Source: Ferrimicrobium acidiphilum DSM 19497
Lineage (GTDB): Bacteria; Actinomycetota; Acidimicrobiia; Acidimicrobiales; Acidimicrobiaceae
DNA length: 64,000 nucleotides
NCBI RefSeq assembly: GCF_000949255.1
Contig: NZ_JXUW01000003.1
Span: 1-64,000, forward strand
Direction: 5' to 3'
In this document: positions 1 to 64,000 of the stretch, one piece after another
How the letters are laid out: every line of letters begins with the position of its first letter
Numbering within the stretch: position 1 is the first letter of the stretch
Notes under the pieces: generated by a model
The model's database searches: none
What the model saw: only the letters and a program-made list of their open reading frames with translations
Told to the model about the DNA's origin: nothing
Program-made: the position numbers and the translations under genes

Positions 1-2
1 AA

Positions 3-1049
3 GCGCTCAAAGCAGGTATCGGATTCACGGAGTTAGCCAATGGGTTCGCCTCCTGTGAGGACTCTGTAGCTCTTCAAGCTCTCTGTAACCGTCTTGGTCC
101 AAACCAGATCGAGGAGTTCTTCCACCGTTGGATGCAGGTCATCCCAATCCCACTCGACGATAGAGACCGTTTGGCCGGTTTCTGGTGGGAGTTGTCAATG
201 CGTCAGATCGAGGTCTCTCGCACTATCGTCTTTGATGCACCTCGTCGAGCCCGGGCCTTCTTCGAGTCAACCGTGGCCGACAACATCGACATCGGCCGCC
301 CAGATGAAGTCAAGCTAATCTTTGCTCGCCAGATCCGTAAGAACACCAACGCTGAGTTCGCAACCAGGATCGTAACACGGGGAACCGATGTCACCATCAA
401 CGCGTTCTACAAACACTCTCGTATCAAGGAATACCTCAAGGAGGGTCGTGCACTCCGTATTGAGACGGTGGTCAATAGCCCCACCGATCTTGGTGTGCAA
501 CGTCGCCTCCGCAACCTCGCCGAGTTGATCGACAAGGCTCGAGCCGCCAATCGTCGACTACTTGACATCCAACGTGCCGGTCAGGGCTGTGCCATCGAGA
601 CTGCTCTATGGGAGCGGATCTCACAGCCCTCGCTAGAGGAGGGCAGACGAACCGGAGCGATACGCTTCGGGGATAAACGCGTCATGGCCCTGGCCGGTGC
701 GCTCTGCGTGGCGCTAAATACCGTCATCGGCTTCACCAACAAGAGCCTTCGTGCCTCGGTGTCCCAGCTGCTTGGTGGTCCCTATAGCGCCGCGCAGATG
801 ACCTATGACCTGCGTAAGCTGCGCCTCAAAGGTCTCATTACAAGGATTCCCCATACCAACAGCTATACGCTTACGCCAGAGGGAATCCGCTTTGCTATTA
901 CCTACACCAAGCTAGGTCAGCGTGTTCTGCCACCCCTTCTCGCAGCCAACCAGCAACCTGCTCCTATCGGGTTACAGCGCGCACTCAACACGATAGAGAA
1001 CTATGTCGGCAACTATCTCGAACATGCAAAACTCAAAGCCGCTGCTTGA
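3..1049 (+). CDS. Hypothetical protein with C-terminal winged-helix-like segment (5' end outside window)
   Basis: The frame is open from base 3, 129 bases before the first internal ATG (132), so the gene very likely starts before the window and only its last ~348 codons are visible. The C-terminal ~100 residues look like a winged helix: a helix with YDLRKLRLKGLI, a short wing with RIPHTNSYTLTPEG, then a helical tail. The middle is rich in Arg and Leu helices. I recognise the layout from uncharacterised bacterial proteins but cannot name a family. It may bind DNA, and its position at the edge of an accessory region would fit a mobile-element protein; both are inference. No catalytic motif was recognised. 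Confidence 0.6.
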   Translation, partial: ALKAGIGFTELANGFASCEDSVALQALCNRLGPNQIEEFFHRWMQVIPIPLDDRDRLAGFWWELSMRQIEVSRTIVFDAPRRARAFFESTVADNIDIGRPDEVKLIFARQIRKNTNAEFATRIVTRGTDVTINAFYKHSRIKEYLKEGRALRIETVVNSPTDLGVQRRLRNLAELIDKARAANRRLLDIQRAGQGCAIETALWERISQPSLEEGRRTGAIRFGDKRVMALAGALCVALNTVIGFTNKSLRASVSQLLGGPYSAAQMTYDLRKLRLKGLITRIPHTNSYTLTPEGIRFAITYTKLGQRVLPPLLAANQQPAPIGLQRALNTIENYVGNYLEHAKLKAAA

Positions 1050-1283
1050 AAACTTGGCTCAAAATTAAAGACTGGGATACCAGAGGAGCCCTAGCTAACA
1101 CTCGATTTACCCGCTTTATGACCGCAGTGGGACTTCGTGTAAATACATGCTGATGTGTTCAGTGGCGAGCGAACTTGTCTTCGGGAACATTATTATAAAT
1201 CCAGGAGCTGAGGGGAGGGTGCTTGGTACCGACACTCAAGCCAATCGGCGACAGCTGGCTTCAGATAATCATACCCTGGGGAT

Positions 1284-1307
1284 GCACTGCCGAAATAATG
1301 GCAGTGC
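1284..1307. repeat. Perfect 8-bp inverted repeat (hairpin) in the 1050-1498 spacer
   Basis: Left arm 1284-1291 (GCACTGCC) and right arm 1300-1307 (GGCAGTGC) are perfectly complementary around an 8-base A/T-rich loop. No T-run follows, so it is not a standard intrinsic terminator. The rest of 1050-1498 holds only short, weak reading frames without ribosome sites, and I see no gene there. Confidence 0.5.
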
Positions 1308-1498
1308 GAACTACGCATGTGAATATCAATGGGGTTTGGTCTGATCAAGCAGCGTCTGTTCCTCGCGTCTTTGGGGCTTATAGTCGTGAATAAAAATATA
1401 GGTTTCACGTGAAGAGAGTTGGAAACCTGATGGAGGAACACCAGCGGCTGCATCCGTCCCGGTCGGCATCGCCCCCGCAAGTGTCAGCCGGGTACCCC

Positions 1499-1758
1499 AT
1501 GAGCGAATACACCCCATATGTCGCCGCTAGAACGCATGACTACGAGAGCATCACGTATCTTGATGGCGTCGGCAACGAAGGATTCGTTCTCTCAGATCCG
1601 TCATCGGTGCTTCGGTCAAGTCTCGATGCTCGGCACGCGCTGGCCGACGTGCGATGCTGTTGCCCACCCTATTCAACGTCCGGGAGGAGACCTTGGTAAT
1701 CGCTGCTCACGCGAATGTTCGTTTGTTGGTGCACAACGACAAAGAGACTCTTTTCTAG
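1499..1758 (+). pseudogene. Small decayed gene, frameshifted, directly upstream of the MFS exporter
   Basis: From ATG 1499 one frame reads about 50 plausible residues (starting MSEYTPYVAARTHDY) and then turns into a Cys/Pro-rich tail. A second frame, overlapping near 1640-1655, continues with protein-like sequence (MLLPTLFNVREETLVIAAHA) to a TAG at 1756-1758. Joining the two with one frameshift near 1645 gives a protein of about 86 residues. Its stop abuts the ATG of the MFS gene at 1759, as expected for translationally coupled partners. I do not recognise the family. The alternative is that both frames are chance. Confidence 0.35.
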
Positions 1759-3057
1759 ATGAGAGGCGATGATCGAGGGCGGAAGCGAGAGAATGGCCGT
1801 TGGGCCACGCTAAGGAATCGACGCTTTGTGATCTGGCTCGCGGGCCAGGGAGTATCGAACACTGGTTCGGCTCTCACAGTAGCGCTAGCCCCAATCATCG
1901 CTGTGGTCGTTCTTCACGCGCCGGCCAAGGAGGTAGGGCTTATCGTGGCGACATCCTTGGGATGCACCGCTGTAGCCCGGCCTGCGGCTGCGGTGTTCGC
2001 GGAAAGGTCCCGTAATAGGATCCGAGCCCTTTTTGTGATCAATATTGTGTCGGCTATTGTTATTGGACTGATCCCGGTGTTCTGGGTCTACGGATCCTTG
2101 TCGCTCCCCGTGTTTTGGATCGTCATCGCCGTCGATGGGCTAGCGGGCGGGGTGTTTGGTGCTTACTCGGCGCCGATGGTGGCTGACCTCGTCGATAAGG
2201 AGTCGTTACCGCAGGCGAGCGGACTCATGGGCAGCGCAGCGAATGTCGCTGGCGTCGCCGGCCCAACTCTTGGAGGAGTTATCCTCGCGATCGTGAGTGC
2301 ACCACTTGCTTTAGTTGCCGATTCAGCTTCGTTCCTTGTCGGGGCCCTCAGTTGCCACTTGATCCGAGGCACCCGGGCTTCACACTCCCCGCCTAAGAGG
2401 CCTACAGATTCTGCGGCACAAGTGTCGAAGATCCCATTGATGAGGGCATTTGGTGCTCCCTTCAGAGTGAGCGGTGGTGCGGCTCTGTTGGGCATATTGC
2501 TTGCACTCACAGTTGTAAACGGACTCGCGCTTAGCGAGTTGACGGTACTCATGATCAGAGGTGCCGGCGTTCCGCCTGTCGTCGTCGCAGTCATCGCGGG
2601 TCTCGGAGCCGTCGGTGGAGTGTTGGCTGGGGTATCCGTGGAATGGATCGCACCGCGAGTTGGTAGTTATAGGGGTGCGCTCATAGGCGCCGCGCTGGCC
2701 TCGCTTGCGACAATGGCACTGGCTGTGGTCAAACCAGGCGGGTTTGCCGTGATCCCGTATGCCGCTTATGAGGTCATCGGGGCTGGTGGTAGTACGCTAC
2801 TGATATCGCTTGCCTTCGCACAGGTGATTGGAGGTTTGGCACCCGCTGCAAGAGCTCGTGGGATCGCTGTCGCTGCGATGCTTCCCGAGGCTGGCCAGAC
2901 TATTGGCGCGCTCATCGGTGGCATCCTCGTTGGAGTCTTAGGGCTAGCCCGCTTCTACGACATGGCCGCCGCGTTAGGTTTGGTGGTGGCGGTTCTGTCC
3001 GTGTGGCTGGCGAGACGGAAACCCTTTGAATGTGATGGAATGGCGAACGCTATGTAA
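1759..3057 (+). CDS. Major facilitator superfamily exporter (EntS/macrolide-efflux-like)
   Basis: The 432-residue protein has about 12 hydrophobic segments in two halves of six, split by a polar stretch (around residues 205-235) holding the usual central loop. The first helix follows the typical MFS_3-type start RNRRFVIWLAGQGVSNTGSAL, and a conserved loop with DLVDKESLPQASGL follows helix 4. These traits fit proton-driven drug or siderophore efflux permeases; the substrate cannot be told. The ATG abuts the stop of the decayed ORF before it and there is no clear ribosome site. The last five codons lie inside dispersed repeat A, so the natural C-terminus may have been replaced by the repeat. 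Confidence 0.85.
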   Translation: MRGDDRGRKRENGRWATLRNRRFVIWLAGQGVSNTGSALTVALAPIIAVVVLHAPAKEVGLIVATSLGCTAVARPAAAVFAERSRNRIRALFVINIVSAIVIGLIPVFWVYGSLSLPVFWIVIAVDGLAGGVFGAYSAPMVADLVDKESLPQASGLMGSAANVAGVAGPTLGGVILAIVSAPLALVADSASFLVGALSCHLIRGTRASHSPPKRPTDSAAQVSKIPLMRAFGAPFRVSGGAALLGILLALTVVNGLALSELTVLMIRGAGVPPVVVAVIAGLGAVGGVLAGVSVEWIAPRVGSYRGALIGAALASLATMALAVVKPGGFAVIPYAAYEVIGAGGSTLLISLAFAQVIGGLAPAARARGIAVAAMLPEAGQTIGALIGGILVGVLGLARFYDMAAALGLVVAVLSVWLARRKPFECDGMANAM

Positions 3058-3163
3058 TCCACCTGAAGCGCGATAGGGTCGAGTGGAGATGAGACAAGCG
3101 CCCATAATCCAAAGGTGGCAGGTGTGGAGAGCCAAATCGTTGCAGAGGTCACGGGGTTGCGAG
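3041..3163. repeat. Dispersed repeat, copy A
   Basis: This ~120-bp stretch recurs at 4656-4780 (copy B) and 6069-6180 (copy C). A and B share a nearly unbroken first part (GGCGAACGCTATGT, then CACCTGAAGCGCGA and AGGGTCGAGTGG). All three share a block like GAGATGAGACAAGCGCCCAT and a second block like GTTGCAGAGGTCACGGG about 60 bases on. The copies lie between unrelated genes. No transposase or clear terminal inverted repeat is seen, so this is a MITE-like or end-of-element repeat of unknown origin. Copy A overlaps the end of the MFS gene. Confidence 0.7.
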
Positions 3164-3280
3164 GAACCGACCTTTCACAAACGAAGTGGACCGGGCTCCT
3201 GGGGCTGTCCAATGCGCCGGTTGAAGGCAGTACCGCTTACGGCGGTTCGTGTCAGTCAGTCCATTGGAGGTGGTGACTAA

Positions 3281-4444
3281 ATGAAATACATGGGCGCACC
3301 AAGTCAGCAAATTGCAAAGGTTATCGGAATTACAGTGTTGACCGCGATGTTGCTTGCAGCATGCAGTTCAAACGCTTCATCAGCGAAGGTGACGAATTCC
3401 TCTAAAGCAGAACCTTCACGAACGCAGGCCATTGCATCTCGTAAAGTCTTGGAGCCAGCTTGGCGCCTCCTAGACAAGGAAGTAGCGGTATCCGTAAATG
3501 GTGGCCTCGCATGGACCACGAAGGCCTTGCCACCCGGAATCCAAGTAGAAGGAACTTCAGTAGCAGTCACTGAACAAGGTTCGATTTTAGCAATGGACAG
3601 TTCAGGGAGCAACCTTGAGATCTTTCGTGCGTCCAACGCCAACTCGCCATGGACGCATGAATCCTTGCCCATTCGATGGCCGGCTGGAGTAGCGCTTGGA
3701 CCAACTTATGTCTCGAACCTAGTCAACGTAGAGGATAACTATGGTACTGACGCGACCTCAATCTCGGTGAACGAAGGTGGTGCCCAAACTGGTAACGTCA
3801 CCGCACTGTTCGTCTCCGATGACGGAGGAAGGACCTTTGCTCAGCTGGACCTACCAACCAACTATGGTACCTATCAAGCTGCCATGCTGTCTTCCAGCGC
3901 CGGAGTCATCACGGGTGGCAATAGTTATCAGGGTGTTTGGTTTAGGTCTAATAGAGGAAAGAACTGGGAGCCAGCCTCAATACCGGGATTTGCTCCAAGT
4001 CCGTACAGCACCGTTGGTACACCGGTTGCATTTGGCACCCAGATCTATGTCCCTATCGCACTCGGAGTGGGTGCGAACGCAAAGACCACTTTGTACGAGA
4101 GCACCGATGGCGGTGCGTCTTTCAAGGCTCTCACCACACAGAATCACGTCGGCAGCCTGATCGTAGCCGCCAATGGTCCAGATATCTGGCTCTTCAATGC
4201 TACACATGAAATAGTGGAGTCGTCCAATGACGGATTATCATGGACGACGGTTTCTTCTCCGACGCTCGCCAAGGAGGTAGCCTCCGTCGAATTGGCCTCA
4301 CCAAGCAAGGCCGTAGTCACGACAATCAACTATGGCTGTACAGGATTCAAGACCGGCTGCTACTACAACACCTACCAGCAGGCCACTACCAATAGTGGAA
4401 AGACCTGGACTGAGAACGCCTTGAGCCCCACATTCAATGACTGA
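3281..4444 (+). CDS. BNR/Asp-box repeat lipoprotein (sialidase-like beta-propeller)
   Basis: The 387-residue protein begins with a lipoprotein signal: a hydrophobic stretch ending in the lipobox LLAAC (Cys at about residue 28), so it should be lipid-anchored outside the cell. The rest carries six Asp-box-like motifs (S-x-D/N-x-G-x-S/T-W/F): VSVNGGLAW, VSDDGGRTF, RSNRGKNW, ESTDGGASF, ESSNDGLSW and TTNSGKTW. These mark blades of a beta-propeller as in sialidases and exo-glycan binders. The catalytic Arg triad and FRIP motif of true sialidases are not evident, so hydrolase activity is doubtful. GGAGG about 13 bases before the ATG supports the start. Repeats A and B flank the gene. Confidence 0.8.
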   Translation: MKYMGAPSQQIAKVIGITVLTAMLLAACSSNASSAKVTNSSKAEPSRTQAIASRKVLEPAWRLLDKEVAVSVNGGLAWTTKALPPGIQVEGTSVAVTEQGSILAMDSSGSNLEIFRASNANSPWTHESLPIRWPAGVALGPTYVSNLVNVEDNYGTDATSISVNEGGAQTGNVTALFVSDDGGRTFAQLDLPTNYGTYQAAMLSSSAGVITGGNSYQGVWFRSNRGKNWEPASIPGFAPSPYSTVGTPVAFGTQIYVPIALGVGANAKTTLYESTDGGASFKALTTQNHVGSLIVAANGPDIWLFNATHEIVESSNDGLSWTTVSSPTLAKEVASVELASPSKAVVTTINYGCTGFKTGCYYNTYQQATTNSGKTWTENALSPTFND

Positions 4445-4655
4445 GCGGAAGATATCTCAATGCACCACCAACGATGAAGATAGCGCAAATCCCTGGAGAT
4501 GTGCATCGTCGCTCCGCGAATCACGTCGGATCTAGCACTGTCCGGGACCAAGATGGCTAGGTAAGTCGATCGAGCCATTGTTACGCTTACGCGAATGATT
4601 GGCGCAACTGCAATGGGGCCAAATGGGCCGATTGTTTTCAGATGTCTGCCTAAAA
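4445..4655. other. Spacer before repeat B, no gene seen
   Basis: Reading frames here are short and lack ribosome sites. A minus-strand frame runs out of repeat B into this spacer but shows no recognisable domain. The spacer and copy B together make about 480 bases without a supported gene between the lipoprotein and the convergent DUF4232-like gene. Confidence 0.4.
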
Positions 4656-4780
4656 CGGCGAACGCTATGTGATTCACCTGAAGCGCGAGAGGGTCGAGTG
4701 GGGATGCGACAAGCACCCATAATTCCAAAGTGGCAGATCACAAGAACTGCATCCTTACGAAGGTCACGGAGTCGCAGTCA
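4656..4780. repeat. Dispersed repeat, copy B
   Basis: This copy matches copy A over its first ~78 bases with about eight substitutions and one single-base gap. It then diverges and regains similarity at the GAAGGTCACGG block near 4760. A/B substitutions and a gap that breaks all frames argue against the repeat being a conserved coding sequence. Bases 4781-4923 after it hold no supported gene. Confidence 0.7.
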
Positions 4781-4923
4781 GCTCTCTCCTCAAATAGACG
4801 CTCCGCCCTACCGCCATATCTCGAATCCTACTCACTTCCACCATCTACGGGTTCAACATATCTGCTTCGATTGTCTACTCGCGCCTTTTTATCATATGTC
4901 GCTTTCCTTCTTGCTGTCGACAC

Positions 4924-5754
4924 CTACGGCGCGTTAATAAAGGCCGCGGTGTACTTGAGCGGGAGATCTCCTTGACTGGAACGACTATAGGGTGCACCGA
5001 CGAGATGGCTCGCCTCACTCCAGGTGAGAAACGGGGAGAACGCTACTGCAGTGCATGACGAAAAGGGAGCTCCAGTTGGATCAATCAGCGACTTTGACGT
5101 CCCTGCTTTAGCGGGCATGTGAACCTGTACCGGGGACTCATTTCCCAGTGAGACGGCAATACTACCTCCGACGGGTGTTGAAATACAAGCGGGATCTCCT
5201 GGTTGCTGATTGACACCGACGGTACCGAAAAGGATGTCTACTGCCGTACCACCTGGTGCGAGGGTGATGGGAGCAGGGCTGAGAGGGATCGCAAATGACG
5301 GTATCGCGGGAGCTTTAGGGGTCCCGTAAGCTAAGAAGTCGCTCGATCCCTTTTCCCCCGCCGGACCGGGTAGCAGCGGCACCGTCGCTGGGGTGCCGTC
5401 GGCATTTGCCAGATAAACAGAGGAAGGGTACACCGGCAGCGAACATGCCTGTCCTGACCTATTGATGAGATTGAAGCCGCTCATCTGGTTGTCCAGTGCC
5501 GGCCAGCTGGTCCAGTAATGCGTCTCAAGCTGCGTCGACGTACAAAGTGGAGAGCTTACCACCGCACTTCTAGTCGCGCCTCCGCGCTGAGATGGCTCCC
5601 ACGGTGGACCCCCCGTGTTCTTCGAGGTCGGTATTGACTTGAGTGGAGCTAGGCGCGGCGCAGATCTCCTCGTCAGTGCGAAGCTCCCAGCTGCAGCAAA
5701 GATCAAGGCAAGAGATACAACTACCATGATAAGTTTCCTGTGTGTTATGCGCAT
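4924..5754 (-). CDS. Secreted or membrane-anchored DUF4232-like protein
   Basis: The N-terminus (ITHRKLIMVVVSLALIFAAAGSFAL) is a signal peptide or anchor. A Pro/Ser-rich linker follows. From about residue 70 there is a beta-sandwich-like domain with the DUF4232 layout: a Cys (PLCTSTQLE), then NLINRSGQACSLPVYP and a later APGGTAVDILF strand, with Cys residues fit for disulfides. DUF4232 proteins are common exported actinobacterial proteins of unknown function. GGAGGG lies four bases before the ATG at 5754; the adjacent upstream GTG (5757) would be too close, so I chose 5754. The gene converges on the BNR lipoprotein gene. Confidence 0.7.
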   Translation of the reverse strand: MRITHRKLIMVVVSLALIFAAAGSFALTRRSAPRLAPLKSIPTSKNTGGPPWEPSQRGGATRSAVVSSPLCTSTQLETHYWTSWPALDNQMSGFNLINRSGQACSLPVYPSSVYLANADGTPATVPLLPGPAGEKGSSDFLAYGTPKAPAIPSFAIPLSPAPITLAPGGTAVDILFGTVGVNQQPGDPACISTPVGGSIAVSLGNESPVQVHMPAKAGTSKSLIDPTGAPFSSCTAVAFSPFLTWSEASHLVGAPYSRSSQGDLPLKYTAAFINAP

Positions 5755-5816
5755 CACGCCCTCCCACGTCGGGGTTATGAGTTATCATTGATAATGACCC
5801 CGCTAACATCGACATC

Positions 5817-6077
5817 TTAATCATCATCACGACACGTGTTAAGTGGTGCGAGAAACTTTGTGAATAAGTTCAGCACATCAGTTTCCTCTTTCGCCGGTTC
5901 CGTGATCCAAGCGACGATCGGTAGCGCAAGCGACGTGGTGGTTGTGTACGCCAACCGCTCTAGGTGTGCGACATAGGCCTTAAGCAAGACGACACCACGT
6001 AGTTTTACGGACACGGTCCTCTCGTCAGTAATGGACTTCGGTGGCCATGTTGGAGTGGTAAGCCCCTTGCGATCCAC
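5817..6077 (-). CDS. Short hypothetical ORF, possibly a gene remnant cut by repeat C
   Basis: An 86-codon frame on the same strand as the DUF4232-like gene, 60 bases upstream of it. Its sequence is protein-like (for example VVLLKAYVAHLERLAYTTTT then a helical tail ending in DDD). The GTG start at 6077 has no ribosome site and lies inside repeat C, which suggests the true 5' end was lost when the repeat arrived. No family recognised. Confidence 0.3.
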   Translation of the reverse strand: MDRKGLTTPTWPPKSITDERTVSVKLRGVVLLKAYVAHLERLAYTTTTSLALPIVAWITEPAKEETDVLNLFTKFLAPLNTCRDDD

Positions 6078-6180
6078 GTGAAGTGCAAGAGGATCGTGCG
6101 GAGATGAGACAAGCGCTCATAACCAAAGGTTTCACATTTTGGGAGCCCTATCGTTGCAAAGGTCGCGGGACTCAAGGGGA
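6069..6180. repeat. Dispersed repeat, copy C
   Basis: The most diverged of three copies. It keeps a block of the form GGAGATGAGACAAGCGCTCAT, CCAAAGGT about 15 bases on, and TCGTTGCAAAGGTCGCGGG near 6150. It lacks the CGAACGCTATGT end seen in A and B. It lies just before the first tRNA fragment. Confidence 0.6.
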
Positions 6181-6263
6181 CACACGTCTCGTTGGGAACA
6201 CAGCCACCTTGAGGGGTTGTTGGGTTCTTCTGCAAGTTCATAGGGTTAAAACATGCCTTGACC

Positions 6264-6307
6264 TGGTGGGCCCGGTGGGATTCGAACCCAGGACCAAGGT
6301 ATATCAA
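6264..6307 (-). other. Degenerate 3' fragment of a CAU-anticodon tRNA (unit 1)
   Basis: Read on the minus strand it gives a T-loop (GGTTCGAATCC), the acceptor 3' strand CGGGCCC and ACCA, as at 9260-9304, but with changes in the anticodon loop and a T-stem mismatch. There is no D-arm or 5' acceptor strand, so it cannot be a working tRNA. It marks the left edge of the tandemly duplicated unit. Confidence 0.7.
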
Positions 6308-6340
6308 GTGTTCACAAAGTGTCCGAGCTGGTAGTCATAG

Positions 6341-6430
6341 TATCCGAGTACGTCCCATTTTTGCAGCTCATTCAAGTCTTTTGGCAAGGGCGGTGAGACA
6401 GGCTCGGACTGGGTCGGACGTTCTCGAACA
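6341..6430. repeat. Inverted GTCCGAG-type motif block, unit 1 (degenerate)
   Basis: Left arm 6341-6357 (TATCCGAGTACGTCCCA) faces right arm 6414-6430 (TCGGACGTTCTCGAACA). The homologous block in unit 2 (9337-9428) is a cleaner inverted repeat. The 6308-6841 stretch is otherwise without a supported gene. A minus-strand frame through the block is conserved in both units, but many of the differences fall in the repeats and no domain is recognised. Confidence 0.5.
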
Positions 6431-6841
6431 CAATTGCTGGGCGAAAAGTTGGGTGAAGCGGACGTGGAGATCCTCCTAAGCATTGGTTGACCGCGTTGAT
6501 CCCAAACACTATCCACGTGTCCTCCGGCCTCAATAGATCACCTGACCATCACTGTCGTGCTTTCGAACAGCCAGTTGTGTTAGCTACACAGACTTCCATC
6601 CGACGCCAATTGCCAGTACGAGTCAGTTCGACCAGGTTCAAGCACGCTTACACGGTAACGGCTTTCGGTTCCGCCGAGTTCTAACATTACCTGAAACTCG
6701 AGACAGCATCGGGTCCCCCCAGGTAGAGCGAGATAACCTATCGAATCCTCCCGCCTATCGAGACAAACTATACTCCCAGCGTTAACACCTATTTCAATAC
6801 CCGAAGAGAGTTCTCGCAGAAGCTATCAAAGGGGGTAATCA

Positions 6842-7272
6842 ATGAAGCTTGCAACCAATTATCCGAGCCCAGGGGCAATTGGTAGCGTTTACCGGGAGCA
6901 GTGCTGCGCTTGAGTCACCGGCAACTGTGGCTTCTAGCCCAAATAGCGAGTCGTCTTCGTTTCGGATCGGGAAGTACCTGGTGACTCCTACCCCACCCTC
7001 AGCTAATTTTGACTCACTTACTACAAGCAGTACAGTCATACGTGCGAATGGATTCCCCGATGGGTCAGCTTGCACTCCTCCGGGTTGGCTTTTTGGGGCG
7101 GTCTCACATACGAAATGGGTATACCCACGGTTCACTCCCTGATAAAACCACCAGCCAGCGTCACCGTCACATCAAAGCGCCAGCTCAACAAGTGAACTGT
7201 ATTCTTCGCGCCGGGCCGGGAACCAAGACTACAACGGGGGTCAGTTCAATTCGATCGTTGCGAAGTGGAACG
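6842..7272 (+). pseudogene. G1 (eqolisin) peptidase N-terminal remnant, unit 1
   Basis: This is the N-terminal third of the same gene found nearly complete at 9818-10865: signal-peptide-like start, the stretch LRANGFP/RANGFPDGS typical of the propeptide of bacterial G1 peptidases, and the HTKWVYPRFTP segment. The frame is broken by TGA-TAA where unit 2 has CGA-TAT (about 7140). It can then be read on to QFNSIVAKWN, where similarity to unit 2 stops at 7272. Unit 2 has an amber codon where this copy keeps TCG (Ser). The copy is certainly non-functional because the catalytic core is absent. Confidence 0.75.
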
Positions 7273-7737
7273 GGTGTGAGGAGCCATCCAGTATCACCAC
7301 CTTGGTCGTTTGCGCCGGAACGATCGCAGCAGATCAATAACACCGAAGGAGCTGCTCAACCTCATTGCCAAGAGGCGAGATCACAGCCATTATCGACGAT
7401 TTGGGCATTCACAGCTATCAGCGCTAGTTAGCTACAATCGCCTCGATACGAACTGTCCCAAACGCTCTGGTCAGCGGACGTTGGAAGGGGCACCATACAA
7501 CCCGAATGTCGGGAGATTCAAAGAAAGTGTGGAACATTCCGACACGATATTTCAACGAGTAATACCAGTTTCGCCAACAGCCCACCAATGCAATTACAAG
7601 GCTCCACCCGCGATGGGAGATACTTTACTTGGCAGATCGGCGAGCCTTAACCGCTCCAGTGTGGCCTGGAAACTACGCGAGGTTGGCATGGCATTCTACA
7701 GCTGGCCGGACCGCCGAGATCGCTACCAGTATCCGTG

Positions 7738-7751
7738 CTATAGTGACACTA
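7738..7751 (+). promoter_or_regulatory. Likely leaderless promoter with overlapping palindromic operator
   Basis: A TATAGT -10-like hexamer at 7738-7743 lies seven bases before the ATG at 7751, fitting a leaderless transcript. The perfect palindrome TAGTG-A-CACTA (7741-7751) overlaps it and the first base of the gene, as expected for an operator bound by an autoregulating RHH antitoxin. I see no convincing -35 box. Confidence 0.45.
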
Positions 7752-7966
7752 TGGATACACGCACGACAACCATCCGACTTCCAGCCCCGACCGCCGAGGC
7801 GCTTGAAGTAGTCGCCAAAGCTGACAACCAGTCGGTCTCCGAGGCTGTTCGGCAAGCAGTTCTCGAACACATCCGGACACGCCGAGCTGACCCGGAGTTC
7901 CAGAAGAGCCTGGACCATCTGCTCGATTCGCAACGAGAAGTGTTCGAAAGGCTCGCCGATCTTTGA
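7751..7966 (+). CDS. Ribbon-helix-helix (CopG/Arc-type) antitoxin
   Basis: The 71-residue protein opens with a beta strand TTTIRLP, then two helices separated by the QSVSEAVRQAV stretch, the classic RHH DNA-binding fold. A charged C-terminal tail (FQKSLDHLLDSQREVFERLADL) would bind the toxin. The stop overlaps the TTG start of a Doc-like toxin remnant, so this is the antitoxin half of a phd/doc-type module. The longer upstream frame reaching back to 7310 is unlikely to be used. Because the toxin is broken, the antitoxin is probably an orphan. Confidence 0.75.
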   Translation: MDTRTTTIRLPAPTAEALEVVAKADNQSVSEAVRQAVLEHIRTRRADPEFQKSLDHLLDSQREVFERLADL

Positions 7967-8351
7967 TCAAATACTTAGGCCTGGGCGGCTACCTAGCGAT
8001 CGCCGAGTTGATCCTCGGCATCAACGGCGAGTTGCTGGCCAACGGCGTTGGGATCGGCTTAGCAGACTGAGTCCTTGCGGCACCTCAGGCATCCTTCGAC
8101 GGTATAGAGTTCTGTCCGGAGCTCGAGCGGAAGGCAGCCGTGCTGCTCGAGCACTTGGTTAAGAACCATCCGTGCCCGACGGCAACAAGCGCACGGCCCA
8201 CGCCACGACGTGGATGTTCATCACGATCAATGGCAGTACGTGAACCCTGGAGGATCCCAATGAGATCGTACCGATGATCATTCGTGTTGCGTCTGGTGAG
8301 ATCAGCACTGAGGAGCTCGCTGAGTGGATCTCCTCAAACATCAAGCAATGA
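7963..8351 (+). pseudogene. Doc/Fic-family toxin remnant
   Basis: From TTG 7963 the frame reads a Doc-like N-terminus (YLAIAELILGINGE), stops at TGA 8068-8070, and continues with APQASFDG and KAAVLLEHLVKNHP. Then a one-base frameshift near 8170 restores the Fic active-site motif as VPDGNKRTAH, preceded by HP. A further TGA (about 8240) precedes a C-terminal stretch ending at 8351. Intact Doc proteins AMPylate or phosphorylate translation factors such as EF-Tu. Two stops and a frameshift make this copy inactive. Confidence 0.75.
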
Positions 8352-8460
8352 CTCTTGCAATCCGAATTGAATCGTAAGGTCATTCGTCCTTGCTGGACTG
8401 GAGGTTGAAGGATATGATGGAGGTTGAAGTTCTTCTTCGAGCTGAAATATATAGTTCCAT

Positions 8461-8515
8461 GGGAAGCCTTCACCCTCTATTGCTCCGGCCATGGGGGTAC
8501 TGACGCGACTGGGAC
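8461..8515 (+). pseudogene. G1 peptidase C-terminal scrap, unit 1
   Basis: Aligns with the last ~55 bases of the peptidase in unit 2: the ACCTTCAC-CTCTATTG block and the GG-TACTGACGC end before the stop. It gives the right junction of the segment that replaced the peptidase core. Confidence 0.6.
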
Positions 8516-8578
8516 ATGACAGGGCTGGAACTCAGACACCTGGGGCCAGCTGACGCTAGGGATAAGTGAGGACGATCG

Positions 8579-8920
8579 GTGAACACGAAGCGACTTCTAC
8601 AACCACAAATCCTGATTGCAATCCTTCTTTCGCTGATTCTGGTGGGCGTCGTGCTCTTTGCGAATATGTCATCTGATGGACCCAACACGGGCGTCCTCTC
8701 TGTCGAAGCGATCGGTATCGTTATAACCCAGAAAGGGACGTGTGCAGAAATTGCCTCCAATCCTTTGGGCTCTGGAGTGGTTTGTACTCATGGAGTCGTT
8801 CTTGGCAGGAAGGGAGAATGCGTTACCTTTGGGCACAATAACTTTACTCCGAGGTTTACCGATCCAAAGCAAGCCCATATGTCACTCTGCAAGAGTCACG
8901 GGCTTCATGCGTCGTCTTAG
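8579..8920 (+). CDS. Small membrane-anchored four-cysteine protein, copy 1
   Basis: The 113-residue protein has a positive start (MNTKRLLQ), one hydrophobic segment at about residues 10-29, and an exported part with four Cys (55, 69, 81, 104) fit for two disulfides. It is paralogous to 10936-11295: the anchor, KGTCAE, VVCTHGVVLGRKGECVTFG and SLCKSHGLH are shared. The length difference between copies is six whole codons, so the frame has been kept under selection. GTG start with GAGG about 8 bases upstream. No known family. It follows the G1 peptidase remnant in the same unit, suggesting a link to the secreted peptidase, such as folding, anchoring or inhibition (inference). Confidence 0.65.
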   Translation: MNTKRLLQPQILIAILLSLILVGVVLFANMSSDGPNTGVLSVEAIGIVITQKGTCAEIASNPLGSGVVCTHGVVLGRKGECVTFGHNNFTPRFTDPKQAHMSLCKSHGLHASS

Positions 8921-9259
8921 TAACATCCAATGCTAGCACTCGAGAAGCTGACTCATAGCGCAACTGAAGGGAGCCCCCTAGGTCTCAGTATCAGTGAGTT
9001 CTTCAAACCGCATCAGCAGCACCTAGTCCATCCTCGAAGGTCGTCCAGTCGTGCCCGGTTGCACTATTGGATCCAACAGTTCGTATGGCTTGGTTCGACG
9101 CTGCCGGAAATCAGAGCAGACTAGTAGGGAGTGAGTATCTGAGGGTAAACGTCGCGGTAAAACTCGGACGACGCGGTGGGCGAACTCCAAACGCTCACCG
9201 ACACGATCCCCTTTGCCATGTTGTTCGTCTACTTGAATCCACAGCATATGCTCTCGTAC
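8921..9259. other. End of unit 1, no gene seen
   Basis: After the stop the sequence GAAGCT-A-TCATAGCGCAACTGAA is shared with the end of unit 2 (about 11300) and then fades. Frames between 8930 and 9259 are short and lack ribosome sites. One frame around 9165-9240 reads ELQTLTDTIPFAMLFVYLNP and may be a gene scrap. Confidence 0.4.
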
Positions 9260-9304
9260 TGGTGGGCCCGGTGGGATTCGAACCCACGACCAAGGGATTA
9301 TGAG
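9260..9304 (-). other. 3' half of a CAU-anticodon tRNA (unit 2), likely attachment-site remnant
   Basis: On the minus strand it reads the anticodon loop CTCATAA, the 3' anticodon stem, variable loop, a perfect T-arm (GTGGG-TTCGAAT-CCCAC), acceptor CGGGCCC and encoded ACCA. Nothing upstream restores the D-arm or the 5' strand, so it stops exactly at the anticodon loop, as in att sites of tyrosine-integrase elements. The sequence differs from the window's own tRNA-Met (48395-48468), so it comes from another CAU tRNA (Met or Ile2). Confidence 0.8.
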
Positions 9305-9336
9305 GTGTTCACAAAGTGTCCGAGTTGGTAGTCATA

Positions 9337-9428
9337 GTGTCCGAGTACGTCCCATTTTTGCAGCTCATTCAAGTCCTTTGGCAAGGGTAATGAGACAGGC
9401 TCGGACTGGGTGGGACGTTCTCGGACAC
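9337..9428. repeat. Inverted repeat block with several GTCCGAG motifs, unit 2
   Basis: Left arm 9337-9354 (GTGTCCGAGTACGTCCCA) is the near-perfect reverse complement of right arm 9411-9428 (TGGGACGTTCTCGGACAC). A further GTGTCCGAG lies at about 9317 and another CTCGGAC near 9400. Four motif copies in both directions right beside a tRNA 3' end resemble arm-type integrase sites; a long hairpin is the other reading. The 9429-9817 stretch holds no supported gene. Confidence 0.6.
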
Positions 9429-9817
9429 AATTGTTGGGTGAAAAGTTGGGTGAAGCGGACGTGGAGATCCCCCTATGCATTGGTTGACCGAGTTGATCCC
9501 ACTGTTCCTACCCGAATACTACCGACGTGTTCTTCGGTATCGATAAAACACCTGACCATCGCTGTCCTGCTTTCGAACAGCCAAACGCCAGAACGGGTCA
9601 GTTCTTCTAGGCTAAAGTGAGGCGATGACCGAGCAACGGCCCCCCCGGTTTCACCAAGTGTGAAGGTTACCTTAGAGCCGAGGCCGCGTCGGATCCCCAG
9701 GTAGAGCAGCGTAATCCACTATGTCTTTTCACATATCCAGACAAACTGTACTCCCAGTGTTAACATCTATCGCAACAGCAGACGACACTTCTCATAGGAG
9801 CGATTAGGGGGTCATCA

Positions 9818-10865
9818 ATGAAGTTTGCAACCATTATCCGGGGGGCTATTGGTAGCGTTCGCGGGGAGCAGTGCTGCGCTCGCGTCACCGGCGACCGTGG
9901 CTTATAGCTCGAATCCTGAGCCATCCTCGTTCCAGGTCGGGAAAGTTCTGGTAACCCCCACCCCACCCTCAGCTAACTTTGACCCACTCACTGCGAGCAA
10001 TGCAGCTCTTCGTGCCAACGGCTTTCCCGAGAGGCCCGCTGGTACTCCTCCGGGTTGGTTCATCGGGGCGGTCTCGCATACGAAATGGGTATACCCGCGG
10101 TTCACTCCCCGATATAATCACCAGCCAGCGTCACCGTCACATCAAAGCGCTAGCTCAACAAGTGAATCCAATTCTTCCAACTGGGCCGGGAACCGGGCAG
10201 GGAACGGAAGCCAATTCAATTAGATCGTCGCGAAGTGGAACGTTCCATCAGTCGGGAGCCCTGCGGGCACGAATGCATACTCCTCCATCTGGCCAGGGAT
10301 AGGATCGGGAAAGGCGAGTTCGAACCAGCTCCTACAAGCAGGCAGTGAGCAGGACATTAGCTGGCAGTATGTCCTTCATTATGGATGGGAGGCGACTACT
10401 TCCTACTACCTTTGGTGGGAGGCGTATCCGTTCAATGCCCAGCAACAGGTCAACATCGCAGTGAGTCCAGGACAGACCATCTTCGTCAACGTTGCCTACT
10501 ACGGCTCCTCGACGGCGCACTACTACATCAAGAACGAATCAACGGGAGTTGCCACCAGTTTCGATGCCTCCTTCAGTGGTGGTTTCACCGGCTTGAATGC
10601 CGAATGGATCGTAGAGCGTACCCAAGTGGGCAACAACTATCCGCCGCTAGCCGACTTTAACAACACGACCTTCAGCGACGCCAACGCGGAACAGGGAAGC
10701 ACCTGGAATGGTGTTGGAAACTGGAGCCATAATTACCTGGACATGTATGACTGGCACAACGACGATTCCGAAGTTACCGACGCCTATCCTGGACCGATAA
10801 GCTCTGGGAATACCTTCACTCTCTATTGGTCCAACTACGGGGATACTGACGCAGTAAACACATGA
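9818..10865 (+). pseudogene. G1 (eqolisin) acid glutamic peptidase, interrupted by an amber codon, unit 2
   Basis: One frame, entered from TTG 9825, covers signal sequence (LLVAFAGSSAALASP), propeptide (LRANGFPERP, HTKWVYPRF), NSSNWAGN, then the full eqolisin domain to TGA 10863-10865. The expected catalytic Gln is in NQLLQAG (codon 10335-10337) and the catalytic Glu in NAEWIVE (codon 10602-10604), about 89 residues apart; scytalidoglutamic peptidase has a comparable gap. YYLWWEAYP and LADFNNTTF also match the fold. A TAG at 10221-10223 interrupts the frame where unit 1 has TCG. ATG 9818 is one base out of frame with the signal peptide. Enzymes of this family are secreted and act at low pH. 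Probably a recent pseudogene; readthrough cannot be excluded. Confidence 0.8.
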
Positions 10866-10935
10866 CTCGACTAGAGATCAGGCACCTGCTGCAAGTTAAC
10901 GCTAGGGATTGTCAAGGGATGAGTGAGGACGATCG

Positions 10936-11295
10936 GTGAACATGAAGCGACTTCTACAACCACAAGTCTTGATCGCTATCCTTCTTTTGCTGCTTCTGGT
11001 GGGCGTCGTGATCTTTGCGAATAGGTCATCTGATAGGCCCAACACTGGCACATTCACAGTTGAAGCGATCGGGATCGTTGTGAACCAGAAAGGGACATGT
11101 GCAGAGGTTGGCCAGCCTAGTCCTTTTCTAAGAACCATAAATCGCCCTGGAGTGGTCTGCACCCATGGAGTTGTTCTTGGCAGGAAGGGAGAATGCGTGA
11201 CCTTTGGGGAAAATAACTTTACTCCGAGGTTTACCATTCCTGAGCCCGCCAAAATGTCGCTCTGTAAAAGCCACGGGCTTCACATGCCATCCTAA
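10936..11295 (+). CDS. Small membrane-anchored four-cysteine protein, copy 2
   Basis: The 119-residue paralogue of 8579-8920, with anchor at about residues 10-29 (VLIAILLLLLLVGVVIFA) and Cys at 55, 75, 87 and 110. Relative to copy 1 it has six extra codons between the first two Cys. GTG start with GAGTGAGGAC just upstream. It follows the G1 peptidase by 70 bases on the same strand, so the two are likely co-transcribed. Function unknown. Confidence 0.7.
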   Translation: MNMKRLLQPQVLIAILLLLLLVGVVIFANRSSDRPNTGTFTVEAIGIVVNQKGTCAEVGQPSPFLRTINRPGVVCTHGVVLGRKGECVTFGENNFTPRFTIPEPAKMSLCKSHGLHMPS

Positions 11296-12409
11296 ATCGG
11301 GAAGCTAATTCATAGCGCAACTGAACGAAGCTGCTTGTCGAAAACGCTGATCTCCGTTGCGCCGCATTACTTGCGATTCAGCAAGCTCAGCATACCGTAT
11401 CAGTTACACCTGCTGCATTCGCGAAGGTCGTCGTGAACCGCCCCGGACATCTTTGGAGGGCCGATTCGGTGGCTGCCGCGCCTGGGCAAGGTACGACAGC
11501 ACGCATTCGGTCGGTCGGTAGATGGTATCGATCGGAAGTCGAGGAGTGCCGAATCAGCTGTGACAGGCTATCTGGATTCAGGGGCATCGATCCATCGCAC
11601 GACGACTAGGACAGATATGGGTTGGCAACGTGGTCGACCCTACACTCTTGAAGTAGTAGAGAAAGTTGTAACACTCCGTGCGAGCAGGACGTTTTGGACG
11701 GGCATGGTGCTGTACAAACACCATACCAACGGTTGGGCATGAAAACACAGATAGGCCGAAAGAGACGACCATGTCCGTCACGGAAGCCCCTGGCGGTATG
11801 GATCATGCGTTGCTTGCAGGTCATGCGGGTTGCGGCGATGGCCAAAGGACTCGCTGCAACCCTCGTTGATAACTCTCTTCGCGGACGCTGTGTTGATCAA
11901 ACCGCTGAGCCCCTCGACATCGGCGGTGTAGTGGAGTTCCTCGGGGCATTGCTCGACGATTGCGATGGATAGCGGGTCAGAGGGCATCGGGTAGGGTTAC
12001 ACCGCTTACCCGGTCGATAGCAAACCAGCCCTCAGGGTGAAGGGACTGTTCTCGTTGCGTTCGATCAGGTTTTCCGGTGGAGTGTGGATTCATCGGTAAC
12101 TGTCTTGCCCACTGCGACCTAATGGCAACCGATGGAGCTCAAGCGGTGAACCGAGGGAATCGAGTTTCGCCTAGTGAGGATGAGCGGCGATCATGTTGGG
12201 GGTTATGCGTTCGACCGCTTATAAGGCAAGCGCAGAAGGCACCTTTCCAGTTTCCATTATCAGAGTTGGTGGTCGGTGGCGTGTCTCTCAAGAGGCGCTT
12301 CGTCGGCTCTTGGACGTGGGCAGAGGGGTCAGCAGCCAGCGGGCACTATGTCGCTAACGGCGAATACACGGACCGCGGTCAGTGTCGGTCCCCGGGCAGT
12401 AGAACTAGC
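11296..12409. other. About 1.1 kb without a supported gene
   Basis: The first ~30 bases continue unit 2 homology. After that, frames on both strands are short, overlap each other and lack ribosome sites. The 12077-12595 frame runs into the integrase antisense and is judged spurious. Short helix-like stretches near 11780-11970 may be transposase or element debris, but nothing can be named. Confidence 0.4.
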
Positions 12410-13630
12410 TCAGTCGGAGCCCATAGCCTGTCCGGCGTGTGGTTCTTTGAGATCAACATCGTTCCCAGTTCCCTTACCGAGCAGTCGACCAATATGTTCA
12501 GCTGCTCGTCTATCCTCTTCTGGCACCGAGTCGGTGTAGTGACGAGCCATGACCGCATTCGTCCACCCGAGTCGCGACTGTTTCTGCTTCTCTGAGATCA
12601 CGGCGTCGAGCGCAGTCGCCTGGAAGTGACGCAGAGAATGCAGGTGGATGTCGTCCCCAACACCCGCCAGCGTTCTTGTCCTCGTGAAAGCGTGGGAAAT
12701 AGAGTCAGGATGTGGCGGTGTCAAGCCATCCGGCCCAAAAGAGAAAACAACGGCATCGACATCGAGCGTCATATCCGCCGACTGAGCTAAGTTCTCTTGA
12801 ATCTTGCGCAGTCTAAGAAGTTCATCTAAGGTTCCCTCGTCGATCGCAACGCTTCGTATGCTCGCTCTTGTCTTTGGCGACTTCACGGTTGCGCTCCCCT
12901 TATTCGATACAATCGACTCATCGATGCGAATGGTACCGAGTATGAGATCACAATCGTTCCAGCGAATCGCACAGGCCTCGCCCCTACGCATGCCGGTGGC
13001 AACGATGATGCGAAGAATACAACTGATGCGTGGATCCAGGCTTTGGGCCCCAACAAGCAACCTCTGCACCTCATCAAGTGAAGGAGCCCTCACTGGCGTG
13101 TGAGACTCAATCGACCAACTCGGCAGCTCTGAGTCTGCAATCGGGTTGGGCAAAGCTCCACCGCTCCACTTTCGAGCCAATCGGCACGCCCGACCCAAGA
13201 CGGATCGAACCTGGCGAACCGTGGCTTCAGCCAGCCCTTTGTCCTTTAACCCACGTAGGTACTTCTCGACGTCATAGGATGACAACGAGGAGATACGCCT
13301 TCGACCAATCGAGTCTTTGATCTGGACCTTCCATAAACTCTCGTACCTACGTGTCGTGGATGGGGAGAGATCTGCCCAGCCATTGTCGCGCCAAGCAATG
13401 ATTGCGTCGTTGATGGTGGTCGTCGAGTTCCACCGCAACTCGGTCTCAACGATTGGTGCTGGCTTTGCCTCCTGCTCAGACACCAGCCGGGCAAGCTCTC
13501 GTTCGGCCTGACGTTTTGTACCGCGGAAGCGAACGTAGCGATGCTTGACCTTTCCCAGGCTGTCTCGACCCACGAACACACGCAGTTCCAAGGTGCCCGG
13601 TTGGGCCACCAGCCGCATGCTTCCTGCCAT
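12410..13630 (-). CDS. Tyrosine recombinase (phage-type integrase) of the tRNA-Lys island
   Basis: About 406 residues. N-terminal part has an arm-binding-like region (LELRVFVGRDSLGKVKHRYVRF) and a SAM-like core-binding domain (residues ~80-170). The catalytic domain shows Arg in ATGMRRGEA, the hairpin Lys near KSPKTRASIRSVAI, HSLRH, and the nucleophile Tyr in ARHYTDS. The usual LGH box reads LGW. I chose ATG 13630 because AGAGG lies about five bases upstream; a TTG at 13648 gives a six-residue extension without such a site. The gene sits about 80 bases from the 3' end of tRNA-Lys, on the side expected for an element integrated there. It should catalyse integration and excision. Confidence 0.9.
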   Translation of the reverse strand: MAGSMRLVAQPGTLELRVFVGRDSLGKVKHRYVRFRGTKRQAERELARLVSEQEAKPAPIVETELRWNSTTTINDAIIAWRDNGWADLSPSTTRRYESLWKVQIKDSIGRRRISSLSSYDVEKYLRGLKDKGLAEATVRQVRSVLGRACRLARKWSGGALPNPIADSELPSWSIESHTPVRAPSLDEVQRLLVGAQSLDPRISCILRIIVATGMRRGEACAIRWNDCDLILGTIRIDESIVSNKGSATVKSPKTRASIRSVAIDEGTLDELLRLRKIQENLAQSADMTLDVDAVVFSFGPDGLTPPHPDSISHAFTRTRTLAGVGDDIHLHSLRHFQATALDAVISEKQKQSRLGWTNAVMARHYTDSVPEEDRRAAEHIGRLLGKGTGNDVDLKEPHAGQAMGSD

Positions 13631-13654
13631 CGATTCCTCTAACTTCAAACCCCT

Positions 13655-13677
13655 TGTTGGGTTTTCTGTTGGGTTTT
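13655..13677. repeat. 11-bp direct repeat between integrase and tRNA-Lys
   Basis: TGTTGGGTTTT occurs at 13655-13665 and again at 13667-13677, 12 bases apart. An AAACCC at 13647-13652 is inverted to it. Lying between the integrase start and the tRNA 3' end, these are good candidates for integrase arm-type sites or an autoregulatory site. Confidence 0.5.
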
Positions 13678-13710
13678 AGTTTAGCGGGAAAGTAGACATA
13701 CGCTCTGAAC

Positions 13711-13786
13711 TGGTGGGCCGCCAGGGTCTCGAACCCTGCACCTTGGGATTAAAAGTCCCCTGCTCTACCGGATGAGCTAGCGGCCC
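13711..13786 (-). tRNA. tRNA-Lys(UUU)
   Basis: Full cloverleaf on the minus strand: acceptor GGGCCGC/GCGGCCC, D-arm GCTC...GAGC, anticodon loop CTTTTAA, T-arm CAGGG-TTCGAGA-CCCTG, discriminator A and encoded CCA at 13711-13713. Its 3' end faces the integrase and marks the right border of the accessory island. Confidence 0.95.
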
Positions 13787-13825
13787 AGAGGCGCCCACGC
13801 TAGCGCGGGCGCTCGACAGTATCAA

Positions 13826-14239
13826 TTACTTCTTGGTCTCCCAAAAGATGTCACTGATTTGTCCGATGCTGGCGAGCAGCTGATCGGCTATCGCTACGTC
13901 ATTAGCCCGCTTTACCTGGCTAGTGAGCTTCTTGGCGTTCCAGAACACCTCATGTAGTTGTGGATACTTTTCAAGGTGGGCGGGCTGAAAATACTGATAC
14001 CACAACACGTCGAGGTGGTGATTTACTTCAGCCGCACGCTCTTCCTTGATCAAGGTTGCACGGTCTCGGAAGTATTGATCGTCGGAGGCATTGTACTTTT
14101 CCACGATCGCTTTGATGGATTCGGCCTCGATTCTTGCCTGTGCGGGATCGTAAACACCGCAAGGCAAGTCACAATGCGCCGAAGCCTGGGCTGGAGCGCG
14201 TAGTGTGTCTACCAACGTGAGCACTTTTGTTAGGAACAT
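13826..14239 (-). CDS. sodN: Nickel superoxide dismutase precursor
   Basis: A 137-residue protein with the Ni-SOD signature HCDLPCGVYDP. After removal of the ~21-residue leader the N-terminal His, Cys2 and Cys6 form the Ni hook that disproportionates superoxide. The remaining helices (IEAESIKAIVEKY, LEKYPQLHEVFWNAKKL, and the end FWETKK) match the four-helix Ni-SOD fold at its usual length. AAGGACAGCTT just before ATG 14239 sets the start; the open frame reaching 14611 is antisense to sodX. The maturation protease is encoded divergently next door. Confidence 0.95.
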   Translation of the reverse strand: MFLTKVLTLVDTLRAPAQASAHCDLPCGVYDPAQARIEAESIKAIVEKYNASDDQYFRDRATLIKEERAAEVNHHLDVLWYQYFQPAHLEKYPQLHEVFWNAKKLTSQVKRANDVAIADQLLASIGQISDIFWETKK

Positions 14240-14291
14240 AAGCTGTCCTTTCTCTTTGTTATTGGACACCAGTAGCTTACCAGGGCTGGGA

Positions 14292-14714
14292 GTGTTCGAT
14301 CGAACCTTGAGCGCTACTCGACGTTCTGCGAGGGCGGGGCGTTCTTGCCACTTGCCGACCCCCGTTGTATTTTTAGCAGCGACCTTAGCAGCGACGTGGT
14401 TGTTTTTCCAGCGATATGAAGTGGTGGGAGATTCCATGGAACCTACACTCTTGGCCGGTGACAGATTACTGGTCGCTAAATGGCGTGGCATTCCCGTCAG
14501 GCAGATCATCGTTTTGCGTGATCCTCGGTCGAGCGATGACATAGTAAAGAGACTGTTACGTCGGTCGCGATCTTCTGTTTGGGTGGAGGGCGATAACCCT
14601 TCGCGCTCCACTGACAGTCGTCAGCTGGGCTGGTTCCCCAGGAAAGGCGTTGTTGGCTGGGCTGTCTATCGTTATTACCCTCCGGATAGGGTAGGAAGCT
14701 TGGTAGGTGAGTAG
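14292..14714 (+). CDS. sodX: Ni-SOD maturation protease (signal peptidase I-like, SodX)
   Basis: S26-type signal peptidase fold: one N-terminal membrane segment (VVFLAATLAATWLFF), the Ser motif GDSMEPTLLAGDRLLV, the general-base Lys in DIVKRLLRR and a C-terminal strand block with VEGDNPSRSTDSR. SodX proteins remove the SodN leader to free the Ni-binding His, and the sodN gene next door supports this role over general secretion. The start is uncertain: GTG 14292 is my choice, TTG 14352 would leave just the membrane helix, and an earlier frame overlaps sodN. The pair is divergent with a very short shared control region. Confidence 0.85.
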   Translation: MFDRTLSATRRSARAGRSCHLPTPVVFLAATLAATWLFFQRYEVVGDSMEPTLLAGDRLLVAKWRGIPVRQIIVLRDPRSSDDIVKRLLRRSRSSVWVEGDNPSRSTDSRQLGWFPRKGVVGWAVYRYYPPDRVGSLVGE

Positions 14715-14741
14715 AGTGTGGATATTGACAAAGGGGTGAGC

Positions 14742-15239
14742 ATGGCGGACCTTCGGGTTCAAATCAACGAGTGGCTGGAAGAAGTCGATGAGCTAGTCAT
14801 TGGCGAAGCTCCTATTGAGTCTCTCAAGACGTTGCGTGATTCTGGCCGCCGGCTCGAAAATTCCGTTTCCTATGCTAGAAGAGTGCTCCAAACGAGGCTC
14901 GATATTGCTACTGATCTTCATGCGGCTGGAGCGGAATCTATTGTCTCGGTAGTTACGCCGCATTCGAATCCGGCTCCGCTTGCCGAGCGCCACGTAGAGG
15001 TGGAAATCCCGGAAGATGACATGGTAAGTGCCGAAGCGTATCTCCGCTTGCTGGTTGGTGGAGATCGGACCCATTCGTTGGATTTGCTTGACGATTCCCA
15101 GCTCGCTAGCTACCAGGCGCGGTTGCAGGAAGGTGAGAGAACAATTTCTGGGTTGAGGAGACAGCTGCATCAGCGTTTGGATAGCCTGGGCAGTGAATTG
15201 GTGCGACGCTACCAGCAACACTCCGTGAGTGGTGCGTAG
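14742..15239 (+). CDS. rsiG: RsiG-like protein (cyclic-di-GMP-responsive anti-sigma factor)
   Basis: A 165-residue mostly helical protein. It has one exact copy of the c-di-GMP motif E-x3-S-x2-R-x3-Q-x3-D of RsiG (in LENSVSYARRVLQTRLD) and a second near its C-terminus (GERTISGLRRQLHQRLD) in which the Gln is His. In Streptomyces RsiG two such helices bind a c-di-GMP dimer and hold the sporulation sigma factor WhiG. The fold and motif spacing fit; the partner sigma is not adjacent. AAGGGGTGAGC before ATG 14742 sets the start over GTG 14718. It starts 28 bases after sodX and may be co-transcribed. Confidence 0.75.
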   Translation: MADLRVQINEWLEEVDELVIGEAPIESLKTLRDSGRRLENSVSYARRVLQTRLDIATDLHAAGAESIVSVVTPHSNPAPLAERHVEVEIPEDDMVSAEAYLRLLVGGDRTHSLDLLDDSQLASYQARLQEGERTISGLRRQLHQRLDSLGSELVRRYQQHSVSGA

Positions 15240-15290
15240 CCTGCCTTCGTCTGGCATTCTCGGAACAACTTCGTCACTCCTGCGGTTAAG

Positions 15291-15305
15291 CTAGCTATGC
15301 TAGCT
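15291..15305. promoter_or_regulatory. Palindrome GCTAGC-TAT-GCTAGC upstream of the mshA-like gene
   Basis: A perfect 6-3-6 palindrome about 25 bases before the TTG start. It could be an operator or part of a -10 region; there is no further support. Confidence 0.3.
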
Positions 15306-15328
15306 AGGTTCGGCAGGGGTGTTATAAC

Positions 15329-16570
15329 TTGAGACTTGCTGTGATTAGCTACCATGCCTCACCTGTGGCGGTGCCCGGGTCCGGGGTTAACGGTGGCATG
15401 AATGTTTACGTTAGGGCACTCACGACCCATCTCGCTCGTGCTGGGGTGGAGTGTGATATATTTTCTGCGAGCCTCAATACTACTCGGGTGGAGTCTACGC
15501 GACTCGAATCAGGGCTCTGGTTGCATTCGTTGCCGGTACAGAAACACACTGGAGTCGAAACCACCCCGGACTATACCGGCATACCAGAGTTTGCGGATCG
15601 CGTGGTTGAACACATGCTGCGCTCTCCGATTCGTTACGATGCTGTGCACGCAAACTACTGGCTTTCAGGGGTTGCGGCGCATCGTGTTAAGCACGATCTT
15701 GACATCCCTATGATTACCACTTTTCATACGCTGGAAAAGGCCAAGCATTCACTTGGCGCTCTGATCGATAACAGATCGAGTTTGCGAATTCATCAAGAGG
15801 CCCGGATTCTGGGTTGTTCCGATGCCGTATTGGCGTCCGGCGATGACGAAGCCAAGTGGCTTCTCGACCTCTACCAGGCTCCCGAGGAGAAGGTAGTGCA
15901 GTTGCCCCTTGGCATCGATCGAGCCTTTTTCTCGCCTGGGCCGCCGGGTCCTGCTCGTGAAGCGATTGGGTTCGATGATGGGATCCCTATTGTCCTCTAC
16001 GTCGGCCGCATCCAATCGCTCAAGGGTACGGCGCTGGCGGTCGAGACGCTCGCACATTTGCTTGCTCGACGGAGTGCTCGACTGATCATTGTTGGTGGAC
16101 CATCGGGTCTGGATGGAGAACGAGAGTTCAAGCGTGTCTCCGAACTTGTGAGCAGCCATGGCTTGGACGAATTGGTTACCGTGGTCGATCCGATGTCGCA
16201 CGAGCTATTGTCGACCTATTACCGTGCGGCTGATGTCGTAATTGTGCCTTCTGTGAGTGAGTCATTTGGCCTGGTAGCCCTGGAGGCGATGGGGTGTGGA
16301 ACGCCAGTAGTCGCTACTGATGCCGGTGGACTGCGGACCGTGGTTGACGCAGGACGCTCAGGTATTTTGGTGAAAGACCGGCAGGCATCGGCATTTGCCC
16401 AGGCCATTGACTCGTTGCTAGCTAACCCCGTCCAGTATCGCGCAATGTCGCAGCGGGCGGCGAGTCGTGCGGAATCATTCACATGGGCGGCGAGTGCGCA
16501 ACGATTGATAAGCGTTGTGGATCGAATTGTCGCACAGGATGTTCTAGTCAACTGCATGAGTTGTGCTTGA
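15329..16570 (+). CDS. mshA: GT4-family glycosyltransferase, MshA-like (mycothiol step 1)
   Basis: The 413-residue protein has two Rossmann halves. The N-terminal part has SYHASPVAVPGSGVNGGMNVYVRAL, very close to the MshA pattern in which GGMNVYV binds the acceptor and donor. The C-terminal part has LYVGRIQSLKG and the EX7E motif ESFGLVALE followed by AMGCGTPVVATDAGG. MshA joins GlcNAc to inositol-3-phosphate as the first step of mycothiol synthesis, matching the actinobacterial setting. Related sucrose-phosphate-synthase-like GT4 enzymes share most motifs, so the exact substrate is less sure. TTG start. Confidence 0.75.
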   Translation: MRLAVISYHASPVAVPGSGVNGGMNVYVRALTTHLARAGVECDIFSASLNTTRVESTRLESGLWLHSLPVQKHTGVETTPDYTGIPEFADRVVEHMLRSPIRYDAVHANYWLSGVAAHRVKHDLDIPMITTFHTLEKAKHSLGALIDNRSSLRIHQEARILGCSDAVLASGDDEAKWLLDLYQAPEEKVVQLPLGIDRAFFSPGPPGPAREAIGFDDGIPIVLYVGRIQSLKGTALAVETLAHLLARRSARLIIVGGPSGLDGEREFKRVSELVSSHGLDELVTVVDPMSHELLSTYYRAADVVIVPSVSESFGLVALEAMGCGTPVVATDAGGLRTVVDAGRSGILVKDRQASAFAQAIDSLLANPVQYRAMSQRAASRAESFTWAASAQRLISVVDRIVAQDVLVNCMSCA

Positions 16571-16650
16571 ATCTACCTTCAGGCTCCCACTGAGGAAGGC
16601 TACTGGCGATAGCTCGGCTGGGTTTGATGAGTGAGTAACGAGGAGTAGGT

Positions 16651-17439
16651 ATGTATGATTTGCTGGTGGTCGGCGGGGGTGCCATGGGGGGCGCCTTGGC
16701 AGTTGGTATGGGGGGTGCTGAAGGCGGTCCACGCTCGATTGCTATTCTCGATCATACACCAGCAAAGGCGCAGGCTATAGCCTCGATGTTGCCCGCTGGA
16801 GCGGCAGTCAACACGCTTGAGCCAGCCGAGGTTTATTTGCTTGCCGTAAAGCCGCACCACATGAGGGGTGTGTTATCCAGTCTCCCAGTCGGAGCCAAGG
16901 CGATATCGGTTGCTGCGGGAGTGCGACTTGAACAGCTTAAGTCTTGGGCACCTTCTGGATGTGAAGTCGTTCGTGCCATGCCTAATACGGCCTGCGAGAT
17001 AGCAGCTGGGGTGACGGCTATCTGCGGTGATGAGAACGATGGAGCCTTGATTGCGCGTGCCAAGGAGCTCTTTCAGCTCGTTGGCGAGGTTTTTGTGATT
17101 GCCGAGAACCAGTTTGATGTAGTGAGTGCGCTTTCTGGTAGTGGACCTGCTTATGTCTTCCTGCTCATTGAGGCGATGCAGGAGGCCGGAATAACTCTTG
17201 GAATACCAGCATCTGTCTCGCTCGATCTGGCACGTGCCACGATCCGAGGAGCAGGTATGTTGGCTGATTCGAAGCGGGTTGATCCTCGATCTTTGAGGTT
17301 GGCGGTCACGTCTCCTGGTGGAATGACCGCCGCTGCGATAGCTGTTTTTGAAGAGTTGGGATTGCGTCATCAGACGCTCGCTGCCGTAAAAGCGGCGGCC
17401 CAGCGCGCGCAAGTGCTCTCAGCACATGCTGATGAGTAG
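16651..17439 (+). CDS. proC: Pyrroline-5-carboxylate reductase
   Basis: A 262-residue protein with an N-terminal NAD(P)-binding GGGAMGGAL motif and the conserved C-terminal dimer core: ALSGSGPAYVF, then the end of the family signature in LRLAVTSPGGMTAAAI. It reduces pyrroline-5-carboxylate to proline in the cytosol. GGAGTAGGT upstream supports ATG 16651. It lies between mshA and hemA on the same strand. Confidence 0.93.
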   Translation: MYDLLVVGGGAMGGALAVGMGGAEGGPRSIAILDHTPAKAQAIASMLPAGAAVNTLEPAEVYLLAVKPHHMRGVLSSLPVGAKAISVAAGVRLEQLKSWAPSGCEVVRAMPNTACEIAAGVTAICGDENDGALIARAKELFQLVGEVFVIAENQFDVVSALSGSGPAYVFLLIEAMQEAGITLGIPASVSLDLARATIRGAGMLADSKRVDPRSLRLAVTSPGGMTAAAIAVFEELGLRHQTLAAVKAAAQRAQVLSAHADE

Positions 17440-17553
17440 AGGGCCGTTTTTGATGATTGCTGAGTATGGCTCCGTTTTGGCATTTCGGCTTGGAGAACGC
17501 GACGGGATACACTTAACTGGTCAAGGTTTATGTTTTTGTTGCGGTGGTAGTGC

Positions 17554-18807
17554 ATGTCTGTCATACTTTTAAGTGTTAATGAGGCTGATGTCGGTGTCGA
17601 GTTTGATCGGTTTGCGCTCACTCGACCTGATGAGGAGGGGCTTCGCTCTGCTCTTCGAGGTCTAATCGAAGATGGCTCCATCGAAGAGGCATTGCTGCTA
17701 TGCACCTGTGCGCGTACTGAGCTCTATGTCATGGCAGGTCAGTTTCATTCAACAGTCGACGAGGTGGCGTCAGTCCTCGCGCGAGCATTGCAGCTTCCTG
17801 TAACAGAAGTTCAGCCGGTTACCCGTGTAATGTACGGAAGGGCCGCAGTCCGGCACCTTTTGAGAGTGACGGGAGGGTTGGAGTCCACGATTGTTGGCGA
17901 GAGTGAAATTTTGTCGCAGGTAAAACAGGCATTAATGGCTGCTCGTGATAGCAAAATTGTTTCGGGCTCCCTTGGCAGATATTTTGAACGTGCACTGGAA
18001 GTGGGGAAACGTATACGCAATGAGACGCTAATTGGCTCTGGAAATGTTTCGGTCACGTCTGCTGCTGCATTGCTCGCGATGTCTCTGGAGAGTGATCTCC
18101 CAGGATTTTCCCCTCGAGTCGGTGTGGTGGGGTCGGGGGCGATCGGATCTGAAGTAGCACGAGTTCTGGTTGATAGAGGTGCCACGGTTACGGTCATGTC
18201 CTCGTCACCGGAGCGCCGCGAGCTCCTGCTTCGAGAGCTGGTAGGTGTTGCAGTTGCTCCAACAAGCGACTTGTCGAGTCAGCTTGCTTCACTCGATACC
18301 CTGGTCATGGCTGGTTCCTCTGACAGGATGTCTCTTGATGCCTCGATGCTTGAAGGATACTCTGGGTTACGCATCATAGATCTTTGCAGACCACGAACGA
18401 TCGATCGAGGCATGGCCGAGCTTGCCGGTGTGGTACTTCTAGATCTCGACGATGTGAATAAGTTCGTGTCCGATCAGCTTGCGGAACGCATGGAAGCAGT
18501 CGATGCTGTTGAGCTTATTATCGAATCTGAATTGGCAGACTTCGGTGAGTTGGCGTGGTTGCAGGACATGAATCCAGTGCTCCGAAGTTTGTATGAAGAG
18601 GCTGAACAGGTGCGAGTTAGCGAGCTCAGTCGGTCATTGAAAAGGTTGGGTTCCAGCGACCCAAGGGTCGCCCAAGAACTCGAGCTTCTAACTCATAGGA
18701 TAGTGAATAAGTTGCTTCATCACCCTGCTTCCTCCCTGAGAGAACGAGCTGGAGCAGAGGGTTTTGCGGAGTTTCTAGAAGACTTCAAGACGATCTTCCG
18801 ATTGTGA
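17554..18807 (+). CDS. hemA: Glutamyl-tRNA reductase
   Basis: 417 residues in three parts: catalytic domain with the active-site Cys in LCTCARTELYV, the GESEILSQVK motif, an NADPH domain with GVVGSGAIGSEVARVL, and a C-terminal dimerising helix. It reduces Glu-tRNA to glutamate-1-semialdehyde, the first committed step of C5-pathway heme synthesis. First gene of a hem cluster in which hemC follows 13 bases later. Confidence 0.95.
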   Translation: MSVILLSVNEADVGVEFDRFALTRPDEEGLRSALRGLIEDGSIEEALLLCTCARTELYVMAGQFHSTVDEVASVLARALQLPVTEVQPVTRVMYGRAAVRHLLRVTGGLESTIVGESEILSQVKQALMAARDSKIVSGSLGRYFERALEVGKRIRNETLIGSGNVSVTSAAALLAMSLESDLPGFSPRVGVVGSGAIGSEVARVLVDRGATVTVMSSSPERRELLLRELVGVAVAPTSDLSSQLASLDTLVMAGSSDRMSLDASMLEGYSGLRIIDLCRPRTIDRGMAELAGVVLLDLDDVNKFVSDQLAERMEAVDAVELIIESELADFGELAWLQDMNPVLRSLYEEAEQVRVSELSRSLKRLGSSDPRVAQELELLTHRIVNKLLHHPASSLRERAGAEGFAEFLEDFKTIFRL

Positions 18808-18820
18808 TTGTACCTCCAAA

Positions 18821-19714
18821 ATGTCCGATTCTGTAAGAATAGCTACTCGTGGTTCGGAGTTAGCTCTGTGGCAAGCAAACCTCGTTGCCGCGCTCCTACC
18901 CACACCAACGGAGATCGTCATAGTTGAGACAGAGGGCGATCGGTCAGCTGATCGCAACCTCGCCGAGATTGGCGGTCAAGGAGTATTTGTTAAAGAGGTA
19001 CAACAGAAGTTGCTGGATAGTCAGGTGAGGTTGGCGGTCCACTCTGCAAAGGATCTTCCTAGTGCTATCGTTGGGGGACTCGAGGTCGCTGCTTGGCTCG
19101 CACGCGCGGATCCTCGTGACGTGATTGTCGGCTCCCTGCTAAAGGATCTCCCTCGTGGTGCTCACGTGGGAACATCTTCTACCCGGCGAGCGGCTCAATT
19201 GCTAGCGCTGCGTCCGGATGTCGAGATTGAGATACTTCGAGGCAATATTCGTACGAGACTCAAAAAAGGACAGCGGATGGATGCCATTTTTGTGGCAGCT
19301 GCTGCACTCGAACGATTAGATCTCCACCCACCTGTGATGGAGATCCTAGAGCCGGAGGTTATGCTGCCTCAAGTTGGTCAGGGAGCTATTGCGGTGGAGT
19401 GCCGTTCGGACGATTTCGAGATGCTCGGACTCCTAGCGTCGATCAATGATCGCGACACTCAGCAGGAGATACTTGCAGAGCGGAGTTTTCTCCAGGTGTT
19501 TGGGACTGGATGCAGTCTTCCGATTGGTGGGTTTGCGAGAGCAGGTGAAGACGGACTAATGCTCTATGGCATGGTGGCCAAGAGTGACGGAACAAGAGTT
19601 CTGCGGGCGGCCCAAAGTGGGGATGAGCCGATCGAGCTTGGCCGCTCGCTGGCGAAGAATTTGATAGAGCGTGGAGCGCTTGAGCTTCTCTCCGTAGCGG
19701 AACCTGCGGAGTAG
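18821..19714 (+). CDS. hemC: Hydroxymethylbilane synthase (porphobilinogen deaminase)
   Basis: 297 residues with the ATRGSELALWQA start, VHSAKDLPS, the GTSSTRRAAQLLA motif, RGNIRTRL, and the dipyrromethane-cofactor Cys in FGTGCSLPIGG. It polymerises four porphobilinogens into hydroxymethylbilane. It follows hemA by 13 bases and precedes the cobA/hemD fusion by 3. Confidence 0.95.
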   Translation: MSDSVRIATRGSELALWQANLVAALLPTPTEIVIVETEGDRSADRNLAEIGGQGVFVKEVQQKLLDSQVRLAVHSAKDLPSAIVGGLEVAAWLARADPRDVIVGSLLKDLPRGAHVGTSSTRRAAQLLALRPDVEIEILRGNIRTRLKKGQRMDAIFVAAAALERLDLHPPVMEILEPEVMLPQVGQGAIAVECRSDDFEMLGLLASINDRDTQQEILAERSFLQVFGTGCSLPIGGFARAGEDGLMLYGMVAKSDGTRVLRAAQSGDEPIELGRSLAKNLIERGALELLSVAEPAE

Positions 19715-19717
19715 AAC

Positions 19718-21178
19718 TTGGTCGCGCGAGTAGCACTGGTAGGGGCGGGACCTGGAGATCCAGGTCTGATCACCGTTAGAGGCTTGGAACTGTTGCGGAA
19801 GGCTGATGTCGTCGTAACAGATTTTTTAGTTGATGTCCGACTTAAACAGCTGATCCCAAAGCACGTTGAGATAGTCGATGTAGGGAAGCGACCCGGGAAG
19901 ACCTCATTTTCGCAAGATGCAATCAATCGAGAACTTATCCGTTTGAGCCGGTCGCATGAGCTTGTCGTTCGCCTCAAAGGCGGAGATCCGTTTCTCTTTG
20001 GACGAGGGGGTGAAGAGGTTGATGCGTTACTTGGAGCTGATATTGCGGTGGAAGTCGTCCCCGGCATCACGTCTGCCTTAGCGGGTCCAATGTTTGCTGG
20101 TGTGCCCGTAACGCACCGAGGTCTTGCAGATGGCTATATCGTCATCACCGGTCACCGGCACGCTGATGCGCCACTCGACTACGACTGGTCAGCCTTGGTC
20201 AATTCTGGGCTCACCATCGTCGTTTTGATGGGCGTTGCACATCGAGGCGTCATTGCTAAGGCGCTGGTGGACGCGGGTATGGATACCGCAACCTCTGTCA
20301 CCGCGATCGAATCTGTCACCTGGGCTCAGGAACGTTGTCTCCGGACGACCGTCGGTCAGTTGGCGGATATAGAGATTGCGTCTCCGGCGGTTATCGTTAT
20401 CGGCAAGACAGCAGGTGTTGACCTGGGTTGGCGTCGATCGCTTCCATTGGCCGGTTGGAGTATCCACCTCCTCAGGCCCTTCGATGTTGGTGACGAGCTT
20501 GCAGTTGGATTACGTGACTTTGGAGCAACGGTCGTTCAGGCGCCTGCGATCGAGATTCGTGATCCGTCTGACGGAGGGCTAGCTTTGAAAGCCGCACTGC
20601 GGGAGATCGATGCTTACGATTGGCTTGTGTTTACCTCAAAGAATGGTGTTGAGCGGACACTGAATGAGATTGCTGATCTGAGGACGTTGGCTGGAACCAA
20701 GATAGCCTGTATCGGTTCTGGGACCAGGTCAGCGTTAGAACGTCATCGAGTTGGCTGTGATCTCATGCCTACAGAGTTTGTTGGGGAATCATTGGTGGCG
20801 AGCTTTCCTGAAGGAAGTGGCAGAGTGTTATTCCCTCGAGCTCGTGTAGCCCGGGAAGTCGTGCCGGAAGGACTGACTGCCAAAGGCTGGTCTGTGGACG
20901 TTGTTGAGGCCTATCAGGTCCATATCCCAGAGCCGATGATGACGCCGGACCTTGCTGCGGCATTGGATGTGACCGTCTTCACTGCTGCCTCAACCGTGGA
21001 TGGTTATCGTGCCCAATATCCAGAGGTGAAGCCGAAGCGGGCCGTAGCTATTGGACCGGTGACGGCGGATCGTCTGCGAGGCGTTGGCATCGATCAGATT
21101 CATGTCGCACAAGAATATTCGGTGCAAGGTTTGACGGAGTTGCTTTCCTGGCTCGCCTCCTCGCCAGCTGATTCGTAG
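19718..21178 (+). CDS. cobA-hemD: Fused uroporphyrinogen-III C-methyltransferase / uroporphyrinogen-III synthase
   Basis: 486 residues with two enzymes. Residues ~1-245 are SAM-dependent CobA: VGAGPGDPGLITVRG, VRLKGGDPFLFGRGGEE, VPGITSALAGP and MGVAH. Residues ~250-486 are HemD: VFTSKNGVER, CIGSGTRSALERHRV, FPRARVAREVVPEGL and a late FTAASTVDGY. HemD closes hydroxymethylbilane to uroporphyrinogen III, and CobA takes it toward siroheme/B12, so one chain sits at the branch. Such fusions are common in actinobacteria and firmicutes. TTG start, three bases after hemC. Confidence 0.93.
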   Translation: MVARVALVGAGPGDPGLITVRGLELLRKADVVVTDFLVDVRLKQLIPKHVEIVDVGKRPGKTSFSQDAINRELIRLSRSHELVVRLKGGDPFLFGRGGEEVDALLGADIAVEVVPGITSALAGPMFAGVPVTHRGLADGYIVITGHRHADAPLDYDWSALVNSGLTIVVLMGVAHRGVIAKALVDAGMDTATSVTAIESVTWAQERCLRTTVGQLADIEIASPAVIVIGKTAGVDLGWRRSLPLAGWSIHLLRPFDVGDELAVGLRDFGATVVQAPAIEIRDPSDGGLALKAALREIDAYDWLVFTSKNGVERTLNEIADLRTLAGTKIACIGSGTRSALERHRVGCDLMPTEFVGESLVASFPEGSGRVLFPRARVAREVVPEGLTAKGWSVDVVEAYQVHIPEPMMTPDLAAALDVTVFTAASTVDGYRAQYPEVKPKRAVAIGPVTADRLRGVGIDQIHVAQEYSVQGLTELLSWLASSPADS

Positions 21179-21196
21179 TTGGGTAGGCTAGAGGTT

Positions 21197-22171
21197 ATGG
21201 AACATTTTCGACGACCACGGCGGTTGCGAGCAACCGCTCAAGTGCGAGACCTTGTCGCAGAGACGCGACTCCATCGCCAGCAGTTTATTCTGCCGATGTT
21301 CGTCCGCGAGGGAATTAGTCATCCGGTGCCAATCGCATCTATGCCTGGAGTTGTACAGCACTCGACGGCGAGTGCCATCGAGGAGGTTCGCGCTCTCCTG
21401 GATTGCGGTGTCTCTAGTGTCCTCCTCTTTGGAGTGACTGATCACAAGGACGAGGATGGCAGCTATGCATGTCGATCCGACTTCATCCTACAACGCACGA
21501 TTAGCGAGTTGAAGGATACCTTCGGCGACTCGGTCTTTGTATTTAGCGATCTGTGCCTGGATGAGTACACCTCGCATGGACATTGTGGCGTGCTAGATGC
21601 AATGGGACGAGTCGACAACGACCGCACCTTGCTCCGTTATCAGGAACTTGCTCAATCGCTTGCGAGTGCTGGTGTCGATATGGTCGCACCTTCAGGCATG
21701 ATGGATCATCAGGTCGCCGCGATCAGAGAGGCGCTCGATGACATGCACGCAACGGAGTGTGGCATTCTGGCCTACTCTGCCAAATACGCCTCTGCTCTCT
21801 ACGGGCCGTTCCGAGAGGCGGTCGATGTTCAGATTGCCGATGGGGGCGATCGACGCGCCTATCAACAGGACTATCGAAATCAGCGTGAGGCGTTACACGA
21901 GGTTGAGTTGGATCTAGCGGAAGGTGCCGATATGGTAATGGTCAAGCCAGCCTCATACTATCTCGATGTGCTTGCAAAGATTCGAGCTTTCTGCCCAGTC
22001 CCGTTGACGGCCTACCAAGTATCAGGGGAGTATTCGATGATAATTTCAGCATCGCAGGCGGGGTTCATAGACCGAAAGCAGACGATTATTGAGTCGTTGA
22101 CCGCAATAGTCCGAGCCGGTGCGGACAACGTCCTCACCTACTTTGCCAAGGAGGCGGCAGGATGGATATGA
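21197..22171 (+). CDS. hemB: Delta-aminolevulinic acid dehydratase (porphobilinogen synthase)
   Basis: About 324 residues of TIM-barrel enzyme. The two Schiff-base lysines are in YSAKYASALYGPF and MVKPASYYLD. The metal loop reads DLCLDEYTSHGHCG: two of the three zinc Cys are kept and the middle one is Asp, a variant I recall from other actinobacteria. I chose ATG 21197 because the protein then starts MEHFRRPRRLR like its homologues; TTG 21179 would add six residues. It joins two aminolevulinates to porphobilinogen. Overlaps hemL by 10 bases. Confidence 0.93.
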   Translation: MEHFRRPRRLRATAQVRDLVAETRLHRQQFILPMFVREGISHPVPIASMPGVVQHSTASAIEEVRALLDCGVSSVLLFGVTDHKDEDGSYACRSDFILQRTISELKDTFGDSVFVFSDLCLDEYTSHGHCGVLDAMGRVDNDRTLLRYQELAQSLASAGVDMVAPSGMMDHQVAAIREALDDMHATECGILAYSAKYASALYGPFREAVDVQIADGGDRRAYQQDYRNQREALHEVELDLAEGADMVMVKPASYYLDVLAKIRAFCPVPLTAYQVSGEYSMIISASQAGFIDRKQTIIESLTAIVRAGADNVLTYFAKEAAGWI

Positions 22172-23463
22172 GCAACGAGGTCTCCATGGGAAATGAAGCT
22201 GCATTCTCTCGTGCCTGCGCATCGCTAGTTGGAGGTGTCAATTCGCCGGTGCGTTCATTCACTTCCGTTGGTGGGAGTCCATTTTTTATCCGAGAGGGTC
22301 ATGGATCCTATGTTGTCGATATCGAGGGTCGTCGATATCTAGATTATGTCCAGTCGTATGGGGCGATTATTCATGGGCACGGAGACGACGGTGTTCTGGC
22401 GGCAGTGATGGATGCGGCTCGAAAGGGTACTACCTTTGGGGCGCCGACGCTTGGCGAGGTGGAACTAGCAGAACGTATCAAAGCGAAGGTACCTGGGATA
22501 GACCTTGTGCGCCTGACAAGTTCAGGTACCGAGGCAACTATGACCGCCCTCCGTCTGGCGCGAGGTGTGACTGGCCGATCGAAGATCATCAAGTTCGAGG
22601 GGTGTTATCACGGCCATTCTGATGCTCTGCTAGCTTCGAGTGGTTCTGGGGTTGCGTCGCTCGGCCTCCCGGCATCGGTGGGCGTTACACCGGCTGCAGT
22701 GCTCGACACCATCGTGGCCCCCTATAACGAGCTTCCCAAGATTGGCGAGGATGTCGCTGCGGTTATTGTGGAGCCGGTGGCTGCCAATATGGGACTAGTA
22801 CCAGCGTCAGCTGGCTTTTTACAAGAGCTGCGGAGACTCGCCACCGAGGCTGGTGCGTTGTTAATTTTTGACGAGGTAATCACCGGCTTCCGTATTGCAG
22901 AGGGTGGTGCGTCAACGCTTTTCGGGGTCACACCCGACCTTTGGTGCTTTGGTAAGGTTATTGGAGGGGGACTTCCGGTCGGCGCGGTCGCGGGACCTGA
23001 GGAGATCATGGCATATCTAGCACCAACCGGTCCTGTCTACCAGGCAGGGACGTTGTCGGGTAATCCGCTGGCGACGGCGGCAGGGTCGGCCGCGCTTCGG
23101 CAACTGAACTCTGCAAGCTATCGAATGTTGGCTGGTCGGGCTGAGCAGTTGGCCTTTGGGCTTACCAAGGTGATCGAAGAGGCAGATCTAGCCGTGCAGA
23201 TTCAACGTGTTGAGTCATTGCTCGGTATTTTCTTCGCCGATGAACCGGTGACGAACTATCGGGAAGCAGTCTCGTCGGTGGAGCGAGGCATCTATGCCCA
23301 CTTCTTTCATGCGATGCTCAAGCGCGGCATAGCAATGGCACCTGGGCCCTATGAGGTTCTGTTCCCTGGGCTTGCCCATACCGTTGATGATGTTGACAAG
23401 ACAATCGATATCGCCTCTGCAGCCGCTGTCGAGGCCCGAGATCTGTGGGCTAAGAGCCGATAG
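22162..23463 (+). CDS. hemL: Glutamate-1-semialdehyde 2,1-aminomutase
   Basis: 433-residue class-III PLP aminotransferase-fold protein. It has VGGVNSPVRSF at the N-terminus, LTSSGTEATMTALRLAR, FEGCYHGHSDALL, LIFDEVITGFR, and the PLP Lys in CFGKVIGGGLPVGA. It turns glutamate-1-semialdehyde into aminolevulinate after HemA. AAGGAGG seven bases before ATG 22162 lies within the hemB end, so translation is coupled. Last gene of the heme operon. Confidence 0.95.
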   Translation: MDMSNEVSMGNEAAFSRACASLVGGVNSPVRSFTSVGGSPFFIREGHGSYVVDIEGRRYLDYVQSYGAIIHGHGDDGVLAAVMDAARKGTTFGAPTLGEVELAERIKAKVPGIDLVRLTSSGTEATMTALRLARGVTGRSKIIKFEGCYHGHSDALLASSGSGVASLGLPASVGVTPAAVLDTIVAPYNELPKIGEDVAAVIVEPVAANMGLVPASAGFLQELRRLATEAGALLIFDEVITGFRIAEGGASTLFGVTPDLWCFGKVIGGGLPVGAVAGPEEIMAYLAPTGPVYQAGTLSGNPLATAAGSAALRQLNSASYRMLAGRAEQLAFGLTKVIEEADLAVQIQRVESLLGIFFADEPVTNYREAVSSVERGIYAHFFHAMLKRGIAMAPGPYEVLFPGLAHTVDDVDKTIDIASAAAVEARDLWAKSR

Positions 23464-23705
23464 GTCTTTCCTCCTTCGTTGAGATGCTTCCCTCGCATGT
23501 CGCAACGAAGTCAGCTGCGGTTCCTGCGTTGGCGTTGATGTTTGGTCAATATCTGTGATGGAGGAATGGTAAACGAAGCAGGTTTAGCGGGTGATAGTCG
23601 CTGGTTGCCGTTGTATCGGCCAAGAGACATGAAGCTGCATAATGAGAGGCAAGCAACACTGCCGCCTAGGCCGTTCCAGCTCGTGTGAATTCCTGCCGAT
23701 ACTTG

Positions 23706-23735
23706 ACCATATCCAGAACTACCATATCCAGAACT
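23706..23735. repeat. Two tandem perfect 15-bp repeats in the hemL/ggr spacer
   Basis: ACCATATCCAGAACT occurs twice head to tail (23706-23720, 23721-23735). The spacer 23464-23769 separates convergent genes and holds no supported gene; no clear terminator hairpin with T-run was found. Confidence 0.6.
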
Positions 23736-23769
23736 ATGGAATGGCCAGGTCGTTGTAGAGAGTCGTTAG

Positions 23770-25032
23770 CTAGACAGCTTGTCTTTCGTGCAGTCGTTGG
23801 GTGAAGCTATATATCTGTTCTATGCGATCTGGCGTGGAGCCTGCCATAAGGTTCGCCATGATCGCCACCACTGGAGACATAGTTGCTTTGGATCGCATCG
23901 CGAGCCACACTCCAGACGACATCAGGAGAGGATTGGAGATCGCCTTCACAAATAGCCGACCGGCCGCGTAATAACCTGCATAGCGGGCCTGGAGGGTCGC
24001 GCTGAATTCGGCCACAGGTCGTGGATCGTTAGTGCCGAGGCTCTGTGTGATAGCATTCGCCGCCATTCTTCCGGTCTCGTAACCATACGAGATTCCCTCG
24101 CCATTGAATGGATTGATCGCCGCTGCGGCGTCGCCAACTAGGAGAAAGTTCGCTCCAGATCGGGGTTCGACACTCAGACCCATTGGTAGCTTGCCGCCGG
24201 TAGCCCCTCGCAGTCCTTCGTCGGCGGGGAAGTGCCACTCCGGTTGCGTCTGTGCGACGAACCTTTCGAGGGCGTGTGTGGTGTTCATTTTGCGCCACCG
24301 CTTGCTGTTTGATAGTAGGCCAAAACCGACGTTCGCAGTACCGTCGCCCGCCGGGAAGATCCAGCCATAGCCAGGTATGGTGGCACCAGTCTCATCTCGA
24401 AGATCCAGATGTGACTCAATCCAGTCTTCGTTGGATCTGTCAGTTGGGAAGTAGCCACGTATTGCTAGCCCTAGTGGCTTACTAACGTCACGATGGGCGC
24501 CGAGTGAGCGAGCGATTCGTGCGTTGGAGCCCTCCGCGAAGACGTAGACCTTTGCGGTGAGGCAAAGGTCTACGTTGGCTCCTAAATCCCGTACTCTTAG
24601 CGATTCAATATGTCCGGAACGCGTCGTTGCCTCTATCGATTCGTGGTGGTAGAGCACCTGCGCGCCAACTTCGCTAGCGCGCTCGAGAACTGCCTGGTCG
24701 AGGACGGATCGACGGACGACATAGCCGTAGTTGGGGTAATTTGGAACGCTCGGCCAAGGCAGCTGGTAAGAACGACCAAAGGCCATTGCATGTATCCCAA
24801 GGTATTTGTGTTGAGAATCAAGCATCGACTGTAAACCCATGGCTTCGAGTTGAACGACGGCACGTGGGGTGAGTCCATCACCGCAGGTCTTGTCGCGAGG
24901 GAAGCGCTTCTTTTCGACCACAATTACCGATACTCCGCGGATGGCGAGCCAATAGGCTACAGCAGCCCCCGCTGGGCCGCCTCCCACGACTATAACGTCC
25001 GCCGTTCCTGTTCCTTCGAGAGTTTTGTTCAC
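23770..25032 (-). CDS. Geranylgeranyl-reductase-family FAD oxidoreductase (menaquinone saturase MenJ-like)
   Basis: A 420-residue flavoprotein. N-terminal FAD motif GGGPAGAAVAYWLA, then VEKKRFPRDKTCGDGLTPRAV, the PxxYxW-like substrate region (IPGYGWIFPAGDGTANVGFG), and the second FAD motif GDAAAAINPFNGEGI. Members reduce isoprenoid double bonds, for example of menaquinone (MenJ) or archaeal lipids. It is divergent from the nuo operon, whose electron acceptor is menaquinone in these bacteria, which favours a quinone-tail role (inference). Confidence 0.85.
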   Translation of the reverse strand: MNKTLEGTGTADVIVVGGGPAGAAVAYWLAIRGVSVIVVEKKRFPRDKTCGDGLTPRAVVQLEAMGLQSMLDSQHKYLGIHAMAFGRSYQLPWPSVPNYPNYGYVVRRSVLDQAVLERASEVGAQVLYHHESIEATTRSGHIESLRVRDLGANVDLCLTAKVYVFAEGSNARIARSLGAHRDVSKPLGLAIRGYFPTDRSNEDWIESHLDLRDETGATIPGYGWIFPAGDGTANVGFGLLSNSKRWRKMNTTHALERFVAQTQPEWHFPADEGLRGATGGKLPMGLSVEPRSGANFLLVGDAAAAINPFNGEGISYGYETGRMAANAITQSLGTNDPRPVAEFSATLQARYAGYYAAGRLFVKAISNPLLMSSGVWLAMRSKATMSPVVAIMANLMAGSTPDRIEQIYSFTQRLHERQAV

Positions 25033-25217
25033 ACACTCTATCGTAGACTGGGTATAGGTGATAGTTCATAATGCGCATAAGACACGGGACTTTTGACGCT
25101 AGAAGAGGTAGCTGCCCTCTGGATTTGCGCGCAAGGGTGAAACCGTACCAAGATAGGAGTGTGCGTGAGCGACGGCCACGCCAGCCTTTGTAACTGTACC
25201 GATAGAAATGGAGTAGG
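25033..25217. promoter_or_regulatory. Shared control region between the flavoprotein gene and nuo operon
   Basis: The 185-base divergent spacer must hold promoters for both directions. I could not pick -10/-35 boxes with confidence. GGAG just upstream of GTG 25218 serves nuoA. Confidence 0.4.
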
Positions 25218-25661
25218 GTGACTCAATACCTTCCAATAGTCGTCATGCTTGTGCTTGGCGCTCTCTTTGCTTCGGGTTCCTTTGTGGCTTCCGGGCTCTT
25301 TGCTCCACGGCGTCCGCACCGGGCTAAGTCTGCGCCCTACGAGTGTGGCATTGTTCCACGATCCGAGGTGGCGGAACGGTTTCCGGTGAGGTTTTACCTC
25401 GTAGCCATGATATTCATCATCTTTGACATAGAGATTATTTTTCTCTACCCGTTTGCTGCGGCTGCAGGTGCACTTGGTACTTTCGGAGTGATTGAGATCG
25501 CGACGTTTGCTCTGGTTGTGTTCATTGCGTTCGCTTATCTTGTTGCCAACGGCGCTTTGAGCTGGGGTCCAAAGAGAGGTGCCTCTGTCGATACCCGAGT
25601 CGCTCATCGTGTCGATCTGGGAGAACTTACTGCGTCGATGGTTCGAGGAGGGCGAGGCTGA
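25218..25661 (+). CDS. nuoA: NADH-quinone oxidoreductase subunit A
   Basis: 147 residues with three membrane segments and the conserved loop [20 protein letters not shown] holding the Cys near the quinone channel. Membrane arm subunit of complex I. GTG start. Its TGA overlaps the nuoB ATG, the first of many tight junctions in the operon. Confidence 0.95.
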
Positions 25662-26221
25662 TGCCGCTTGAAGATCTGAGTTATAACTTCCTAACCGGAA
25701 ATGTGGAGAAGTTAGTTCAGTGGGCTCGCAAGGCGAGTGTCTGGCCAGCAACTTTTGGGCTAGCGTGCTGCGCCATCGAGATGATGGCCAGCGGAGCGGC
25801 TGACTTCGATCTAGCTCGGTTCGGGATGGAGGTTTTTCGAGCCTCCCCTCGACAGTCGGATCTCATGATCGTGGCCGGACGCGTATCTCAAAAAATGGCT
25901 CCGGTGCTCCGCCAGGTCTACGATCAGATGATGGAGCCAAAGTGGGTTATCTCGATGGGTGTGTGCGCGTCTACCGGTGGCATGTTCAACAACTATGCGA
26001 TCGTGCAAGGCGTTGATCAGATCGTACCGGTTGACATCTATGCGCCTGGATGTCCTCCTGGACCAGAGACGTTGATGCACGCGATTCTCACCCTCCACCA
26101 CCAGATTCAGACCGGCGATATTGTACGACGACGTGCCGCTGGAGAGAAGGGAACAACGGTTCGCATGATCGGCGAGCCAGCGACCAGCAAGGTACTCGGA
26201 GGTGTCCAGGATCTTGTCTGA
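25661..26221 (+). CDS. nuoB: NADH-quinone oxidoreductase subunit B
   Basis: 186 residues with the N2 cluster ligands: tandem Cys in LACCAIEMM, Cys in [10 protein letters not shown] and Cys in [10 protein letters not shown]. It passes electrons from the N2 [4Fe-4S] cluster to quinone at the arm junction. Usual length. Confidence 0.96.
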
Positions 26222-26651
26222 TGTGATTATTTTGGAGAGGTCTGATTACCTCTCAACGGTCGAGGCACGTCACCAGGCGGGTTACATCTACTTGGCCGAT
26301 ATCACCTGTGTTGACTATCTCAATGACCAGACGCGAGCCATGACGAATGACCTAAAGCTGGAGCGATTCGAACTCGTCGTTAATCTGCGATCGTTCGCTC
26401 CACCGGCGATTCTCCGACTGCGGGTACAGATTCCTGAGCAGAACCCTGTGGCCCCATCGATCTTTGCTCTCTACCCTGGCGCCGAGGCTATGGAACGGGA
26501 GGTCTATGACCTCTTCGGGATTCGTTTCGAGAATCATCCTGACCTTACCCGCATTCTCTTGCCCGAAGATTGGGAGGGTCATCCACTCCGCAAGGACTAC
26601 GGAGTGGGCAGAGTGCCGGTGCAGTTCAAGGAGGTGAAGCGTAACCGATGA
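26214..26651 (+). CDS. nuoC: NADH-quinone oxidoreductase subunit C
   Basis: A short NuoC of about 145 residues with the 30-kDa signature [39 protein letters not shown] 26214 is chosen because GGAGGTG (26198-26204) lies nine bases upstream; GTG 26202 sits inside that site. Either start overlaps the end of nuoB. Peripheral-arm subunit without cofactors. Confidence 0.93.
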
Positions 26652-28000
26652 GTAACTCTATTTACACCGTCGTGCGTCCTGATGGAGATAATCGATTCGG
26701 ATTGGCGCAAGAGACCTCCGAGGGTCCCCAAGAGCTTGGTGAGCGATCAGCTACCACCGCTGCCGCGCTCGCAAAGGAGACTGGGGCTACATTGAGGATC
26801 CCCGAGGGTGAGGCAGAACTGGAGGGCGACTCAGACGATGGTCGCATGATCATCAATATGGGCCCTCAGCACCCGTCTACCCACGGAGTATTGCGTATCA
26901 TGCTCGAGATAGAGGGCGAGACCGTACTCCGCTCTAAGCCAGTCGTTGGCTATCTGCACACGGGCATGGAGAAGACCGCCGAAAACTTGACCTACCTTCA
27001 GGGTACTACGAACGTTACCCGCATGGACTACTTATCTCCATTGAACAACGAGTTGGTCTTTTGCCTTGCCGCCGAGAGCTTGCTCGGTATAGAGCTGCCA
27101 GAGCGTGCAACTTGGATCCGTATGCTCATGTCTGAACTCAATCGTATCGCCTCGCATGTGATGTGGCTAGCGACCAACGGGATGGACCTTGGTTCTACGT
27201 CGATGATGATTTTCGGGTTCCGCGATCGCGAGATGGTGCTGTCGTTCTTCGAGAAGACCTCCGGCCTCCGGATGAACAACAACTACATTCGAGTTGGAGG
27301 GGTAGCTGCCGATCTACCGGATGGTTGGGAAGATGACGTGACCGCCATCATCGACACCATTGAGGCTCGTACTAGTGACTACGACGAGCTCATCACTGGT
27401 CAGCCTATTTTTCGTGAGCGGGTTGTCGGGGTAGGGATTATGAGCCCCCAGGAGGCCGTTGCCCTGTCCGCTTCGGGTCCAATTCTTCGCGCGTCTGGTG
27501 TTCCTTGGGATTTACGCAAGGAGATGCCTTACCTATTCTACGATCAGCTTGATTTCGATGTCATCGTCGGAAGTGTTGGTGACACCTATGACCGTTACGC
27601 AGTGCGCTTGTTTGAGATTCGAGAGTCGATCTCTATCGTGCGTCAGATACTAGAACGCATGCCCAGCGGACCGTATCGTACGCTGGATCCAAAGGTTACA
27701 CCTCCTCCTCGCGCACGGATTGACGAGTCCATGGAGGCGCTTATTCATCACTTCAAGCTATTCACTGAGGGTATTCGTATCCCGCCAGGGGAGAGCTATG
27801 TGGCAATCGAATCGCCCCGCGGTGAACTGGGGTGCTACATGGTATCGGATGGTTCGGCTAGGCCGTTTCGGATGCACATACGCGGACCATCGTTTGTGAA
27901 CTTGCAGAGTCTTCCCGTGATGTTGCACGGTGGAATGTTGGCAGATGCTGTGGCCGTTATATCGTCGGTTGACCCAGTTATGGGAGAGGTGGATCGTTAG
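26648..28000 (+). CDS. nuoD: NADH-quinone oxidoreductase subunit D with N-terminal extension
   Basis: 450 residues. The conserved part starts at about residue 67 (MIINMGPQHPSTHGVLR), with the quinone-site His and the HTGMEK motif, and ends in GSVDPVMGEVDR. The ~66 residues before it, Glu/Ala-rich, are not usual for NuoD. The ATG overlaps the nuoC stop by four bases, so the extension is probably translated. NuoD lines the quinone pocket with NuoB. Confidence 0.95.
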   Translation: MSNSIYTVVRPDGDNRFGLAQETSEGPQELGERSATTAAALAKETGATLRIPEGEAELEGDSDDGRMIINMGPQHPSTHGVLRIMLEIEGETVLRSKPVVGYLHTGMEKTAENLTYLQGTTNVTRMDYLSPLNNELVFCLAAESLLGIELPERATWIRMLMSELNRIASHVMWLATNGMDLGSTSMMIFGFRDREMVLSFFEKTSGLRMNNNYIRVGGVAADLPDGWEDDVTAIIDTIEARTSDYDELITGQPIFRERVVGVGIMSPQEAVALSASGPILRASGVPWDLRKEMPYLFYDQLDFDVIVGSVGDTYDRYAVRLFEIRESISIVRQILERMPSGPYRTLDPKVTPPPRARIDESMEALIHHFKLFTEGIRIPPGESYVAIESPRGELGCYMVSDGSARPFRMHIRGPSFVNLQSLPVMLHGGMLADAVAVISSVDPVMGEVDR

Positions 28001-28588
28001 GTGGCGCGTTTCTCGGATGAAATGTTGAGTCGTGCAGAGGAGTTGGTTGCCCTATATCCGGATCCTCGCTCTGCCACGATCCCGCTCTGCCATCTAGCAC
28101 AGGAGCAGGACGGATATGTAACTAATGAGGCCATGGCACATATCGCCGAACTGGTCGGCTCGACCGCTGCAGAGGTCCAAGGTACTGCGTCTTTTTACGA
28201 CATGCTCAAGCTGGAGCCAGTTGGAAGATACGTGATCGGAGTATGCACCAACATCGCCTGTATGTTGCGAGGAGCTTACGAGTTGCTTGAGGATGCAGAG
28301 GAGATACTCGATCTCCCTGTCGGCGCCACAACTCAGGACCGCCTCTTCACCTTGGAGGAGGTGGAGTGTATTGCTCACTGCGACCAAGCGCCGGCTGCAC
28401 AGGTGAACTACCGATACTTCGGTCCGCTTGATCGACAGAGCTTTGAGTCGCTGGTCTCCAAGCTCCGTAATGGAGAGTTGAACGAGGAGGTGCCACCGCA
28501 TGGGACGCTTATTCGTATACGCCGACAGGCGCCTGCGGTGATCCCGATGGAGGAGATAGATCGCAACAGAGCGGGAGAAGCAGAGTGA
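28001..28588 (+). CDS. nuoE: NADH-quinone oxidoreductase subunit E
   Basis: 195 residues with the [2Fe-2S] N1a ligands in GVCTNIACMLRG and ECIAHCDQAP (Cys-x4-Cys ... Cys-x3-Cys). The C-terminal ~35 residues are charged and variable. GTG start immediately after the nuoD stop. Confidence 0.94.
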   Translation: MARFSDEMLSRAEELVALYPDPRSATIPLCHLAQEQDGYVTNEAMAHIAELVGSTAAEVQGTASFYDMLKLEPVGRYVIGVCTNIACMLRGAYELLEDAEEILDLPVGATTQDRLFTLEEVECIAHCDQAPAAQVNYRYFGPLDRQSFESLVSKLRNGELNEEVPPHGTLIRIRRQAPAVIPMEEIDRNRAGEAE

Positions 28589-29880
28589 CTGACCGAATTG
28601 TTGGAGCCCGCCTGCATTATGAGGACTCGCAAACCCTAGAACGTTTTCTAGCCACTGGAGGAGATCAGGGGCTTCGCAAGGCACTTCTAGAGCTCACCCC
28701 CCAAGAGGTGGCCGATCAGGTAACGACCGCCAATCTGTTGGGTCGTGGAGGTGCAGGTTTTGAGGCTGGACGCAAATGGTCCATGCTTCGGAAGGCTCCT
28801 CGACGATATCTGGTGATTAACGGTGATGAGAGTGAGCCTGCGACCTTTAAGGACCATCTCCTTGTAGAGAACGACCCTCATCAGTTGGTTGAGGGAGCGA
28901 CGATTGCTGCCTATGCCATAGGAGCGTCATTTGTCGTGATCTATCTGCGCGGCGAGTTTGCCCTTGGCCTTGAGAGAGTTCAGCAAGCCATAAATGAGGC
29001 CTACGCTAGGAACGCGCTCGGACGTTCTATTTTCGGGTCGTCGTTTTCGGTGGATATAGTGCTGCAGCCCGGCGCTGGCGCCTATATATGCGGTGAGGAG
29101 ACCTCTCTTATCGAATCCTTGGAGGGTAAGCGAGGTTTCCCAAGGATCAAACCCCCTTATTTTCCGGCGGTGATTGGGCTCTACGGAGAGCCAACCATCG
29201 TCAATAATGTCGAGACGGTATCGAATCTTCCTTGGATAGTGCAGCACGGAGGTGAGGCCTTCAAGGCGCTCGGCCAGGGGCGTTCCACCGGTACCCGCCT
29301 CTTTGCACTCTCTGGACAAGTGCGCAGACCTGGTCCATACGAGGTAGAGATGACCAAGATAACCTTCAGAGATTTGATCTTCGGCCAAGAGTATGGCCAG
29401 GGGCTCGAACCGGGTCGTGAACTGCTCGCCTTCATTCCGGGAGGCGTATCGGCCCCCTGGTTCTTCCCTGAACACCTTGATATTCCTCTGGGGCAAGACG
29501 AGGTCGCAAAGGCTGGCTCTATGTTGGGGTCAGGTTCGGTCATCGTTATGGATGACTCGTCGTGCCCCGTCCGTTCGGCTTGGCGGATAGCGCGTTTTTT
29601 TGCGAGAGAGTCGTGTGGGCAGTGTACTCCGTGTCGTGAGGGTGGAGCCTGGATAGACAAAATCCTCAGACGAATTGAGGAAGGTGAGGGTAGAGAGGCT
29701 GATCTAGATCTTCTCTTGGACCTGTGCGATAACATCTCCCCGGGGATTAAGTGGCCACCAGCTCAGACAACGATCTGTGTTTTGGGGCCGTCCATTCCTC
29801 CCTCAGTCAACGCAGCCATCCAACATTTTCGTGATGATTTCCTCATTCATATCAAGGAAGGACGGTGCCCTCATGCCTGA
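28585..29880 (+). CDS. nuoF: NADH-quinone oxidoreductase subunit F
   Basis: 431 residues. FMN/NADH site GRGGAGFEAGRKWSM and GAGAYICGEETSLIESLEG; N3 [4Fe-4S] ligands in ESCGQCTPCREG with a later Cys in TTICVLG. Entry point of electrons from NADH. GTG start overlaps nuoE by four bases. Confidence 0.96.
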   Translation: MTDRIVGARLHYEDSQTLERFLATGGDQGLRKALLELTPQEVADQVTTANLLGRGGAGFEAGRKWSMLRKAPRRYLVINGDESEPATFKDHLLVENDPHQLVEGATIAAYAIGASFVVIYLRGEFALGLERVQQAINEAYARNALGRSIFGSSFSVDIVLQPGAGAYICGEETSLIESLEGKRGFPRIKPPYFPAVIGLYGEPTIVNNVETVSNLPWIVQHGGEAFKALGQGRSTGTRLFALSGQVRRPGPYEVEMTKITFRDLIFGQEYGQGLEPGRELLAFIPGGVSAPWFFPEHLDIPLGQDEVAKAGSMLGSGSVIVMDDSSCPVRSAWRIARFFARESCGQCTPCREGGAWIDKILRRIEEGEGREADLDLLLDLCDNISPGIKWPPAQTTICVLGPSIPPSVNAAIQHFRDDFLIHIKEGRCPHA

Positions 29881-32389
29881 TGAGCTGGTAGCCGTAACAT
29901 TCGACGGTCAACCCCTGCAAGCTCGTAAAGGGGTCAAGTTGATCGATGCACTCGATGAAGCTGGAATCCACGTGCCTCGATTTTGTTATCACCCCCGTAT
30001 GTCTGCTGTGGGCATGTGTCGGATGTGTTTGGTGGAGGTCAAGGGACCGCGTGGGGTATCGCTACAGCCTTCATGCTATCTTGATGTGGCCGATGGGATG
30101 GAGGTCTTCACTGAGTCAGACGCGGTGAAGAAGGCCCAACATGGAGTTTTAGAGTTCCTGCTTGCCAACCATCCCCTTGATTGTCCCGTATGCGACAAGG
30201 GAGGTGAATGCCCTCTTCAGGATCAGGCCTTCGCTCATGGCTCTGGCGAGACCCGCTTCGTGGAGGAGAAGCGACATTATGCTAAGCCGATTCCGATATC
30301 TCGGCTCATAAAGCTCGATCGGGAGCGTTGCATCCAGTGCGATCGGTGCACGCGCTTCGCCGATGAAGTGGCAGGAGAGCCACTCATAGACTTCGCTGGT
30401 CGTGGTGGAACTTTGCGCATCTCGACATTTTCGAACGTCGATTTTGACTCGTACTTCTCTGGCAACGTCGCACAGATCTGCCCAGTCGGAGCGCTGACCA
30501 CCACGCCATATCGATTCAAGGCACGGCCATGGGATCTCATTCAGTCTGCATCGACCTGCACGCAGTGTGATATGGGTTGCCAAGTAAGTCTGCAGTCAAG
30601 CCAAAATGAATTGACACGGATGCTAGGCATCGATTCGGATGCGATAAACCATAGCTGGCTCTGTGACCGTGGAAGGTTCTCAACCAGCGAGGTCAATAAC
30701 GTGGAGCATCGGGTGACACGCCCGAGACTAAAGGATCAAGATGGCCCAGTAGAGGTTTCCTGGACAAAGGCCCTCCGAGCAGCAGCGTCGACTATGAAAA
30801 GGGCGATCGATGAGCGCGGTGCATCAGCTGTTGCGGTGCTTTCTAGCGCGTCCCTGACCCTTGAGGATACATACGCGTGGGCTAAGTTAGCTAGCGACGT
30901 CGTTAGAACCAACGCTGTTGATGGTGCTGCTGATGTGCGAATTGATGGGTCCCTGCTGCTAGGGAATCCAGCGTCGATCAATGAGGCGCTGGCCGCACGC
31001 AGGCTGGTTTTGTTCAATGTTGATCCAAAAAATGAGCTTCCGGTTTTGCACCTTCGCCTGCGCGCAGCTATCCGTGCCGGCCTTCGTGTAGTCGAAGTGA
31101 ACGCCGTTCCTACCGATCTGACGTCCATCGTCGATCGATGGGTTCCTATCGATCCAGCAAATCTTGCGACTACTATTGATTCGGTTGTTGCGGCGCTAGA
31201 TGGCGACTTAGATGATGTGGTAGTCATGGCGGGCTGCCGGGATCGCGCTCTTGGCACCTCTTTGAATACGACTTTGCTTGGGGAGCTATTGAGCCGTATT
31301 CCGCGAGCGAAGGTTCTGAGCGGGATAGCTCATGGTGCTAGTGCATTGGCGGTTGGATTCACTCCTAGTGCCCCAAGGGGAATTCGCTCCAGTGGTGGGG
31401 TTGAGCCGTCCATGAGTGCCGATTCGATCGTGGCTGCTGCCCTGCGTGGTGAGGTAGCGGTCCTTGTGGTACTCGATAGTGACCTTATGGGGCTTGGGCT
31501 CACCGAAGATGAGCTTCTGAGCTTGAATGAACGCACCACGGTGATTGCCTTGAGCTCGTTTGAATCTGCGACTACTAACCATGCGGCGATCGTGCTCCCT
31601 ATGAGTGCCTACGGAGAGCAGCAAGGATCTACTCTCAACATCGAGTGGCGCCATCTCCGTTTGGGACGCCAGGTTGAGCCCGTTGGCCAGGCGCGGTCAG
31701 CGTGGATGATCGCTGCCGAACTAGCTTCGATGCTGGGTGACGAGCTTGGTTTTCTGACCCTGGCTGATATTACACGAGAGCTTGCACAATCGGGCGGGTT
31801 GCTTTCGGGGCTTGGTTCGCACTACTTTAGCGATGGACTAGATGGACCGCTCTTCCCGCTCTCACGCAGAGAGGAGAGGCGGACGCAGCGAGTTCTCGAT
31901 CCGATGGCGACACCAGGTGTCGCTTCGATCGAGCGACAGGGGGCAAATTTTGCTGCGGGCAATGTGATTGAACCGAGTGAATCACCGGGTTTCGCGCTTG
32001 GCATTGGTGAGGCTCCGAAATCGCTTCCCTCCGTGAGATCGTCAGTGACGGCAGGAGTGATGGAGCTTGAGCCGCTCACCGAGGGTGAGTACTGGCTCAG
32101 CCTGGTGCCTCGATTGTACGATCCTTCACCGGGGTTACTGGCCAACCCATTTCTCAAGCAAGCTATTCGCGAACCGGTACTCGCTGTAGCGCCCGCGCTC
32201 GCAAAGGAACTTGGGCTCGCAGATGGTGACCACTGTCGTCTCGTGGGAGCAGGCTCTACTGAGATGGTAGTCAGGCATGCGAAGGATCAGTCGTTGTTCT
32301 TAGCGGTACAAGGAGTCACACCAGCGACGCAGCAGTTGTTGGGTGACCAATCCTGGGTCAAAGTGAGGGTGGAGAAGAGCAATGGGTAA
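29873..32389 (+). CDS. nuoG: NADH-quinone oxidoreductase subunit G
   Basis: 838 residues. Ferredoxin-like start with CYHPRMSAVGMCRMCLVEV ([2Fe-2S]), the His/Cys cluster region DCPVCDKGGECPLQDQ, RCIQCDRCTRF, and CTQCDMGCQ where the molybdopterin-oxidoreductase-like domain begins. That large domain lacks molybdopterin in complex I. ATG 29873 is chosen: it overlaps nuoF by eight bases with AAGGAAGGACGG upstream and starts at the ferredoxin domain. Confidence 0.94.
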   Translation: MPDELVAVTFDGQPLQARKGVKLIDALDEAGIHVPRFCYHPRMSAVGMCRMCLVEVKGPRGVSLQPSCYLDVADGMEVFTESDAVKKAQHGVLEFLLANHPLDCPVCDKGGECPLQDQAFAHGSGETRFVEEKRHYAKPIPISRLIKLDRERCIQCDRCTRFADEVAGEPLIDFAGRGGTLRISTFSNVDFDSYFSGNVAQICPVGALTTTPYRFKARPWDLIQSASTCTQCDMGCQVSLQSSQNELTRMLGIDSDAINHSWLCDRGRFSTSEVNNVEHRVTRPRLKDQDGPVEVSWTKALRAAASTMKRAIDERGASAVAVLSSASLTLEDTYAWAKLASDVVRTNAVDGAADVRIDGSLLLGNPASINEALAARRLVLFNVDPKNELPVLHLRLRAAIRAGLRVVEVNAVPTDLTSIVDRWVPIDPANLATTIDSVVAALDGDLDDVVVMAGCRDRALGTSLNTTLLGELLSRIPRAKVLSGIAHGASALAVGFTPSAPRGIRSSGGVEPSMSADSIVAAALRGEVAVLVVLDSDLMGLGLTEDELLSLNERTTVIALSSFESATTNHAAIVLPMSAYGEQQGSTLNIEWRHLRLGRQVEPVGQARSAWMIAAELASMLGDELGFLTLADITRELAQSGGLLSGLGSHYFSDGLDGPLFPLSRREERRTQRVLDPMATPGVASIERQGANFAAGNVIEPSESPGFALGIGEAPKSLPSVRSSVTAGVMELEPLTEGEYWLSLVPRLYDPSPGLLANPFLKQAIREPVLAVAPALAKELGLADGDHCRLVGAGSTEMVVRHAKDQSLFLAVQGVTPATQQLLGDQSWVKVRVEKSNG

Positions 32390-33599
32390 CGATCCGCTGT
32401 TGTCGGGACACATTACGTGGATTGTCGTGTTGATTGTGTTGATCAAGGTTATTGTCGCCTTCATCGCGCTTATGATCTCGGTGCTATTGGCGATTTGGAT
32501 TGAACGCAAGGTCATCTCTGACATGCAGAACCGGATTGGCCCTAATCGTGCCGGTCCATTCGGGCTCCTGCAAAGCCTGGCCGATGGCATCAAGCTATTC
32601 TTCAAGGAAGATCTGATTCCTGAGCGATCGGATAAGTTCATCTTTAAGCTGGCTCCGTATCTGTCGGTGATTCCTGCTTTTATCACCTTCACCTTGGTAC
32701 CCGTGGGTGGCATAGTGCACATCTTTGGGCACACCACTGAACTTCAAGTGGCCGATCCTCCCATAGGGATACTCCTGCTGCTGGCGATGTCGTCGATTTC
32801 GGTGTACGGTGTGATGCTTGCGGGTTGGTCCTCAGGGTCAAAGTACCCACTGATTGGTTCGGTGCGAGCCTCTGCTCAGATGATCTCCTACGAGGCGGCC
32901 ATGGGCCTATCCATAGCATCCGTTGTGTTGCTTACTGGATCTCTGTCTACGAGAGACATGGTGACCCAGCAACTCGGCACCTTCCTTGGCTTTATCCCGC
33001 ACTGGAATATCATTCGATTAGGAGTAATACCCTTCATTGTCTTCATAATCGCCATCACCGCCGAGGTGAATAGACCGCCATTTGATCTGGTCGAGGCTGA
33101 ACAGGAGCTGGTTGGGGGATTTCACACCGAGTACTCATCGATAAGGTTCGCCCTCTTCTATCTAGCCGAGTACATGAACACTATTACCATGTCCGCGATC
33201 ATGGTCACCATGTTCTTCGGCGGGCCGGATGGTCCTGATCCTCAGTTCCTCCATTGGCTTTGGCCGATCGCATGGTTCATAGTCAAGACTGCGATCTTCT
33301 TCTTCATCTATGTGTGGTTCCGGGCCGCGCTTCCACGTCTGCGTTATGACCAACTGATGGATCTTGGTTGGAAGGTGCTTATTCCTGTCATGCTGGTCTG
33401 GCTGTTAGTGGTAGCTGCAATGCGAGTCTCGCGTCCACTTGGGTTCGCTATGGTCGGTCTCGGTATCATCGGTGGCCTACTTCTCTACCGTGCGATTGCC
33501 GTTGGTCGTGACCGGAGCACAGCTCGGGAGTTGGCACGACCATCGCGAGCTGAAATTGAGCCACCTCAAGATAGAAGGGAGGACCATGGGGATTCTTAG
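32382..33599 (+). CDS. nuoH: NADH-quinone oxidoreductase subunit H
   Basis: 405 residues, eight or more membrane helices. Signature regions: [39 protein letters not shown], and the cytoplasmic loop [29 protein letters not shown], which links the quinone site to proton transfer. A ~35-residue charged tail is longer than in E. coli. Overlaps nuoI by 14 bases. Confidence 0.95.
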
Positions 33600-34269
33600 T
33601 GGTCTTGGGGGTTTCAAAGTAACCTTCAAGCAGATGGCGGAGCCACGAGTGACTCGCCAATACCCGGAAGAAAAGCGACCAAAGCCACCTCGCTTCCATG
33701 GTCGGCACGTGCTGAACCGGTATCCGGATGGGATGGAGAAGTGCATCGGCTGCGAGCTCTGCGCCGGAGTATGCCCGGCCAGGTGCATCTACGTTCGTGG
33801 GGCCGACAACGACCCAGAGGCACCGGTATCGCCAGGTGAGCGTTTTGGCTTCGTCTATGAGATCAACTACCTCCGCTGTATTCACTGCGATTTGTGTGTG
33901 GAGGCCTGTCCGACGGAGGCTATCACCGAGTCGAAGATGTTTGAGTTTTCGTTCACTAGCAGAGAAGACGCTATCTACACCAAGGCGGAGCTTGTGGTGG
34001 ACGAGGAAGGACATCCACGTCGTACCCCGTTCGAGGATTGGCGTGATGAGGACGAGGAGGATACCTCGGGATGGGTGCGAGCCACCGCTTCATCAGGGGA
34101 TCCTAACTTCGAAGGAGTCGCTGGTTGGTCTGGAGAGTTGGGCCATGGTGTCCGGCTTCCAGAGCGAGGCCAGTCGGATATTTCAGAGGATGAGATGACA
34201 GCGATGTTCCCGCTACGCGAGATTCTTGCGGATCGGATTGCTCGAAAGATTGGAGGGAAGGTCTGGTGA
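33586..34269 (+). CDS. nuoI: NADH-quinone oxidoreductase subunit I
   Basis: 227 residues with two [4Fe-4S] motifs: [15 protein letters not shown] and [15 protein letters not shown]. The C-terminal ~80 residues after the clusters are acidic and longer than in enterobacteria. GGGAGG just before ATG 33586 sets the start; the frame upstream is antiparallel to nothing but lies inside nuoH. Confidence 0.95.
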
Positions 34270-34856
34270 TCATCGCCTCAGTGATTTCGGTTCCTCAGTT
34301 GATTGTCTTTATCGTGTCGGTGGTCATCATCGCCGTTGGTGGGCTAGGACTCTTGACAGCTCGCTATCCGGTGCATGCGGCCCTGTTCCTGGTCATGACT
34401 CTTTTCGGAGTGGCGATTCTCTTCGTTGAAGAGGGTGCGGAGTTCCTTGCGGCAGTGCAAGTGGTCGTGTATGCAGGAGCTGTTGTGGTCCTGTTTTTGT
34501 TCGTCATCATGTTGTTGGGTGTGGATCGGGAGGAGCTAGCGAGTTTCGCTGGTGACACTGTGCGAGTGGTGTTGGCTGGTGTTGGCGTGGCGCTGATCTT
34601 GGCCGTGCTTTTCATTGTAGCTACTGGTGCTTGGGCCACTGGGGCGCACTCGAGCGCGGGCAAGTTGACTACTGGCTCAAATGTCGGTGTGCTGGCACGC
34701 TCGGTATTCACGACATACCTGCTCCCGTTTGAGCTCACCGCTGCCCTGTTGGTGATTGCGGTGGTGGGTGCTGTGATTCTATCGCGCCGTATGGTGGCTG
34801 AGACAAGTGTTATCGAACCAAGACAAGCCAGCGAAGGACGAGAGGTGCAGCAGTGA
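34266..34856 (+). CDS. nuoJ: NADH-quinone oxidoreductase subunit J
   Basis: 196 residues with five hydrophobic helices. The pi-bulge helix region holds [26 protein letters not shown]. Membrane arm subunit. GTG start overlapping nuoI. Confidence 0.94.
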
Positions 34857-35158
34857 CGATCCCCGGTAGTTGGTATCTCGTTGTGGCGGCGTTGCTCTTT
34901 GGTCTCGGGGCTTTCGGGGTCCTTACACGACGCAACGTTATAGTCATGTTCATGTCAGTTGAGCTGATGCTGAATGCAGTCAATTTGACATTCGTGACTT
35001 ATGCGAGAATGCTCAATGATGTTGGTGGTCAGCTCGCGGTGTTCTTTGTTCTCGTGGTAGCGGCCGCTGAGGTCGTGGTTGGTCTTGGGATTATCGTTGC
35101 AATCTTCCGACACCGGGCAACGATCACAGTCGATGACATCTCGAGTTTGAAGGGCTAG
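34853..35158 (+). CDS. nuoK: NADH-quinone oxidoreductase subunit K
   Basis: 101 residues, three helices, with the two membrane Glu of NuoK in [13 protein letters not shown] and [14 protein letters not shown] that take part in proton movement. GTG start overlaps nuoJ by four bases. Confidence 0.95.
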
Positions 35159-35160
35159 AC

Positions 35161-37038
35161 ATGGTTGTTTTGGGGTTGGTGGTTGGCTTCCCGCTGCTTG
35201 GATTCATACTGCTGCTCGCTTTTGGGCGGCGCATGGGAGATCCAGGTGCAGGATGGTTTGGAACTATTGCGGTTGCCTCTAGTTTTGTAGCCGCCGTTGG
35301 AACTTGGATCTTCTTGCTTGCCAAGCACGGGTCCAACCGGACACAGGTACTGCACCTGTTTACTTGGTTCCAAGCGGGCGGCTTTCGGGTAAATATCTCA
35401 TTTCGAGCGGATCCGCTATCGGTCGTGATGATCCTTTTCGTCACCGGTGTAGCCACGCTTATCCATCTGTACTCGATTGGATATATGAAGCGTGATGCGC
35501 GATTCCATCAGTTTTTCGTCTATCTCAACCTGTTCGTGTTTTCGATGTTGGTTCTTGTCACGGCTAACAATCTTCCGCTCACCTTCCTGGGCTGGGAGGG
35601 AGTGGGCGCTTGCTCTTACTGGCTGATCTCGTTTTGGTTTGAACGTCCGACGGCGGCGAGCGCCGGAAAGAAGGCGTTCATCATCAACCGGATTGGCGAC
35701 ATGGGTTTCATGTTGGGGACGTTCTTGGTCTTCATGCAGTTGCATTCGGTGAGCTATTCGAAGATATTGCCAGGAGCCCATCAACTTTCGACTGGAACTG
35801 CGGAGGCGATCGCTCTGCTGTTCTTCCTCGCTGCGGCTGGGAAGTCCGCCCAACTGCCACTCTTTACTTGGCTACTTGATGCTATGGAGGGCCCAACCCC
35901 GGTCTCGGCCCTTATCCACGCCGCTACTATGGTTACGGCTGGAGTGTACCTTATGGCTCGGCTCTCTCCCATTCTCGCACTTGCCCATGCTGCTTCAATG
36001 ACGATCGCGATCATAGGCGTGATTACCGCCTTTGTGGCGGCAATGGCCGCGACCTCGCAGACGGACATTAAGAAGATTGTCGCCTTCTCTACAGTGAGCC
36101 AGCTCGGCTATATGATGCTCGGAATTGGAACTGGAGCCTACGTTGCTGCCATCTTCTTGATGGTGACACATGCGTTCTACAAGGCGTTGATCTTCCTTTC
36201 TTCGGGTTCGGTCATTCATTCACTCGATAGCGAGCAGAACATTCGCAAGATGGGAGCGCTGGCTAAGTTGATGCCGATCACTGCCTGGACGATGATTATC
36301 GCATGGCTTTCGATCGCTGGTGTCCCGCCCTTCTCTGGATTCTTCTCCAAGGGATCGATACTCGAGGACGCATTCGGGCGTAATGAGCTGCTTTGGGTGG
36401 TCGGAGTCGTGACTGCTCTTCTGACGGCTTACTATATGGGTCGGTTAGTGTTTGTCGTCTTCTATGGCAAGGCGCGGTGGCAGGAGGTCACGCATGGCCA
36501 TGATCCGCATGAATCGCCGCGGATTATGACGATTCCTCTTATCGTGCTGGCGATTGCAGCGGCGACGGCAGGACTTCTGAACCTACCATATTCAGGCCTA
36601 CGCTTCCTCCACGATTGGCTTGCACCAGTATTCGGTTCTTCGTTGGTCTCTTATCACCTTTCCTCGACTGAAAAGGTGTTGCTCCCTGCCACCGATGCGG
36701 TTGTCGCTCTTCTTGGCGTTCTCTTTGCCTGGCGTCTCTGGCGCAACCATTCCGAGCGTAGGGAACTCGAACCAACGATTCTCATCAGGGGATGGTACAT
36801 CGATACGCTGTACGACAAGACATTTGCGCGTGGCGGAACTGCGCTCGCGAAGTTTACTGACCGCGTCATCGACCCCACTGTCATTGACGGTGCCGTTGGC
36901 GGGGTCGCATGGCTATTTCGTTGGGTTGGTGGCCTCGGTAAAAAGGTGCAGTCTGGGCTTGTACGGAGCTATCTCCTCATTATGGTCGCTGGAATTGTTG
37001 TGGTCGTTGTGTATGTGCTCGTGAGTGCGGCGCGGTAG
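35161..37038 (+). CDS. nuoL: NADH-quinone oxidoreductase subunit L
   Basis: 625 residues, antiporter-like. It has LTFLGWEGVGACSYWLISFWF, LPLFTWLLDAMEGPTPVSALIHAATMVTAGVYL-type channel helices with conserved Lys/His, and a long C-terminal lateral helix ending in several hydrophobic segments. Distal proton pump subunit. Confidence 0.95.
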   Translation: MVVLGLVVGFPLLGFILLLAFGRRMGDPGAGWFGTIAVASSFVAAVGTWIFLLAKHGSNRTQVLHLFTWFQAGGFRVNISFRADPLSVVMILFVTGVATLIHLYSIGYMKRDARFHQFFVYLNLFVFSMLVLVTANNLPLTFLGWEGVGACSYWLISFWFERPTAASAGKKAFIINRIGDMGFMLGTFLVFMQLHSVSYSKILPGAHQLSTGTAEAIALLFFLAAAGKSAQLPLFTWLLDAMEGPTPVSALIHAATMVTAGVYLMARLSPILALAHAASMTIAIIGVITAFVAAMAATSQTDIKKIVAFSTVSQLGYMMLGIGTGAYVAAIFLMVTHAFYKALIFLSSGSVIHSLDSEQNIRKMGALAKLMPITAWTMIIAWLSIAGVPPFSGFFSKGSILEDAFGRNELLWVVGVVTALLTAYYMGRLVFVVFYGKARWQEVTHGHDPHESPRIMTIPLIVLAIAAATAGLLNLPYSGLRFLHDWLAPVFGSSLVSYHLSSTEKVLLPATDAVVALLGVLFAWRLWRNHSERRELEPTILIRGWYIDTLYDKTFARGGTALAKFTDRVIDPTVIDGAVGGVAWLFRWVGGLGKKVQSGLVRSYLLIMVAGIVVVVVYVLVSAAR

Positions 37039-37049
37039 AGAGGAATTCG

Positions 37050-38585
37050 ATGACGTTACTCGATTGGCTGATAGCACTTCCCGCCTTGGGAGCTCTCGTG
37101 GTTCCCATGATGTCCTTGCCGGCTGACAACCAAAAGTTGGTCCGCTACTTCGGTATCGCGATTTCACTGGTTGAGCTCGGGATCGCCATTGGCATGGCGA
37201 TAGCATTCAAGCTCCATACCAGTTCGTATCAATTTGTTACCAAGGTTCACTGGATCGGAGCATTTGGCATAGCTTGGTATCTTGGGGCCGATGGCATCTC
37301 GCTCGTGCTCGTCTTATTGACCGCCGTTCTGTTTGCCATCGCCATGTTTGCGATGAAGGGCGTGAAGGACTACCGGGCGTATGTCGGTTGGATGTTACTT
37401 CTAGAGGCGGCCTGCATGGGGAGCTTCACCGCTCTTGACCTCTTCCTGTTCTTCGTTTTCTTTGAGTTGACCCTAGTGCCAAGTTATTTTCTGATCTCCG
37501 ATTTTGGTCTAGGAGCATCGGGTCGAGCAGCTATCAAGTTTTTTGTCTACACCTTCGCCGGTTCGGCGCTGCTCTTGATAGGTATCGTTTCCCTGGTGTT
37601 TATCCATGATCATCAGACTGGGCACCTCACCTTCTCCTTGCCTGCTCTAATGCATACAAAGCTTCCAAAGGACACGGCTATCCTTCTGTTCTTGGCTTTT
37701 GCCGCTGCGTTTGCAGTCAAGACTCCAATCTTTCCCTTCCACACCTGGTCTCCGGATACCTACCGGGCGGCACCGATTCCGGCGGTGGTGATCTTGGCGG
37801 GAGTGATGGCCAAGCTCGGAGCCTATGGTCTTATTCGGTTTGACCTTGAGCTATTCCCAGCCACATCGCGTGAATTGGCTTGGTTGATGCTGACTCTTGG
37901 TGTGGCCGGGATTCTATATGGTGCGATTGTGGCGGCTGGTGAGCGCGATCTTGGTCGTATGGTGGCTTACTCGTCGTTGTCACACATGGGCTTCATTGTG
38001 TTAGGTATTTTTGCCTTTTCCACAGAGGGTCTCTCTGGCAGCACGCTCCAGATGGTCAACCATGGGATCTATACAGCTGCTATCTTCCTATTGCTGGGGA
38101 TGATTTACGAACGTCGTGGGACGCTCGACATGAATAAGCTTGGTGGTCTTCAAAAGAAGGCTCCGATCTTCGCTGCTGTGTTTATTCTCGTCGTAATGGG
38201 CATGATTGGCCTACCTGGTTTGAATGGGTTCGTGGGCGAGTTTTTGATTCTCCTTGGCACCTTTATAACGCATCGGTGGTGGGCGGTGGTGGCAGTGCTT
38301 GGTGTGGTCTTGAGCGCCGTCTATCTTTTGTGGGCCTATCAGAGGGTGTTTCATGGAGAAGCTAAAGATGAGCGCAGTTTCCGCGACCTAGCTCCTCGCG
38401 AAGCGTTGCTACTTCTACCTCTGGTGGCGATTATCGTATTCTTGGGCATCTACCCGGTCCCGCTGTTATCACGGATTAATCCGACGACGTCAGCCATAGT
38501 GCACCACGTGAAAAAGGCGCCGGCGCTCACCAATTCGCCGGTTTCGAGTGCTGCGGCTTCTATCACAACTGGAGGGGCTAAGTAG
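37050..38585 (+). CDS. nuoM: NADH-quinone oxidoreductase subunit M
   Basis: 511 residues, antiporter-like, with LDLFLFFVFFELTLVPSYFLI (pump Glu), VKTPIFPFHTWSPDTYRAAP and YSSLSHMGFIVLG. GAGAGGAATTCG upstream of ATG 37050. Middle proton pump. Confidence 0.95.
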   Translation: MTLLDWLIALPALGALVVPMMSLPADNQKLVRYFGIAISLVELGIAIGMAIAFKLHTSSYQFVTKVHWIGAFGIAWYLGADGISLVLVLLTAVLFAIAMFAMKGVKDYRAYVGWMLLLEAACMGSFTALDLFLFFVFFELTLVPSYFLISDFGLGASGRAAIKFFVYTFAGSALLLIGIVSLVFIHDHQTGHLTFSLPALMHTKLPKDTAILLFLAFAAAFAVKTPIFPFHTWSPDTYRAAPIPAVVILAGVMAKLGAYGLIRFDLELFPATSRELAWLMLTLGVAGILYGAIVAAGERDLGRMVAYSSLSHMGFIVLGIFAFSTEGLSGSTLQMVNHGIYTAAIFLLLGMIYERRGTLDMNKLGGLQKKAPIFAAVFILVVMGMIGLPGLNGFVGEFLILLGTFITHRWWAVVAVLGVVLSAVYLLWAYQRVFHGEAKDERSFRDLAPREALLLLPLVAIIVFLGIYPVPLLSRINPTTSAIVHHVKKAPALTNSPVSSAAASITTGGAK

Positions 38586-40144
38586 TGTTTGCGACTCTGG
38601 TATCACAGTTGCCGATTAGGCTTCCGGCGATCTCCTATCAGGCGATCGCTCCTGAGATGATTCTCTTTGGGGCCGCGCTGCTGGTGTTGGCTTTGTCAGC
38701 CACGCTTGGACGGCGAGAGCATCCAGAACTCTATCGTTGGATTGGCCTCCTAGCCGCACTTGGCGAAGGGGCGTGGTCAGCGAATCTACTCAGGCTGGTG
38801 GATAAGCATGGACCCTCTCTTGCCATCGCAGGCGCGATCTCCAACGACGGTTTCTCTGCAGTAGTAGGCATCATTGTGGCCGTGGCGTTGACGCTGACGA
38901 TGTTGATTGGCCCCGGGTTTGTGCGAACGGTAGCCGGGCAGGGGCCGGAATTCGTGACGCTGCTACTGATCTCGGCTACAGGTGCCGTAGTCATGGCGCA
39001 GGCCAATGATCTCATCGTCATCTTCTTGGGGCTGGAGATTCTTTCGATTGCACTCTACATAATGGTCGGCTTCCGATTGAGGGATGGACTATCTAGGGAA
39101 GCAGCATTCAAGTATTTTATCTTGGGTGGGTTCTCCTCTGCGGTCTTCCTCTACGGGGTTGCACTCGTCTACGGGGCTACTGGTTCCACCAACCTGCTCA
39201 AGATCGGCTCATTTCTTTCGTCTCACGTTCTGATCAACGATGGCGTCCTCCTCTTTGGTATCGCTCTGATCTTGGTTGGATTTGGCTTCAAGATATCCGC
39301 AGTCCCTTTTCACGTCTGGTCCCCAGACGTCTATCAGGGCGCTCCGACTTCGGTGACTGGATATATGGCTGCGATGGCAAAGATCGCCGCCTTCGCCGCA
39401 CTGCTGCGTGTGCTCACGGTCGCCTTCCACCTTCAGCTTCAGTATTGGCGTCCGATCGTTATCGCGCTCGCTGTCCTATCGCTTGTGTTTGGTGCCATTT
39501 TCGCACTGCGTCAGCGCGAGATCAAGCGGATGTTGGCCTACTCCTCGATCAATCATGCTGGTTTTATTCTGCTTGGTGTTTTGGCAGCCACTAGCGGCGG
39601 TGTGCGGGATTCGCTGTTCTATCTCGCGGCCTATTCGGTGATGGTGATTGGAACCTTCGGGCTCCTGTCTCTCATTCAAGCGGATGCGGGAAAGACAGAG
39701 GGTTCCATAGCGTTGAGTGACCTACGTGGCCTTGGGCGCCGGCGACCGGCGGTGGCGACGCTCTTGGCTATTTTGGTGCTTGCTCAAGCTGGGGCTCCCT
39801 TCACTAGTGGGTTTATCGCCAAGTTCTCGGTCATCACCGCCGTGATTGCAGTCAACGAATACTGGGTAGCCGTGGTTGCGATGGTTACGGCGGCGATTGC
39901 AGTGGCGTTTTACCTAAGGCTCGTCCTCGCACTATTCGCCCGAGATGAGGTCGAGCTGGGGGCAGGCGACGCCCTTTACCCTGCCGTGGTGCGAGGTGGT
40001 AGTGATGCGGGTTATATAGCCCCACGCATATCTCAGATTCCGGTGTGGATTGGTGTGTGGCTCTCGGTGGCGTTCACGGTCTTCTTTGGCGTCTTCCCTA
40101 CCTTGCTGTTGACATTGGCGAGCAATGGCAAGATCTTCTTTTGA
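38585..40144 (+). CDS. nuoN: NADH-quinone oxidoreductase subunit N
   Basis: 519 residues, antiporter-like, with NDLIVIFLGLEILSIALYIMVGF, AVPFHVWSPDVYQGAPTSVTGYMA and YSSINHAGFILLG. GTG start overlaps the nuoM stop by one base. Last gene of the 14-gene operon, in standard A-N order with no insertion. Confidence 0.95.
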   Translation: MFATLVSQLPIRLPAISYQAIAPEMILFGAALLVLALSATLGRREHPELYRWIGLLAALGEGAWSANLLRLVDKHGPSLAIAGAISNDGFSAVVGIIVAVALTLTMLIGPGFVRTVAGQGPEFVTLLLISATGAVVMAQANDLIVIFLGLEILSIALYIMVGFRLRDGLSREAAFKYFILGGFSSAVFLYGVALVYGATGSTNLLKIGSFLSSHVLINDGVLLFGIALILVGFGFKISAVPFHVWSPDVYQGAPTSVTGYMAAMAKIAAFAALLRVLTVAFHLQLQYWRPIVIALAVLSLVFGAIFALRQREIKRMLAYSSINHAGFILLGVLAATSGGVRDSLFYLAAYSVMVIGTFGLLSLIQADAGKTEGSIALSDLRGLGRRRPAVATLLAILVLAQAGAPFTSGFIAKFSVITAVIAVNEYWVAVVAMVTAAIAVAFYLRLVLALFARDEVELGAGDALYPAVVRGGSDAGYIAPRISQIPVWIGVWLSVAFTVFFGVFPTLLLTLASNGKIFF

Positions 40145-40258
40145 GCCTCCTGTCGTCGAAGCAGATGGGTCATCTCCTCGATCCCTCTACCTTGACGAAG
40201 CAGCGAATCGTTGGCTACTGGTGGGCCACGCTACTGTTTGTAAGCTAATCTGATTCCG

Positions 40259-41602
40259 GTGTTAAGTCCTGTCCCAATGGTGATGCGTCGGGGGCTAGCC
40301 GTCGTGGTGACGGGTGTCGTTGCTGGCATCGCGGTGGTGCTGTTTCACTGGTCGCTCGAGGGTCTAACGTATCTGCTGCGTGCTATTCTCGGCGTTAAGG
40401 AGCTGGTCTCTCCGATCCATGTAGTCCACCTCGTCGGTGAACGCCTATGGGTCCTGCCGATAGCGATCTTCATTGGATTATGTATAGCCAAACTCGTGTC
40501 GACGGCTTCGGGTGTCGCTGGTCAGCGGGAGAGGGGAGCCGATCGGGTAATTGAGGCCGTGAATGGTTCAGAGCTAGATCTTCCGCTAACGGAGACGTTG
40601 GGGACTGCGGTGGCAGGGGTTATAGCGCTTGGAACCGGGGTCTCTGGTGGGCCTGAAGGGCCGATAGCGATGCTGGTGGGTGGTCCACTGCTTAGGTTGC
40701 TATCCTGGTGCAGTTTGGATGATAGCAGCACAAGAGTTTTCGTCGCCGCCGGTGTTGGGGCTGCCCTTGCATGTATTTTTCGAGCCCCGTTCGCCGGTGT
40801 TCTGCTCGCCGGTGAGCTATTTGTGCTAGCTGGTTTTGTTGGGGCGGTAATTGTACCTGGGCTCCTAGTCACAGCGATCGCATGGATGATTGACTCCGTT
40901 GCCGTTGGTGGATCTCCGTTGATTGGTCATCTTCTCTTTGGGAGTATTCACGCAGAGGCCTATGTAAGCGCAGTGGTGATCGGGCTCATCGCTGGGCTAA
41001 TCGGCCTTCTGTATCGCTGGTGGATTGCTGTGGTGGCCAAGTCGATCACGCGTTATTCGCGATCGACCTATAGGAGGTGGTTGTCTGTCGCCATAGGGGT
41101 GGCAGCTATGACCGCTGGCATCGGGTTGGTTGCACCTGAAGTTCTCTCAACCGGGACGGGTTGGATTCGGCTGGTGACGTTGCTCGGCGCTGAGTCGCGA
41201 GCTTGGCCACTGTGGTTGCTCTTATTGGTGCCTGTGGCACGTATCGCCTTGACCGGGCTCAGCCTTTCAGCCGAGGCGCCGATAGGGGTCCTGGGACCGG
41301 CTCTTGTGATCGGAGCCTTCAGTGGTGTGTTGCTCTGGCGGATAGTATCGCTTGCCCACCTGCCCCTGAGCTTTGGAACGTTGCCGCTATTCGCAATCAT
41401 CATGTTTGCGGCAGTATTTGGCTCGATAGGGCGGATTCCACTATCGATGGTGGTGATTGCACTGACCGCAACCGGATCGTTGACGGTAGCAGCAGCTGTA
41501 ATGGTCGCCGTCGCCGTCGCTTTGCTTGTTGTCCAGCGTAAGCGCATCACCATCTTTGGTTCGCAGGTCCTTGCCGGGCGGAGTCCACTTTCGTCACCGT
41601 GA
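40259..41602 (+). CDS. ClC-family chloride channel or H+/Cl- antiporter
   Basis: 447 residues with about ten or more membrane helices. The ClC filter regions are GTGVSGGPEGPIAMLVGG (the usual GREGP reads GPEGP) and RAPFAGVLLAGELF, plus a late EAPIGVLGPALVIGAFSG. The Pro in place of Arg next to the gating Glu is unusual. Bacterial ClCs can help against acid stress by moving chloride against protons. GTG 40259 or ATG 40277 could be the start. The 3' end overlaps the convergent gene by nine bases. Confidence 0.85.
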   Translation: MLSPVPMVMRRGLAVVVTGVVAGIAVVLFHWSLEGLTYLLRAILGVKELVSPIHVVHLVGERLWVLPIAIFIGLCIAKLVSTASGVAGQRERGADRVIEAVNGSELDLPLTETLGTAVAGVIALGTGVSGGPEGPIAMLVGGPLLRLLSWCSLDDSSTRVFVAAGVGAALACIFRAPFAGVLLAGELFVLAGFVGAVIVPGLLVTAIAWMIDSVAVGGSPLIGHLLFGSIHAEAYVSAVVIGLIAGLIGLLYRWWIAVVAKSITRYSRSTYRRWLSVAIGVAAMTAGIGLVAPEVLSTGTGWIRLVTLLGAESRAWPLWLLLLVPVARIALTGLSLSAEAPIGVLGPALVIGAFSGVLLWRIVSLAHLPLSFGTLPLFAIIMFAAVFGSIGRIPLSMVVIALTATGSLTVAAAVMVAVAVALLVVQRKRITIFGSQVLAGRSPLSSP

Positions 41603-44455
41603 TGACGGTGTCGGTCCTTCCAGGCGAGGTGTGTCACTCAGAAAACGACCAATCACCGGTAGATCCCAGAGCGATTCTGCCTTGCTGGCGGCGATGGCGA
41701 TCGCAGGCAGGTTCTCAATGGTGTCGACGACGAGGTATCGTGGCAACCAGGTGGGATCGAACTTCGAGTTGAAATGCCATAGTGATTCGATCTGCATCGA
41801 GTCAGACAGCCTGCCAAGTACCCAGCGCTCGACTCTGGAGGGTATTCCTGATCCGCGCTCGCCTGCTAACACGGCCCGCATGGCTGCAAAGTTGAGGCTG
41901 ACGGCACCGTAGCCCTGTTCGCCAAGTTGGCGCATGGTCTCTATGATCAAGAGATCAAACATGCCATTGGGATGGTCCCCAAGGTCGCGCCGCATCAGGT
42001 CGAGAGAGTAGCCATTTACCGCGGGCGCTGGTACCCACTGACAGAATCCGGTGATGACTCCCTCTTTGTTTCGGCAGATACTCATGAGCAGGTTGGTATC
42101 GCGCGGGTCGAAGATGCGACCCAGAGTCATCGAGAAGCCGCGTTCGCGATCACCCCGTCGGGAGGAGGTCATGATGGCTAGGATCTGTTCACGATCGGCC
42201 GTTGACAGTCGAATTGGGTTGCTTAACGTGACCGAGTAGCCGTAGTTTTTCATCCTATTGACAGCTTGGCGGAGGCTCTTGTGTCGTTTGCCAGCTAAGT
42301 TGAGCCCGTCAAGGGCAACGAGAGCCTCATCTCCTATGTAGTAGCTACGCATGTTCATAGCTTGATATACGGTTCGCCAAGAGGCAGTAGCGCCGAGAAT
42401 GGCGACGGAACGCCCTTGTCGTTTCATCTCCGCATAGAACTCGACGAAGGCGAGCCTAGAGTTGGATCGCGGACCTATTGGGTCTGGGGAGACGATGACG
42501 GTGGAACCGAATATTCCGTATGCAATGACAACTCCATGACGAATCCAGCGCATTTTGTCGTCTCGTAGGGCGAAGTAGTCGAGTGTGCTTTGCGGGTGAG
42601 TTGCCAGGATGCGAGTAAATGTCTCGACACTGGGCGGAGCGCGACCCTCGAGATGCACGCGTGTCGATAGCGGAGCCAAGATCGCCCAGATGCCGATGAG
42701 GAGCAAGGCCAGCATCGACAACTGCAGCGCATCTCGAAGATAGGGATGCTCGAAGGGTGACGGAGCATGAGCGGAGAGGCCGAAAGAGATGGTCGCGATA
42801 CTTACGAAGGTGGACAAGAGATGATCAGGTTGGCGTCGGTGGGCGAATAGTTGTGCCACCAGCGTTACGACGAGAGCGACGATCCACACAAGGATCATCG
42901 TTACTACAATCCTGACCAAGCGAGAGAGCGTAGGCTTGGTTGGCGTGGGTTGATCGAAGGCACGCCGATTGATGAGCAGAACCATGAGGACAACTGCAAG
43001 AACGATCATTGTTGCTAGGTCGCCTCCACGGCCAAGATTCGCCAGGAGGGCCAGAACGGCGACTGCAATGGAGATCTGAAACGATCGCCTTCGACCTGCG
43101 TGGAGACCGAGTGCTACCGCAATCATGCCTACGCCAGTGGTGACGGCTAGCGCATTCGCGTAGTGGCGCACGAAGGTGGCGATGCTTGGAAAGAGTACCG
43201 AGGCGAGTCTTAGGTGGTGGTGCAGGGGTGGCAACAGAGCACTGGCGAGTTCAATGATCCCACCCAGGAACACGACGATGGCGATCATACGACGGAAGCG
43301 CAAGTTGCCAGCGTGCAGCGCTCGGACCAATGGAGAGTAGGCCGGACCATCGGGAGTGGCAGCCTGTAATTGGGGAGTAGGTGTTCGCAGCTCGGGTGTG
43401 ACCAGCAGACGCAGAAGTCGTGACCGGGTCTTGAGCCGTTGGATCGACCATAGGCTGATTCGAAGGGTGGCGCCCGGCTCAAGCTCCAACCAGGAGGCAT
43501 CGATCATAGGGAGATAGATGGCCGGAACTGGAATCCGTGTTGGCGCTCGGTTGACGCTGACGCCGAAGTTTCCAGGAGTTGCAAAAATGACATCGGCAAC
43601 TCTAAGCAGTTCCTTGGTCTGGGTGTCCCCAGTGATCAGGCCGTGGTATCCATCGCGGGAGATCTGATCGAGTCGTAGTCGCTCGGGTTCGTTTGGATCA
43701 TGGACTCGCATCGCAGTCTCTAGCGGTTTATCGAGGATCCGAAGTGTGCCACGACTGCTGAAAATAGACACCGTGGCAGCCAGCACCAGATCGAGAACGA
43801 TTGCGATAGCTAAGATTGCCGAACTCGTCACTAGTGCCGTAGACCATTGGTGGTGGATGGGAGGAGCCAATATCAGTGGAATCCGAATCGCCAGGATGAG
43901 AAGAATTGGGATGGTCACCCACGGAGTCAGTAGTCGCATATTTCGGTAGAAGGAACGCGAGGCGATGTATCGCGCGATTGATGCCTGTGGGTTGAGGCTA
44001 GCCGCATCGGCAAAGCGGCGTCCCTGCTTGCTTAAGCGGTCGAGAATTGCAGCCCTAGGGTCATCGGAGGATGGACGATATGGGTTGCCTGGGTCAACGA
44101 GCAGACGCTTGATGCCATGGTCTTCATAGGTGAGTTCAAGACTCGAGCACCACTGTGGATTCCAGTGCGGGTCGAGCAGCTTCTCTTGGGGAGTCGCCAT
44201 CGTCGGCATGAGATGCCCGAGTTCGATGTTGGCGGCGACGATGAATGTCGGTCGACGATAGCTTTTCAGGACGGCTATATTCTGGCAGGCCTCGACGTTG
44301 GTGAGATTGCCACAGACGATGACAATGTCGTTGACGCTCAAGCCATCCGTCGCCGCTTCAAGTTCGGAACGAATATCATCCAAGCGCTGTTCAAGGACCT
44401 TACTAGATAGCACCACCGCCTTCTGTCCGGGCTGCAGGTGATAGGTCGTCCCCAT
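41594..44455 (-). CDS. MprF/LysX-like lysyl-phosphatidylglycerol synthase domain fused to a degenerate phosphoesterase-like N-terminus
   Basis: 953 residues. Residues ~620-930 form the DUF2156 aminoacyl-phospholipid transferase domain (FALRDDKMRWIRHG, SPDPIGPRSN, FCQWVPAPAVNGYSLDLMRR, SLNFAAMRA). Residues ~400-600 hold membrane helices like MprF. Residues ~15-160 resemble a calcineurin-type metallophosphoesterase: IVIVCGNLTN stands where GDLTN would be and FIVAANIE where PGNHD would be, so the metal ligands are gone. Helices at ~175-225 follow. The transferase domain adds an amino acid to phosphatidylglycerol, lowering membrane negative charge. It follows yajQ by 10 bases on the same strand. 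Confidence 0.75.
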   Translation of the reverse strand: MGTTYHLQPGQKAVVLSSKVLEQRLDDIRSELEAATDGLSVNDIVIVCGNLTNVEACQNIAVLKSYRRPTFIVAANIELGHLMPTMATPQEKLLDPHWNPQWCSSLELTYEDHGIKRLLVDPGNPYRPSSDDPRAAILDRLSKQGRRFADAASLNPQASIARYIASRSFYRNMRLLTPWVTIPILLILAIRIPLILAPPIHHQWSTALVTSSAILAIAIVLDLVLAATVSIFSSRGTLRILDKPLETAMRVHDPNEPERLRLDQISRDGYHGLITGDTQTKELLRVADVIFATPGNFGVSVNRAPTRIPVPAIYLPMIDASWLELEPGATLRISLWSIQRLKTRSRLLRLLVTPELRTPTPQLQAATPDGPAYSPLVRALHAGNLRFRRMIAIVVFLGGIIELASALLPPLHHHLRLASVLFPSIATFVRHYANALAVTTGVGMIAVALGLHAGRRRSFQISIAVAVLALLANLGRGGDLATMIVLAVVLMVLLINRRAFDQPTPTKPTLSRLVRIVVTMILVWIVALVVTLVAQLFAHRRQPDHLLSTFVSIATISFGLSAHAPSPFEHPYLRDALQLSMLALLLIGIWAILAPLSTRVHLEGRAPPSVETFTRILATHPQSTLDYFALRDDKMRWIRHGVVIAYGIFGSTVIVSPDPIGPRSNSRLAFVEFYAEMKRQGRSVAILGATASWRTVYQAMNMRSYYIGDEALVALDGLNLAGKRHKSLRQAVNRMKNYGYSVTLSNPIRLSTADREQILAIMTSSRRGDRERGFSMTLGRIFDPRDTNLLMSICRNKEGVITGFCQWVPAPAVNGYSLDLMRRDLGDHPNGMFDLLIIETMRQLGEQGYGAVSLNFAAMRAVLAGERGSGIPSRVERWVLGRLSDSMQIESLWHFNSKFDPTWLPRYLVVDTIENLPAIAIAASKAESLWDLPVIGRFLSDTPRLEGPTPSSR

Positions 44456-44464
44456 TGGGGGTGC

Positions 44465-44959
44465 TTAGTCGCGAAAATTGACGAACTGTAGCGGAATATC
44501 TGCAACTTGCTCTTTGAGCTGTCCCATGACCGCTTGGAGATCATCGCGCTTCTTGCCGGTGACCCTCACCTGATCTCCTTGGATTTGCGCTTGGATTCCC
44601 TTCATTCCCATCGCCTTGATTGCTTGGGTGACCTGTTTAGCGCGATCACCATCTAGCCCCGACACCAGGCGAATAGCTTGGCGCACAGTCCCCTTGGAGG
44701 CATCCTCCACCTTCTGGCGATCGAGTGCCTTCAATGAGACAGAACGCTTCACGAGACGCTCCTCAAGCACGGTCATGACGGCTTTTAGGCGGTCTGGGGT
44801 ACTAGACGCTAGGGTGATGAGGAGGTCGTTCTCGTTGAAGACAATAGATGAATCGGTATTCTTAAAGTCAAAGCGAGTCGTGATCTCTCGACTCGCCTGG
44901 TCAACTGCATTTTTAACTTCTTGTATATCAATCTCTGAGACTACGTCGAAAGATGGCAT
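44465..44959 (-). CDS. yajQ: YajQ-family nucleotide-binding protein
   Basis: 164 residues with the family start MPSFDVVSEIDIQEVKNAVDQA, ITTRFDFK, and VRVTGKKRDDLQAVM near the C-terminus; two ferredoxin-like halves. YajQ proteins bind nucleotides, and a Xanthomonas member senses cyclic-di-GMP and acts with a transcription factor. First gene of a two-gene unit with the MprF-like gene. It starts 27 bases from tRNA-Tyr, which is on the other strand. Confidence 0.92.
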   Translation of the reverse strand: MPSFDVVSEIDIQEVKNAVDQASREITTRFDFKNTDSSIVFNENDLLITLASSTPDRLKAVMTVLEERLVKRSVSLKALDRQKVEDASKGTVRQAIRLVSGLDGDRAKQVTQAIKAMGMKGIQAQIQGDQVRVTGKKRDDLQAVMGQLKEQVADIPLQFVNFRD

Positions 44960-44985
44960 ACTGGTAGACTATTATGTCCTCACCA

Positions 44986-45068
44986 GGGTCGGTGCCCGAG
45001 TGGCCAATGGGAGCAGACTGTAAATCTGCCGGCGTACGCCTACGGGGGTTCGAATCCCTCCCGGCCCA
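44986..45068 (+). tRNA. tRNA-Tyr(GUA)
   Basis: Acceptor GGGTCGG/CCGGCCC, anticodon loop CTGTAAA with GTA, a long class-II variable arm, T-arm GGGGG-TTCGAAT-CCCTC, discriminator A. CCA is not fully encoded. Confidence 0.93.
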
Positions 45069-45130
45069 CATGGAGGTATGGCGCGGAGCGATGCAAGAGC
45101 AGTTTCTCCGCGCTAGACTAGAGCGAACTC

Positions 45131-46846
45131 ATGGATAAGGACAGCAGTCACCCAACCGAAGGTCCCCATCAGGGTGGGCCAGTGGGAAAATCGCACTTTC
45201 GTCGTTCGAGCGACGACTCATTACCCCGTGGAGGCTCAAAGGAGATGAGCGACGAGGAAGGTGCCCGTCTAATTCCTACTCTTCATGGAGACGGGTCAGG
45301 CGGCCGCTTCCGCACCATCAGGCGATGGTTTGGCTGGGCCAACGTCGACAATCTGATGAATGTCAATCCGATCTCCACTGGATTTATCGGTTCGCTGCTA
45401 GTCTTCGTCGGTTCTTTGCAACCAAACTCCCCCTTCACTTCGAAGATTCCTGGGTCTTGGTACCTTGGGGTGAACGCGTCTCCGCATCCAGGGAATTTGA
45501 TCGTGGAGTTGTTGGCTGAGTCGTTGATCTATTACGGCCTTGTTCTGACGGCGGTTGCCTGGCTCAGAATCGTTGTCGGCGCTCGGCGTGGCGAGCAGCT
45601 TCGCTACAAATGGCTTCTGTTTGGCCTTTGGGTATTGCCGTTGATGGTTGCTGGACCGTTGTTTTCACGAGATGTCTACTCGTATGCAGCTCAGGGGCGC
45701 ATGGTCACGCTCGGAATCAACCCGTATAGCGGGGGCCCAGCGTTGCTCGGCAATAGCGCCTATCGTTCCACGGTGGACCCACTTTGGGGAATGGCAAAGG
45801 CCCCCTACGGCCCACTGTTTCTAGCCTTGGCTGGGGGGCTCGTTCAACTTTCGGGCCACTCTCCGATGATGACCGTGCTTTTGCTTCGCCTGGTTGCTCT
45901 CGCCTCTGTTGTCGTCATCGGTATCTTTATCCTTAAGATCGCAGATTTGCTTGGTGTTAATCGAGACCTTGCCTTCGCCCTAAGCGCGGCCAATCCAATT
46001 TTGTTGTATACCTTTGCGTCGGCGGGACATAATGACGCCTTAATGACCGCCCTTATGGTGGCCGGAATTTATCTGTTCCTAAAGGATCGTAGGTTGGCTG
46101 GCATTGTGCTAGTAGCTCTAGCGGCATCGGTTAAGGTACCAGCGATTGTTGCGGTTGGCTTTATGGGCTATCACTGGAGCAACTCTAACCGTGTGCTTAG
46201 CAAGCTGCGTGGCCTCTTCATCGCTGTGATGTTAACCTTGGCTGTTTTCTACCTGCTTGGTCTAGCTACGCATCTGGGAATGGGCTGGATCCCAGCGCTG
46301 TCTACTCCCGGATCGGTTCTGTCCTTCGAGGACCCACTCATTCTTGTTGGCTATGCCATTGGTTGGGTGCTCGCTCATGTAGGACTTCCGTTCGGGCCAC
46401 TCTTTGTGGTTAACGTGTTTCGAGCTCTCGGTGACTTGTGTATCTTGCTCATTGGCGGTATCACTATTCTTGGAAGTCGGCGATCCAATATCGTACGACT
46501 TACTGGTGTGATCTTGATCGTCACTGTGGTGCTTGGTCCCGTCATCTGGCCCTGGTATCTCGGTTGGGGAATTGTGTTGTTGTCGCTAGGTGCCGGCGAC
46601 CTAACGGTGGATTTTCTCGTGCTGCTCACTCTATCGGCGATGCCTATCGACTTTTTGGGGGCACCCACAGCTTTTGCTTGGCTTGGCTATGCTGGTCTCG
46701 TCACCATTCTCTATCGACGCCGGTCGAGTCTCCTGCGTGAGGCTAAGGAAGTTTTTGATGGCTTTCGGGTGGCGGTTGCCGAGGTGGTTCCTCCGAGGCT
46801 CCAACGTTGGATACCTCAGTTTGTTCGGATCGAGTCCGATGCGTGA
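45131..46846 (+). CDS. Polyprenol-phosphate-mannose-dependent mannosyltransferase, MptB-like
   Basis: 571 residues. A polar N-terminus of ~75 residues is followed by about twelve membrane helices. The conserved first-loop motif FSRDVYSYAAQGRMVTLGINPYSGGP matches the MptA/MptB GT-C family, followed by DPLWGMAKAPYGPLF and SAGHNDALMTALMVAG. These enzymes extend the alpha-1,6-mannan of lipomannan from polyprenyl-phosphate-mannose outside the membrane. Which of MptA or MptB it matches, and the final glycan, are uncertain. Confidence 0.8.
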   Translation: MDKDSSHPTEGPHQGGPVGKSHFRRSSDDSLPRGGSKEMSDEEGARLIPTLHGDGSGGRFRTIRRWFGWANVDNLMNVNPISTGFIGSLLVFVGSLQPNSPFTSKIPGSWYLGVNASPHPGNLIVELLAESLIYYGLVLTAVAWLRIVVGARRGEQLRYKWLLFGLWVLPLMVAGPLFSRDVYSYAAQGRMVTLGINPYSGGPALLGNSAYRSTVDPLWGMAKAPYGPLFLALAGGLVQLSGHSPMMTVLLLRLVALASVVVIGIFILKIADLLGVNRDLAFALSAANPILLYTFASAGHNDALMTALMVAGIYLFLKDRRLAGIVLVALAASVKVPAIVAVGFMGYHWSNSNRVLSKLRGLFIAVMLTLAVFYLLGLATHLGMGWIPALSTPGSVLSFEDPLILVGYAIGWVLAHVGLPFGPLFVVNVFRALGDLCILLIGGITILGSRRSNIVRLTGVILIVTVVLGPVIWPWYLGWGIVLLSLGAGDLTVDFLVLLTLSAMPIDFLGAPTAFAWLGYAGLVTILYRRRSSLLREAKEVFDGFRVAVAEVVPPRLQRWIPQFVRIESDA

Positions 46847-46892
46847 TCTATCGGTGGCTCACGAGCGATGCAGAGATTGGCGACCCTAGGAA

Positions 46893-47543
46893 TTGACTCA
46901 GCTTGAGCGAGTCGAACTAGAACTGGAAGAGGCCGTTGCCGTCCTGGCACAACGGAGCTCGCTGATGGCGGATTTTTATCGCAACTATGGACTCCCTCGG
47001 CTATATAGAGATTCGTTTGATCCTGGTCGTAGCGGCGGTCACACCGAACAAGATGCCTTTGGCTTCCTGGTGGAGACGTTGGTGTATCAGCAACTGTCAG
47101 GCTCGTCGGCGCGGGCGATTCTGGAACGCCTTGACGCCGCGACTGGATTGCGGGCCGAGACGGTGGCAGTGCTCACGCCAGAGGAGCTTCGCAGGATTGG
47201 ACTTTCAGGTCCGAAGATTAAAACGTTGGATCGACTCTGCCGGAGTGTGTCAGCCGCTCAGCTTTCTCAGCTTGCGTCTCTCGATGATGCGTCTGTGCGG
47301 GCGTTTATCGAGGGACTATACGGCTTTGGGAGCTGGAGCGCCGACATGTTTCTCATGTTTCATCTCCAGCGTTTTGACATCTGGCCAGTGGGGGATCTGG
47401 CTATGCGGCGAAGCGTTCAACGACACCTGTCGGGCAGCGTACCACTGTTGCTGCCTGAATTGATAGAGCATGGTGAACAATATCGGCCTTTTCGCTCGCT
47501 TGCCGCTTGGTACTTCTGGGCCGACGACCATGCCCAGGCCTAA
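46893..47543 (+). CDS. DNA-3-methyladenine glycosylase, AlkA-like (HhH-GPD)
   Basis: 216 residues with the HhH-GPD fold: LVYQQLSGSSARAIL, the hairpin LRRIGLSGPKIKTL, then LYGFGSWSADMFLMFHLQRFDIWPVGDLAMRR with the catalytic Asp in PVGDLA, and RPFRSLAAWYFW. It removes alkylated bases from DNA. TTG start. It lacks the N-terminal Ada-like and beta domains of E. coli AlkA, like the short forms in many bacteria. Confidence 0.9.
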   Translation: MTQLERVELELEEAVAVLAQRSSLMADFYRNYGLPRLYRDSFDPGRSGGHTEQDAFGFLVETLVYQQLSGSSARAILERLDAATGLRAETVAVLTPEELRRIGLSGPKIKTLDRLCRSVSAAQLSQLASLDDASVRAFIEGLYGFGSWSADMFLMFHLQRFDIWPVGDLAMRRSVQRHLSGSVPLLLPELIEHGEQYRPFRSLAAWYFWADDHAQA

Positions 47544-47632
47544 CACTGCTTTCTGGGTGGATGTTGCCATCTTGAGGTAAGCAGCCACGCCTGGATAGAG
47601 ATGGACGCGTCGAGGTGTTGAACGTTCCGCCC

Positions 47633-48148
47633 TTAACGTAGCTGTCGTTGCAGGATCGCCATGTCGATCCATCTCCCGAATTTCCTACCAATCTCTCGTT
47701 CAACACCTACGAGCCGAAAGTCACAACCAACATGTAGCTGTAACGAAGCTTTGTGATCAGCAACTATATGTGCAATACAACTGTGAAAGCCAAGTGAAGT
47801 GGCTGTAACGATCAGGTGTTCTAGCAGCAGTCGCCCAACGCCTTGTCCCTGGTAGTTAGGATCGATGTAGACCGAGTCCTCAACGGTCGAGTTGTACCCT
47901 GCGCGTGGGCGAAATGGAGAGATTGAGGCATAGCCGATGGGCTGATCTTTGGCAACGGCCACAAGGGCAGGGTAGATGCCCAGATGCTGTTCGAGCCAAC
48001 GCTCCTGATCAGCGTGCGTGCGCGGTACGAGATCTAGCGTTGCCGTCGACGACAGTACGGCATGATTGTAAATTTGACGGAGCTGTTCGCTATCTTGGGG
48101 GATGAGGTTGCGGATATCAATACCTCTCGGAGCTGACCGGCTGCTCAC
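47633..48148 (-). CDS. GNAT acetyltransferase (phosphinothricin-acetyltransferase-like)
   Basis: 171 residues, one GNAT domain. IYNHAVLSSTATLDLVPRT matches the PAT-type substrate loop; the acetyl-CoA motif is PNYQGQGVGRLLLEHLI, and SLQLHVGCDFRLVGV follows. PAT-like members acetylate amino acids such as methionine sulfone analogues, so the true substrate is unknown. GTG start. Convergent with the AlkA-like gene. Confidence 0.88.
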   Translation of the reverse strand: MSSRSAPRGIDIRNLIPQDSEQLRQIYNHAVLSSTATLDLVPRTHADQERWLEQHLGIYPALVAVAKDQPIGYASISPFRPRAGYNSTVEDSVYIDPNYQGQGVGRLLLEHLIVTATSLGFHSCIAHIVADHKASLQLHVGCDFRLVGVEREIGRKFGRWIDMAILQRQLR

Positions 48149-48315
48149 GGACGTACCAAACCGGGCTGCATGCCTCGATGGTCAAGAGCGCGATCTATTA
48201 CACTCACCCTAGCGCCGATGTTTGGGGAATGTGGGCCCATAGGGGCGTGAATAGTTGCAAGGCGTGAGGTACGATTCCCATCACCTAGTATCATAGATTG
48301 AGCCTGAAACGTATT

Positions 48316-48388
48316 GCCCCCTTAGCTCAGTCGGCAGAGCACAGCCATGGTAAGGCTGGTGTCGTCGGTTCGATTCCGACAGGGGGCT
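48316..48388 (+). tRNA. tRNA-Thr(GGU)
   Basis: Acceptor GCCCCCT/AGGGGGC, anticodon stem CAGCC/GGCTG with loop ATGGTAA, T-arm GTCGG-TTCGATT-CCGAC, discriminator T. First gene of the tRNA-rpmG-secE-nusG cluster. Confidence 0.93.
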
Positions 48389-48394
48389 CTGCAA

Positions 48395-48468
48395 GGCGGC
48401 GTAGCTCAGTAGGTAAGAGCACACGGCTCATAATCGTGGGGTCGTCGGTTCGAGTCCGACCGCCGCTA
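48395..48468 (+). tRNA. tRNA-Met(CAU)
   Basis: Acceptor GGCGGCG/CGCCGCT, anticodon loop CTCATAA, T-arm GTCGG-TTCGAGT-CCGAC, discriminator A. Six bases after tRNA-Thr, as in other actinobacteria. Elongator Met fits the context better than Ile2. It is not the parent of the tRNA fragments at 6264 and 9260, whose acceptor and T-stem differ. Confidence 0.9.
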
Positions 48469-48734
48469 CTGCACCTCGGCCGATGGCGTTGTTGGCGGAG
48501 GTCTTGTCTTATTGGAATGGGCGCCTGCGTGCCTATCTCTCTAGTATGGTGTAACGCTGGCGGTAGATTTAGAATCGGCTGCCCGTCGATAGAAGCCTGA
48601 TGTCGTGTGCTTGGAGCATCATCGAGTTGGTGCCTTGCTGCTGGGTAGACCTTGATATTCTGATATAAGGGTTTTAGCTTGAGGATCGGTCGTGGTCCGT
48701 TGCGTGGAAGTGTTATGGGCAAGAGAGGTAACTA

Positions 48735-48899
48735 ATGGCAAAGAATGAGAAGCGAGTGAAGGTCACCTTGGCGTGCGAGGAGTGCAAGCGAAGGAACTAT
48801 ATCACCACCAAGAACAAGCAGAATGATCGCGAACGGATCGAGATGCGTAAGTTCTGTCAGTGGGATCGTCGTCATACCCTGCACAAGGAGACACGCTGA
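48735..48899 (+). CDS. rpmG: 50S ribosomal protein L33
   Basis: 54 residues ([20 protein letters not shown] ... HTLHKETR). It has CEEC and one later Cys (KFCQWD), so the zinc ribbon has lost its fourth ligand relative to the C+ type. AAGAGAGG before the ATG. Position after tRNA-Met is the usual actinobacterial place. Confidence 0.93.
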
Positions 48900-48913
48900 C
48901 CCCGCCTAAGGCA

Positions 48914-49480
48914 TTGCAGGCCGTCGGCGACCTCAAACCCAGCTTTGAGGAGATCCTCAAGATGACCCAACGCGCGAGCGCAGCCTTGGCGATGAGAATC
49001 TTGGGCGATGCCGAGAGCGTCGGTGATGTGCTCCAGGACGCCTATCTGAACGTCTATCGGTCGTTAGAGCGGTTTAGAGGAGATTCGAAGTACGAGACGT
49101 GGGTCTATCGCATCGTGGTCAACTCTGCGCTCGGCCATCTTCGGGCTCGAAATCGTCTGACCAATCGAGAGTGCTCGCTTGAGGTCTGTTCTCCTACCGT
49201 AGCCGTTAGTCGGGAGGATCCTAATGAGTCGACTGCGGCGGCAGTTGATCTCATAGCCCTGCTGGATAAGGTCCCAGAGTCGACACGGGAATTGCTGGTC
49301 ATGCGCTATGGAATGGGCTATAGCGTACGAATGATCGCTGATGTCTCCTCGCAGACTGAGGCCAATGTTAAGGTTCGACTCTATCGCGCGCGTAAGCAAC
49401 TTGCCTTGCTGTTTGCTCAAGAAGCCTCAGTCTCCAGCGCAGAGGGTGCAAACCATGGGGATCCCCTGATAAGCTGGTAG
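48914..49480 (+). CDS. Small sigma-70 family (ECF-like) RNA polymerase sigma factor
   Basis: About 188 residues. Region 2: AMRILGDAESVGDVLQDAYLNVYRSLERFRG and YETWVYRIVVNSALGHLRAR. Region 4: LDKVPESTRELLVMRYGMGYSVRMIADVSSQTEANVKVRLYRARKQL. No region 3, so an ECF type. The start is uncertain: TTG 48914 keeps the region 2 helix, while CTG 48896 has GGAG five bases upstream and overlaps the rpmG stop. It sits between rpmG and tRNA-Trp, where other actinobacteria have unrelated genes or none. No anti-sigma gene is adjacent. Confidence 0.85.
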   Translation: MQAVGDLKPSFEEILKMTQRASAALAMRILGDAESVGDVLQDAYLNVYRSLERFRGDSKYETWVYRIVVNSALGHLRARNRLTNRECSLEVCSPTVAVSREDPNESTAAAVDLIALLDKVPESTRELLVMRYGMGYSVRMIADVSSQTEANVKVRLYRARKQLALLFAQEASVSSAEGANHGDPLISW

Positions 49481-49487
49481 GCCATAA

Positions 49488-49560
49488 AGGGTAGTAGCTC
49501 AATTGGTAGAGCACCGGTCTCCAAAACCGGGGGTTGGGGGTTCGAGTCCCTCCTGCCCTG
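49488..49560 (+). tRNA. tRNA-Trp(CCA)
   Basis: Acceptor AGGGTAG/CTGCCCT, anticodon loop CTCCAAA with CCA, T-arm GGGGG-TTCGAGT-CCCTC, discriminator G. Directly before secE, its usual neighbour. Confidence 0.94.
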
Positions 49561-49600
49561 CTGGTAAGGCGGCGAGTTGTTTGAAGTATGAGGTTTTGAC

Positions 49601-49882
49601 GTGAATCGCGAGACAAAGCGGTTGATGGCGCGCCAGCAGATGGCGCCAGAGAAGAAGCAAGAAGCCGTACGGCGGTCTAAGACGAAGCGCCCTAAAGAGA
49701 AGGGTCGTATTCGCCGCTATTTTAGCTCGGTGATCACAGAGCTAAAGGCGGTAGATTGGCCGACACGTGCCCAGGTGCGCAGCTACGCTACAGTCGTGTT
49801 TGTGACCTTGGTGCTCGTCATTGGTCTAATCTTTTTGTTGAACCTCTTGTTCTCAACCGGCGTAACCAAACTGTACGGTTGA
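49601..49882 (+). CDS. secE: Preprotein translocase subunit SecE
   Basis: 93 residues: Lys/Arg-rich N-terminus, the amphipathic RRYFSSVITELKAVDWPTRAQ helix, and one C-terminal membrane segment (TVVFVTLVLVIGLIFLLNLLF). Clamps the two halves of SecY in the export channel. GTG start. Confidence 0.93.
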   Translation: MNRETKRLMARQQMAPEKKQEAVRRSKTKRPKEKGRIRRYFSSVITELKAVDWPTRAQVRSYATVVFVTLVLVIGLIFLLNLLFSTGVTKLYG

Positions 49883-49908
49883 TACAGGAGATTGTGGGAG
49901 TAGTAGCG

Positions 49909-50667
49909 GTGTCAGACGACCAAATTTCAGACGAAGAAGTAACAGCTGGATCATCTCCAATAGATGCGTCCGGGGGGGGTGCCGACTACGGCAGCTCTAC
50001 CGAGCGTGAGGATGATGTTTCGTTCGAGCTTGGTGATGTCGGTGTTGACCACATTGACCACGGTGAGGCCTCAGATGGATTCGCCGATGAGATGGAGGTG
50101 GACGCCATTGAGTCCCCATATGACCGCGCTGGAGCGTGGTACGTTGTCCACTGCTATTCGGGCTACGAAAATAAGGTGAAGACCAATCTTTTCGCACGCG
50201 TGAAGTCTCTTAACCTCGATGAGCGCATCTATGAGGTCGAAATCCCGATGGAGGATGTTGCTGAGATCAAGAATGGCAAGCGGGTATCGGTTCGCCGCAA
50301 GGTCTTCCCTGGCTATGTGATGGTACGAGCTGATATGGATGACGAAGTGTGGACTGCCATCCGCAATACACCTGGCATAACCTCATTCGTGGGTTCGGGG
50401 TCCAAGCCCACTCCTCTGTCCAAGCGTGAGGTGGAGTCGATGCTGGCCTTTAAGACGCCAGAAGAGATGAGAACCGCCACGGTTCGCAAGCCCACCCATG
50501 GCTTCGATATCGGCGATACGGTACAGGTTAAGGAGGGTCCGTTGGCGGACTTCTCAGGCCAGATATCGGAGATCAACGCAGATCAGATGAAGCTCAAGGT
50601 TCTTTTCAATATCTTCGGCCGAGAGACGCCTGTGGAGCTAGATTTTTCACAGGTTACCAAAATTTAG
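49909..50667 (+). CDS. nusG: Transcription termination/antitermination factor NusG with acidic N-terminal extension
   Basis: 252 residues. NGN domain from ~75 (AWYVVHCYSGYENKVKTNL, RRKVFPGYVMVRADM, NTPGITSFVG) and a KOW domain (FDIGDTVQVKEGPLADFSGQI). The first ~74 residues are Asp/Glu/Gly-rich and absent from E. coli NusG. GGGAG eight bases before GTG 49909 sets the start; the frame further upstream lies inside secE. Confidence 0.94.
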   Translation: MSDDQISDEEVTAGSSPIDASGGGADYGSSTEREDDVSFELGDVGVDHIDHGEASDGFADEMEVDAIESPYDRAGAWYVVHCYSGYENKVKTNLFARVKSLNLDERIYEVEIPMEDVAEIKNGKRVSVRRKVFPGYVMVRADMDDEVWTAIRNTPGITSFVGSGSKPTPLSKREVESMLAFKTPEEMRTATVRKPTHGFDIGDTVQVKEGPLADFSGQISEINADQMKLKVLFNIFGRETPVELDFSQVTKI

Positions 50668-50757
50668 ATTTGTCTTCCACTAGTTAGGCTGTGCGGGAGA
50701 TCTCTCTGCCCATCACCCTATATACTTGTCTGGTTCAATGTAAGGAGTTCAGTCATC

Positions 50758-51186
50758 GTGGCGAAGAAACGTGTCGCAGCCATTGTCAAGATAAATTTGC
50801 CCGCTGGAGCGGCAACGCCGGCTCCACCGGTTGGTACTGCTTTGGGGCCCCATGGTATCCAAACGATGGAGTTCGTCAAGCAGTACAACGCTGCAACCGA
50901 GTCGCAGCGTGGCCAGGTCATCCCGGTAGAGGTAACGATTTTTGAAGATCGCTCCTTCAGCTTTATCCTAAAGACGCCTCCCACGTCCGAGCTGTTGAAG
51001 CAGGCCGCTGGGCTCGATAAGGGTTCTGCTACTAATCGTCGAGAACTCGTTGGTACCGTGACTAGGGATCAAGTCGAAGAGATTGCCAAGACCAAGATGC
51101 CGGATTTGAACGCCTTTGACCTTGAGTCAGCGATGAAACAGGTAGTTGGCACCGCGGACTCTATGGGCATCACCGTCGCAGAGTAG
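50758..51186 (+). CDS. rplK: 50S ribosomal protein L11
   Basis: 142 residues with the start [29 protein letters not shown], the thiostrepton-site N-domain, and [26 protein letters not shown] at the end. GTG start with TAAGGAG upstream. Needed for GTPase-centre function. Confidence 0.96.
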
Positions 51187-51227
51187 TGCGACTCTTGGGT
51201 AACTGAAGCGAAGAGTTTGGAGTAGTA

Positions 51228-51950
51228 ATGGCCGGAAAAGTATATAAAGAGCAGATTGCGAAGCTAGATGTCGAGAAGTTGTATCTTCCGCGCGAAGCAG
51301 TCGAACTGGTACAGGCGATGAGCAAGGCTAAGTTTGATGAGACCGTAGAGCTGGCTGTTCGGCTCGGAGTGGATCCTCGCAAGGCCGATCAGATGGTTCG
51401 CGGGACGGTATCGCTGCCAAATGGTACCGGGAGGACGGTCCGAATCGCAGTCTTCGCTGCTGGCGAGGCGGCAACCGAGGCCAGGGAAGCCGGTGCGGAT
51501 GTCGTTGGAGCTGATGACCTCGTGGAGAGAGTGTCTGGTGGATTCTTAGAGTTTGACGTTGCAATCGCTACTCCGGACCTGATGGGTCAAGTTGGACGTC
51601 TAGGGCGAGTACTTGGTCCACGAGGTCTCATGCCTAACCCACGAACAGGTACGGTTACCATGGATGTCGCCAAGGCGGTAGCTGAGTTCAAGGCCGGTAG
51701 AGTAGAGTTCCGAACCGATAAGGTCGGTAATGTGCATGTCCCGATCGGCAAGGTGTCGTTTTCGTCGGTTGCTTTGCTTGAGAACTTCCGATCGGTGATC
51801 GATGAACTTTCTCGCGCCAAGCCTGCGTCGGCAAAGGGACGTTATTTTCGTTCGGTGCACCTAAGCGCGACGATGACCCCTTCAGTGAGTGTAGACCCCA
51901 ATAGGATTCGTCTCTTGGACGAAGATTTGGTTGCTGCCGGGGCTGCATAG
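51228..51950 (+). CDS. rplA: 50S ribosomal protein L1
   Basis: 240 residues with the signature [19 protein letters not shown] and [16 protein letters not shown]1 stalk protein. It commonly represses its own rplKA message. ATG with GGAGTAGT upstream. Confidence 0.96.
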
Positions 51951-52081
51951 TCAATTTAGCTGCTATATTATATGACGCCTTGATTCGCTTAAGAGGTCCG
52001 GTGCTAACGCTTAATGTTCCCTAGAAATGGGGCGCCCGATGAAGCGGTCTCTCCGAGTCAGGCATAGAAAAAGGAGAGAAG
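51951..52081 (+). promoter_or_regulatory. Leader of rplJL, possible L10-type autoregulatory leader
   Basis: The 131-base leader begins with an A/T-rich stretch containing TATATTATATG, a likely -10 region, then a G/C-rich part able to pair with itself (GGGGCGCCCG near 52030) before AAAAAGGAGAGAAG. Other bacteria have an L10-binding leader here; I could not fold this one, so the assignment rests on position. Confidence 0.35.
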
Positions 52082-52612
52082 ATGGTCGATAATCCGCGTC
52101 CTGCAAAGGTTTCTGTGGTCGATGAGGTTCGTTCGAAGCTCGTTGAAACAGATGTCATTTTTGTAACAGAGTATCGTGGTCTAAAAGTCGCTGATCTTCA
52201 GTCCTTGCGTTCGCAGCTTCGTTCCGTTGGGGCTTCTTATAAGGTATTTAAGAATAGCCTCGCCAGGATCGCTGCTCAGGAGGCAGGCTACGAGTTGCTC
52301 AACGAACTGCTTACCGGTCCAAGTGGACTGGTATTTAGTGGCCCAGATGCAGCCGCTACGGCGAAGGTGCTACGAGATGTTGCTCGCATCAACGAGTTTC
52401 TGGTAGTCAAGGGTGCTCTGCTGGGTGGGCAGCTACTCGATCAGCGAGCAGTTTACGCCCTAGCCAGTTTGCCGAGCCGCGATGTGCTTCTTGTTCAGAT
52501 GGCTGGGCTCATTGCTGCGCCTATGGTTAACTTCGCGTCTGCGTTGAATGCGCTGCCACGTGATTTTGCCTATGGATTGAAGGCGCTCGTCGATCTGCGT
52601 GAGGCTGCGTAG
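52082..52612 (+). CDS. rplJ: 50S ribosomal protein L10
   Basis: 176 residues with VIFVTEYRGLKVADLQSLRSQLR and YKVFKNSLARIAA, followed by the L7/L12-binding C-terminal helix. Base of the stalk. AAAGGAGAGAAG before ATG 52082. Confidence 0.95.
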   Translation: MVDNPRPAKVSVVDEVRSKLVETDVIFVTEYRGLKVADLQSLRSQLRSVGASYKVFKNSLARIAAQEAGYELLNELLTGPSGLVFSGPDAAATAKVLRDVARINEFLVVKGALLGGQLLDQRAVYALASLPSRDVLLVQMAGLIAAPMVNFASALNALPRDFAYGLKALVDLREAA

Positions 52613-52713
52613 CCAAGCGGCTGTTCCCGACCCAACTTTGTAGACATTGTATAGTAAATAGCTTGACGAAATCGTTAGCATAACCGTCCTCATTAGGACA
52701 CGAAAGGAAACCA

Positions 52714-53106
52714 ATGGCAGACGTTCAGACATTGCTCGATCAGATTTCTGAGATGACCGTCATAGAGCTCTCCGAGCTTCTGAAGGCATTCGAGGAGCGA
52801 TTCGGTGTTACCGCCGCCGCCCCTGTTGCAGTTGCGGCTGCCGGCGCTGCTGCCGGTGGTGGTGCCGGAGAGGCTGCGGCCGCTGCCGAGGAGCAGGATG
52901 AGTTCGATGTTATCTTGACCGCTGCAGGCGAAAAGAAGATCCAGGTGATTAAAGAGGTTCGCGCGCTCACAAATCTCGGCCTTAAGGAGGCTAAGGATCT
53001 TGTCGATGCCGCTCCAAAGCCAGTGTTGGAGAAGGCCTCTAAGGAGGATGCCGAAAAGGCCAAGGCTCAGCTTGAAGGTGCTGGCGCGACTGTCGAGCTG
53101 AAGTAA
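52714..53106 (+). CDS. rplL: 50S ribosomal protein L7/L12
   Basis: 130 residues: N-terminal dimer domain, Ala/Gly-rich hinge (~residues 33-60), and the C-domain with [25 protein letters not shown]. Stalk protein that recruits translation GTPases. GAAAGGAAACC upstream. Confidence 0.96.
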
Positions 53107-53126
53107 CGTTCGTTAGTGCGATAGTG

Positions 53127-53162
53127 CGTCGTTTGAGCCCGTCTTTTCGGGCTCAAACGACG
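53127..53162 (+). terminator. Perfect 15-bp hairpin in rplL-rpoB spacer (attenuator candidate)
   Basis: Arms 53127-53141 and 53148-53162 (CGTCGTTTGAGCCCG / CGGGCTCAAACGACG) pair perfectly around TCTTTT. No T-run follows. Such a hairpin could attenuate transcription or be an RNase III-type processing site between stalk and polymerase genes. Confidence 0.6.
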
Positions 53163-53224
53163 TGCCGCCCAATTTGTCCAACTATGCTATATGTCGTAGT
53201 GTCTTGCCCACAACTGAGCTCTTG

Positions 53225-53267
53225 AAAAACTCATCTGAGCGACCTTGTCGCTTGTGTGAGTTTTTTT
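53225..53267 (+). terminator. Hairpin with T-run before rpoB (intrinsic terminator or attenuator)
   Basis: AAAAACTCA pairs with TGAGTTTTT across an inner GCGAC-CTT-GTCGC stem, and the outer arm ends in seven T. It lies about 30 bases before the rpoB TTG, so full termination would silence rpoB unless a promoter or partial readthrough exists. Confidence 0.6.
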
Positions 53268-53298
53268 GTGTTTTCGGATCTCGTCTAAGGAGTAGTAC

Positions 53299-56200
53299 TT
53301 GACCTTGCTTAACCGCTCGCCCCAGCGTTTCTCGTTTGCGAAACTTCCTCAGGTTCTCCCTTTACCTGATCTTATCGCTATTCAGACGGATTCCTTCCGT
53401 TGGTTTCTTGAAGAGGGTCTCGCAGAGGCGTTCCATGATATCTCTCCAATCGAGGACTACGGGGGTCAGCTCTCGCTGGAGCTCGAGTACGATCCCAATG
53501 ATCCCGATCTAGCTCCATTCCCGAAATATTCGGTAGAGGAGTGCAAAGAGAAGGATATGAACTACGCTGCGCCGATTTTCGTGCGGGCTAAGTTCTCGAA
53601 CAAGAGCACCTATGAGATCAAGGAACAGATCGTCTTCATGGGAGATTTCCCGTTGATGACCGACCGCGGGACTTTTGTCATTAATGGCACCGAGCGCGTT
53701 ATCGTCTCGCAGCTGGTGCGCTCACCAGGTGTGTTGTTCCAACCAGGCCGAGATCAGAGAACGATCGTTACTGCCACCATCAACCCTTATCGGGGAGAGT
53801 GGCTTGAGTTCGACGTAGAGGCCCGACCGGGCCGTGATATCCAGGCCGGTGCTCGTGTTGCTCGCAAGCGGCGGTTGAGTATCTTCACTCTTTTGAGAGC
53901 AGTTGGCTTCTCTGACCCTTCTGATCTTCAGAAGTTGGTCCAGCACTTCGACTTCTTGATCCCGCAGTGGGAGAAGGAGGATCAATCACAGACCGAGGAA
54001 GAGGCGTTGCTCGAGGTGTTCAAGCGTGTTCGCCCAGGGGAGCCACCGAACGCCGATGCAGCTCGGATGTACCTCGAAGGCGCGTTTTTTCAGGCTCGTC
54101 GTTACGACCTTACCAGAGTAGGGCGTTATAAAATTGACAAGCGCCTCAAGCCTGAAATTGCACGTTTGGAGGAGATACTCGGCCATCCTCTAGATACCGC
54201 TTACGAGACCCCTGGGGTGTTGTCCAGAGCTGAGGTGGTCGCTACTGCCTCCTATATGCTCCATCTAGCCAGCGGTGAGCTGGGGTATCGCTATGACGAT
54301 CAGGATCACTTCTCCAATCGTCGAGTTCGTAGCGTCGGTGAGCTCATTCAGAATCAACTTAAGATAGGTTTGTCCAGGCTTGAGCGATTGGTGCGCGAAC
54401 GCATGACGACCCAAGACGTAGAGGCGATCACTCCGCAAAGCCTGATCAACATTCGGCCGGTGGTAGCCGCTGTCAAGGAGTTCTTCTCCACTAGTCAGCT
54501 TTCACAGTTCATGGATCAGAACAATCCGCTGTCGGGTCTCGCCCACAAGCGCCGTCTGTCGGCACTAGGGCCCGGTGGTCTGTCTCGCGAGCGTGCTGGC
54601 TTCGAGGTTCGTGACGTCCACTCTTCGCACTATGGTCGGATGTGTCCGATCGAGACTCCAGAGGGGCCAAACATCGGTCTAATTGGGGCTCTTGCGAGTT
54701 ACGCGCGACTAAACAGGTTTGGTTTTATAGAGACTCCATATCGTAAGGTTGTCGAAGGACGTGTGACCGAGGACATCGTTTATCTCACCGCCGACGAGGA
54801 AGAGGAGTTCATCATCGCGCAGGCGAATGCTCGTCTGGATGCCGATGGACGTTTTATTGAGCCCAAGATTCTGGTGCGGCGTGGCCCACAGGGTGCGGTT
54901 GTCAAGGTCGGCGTCAACGAGGTGTCGTACGGCTCTACCTCTGAAGTTGAGCTGGCGACTCCCGAAGAGGTAGACCTAATGGACGTCTCTACTTCGCAGG
55001 TGGTGTCGGTGTCTACTTCGCTGATTCCTTTCGTCGAGCATGATGACGCCAATAGGGCTCTCATGGGTGCAAACATGCAGAAGCAGGCGGTGCCGCTCAT
55101 GATTCCTGAGGCGCCGTTCGTCGGGACGGGGGTCGAGGCACGTGCAGGACTGGACGCCGGTGATGTGCTGGTAGCGAAGGGATCTGGACTGGTTACTGAG
55201 GTGACCGGCGATTCCATCGTCGTCGACTATGACAAAGGTCAGACAGATGTCAATGGTGTTCCACTCGGCACCAAGCGATATCGCTTGGTCAAGTTCGAGC
55301 GTTCGAATCAGAATACGTGCTGGAATCAGCGGCCTCTTGTCGATCAAGGGAATCGAGTGGAGGCCGGAGACCTGTTAGCAGACGGACCTGCTACCCAGAA
55401 CGGTGAGCTCGGACTAGGTAAGAACCTGTTGGTCGGTTTTATGCCTTGGGAGGGTTACAACTTCGAGGACGCCATAATCATCTCGGAGAGACTGGTCAAG
55501 GATGATGTCTTGAGCTCGATTCATATCGAGGAGTTTGAGACGGATGCGCGAGATACCAAGCTCGGAGCTGAGGAGATCACCCGCGATATTCCTAACTTGT
55601 CGGAGGAGGCGCTGGCCGATCTTGATGAGCGTGGGATTATCCGAGTAGGGGCAGAGGTTGGCCCTGGCGATATCTTGGTCGGTAAGGTAACTCCGAAGGG
55701 CGAGACTGAGCTCACGCCAGAGGAGCGGTTGCTACGAGCAATCTTTGGCGAGAAGTCGCGAGAGGTGCGCGACACCTCGCTGCGCGTCCCCCATGGTGAG
55801 TATGGGAAGGTTATTGACATCAAGGTCTTTAGCCGTGACGATTCAACAGAATTGCCCCCAGGTGTGAACCAGTTGGTTAGGGTCTATGTCGCCCAGCATC
55901 GCAAGATCTCGGAGGGTGACAAGCTGGCCGGGCGACACGGCAATAAGGGTGTTATCTCAAAGATCCTTCCGCTAGAGGATATGCCGCGGATGGCCGATGG
56001 AACTCCGCTAGACATCATCTTGAACCCGCTGGGTGTACCGTCGCGTATGAATGTTGGACAGGTACTCGAGGGTCACCTTGGCTTCGCGGCTAAGTGGGGC
56101 TGGACACCTGTGGATGGTAGTGAGAAAGAGGTCATCCAGCGACAGAAGACGCGACCACGGGCTATTCCGAATACCTGGGTGGCGAGCCCGTCCTTCGATG

Positions 56201-56850
56201 GTGCGCACTGGGATGAGACTGAGGAGGCTGGTGGGTTACCGACCATCAAGGAGCTGTTGGTCAATCTGAACCCTCAGTCGTTTGATGGTAATCGTCTTGT
56301 TGGGGAGGATGGCAAGGCCCAGCTCTTCAATGGTCGTACCGGCGAACCCTATGACAGCCCGGTCATGGTCGGCTATGTCTATATGATCAAGCTCGCCCAC
56401 ATGGTGGATGACAAGATCCACGCCCGTTCGACTGGTCCGTACTCGATGATTACCCAACAGCCGTTGGGAGGTAAGGCACAGTTTGGTGGACAGCGATTTG
56501 GTGAGATGGAGGTCTGGGCTCTCGAGGCCTATGGCGCCGCGTACGCTCTCCAGGAGCTCTTGACCATCAAGTCTGATGATGTGGTTGGCCGCGTCAAGGT
56601 CTATGAGTCGATTGTAAAGGGTGAGAATATCCCTGAGCCAGGTATTCCCGAGAGCTTTAAGGTGCTCATTAAAGAGATGCAATCGCTCTGTTTGAACGTC
56701 GACGTACTGTCGCCGACTGGGGAGCGCGTACAACTTCGTGAGCTCGACGAGGATGCCTACTCGGCATCTGAGGATCTAGGAATTAACCTCAGTCGACCGG
56801 AGCGCAACGTGGATTATGAGGATGATGGACGCCAGGAGAGAGGAATTTAA
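53299..56850 (+). CDS. rpoB: DNA-directed RNA polymerase subunit beta
   Basis: 1183 residues, an actinobacterial length. The rifampicin region (about residues 400-430) reads [24 protein letters not shown], the sensitive-type residues. The catalytic stretch [12 protein letters not shown] and the [15 protein letters not shown] motif are intact, as is the C-terminal [25 protein letters not shown]-like region. TTG start with AAGGAGTAGTAC upstream. It ends one base before rpoC. Confidence 0.97.
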
Positions 56851-59800
56851 ATGATTGATTTGAGCCGATTCGATCAGATAAGAATAGGGCTGGCGACCTC
56901 CGACGACATCAAGAATTGGTCGCGCGGTGAGGTAAAGAAGCCGGAGACGATCAACTATCGCACCTTGCGTCCGGAGCGCGACGGGCTGTTCTGTGAGCGT
57001 ATTTTCGGCCCGACCAGAGATTGGGAATGCGCATGTGGTAAGTACAAGCGGGTGCGATTCAAGGGTATCGTCTGTGAACGCTGCGGTGTAGAGGTTACTC
57101 GAGCCAAGGTTCGTAGGGAACGCATGGGTCACATCGAGCTGGCCGCACCGGTCGTGCATATCTGGTACCTGCGTGGTACGCGCTCCTGGCTTGCCTATCT
57201 CCTTATGGGTACGACTCCGAAAGAGGAGTTGAAGGCCAAGCAGCTCGAGAAGGTTATCTATTTTGCCGCTAACCTTGTCACCTCTGTCGACGAGGATCGT
57301 CGCCATCAGGATCTACCTAATCTCGAGACTGAGATGCTCGAGGAGATCAAGAGTCTCGAGGATTCGCGTGATATCGAGATCGAACATCGATTCCAGGAGT
57401 TAGAGGAGCAGCTGGCAGCGATGGAGGCAGAGGGTGCTAAGGACAGTGATGTCCGGGCACGCCAACGCCAACTAGAGAAGGAGATTCAGTCCGTCAGGGA
57501 ACGAGCGAATCAATCTGTCGAGCTCGTTCGTCGCGCATTTGATGAGTTTCGCGAACTCTATCCTCGGATGATTATCGAGGATGAGATTCTCTGGAGGGAG
57601 TTGCGAGCTCGTTATTCCGAGTATTTCGATGGCGGCATGGGAGCGGAGGCGATCGCTGATCTGATCAACCGGATCGACTTCGATGTCGAGCAGGTCAAGC
57701 TGCGTGAGATGATCGAGCCAACCGATGCTCGTCGACCACTGTCGGCGCAACGTCGGCAGAAGGCGATACGCCGTCTGAAGATCGTGTCGGCGTTCAATCG
57801 TCGCGATGAGGATGGTCGCCGGATCAACGACCCGATGGCGATGATTCTGTCAGTTGTTCCGGTGATTCCACCAGATCTACGCCCTATGGTTCAACTAGAT
57901 GGCGGTCGTTTCGCCACCTCCGACCTGAACGATCTCTACCGTAGAGTGATCAACCGAAACAATCGCTTGAAGCGTTTGTTGGATCTTGGAGCTCCTGAGA
58001 TCATCGTGAATAACGAAAAGCGTATGCTTCAAGAGGCGGTGGACGCTCTGTTTGACAACGGACGCCGCGGTCGCCCAGTGGTTGGACCTGGTAACCGTCC
58101 GTTGAAGAGTCTTTCTGATATGTTGAAGGGGAAGCAGGGTAGATTCAGGCAGAACCTTCTTGGTAAGCGCGTTGACTACTCAGGTCGATCGGTTATCGTT
58201 GGTGGACCTACCTTGAAGTTGCATCAGTGTGGTCTTCCTAAGTTGATGGCGCTGGAGTTGTTCAAACCATTCGTCATGCGGAGGTTGGTCGAGCTCGAGT
58301 TTGCGCAGAACATCAAGTCTGCCAAGCGTATGGTTGAGCGACGACGTCCACAGGTCTGGGAGGTTCTAGACGGGGTCATCCGGGAACATCCGGTGCTCTT
58401 AAACCGTGCCCCTACCCTACACCGACTAGGCATACAGGCTTTTGAGCCCGTCTTGGTTGAGGGCAAGGCGATTCAGATTCATCCGCTTGTCACGACTGCG
58501 TTCAATGCCGACTTTGATGGTGATCAGATGGCGGTTCACCTGCCACTTTCACCTGAGGCACAGGCAGAGGCGCGCGTGTTGATGCTCTCGGCGAGCAACA
58601 TCATCTCGCCAGCGACCGGGCGTCCTATCACCGTCCCGAGCTTGGATATGGTGTTTGGATTGTTCTATCTCACCATTATTCGTGAAGATGAGATTGGCGC
58701 AGGCAAGGTCTTCCGGCACAACTATGAGGTTCGTCGGGCCTTGGATGCGGGTGAGTTGGGGCTACACGCTCCGATACGTTTACGCAAGATCGGTGCCGAT
58801 GGCGAGGTTGCTGAGTTGCGAACGACGGCTGGGCGAGTGATCTTCAACGAGGCGATGCCCGAGGATTTCCGATTTGTCAATGAGATAATTGGCAAGAAGA
58901 ATCTTCCTATAGGTGCCATCGTTGAAGAGGTAGCGAATCGCTATCCTCGTGTAACCGTTCAGGTGACTCTCGATGCCATCAAGGACCTTGGTTTTAGGTA
59001 TGCGAGCCAGTCCGGTCTGACGATCTCTATCGACGACGTCAAGACTCCGGTGGCGAAGGCGGAGATTCTGAATCGCTATGAGCGTGAGGCGGAGAAGGCC
59101 GAGGCACAGTTCAAGCGTGGAATCATCACTGATGATGAGCGCAAGCAGAAGGAGATCGAGATCTGGACGTCGGCGACTGCGGAGATTGGTCATGCGATCG
59201 ATGAGATGCTGGCGGCCGACACAATGAACCCACTCGGGATGATGATTGAGTCTGGGGCTCGTGGTAACCCACAGCAGATTCGACAGATCTCGGGGATCAA
59301 GGGCTTGGTGGCGAATCCGCGAGGTGAGATGATCCCTAGGCCGATCAAGTCATCGTTCCGCGAGGGTCTGCAGGTTCTTGAGTATTTTCTCTCGACACAC
59401 GGTGCTCGCAAGGGTCTAGCTGACACCGCGCTCCGCACTGCTGACTCGGGTTACTTGACTCGTCGATTGGTCGACGTTGCTCAGGAGATGATCGTTCGCG
59501 AGATCGATTGTGGGACCACTCGTGGGATTTGGCTGGAGGATCTTCGTCCAGACCAGTCCGGTCAGCGTTTCTACATCGAGACTCGCGCCTTTGGGCGTGT
59601 GTTGGCTGATCCTGTGAGCCTCGCTGATGGGACCGAGATAGGGCGCGGAACACTCCTTACGGATGCCTTGGTGACGCGGATTGCTGAAGATCCTGATGTA
59701 AATCAGATCAGGGTGCGATCGGCGCTCACCTGCGAGACGTCACATGGGGTATGTGCCATGTGCTATGGGAAGTCGCTTGGCGGTGTTGGCCTGATTGAGT

Positions 59801-60696
59801 TGGGTGAAGCTGTCGGAGTCGTCGCTGCGCAGTCGATCGGTGAGCCTGGAACTCAGTTGACCATGCGCACCTTCCACCAAGGTGGTATAGCGGGTTCGGA
59901 CATCACCCATGGACTCCCGCGTGTTGTCGAGCTCTTTGAGGCTCGCACACCTCGTGGTGCAGCTATTTTGACTCATGGTGCTGGTGTAGTACACCTGGTG
60001 GATGAGGAGAATGGGCAGCGCGTCAGCGTGGTTCACGATGATGGAACCGAAGAGACGTATCTGTTGCCAACGAGAGTACACCTCAACGTAGTGGAGGGGC
60101 AAGAGGTCGCGGCTGGCGATCCTCTGGTCGAGGGACCAAAGGATCCGAAGCAGGTGCTCGAGATCAAGGGTATTCGCGAGACACAACAGTATCTAGTTGA
60201 AGAGGTACAGAAGGTCTATCGTGACCAGGGTGTGCCTATCCATGACAAGCATATCGAGCTGATCGTTCGACAGATGTTGCGTAGAGTTCTGGTTGCTGAG
60301 CCTGGGGATTCAGAGTTTCTCCCGGGTGAACGGGTGGAGTCGCAGCAGTATGCGGAGGTTAACCGAGCGCTGTTCGCGCAGGGTTCCCGCCCTGCTGAGG
60401 GTCGACCAGAGCTCATGGGGATTACCAAGGCTTCGCTAGCTACCGAGTCATGGCTGAGCGCCGCCTCCTTCCAGGAGACGACTCGTGTGCTGACAGAGGC
60501 GGCCATTGAAGGCAAGTCTGATCCGCTCCTTGGATTGAAGGAGAATATCATTCTTGGTAAGTTGATTCCGGCTGGTTCAGGTGTCCGTGATTATCGCTCT
60601 GTTGACGTCAAGGCTCCATTCCATAGGAAGCTGTCGTTCTGGAGTTCCGAGGATGAGAACGAGAATGGTCCGGAGGATCTACTTGAGGAAGGCTAG
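56851..60696 (+). CDS. rpoC: DNA-directed RNA polymerase subunit beta'
   Basis: 1281 residues. N-terminal zinc ribbon [20 protein letters not shown], the catalytic Mg loop [28 protein letters not shown], and a second zinc site with [19 protein letters not shown]. The coiled insert at ~150-235 ([17 protein letters not shown]) is the actinobacterial type. ATG directly after the rpoB stop. Confidence 0.97.
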
Positions 60697-60797
60697 ATCG
60701 GTATCAATGTCAGTTAGACTGTCCCGTTGGGCCAGGAGTGGCTCTGGGCTGCTCTGTGTGTTGGCTATTCCAGAATGTATTTGACGAGAGGAACGTC

Positions 60798-61169
60798 TTG
60801 CCTACGATTTCACAGTTAGTTAGGAAAGGTCGAGAGTCCAAGCGGACCAAGACCAAAACACCGGCACTGAAGGGTTCACCTCAGCGTCGTGGGGTATGTA
60901 CTCGCGTGTACACGGCTACTCCGAAGAAGCCGAACTCGGCTTTGCGGAAGGTGGCGCGCGTTCGCTTGACCTCTGGAGTAGAGGTGACGGCATATATTCC
61001 TGGGATTGGACACAATCTCCAGGAGCACTCCATCGTCCTAGTCAGAGGTGGACGTGTCAAGGACTTACCTGGCGTTCGCTACAAGATCGTTCGAGGGTCG
61101 CTCGACTCAGCAGGCGTGAAGAATCGCAAACAGGCTCGTAGCCGATACGGCGCGAAGAGGGAGAAGTAG
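60798..61169 (+). CDS. rpsL: 30S ribosomal protein S12
   Basis: 123 residues: [13 protein letters not shown] start, [17 protein letters not shown] with the decoding-site Lys, and [19 protein letters not shown] with the second Lys, the streptomycin-sensitive pattern. TTG 60798 with GAGAGGAACG upstream; the longer frame from 60738 has no support. Confidence 0.95.
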
Positions 61170-61173
61170 AGTC

Positions 61174-61644
61174 ATGCCCAGAAAGGGCCCAATCCAACCT
61201 AGGTTCATTGCTTCCGATCCTGTGTATCATTCCGTTTTGGTTGCTCAGTTTGTCAATAAGGTGCTAGTGAGTGGCAAAAAGTCGGTCGCGGAACACATAG
61301 TCTACCGTGCCCTCGACGTGATTGCAGAGAAGGTCGGTAGTGACCCAGTCGCTGTACTCAAGCGCGCGGTCGATAATACGCGGCCCGATACCGAGGTCCG
61401 ATCGCGGCGAGTCGGTGGTACCACCTACCAGGTTCCTGTTCTTGTGAAGCCCAGACGGGCGAACTCGGTGGCTATCCGTTGGATTGTGACCAACGCTAAA
61501 GGCCGTCGCGAGAAGACGATGGTTGAACGGCTAGCCAACGAGGTACTTGACGCATCCAATGGAGTCGGTGCCTCGGTGAAGCGCCGCGATGACACTCATA
61601 AGATGGCTGAGTCAAACCGCGCATTTATGCACTACCGCTGGTAA
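61174..61644 (+). CDS. rpsG: 30S ribosomal protein S7
   Basis: 156 residues, the normal length, with [42 protein letters not shown]-like core ([17 protein letters not shown]) and the end [10 protein letters not shown]. Head assembly protein. ATG four bases after rpsL. Confidence 0.96.
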
Positions 61645-61902
61645 AGGCGCCCTGCCGGTTTGGTCTGTTCCAAGCGCGGTACGGTGTTTCGTGAGCGTAT
61701 GTATCGAGAGTGTTTCCGCAGTGTGCAGTTGCGGCGGTGGCATTTGAGGCGGTGGCGTTTGAGGTTGGTGTGTCAGCCCGTCGTAGGCGGGCATCAGGTT
61801 GGGGGTTTGTTCTTAGCTTCCAAGGCTAGGGCCGAGGAAGAGATGATGGGCGGGCACTGCGAGAGAGTACTCGTGGTGTGTTACGCAGAGGAGAAGAAGT
61901 AA
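61645..61902 (+). other. rpsG-fusA spacer with a 15-bp tandem repeat
   Basis: Two imperfect copies of GCGGTGGCATTTGAG lie head to tail at about 61734-61763, and GCCCG/CGGGC can pair around 61779-61795. An 80-codon frame ends just before fusA but has strongly basic, low-complexity content and is not believed. GAGGAGAAGAAGT before ATG 61903 is the fusA ribosome site. Confidence 0.45.
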
Positions 61903-63990
61903 ATGGCGACGAAGCGGGAGATGCCTCTCGATCGAATTCGTAATATCGGGATCATGGCGCATATCGATGCGGGTAAGACCACGACTACCGAGCGCATTCT
62001 GTACTACACCGGTAAGAATTACAAGATTGGTGAGGTTCATGAGGGCGCGGCCACCATGGACTGGATGCCTCAGGAGCAGGAGCGCGGGATCACTATCACC
62101 TCCGCTGCTACCACCGCGTTTTGGAAGGATCACCGGGTCAACATCATCGACACGCCTGGTCACGTCGACTTCACCGTAGAGGTGGAGCGTTCGTTGAGAG
62201 TGCTCGATGGGGCGGTTGCTGTATTCGATGCGGTCGCTGGGGTGGAGCCGCAAACAGAGACCGTTTGGCGCCAAGGCAACAAGTATGCGGTCCCTCGTAT
62301 CTGCTTCATCAACAAGATGGATCGTGTTGGTGCGAACTTTGAGCGTTGTGTCGACATGATTAAGGATCGATTGGATGCTAACCCACTGGTCATACAACTT
62401 CCAATAGGATCTGAGAGTGATTTTCTCGGAGTAATTGACCTTCTCCGGATGGAGGCGATCATCTGGGATGAGGGAATGGGTGATAAGTTTCACACTGAAC
62501 CTATCCCCGCTAATCTTGAGGCGGCCGCCGAGAAGGCGCATCGTGACTTAATCGATGTTCTTAGCAACTTCGACGATGAGCTTATGGAGCTCTATATCGG
62601 GGATATGGAGATCTCACCTGAGTTCCTCGAAAGTGCTATTCGCAAGGCGACCATCGACAACTCTCTTGTGCCTGTCCTATGTGGCTCAGCGTTCAAGAAC
62701 AAGGGAGTCCAACCGTTGCTAGACGCGGTTGTAGACTATCTTCCCTCTCCGGTTGATATCGCTCCTGCGGTGGGCACTAGCTTGTCTGGTTCCGAGATGT
62801 TGGAGCGTGAGCCCTCTGATGAAGCTCCGTTCTCGGCACTTGCGTTTAAGATCATGACCGATCCGTTTGTCGGAAAACTCACCTATTTCCGGGTTTACTC
62901 TGGCACCCTTGAGAAGGGCGCAACGGTTTTGAACTCCACCAAGGACAAGAAGGAGCGACTTGGTCGTATTCTTCTGATGCACGCGAATCACCGTGAGGAT
63001 ATCGACACCGTAGCTGCCGGCGACATCGTCGCTGCGGTTGGTTTCAAGAACACCACCACGGGAGATACGCTGTGCGATCCGTCTAAACCAATCATCTTGG
63101 AGAGCCTAGAGTTTCCGGACCCAGTGATTCATGTCGCAGTCGAGCCAAAGACCAAGGCTGACCAGGAGAAGATGAGTCGTGCGCTGTTCGCGCTCTCCGA
63201 GGAGGATCCTACTTTTCGTGTGCGTTCAGATCAAGAGACGGGTCAGACGGTCATCTCGGGCATGGGCGAGCTCCATCTTGAGGTCCTAGTCGATCGGATG
63301 CTCCGAGAGTTCAAGGTTGATGCAAATGTGGGCAAACCACAGGTAGCCTATCGCGAGACTATTCGTAAGCCAGTGGAGCGAATAGAGGAGCGTTATATTC
63401 GTCAGACTGGTGGTCGTGGCCAGTATGGCCACGTGGTGATCAACGTTGAGCCTCTTGGGACCGGCAGTGGTTACGAGTTTGTCGACAAGATCACAGGTGG
63501 CGTAATTCCGAAAGAGTATATACCAGCCGTGGACGCCGGTATCCAAGACGCACTAGGCTCAGGTGTCTTGGCCGGTTATCCGGTCGAGGATCTTCGGGTC
63601 ACCTTAGTCTTCGGCTCCTATCACGATGTTGACTCATCAGAGATGGCGTTTCGTATTGCGGGTTCGATGGCGGTTAAGAAGGCGGTTCGGGCGGCACATC
63701 CTGTGCTTCTCGAGCCGATAATGGCGGTAGAGGTGGTAACCCCAGATGATTACATGGGGGATGTCATCGGAGATCTCTCGTCTCGGCGTGGCCGAGTCGA
63801 GGGCATGGATCAGGTCGGGAGTAACCAAGTTATCCGCGCCCTGGTTCCATTGTCGGAGATGTTTGGTTACGCCACCGACGTGCGTTCTAGGACGCAAGGT
63901 CGGGCGACGTATACCATGCAGTTCCATGCGTATCAAGAAGTCCCGGATTCAATTGCGGCGGAGATCGTTCGTAAGGTCCGAGGCGAGTAG
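61903..63990 (+). CDS. fusA: Elongation factor G
   Basis: 695 residues, complete. GTPase motifs: [19 protein letters not shown], the switch II region [17 protein letters not shown], and NKMDR. Domain IV holds [14 protein letters not shown], and the C-terminal domain has [17 protein letters not shown]. Moves tRNA and mRNA through the ribosome. The gene ends 10 bases before the window edge; tuf would be expected next. Confidence 0.97.
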
Positions 63991-64000
63991 ACTACGTAGT

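Follow-up and report, generated by a model that had tools for sequence, protein, structure and literature searches.

A small anchored four-cysteine protein encoded behind a secreted G1 peptidase on tRNA-tail cassettes: a candidate peptidase inhibitor

Introduction

The window analysed here, by which we mean the whole stretch of 64,000 nucleotides (from genome G000), contains two related small genes, each encoding an anchored protein with four cysteines and each lying behind what is left of a gene for a secreted G1 (glutamic) peptidase. This raises the question as to whether peptidase and small protein are partners, for example in inhibition or maturation, whether the small protein has a role of its own within the DNA that carries both genes, or whether it is a passenger in decay.

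Results

The two small genes belong to a lineage-restricted family

The two genes are as follows.

8579..8920, forward strand: small anchored four-Cys gene, copy A (C3A), 113 aa, GTG start
10936..11295, forward strand: small anchored four-Cys gene, copy B (C3B), 119 aa, GTG start

Both are real coding ORFs. The original prediction described them as keeping frame, anchor and all four cysteines while differing by whole codons, and coordinates and alignment agree on this: the products are 76-77% identical, their lengths differ by a net six codons in frame, four cysteines are common to both, and both are anchored at the N-terminus by a basic start (MNxKRLLQPQ) and the ~20 hydrophobic residues after it. 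The four-Cys ectodomain of this membrane-anchored protein is predicted to lie outside the cytoplasm. In a structure model, only helix 9-31 is predicted with confidence, and mean pLDDT values of 48.6 for the whole protein and 36.4 for the ectodomain modelled alone are too poor for a fold search.

Within one bacterial family, a profile built from eight sequences finds 13 copies, spread over 6 of 42 genomes and three of eight genera (the C5 and G002 copies each appear as two matches and were counted once), and a protein search places seven copies in G000. In wider draws, the gene was found in 4 of 397 genomes of the order and 3 of 395 of the class, every match coming from the window's own genus. 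Eight copies have an intact frame, namely C3A, C3B, C56, C53, C38 and C39 of G000, the copy of G005, and G003_C10, which has an open reading frame with its last residues replaced. Start codons of the six intact copies other than A and B are ATG in five and GTG in one (C39). The five broken copies are C5 of G000, G002, G003_C2, G023 and G062. Locus L024 and contig G005:C14 carry the same small gene, and copy B is 98% identical to it; L024 is the one locus that a search of genome contigs yielded. Searches of Pfam, NCBIfam and PHROGs gave no significant match for the small protein; the weak matches are far below cut-off (best E 0.015), and, where a range is given, it takes in the hydrophobic anchor. 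A profile search of the PDB returned 0 matches up to E 10, and plasmids, phages and IMG/VR contigs gave no significant match. The earlier suggestion of a new family thus stands, in that 13 copies form a lineage-restricted family that is new to the libraries searched.

The small gene is under purifying selection

With 5 of 13 copies broken, the small gene could be useless and kept only through duplication and recombination of the DNA around it. Rough arithmetic from gene length and the 1 of 13 intact peptidases predicts about 5.6 intact small genes where 8 are observed, and the intact fractions alone are not clearly above this gene-length prediction. A dN/dS test speaks against such decay. Under a GY codon model, which disregards the recombination evident among these units and for which five tail codons of G003 were masked, the eight intact copies give a dN/dS of 0.447 (lnL -1376.08 vs. 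-1388.74 at dN/dS = 1), so that neutrality is rejected for the whole gene (2ΔlnL 25.3). The ectodomain taken by itself behaves in the same way (dN/dS 0.418; lnL -1003.47 vs. -1014.83 at 1; 2ΔlnL 22.7). For the anchor part dN/dS = 1 is not rejected (lnL -290.29 vs. -290.64; 2ΔlnL 0.69), which by itself would be compatible with decay. With the near-identical C3B-G005 pair excluded, whole-gene comparisons by the Nei-Gojobori method give pairwise values of 0.24 to 0.56. In neutral simulations on the same tree, with one real copy as stand-in ancestor, a mean of 1.76 of 8 copies remained stop-free and all eight did so in only 2 of 2000 runs, a figure that overstates the case because the eight copies were picked for being intact; the likelihood test carries more weight. 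Taken with the dN/dS of 0.45, these data bear out the earlier claim of selection on the small gene, and we regard a passenger in decay as quite improbable.

The adjoining peptidase was itself constrained until recently

Remains of two peptidase genes are present next to the small genes.

9818..10865, forward strand: secreted G1 peptidase gene (PF01828), broken by a frameshift close to its start and by an in-frame TAG
6842..7272, forward strand: N-terminal remnant of a second peptidase gene copy
8460..8519, forward strand: last ~60 nt of the second peptidase copy, directly before small copy A

Both copies in the window are broken; an unbroken gene is found in L024. The fragment upstream of copy B matches PF01828 at 7.2e-16 and the intact relative (L024:2080-3129, 349 aa, with a start that looks by eye like a signal peptide) at 2.6e-30 (105.9 bits vs. 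a cut-off of 22.3). Both belong to the G1 peptidases, or eqolisins, and match aspergillopepsin II and scytalidopepsin B. The LLQAG and NAEWIVE motifs of the cassette peptidase, which we take to carry the catalytic Gln/Glu dyad, align to ILQTG and NAEFIIE/NAEWIVE of these two solved enzymes. Identities of 24-39% among the listed matches outside the cassettes and remnants mark the cassette peptidase as a separate G1 sub-lineage. The Gln/Glu dyad is given as the defining feature of the G1 family in PMC3009609.

The original prediction held that the peptidases beside the small genes are broken and suggested that the small gene, being under selection, has survived them. The first part is correct beside copy B, with its frameshift and TAG; copy A is preceded by a ribbon-helix-helix (RHH) gene, a broken Doc-like gene and the ~60-nt peptidase tail. 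The second part has to be given up. Peptidase dN/dS is 0.03 for C3B-G005, 0.12 for C3B-C39, 0.09 for C39-G005 and 0.21-0.22 for C53 against G005 and C3B, and the downstream 213 codons of the C3B and G005 peptidases differ by 8 synonymous and 1 non-synonymous change. Before it broke, the window peptidase was thus more tightly constrained than the small gene. The TAG is common to the C3B and C39 peptidases because it sits in a 559-nt stretch with zero differences between them, which makes read-through of the stop an unnecessary assumption; the G005 gene lacks this TAG, and C39 and G005 differ at 35 positions across the same stretch. It follows that the window peptidase broke recently and that recombination or copying spread the break. 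Together, the peptidase dN/dS of 0.03-0.22 and the identical TAG tract lead us to reject long-dead peptidase genes outlived by the small gene. The small genes behind this identical tract differ at 22/73, 38/89 and 26/82 aligned positions in successive blocks, so small genes have been exchanged between peptidase units.

The pair lies on putative mobile cassettes with tRNA-tail ends

Several repeats, an integrase gene and a tRNA gene surround the two units.

6263..6504, forward strand: tRNA-3'-end-like repeat with ~200-nt arm, left end of unit A
9259..9501, forward strand: tRNA-3'-end-like repeat with ~200-nt arm, left end of unit B and right end of unit A
6051..6262, forward strand: right-arm repeat preceding the tRNA-like repeat at several cassette ends
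12410..13648, reverse strand: tyrosine integrase (PF00589, 7.9e-17)
13711..13786, reverse strand: tRNA-Lys (TTT)

At the unit ends, ~40-46 nt that repeat a tRNA 3' end are followed by an arm of ~200 nt. In G000 this combination has 13 matches, of which three cover just the repeat, and the right-arm repeat precedes the tRNA-tail repeat at four places over at least 230 nt. Units share arms yet end in the tails of different tRNAs: the left repeat of the G005 unit, on a contig that ends inside an integrase gene, is a 54-nt, 96% copy of the 3' end of the window tRNA-Lys, the window repeats at 6263 and 9259 copy another tRNA tail, and a complete tRNA-Met gene supplies, with its 3' end, the corresponding boundary in G023. 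The small gene ends ~230-340 nt before the next repeat in C39, C3A, G023 and G002. From this arrangement, the unit would read [tRNA-tail att and arm] - secreted G1 peptidase - small protein - [right arm and att], and it appears that tyrosine integrases moved such cassettes and that recombination rearranged them.

A tyrosine integrase beside tRNA-Lys and tRNA 3'-end repeats at the boundaries recall tRNA-targeting genomic islands, integrative and mobilizable elements and tycheposons. The cassettes differ from these in their small size (~1.3-6 kb), in that the ORF lists of several contain no integrase, and in their different tRNA tails; mobility is in their case a prediction. Some units stand in tandem. 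Other units or their flanks contain DUF433/DUF5615, TacA-like, MNT/HepT and AAA_21/RloB-like genes, where the RloB match is below cut-off and the putative TacA partner has no Pfam match.

Place after the peptidase is probably ancestral, and toxin-antitoxin genes stand there in some units

At least ~60 peptidase codons stand upstream of 5 of the 13 small genes (intact in G005, broken in C3B, C39 and C53, the 3' part only in C38), and in all five a gap of 58-70 nt separates the peptidase end from the small gene, which lies on the same strand. The L024/G005 locus is the one unbroken pair. Counting shorter remains, the last ~10 or more peptidase codons lie just upstream of 9 of the 13, while no peptidase tail was seen upstream in G002, C5, G003_C2 and G062. 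A consensus scan of 9600-11600 showed no terminator-like or promoter-like site.

Elsewhere the position is taken by toxin-antitoxin (TA) genes, which in the window stand between the peptidase N-terminal part (6842-7272) and the tail (8460-8519).

7751..7966, forward strand: ribbon-helix-helix antitoxin-like gene between the peptidase remnants (PF01402, 5.5e-08)
7963..8351, forward strand: Doc/Fic-like toxin gene, broken (the intact relative in L020 of G003 is PF02661, 1.5e-12)

This RHH-Doc module precedes C3A, G003_C10 and G023; the stretches are 85-87% identical to that of the window or of similar length, and the last ~18-22 peptidase codons remain between Doc and the small gene. A MazF/PemK toxin is found upstream in C5 and G062 (6.7e-23 and 1.3e-23), and both of these small genes are broken. 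The putative antitoxin before MazF in G062 is RHH-like by eye and has no Pfam match. In contig C2 of G003 a pro-region remnant precedes a MazF-like pair, in a unit that adjoins the broken small gene. The simplest history would be that the cassette of peptidase and small gene came first, and that TA genes later replaced most of the peptidase. A fixed place of the small gene after the peptidase, as originally proposed, thus appears to be the ancestral state (at least ~60 codons in 5/13, a tail in 9/13), from which three copies with RHH-Doc and two with MazF/PemK depart.

All five small genes that follow a substantial stretch of peptidase are intact, as are three of the other eight (one-sided Fisher 56/1287 = 0.04, a post hoc comparison of copies that are not independent). 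This weakly fits a peptidase partner better than a stand-alone gene. The main rival to an inhibitor is a gene with an independent function in the cassette, for instance a surface role of the mobile element such as exclusion of phages or related elements, in which case its place after the peptidase would be accidental. Such a function would explain why the small gene persists beside RHH-Doc (copy A is intact, and the G003 frame is open with an altered end), why C56, preceded by no more than the final ~11 peptidase codons, is intact, why the ectodomain is the most variable part, and why such units hold several TA or defence-like genes. Against it, most copies that do not adjoin the peptidase are broken (5/8), and no copy was found on phages, plasmids or IMG/VR contigs. 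On balance we consider an independent function a possibility to be taken seriously, if a doubtful one.

Among the loci scanned, the link is confined to the cassettes

The original prediction extended the link to G1 peptidases in general. This did not hold up: in a crude scan of the same bacterial family, covering 34 G1 loci drawn from a longer match list, none of the 30 non-cassette loci has the small gene downstream, and we reject a general link on that count. The scan is crude in that its 600-nt limit missed the known small genes of L025 and L026, because the peptidase frames there end at the TAG, its motif did not pick up the L030, L055 and L067 peptidases, and contig ends cut some loci short.

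These loci also bear on whether the small protein might be a membrane-anchored foldase or docking protein that helps to make or hold the secreted peptidase. The fixed downstream place and the membrane anchor would suit such a function, and a secreted lipase with a foldase anchored in the membrane has been described (PMC13381987). It is nevertheless unlikely, as G1 loci scanned elsewhere in the family lack the small gene, a bacterial G1 peptidase is described as produced in B. subtilis (PMC3009609), and six small genes are intact in G000, a genome that lacks an intact cassette peptidase.

Discussion

The small protein may be a membrane-anchored inhibitor or immunity protein of the cassette G1 peptidase, carried with it on a mobile two-gene unit; we put the probability of this at roughly 0.4. 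By eye, peptidase and small protein both have export or anchor signals and are therefore predicted to reach the same compartment, where the small protein would act as a partner of the peptidase. As a membrane-tethered inhibitor, it would shield the producer's own envelope, and also that of cells having lost the peptidase. Precedents exist in the staphopain/staphostatin and SpeB/Spi pairs and in the C10 proteases of Bacteroides with their Bti and Bfi inhibitors, in which, as in the cassette, a small gene adjoins that of a secreted protease. The Bacteroides inhibitors are described as predicted to be exported, some as lipoproteins, and one as possibly decaying after its protease lost activity (PMC3462683). 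The known pairs involve cysteine proteases, whereas the cassette encodes a glutamic peptidase, and their inhibitors are cytoplasmic or lipoproteins, whereas the small protein has a transmembrane signal anchor and its inhibition is putative. It is the intactness contrast, the export signals and these precedents taken together that make an inhibitor or immunity protein our best guess.

Several observations argue against an inhibitor. The near-identical peptidases of C3B and C39 adjoin small proteins that are only 66-69% identical, which does not fit a one-to-one inhibitor; the ectodomain gave no confident model and matches no known inhibitor family in Pfam or the PDB; and 30 non-cassette G1 loci have no such partner in the crude scan. 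The six intact small genes of G000, a genome with no intact cassette peptidase, fit orphan immunity and an independent role equally. Orphan immunity genes are protective genes retained after loss of the toxin gene. The cassettes resemble orphan immunity and toxin-immunity modules in having several intact copies per genome, with toxicity and protection being putative here.

The small proteins form a family missing from the libraries searched, and one tied to a rare acid protease class on mobile DNA. If the small protein is indeed an inhibitor, it would be a natural one for glutamic peptidases, and the pair an extracellular counterpart to the TA genes of related cassettes. More speculatively, and in our estimate rather unlikely, G1 peptidase and four-Cys protein could form an extracellular toxin-immunity (addiction-like) pair on integron-like tRNA-tail cassettes, interchangeable with classical TA modules, which would make the small protein the first gene-linked natural G1 inhibitor. 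Among the papers covered here on eqolisins, their inhibitors and bacteria, titles and opening lines of abstracts mention no gene-linked inhibitor of a G1 peptidase. A bacterial G1 peptidase is reported as insensitive to four class inhibitors (PMC3009609), and secreted Aspergillus peptidases and their inhibitors are, by its title, the topic of PMC11241649.

Several segments bounded by tRNA-3'-end-like (att) repeats share arms of ~200 nt and span 1.3-6 kb:

window 6263-9259
window 9259-13786
locus L018, 4150-5660
locus L072, 6252-8211
locus L073 (contig C5), 4923-10893

An integrase ORF was found in only some of these units, and their toxin-antitoxin cargo includes RHH-Doc, MazF, DUF433/PIN-like and TacA-like genes. 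Together they look like an integron-like cassette set. The 412-aa integrase ORF of contig C5 (L073:9548-10786) has a start almost identical to that of the window integrase (12410-13648). On L016, an AAA_21 ATPase and an RloB-like gene (7857-9586; RloB match below its cut-off) lie directly 3' of an intact small gene, ahead of the next att repeat.

Contig C53 (L015) ends on both sides in identical 701-nt direct repeats (1-701 and 8707-9407), also common to contig C56 (L014); it could be a piece flanked by repeats, a circle or an effect of assembly.

Next to att-like arms, the peptidase persists as its N-terminal/pro part alone in genomes G009 (another genus) and G001 (L106:8691-9024; L107:6843-7003, reverse strand). 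These remnants are 76-87% identical, and neither the catalytic part nor the small gene was found in the L106 and L107 stretches covered.

A DUF4232-type protein with a signal-like start adjoins the cassettes in the window (4924-5757; PF14016, 2.7e-06, a score for this copy), and a protein likened to it by look lies within an att-bounded unit on contig C24 (L071:2092-2856).
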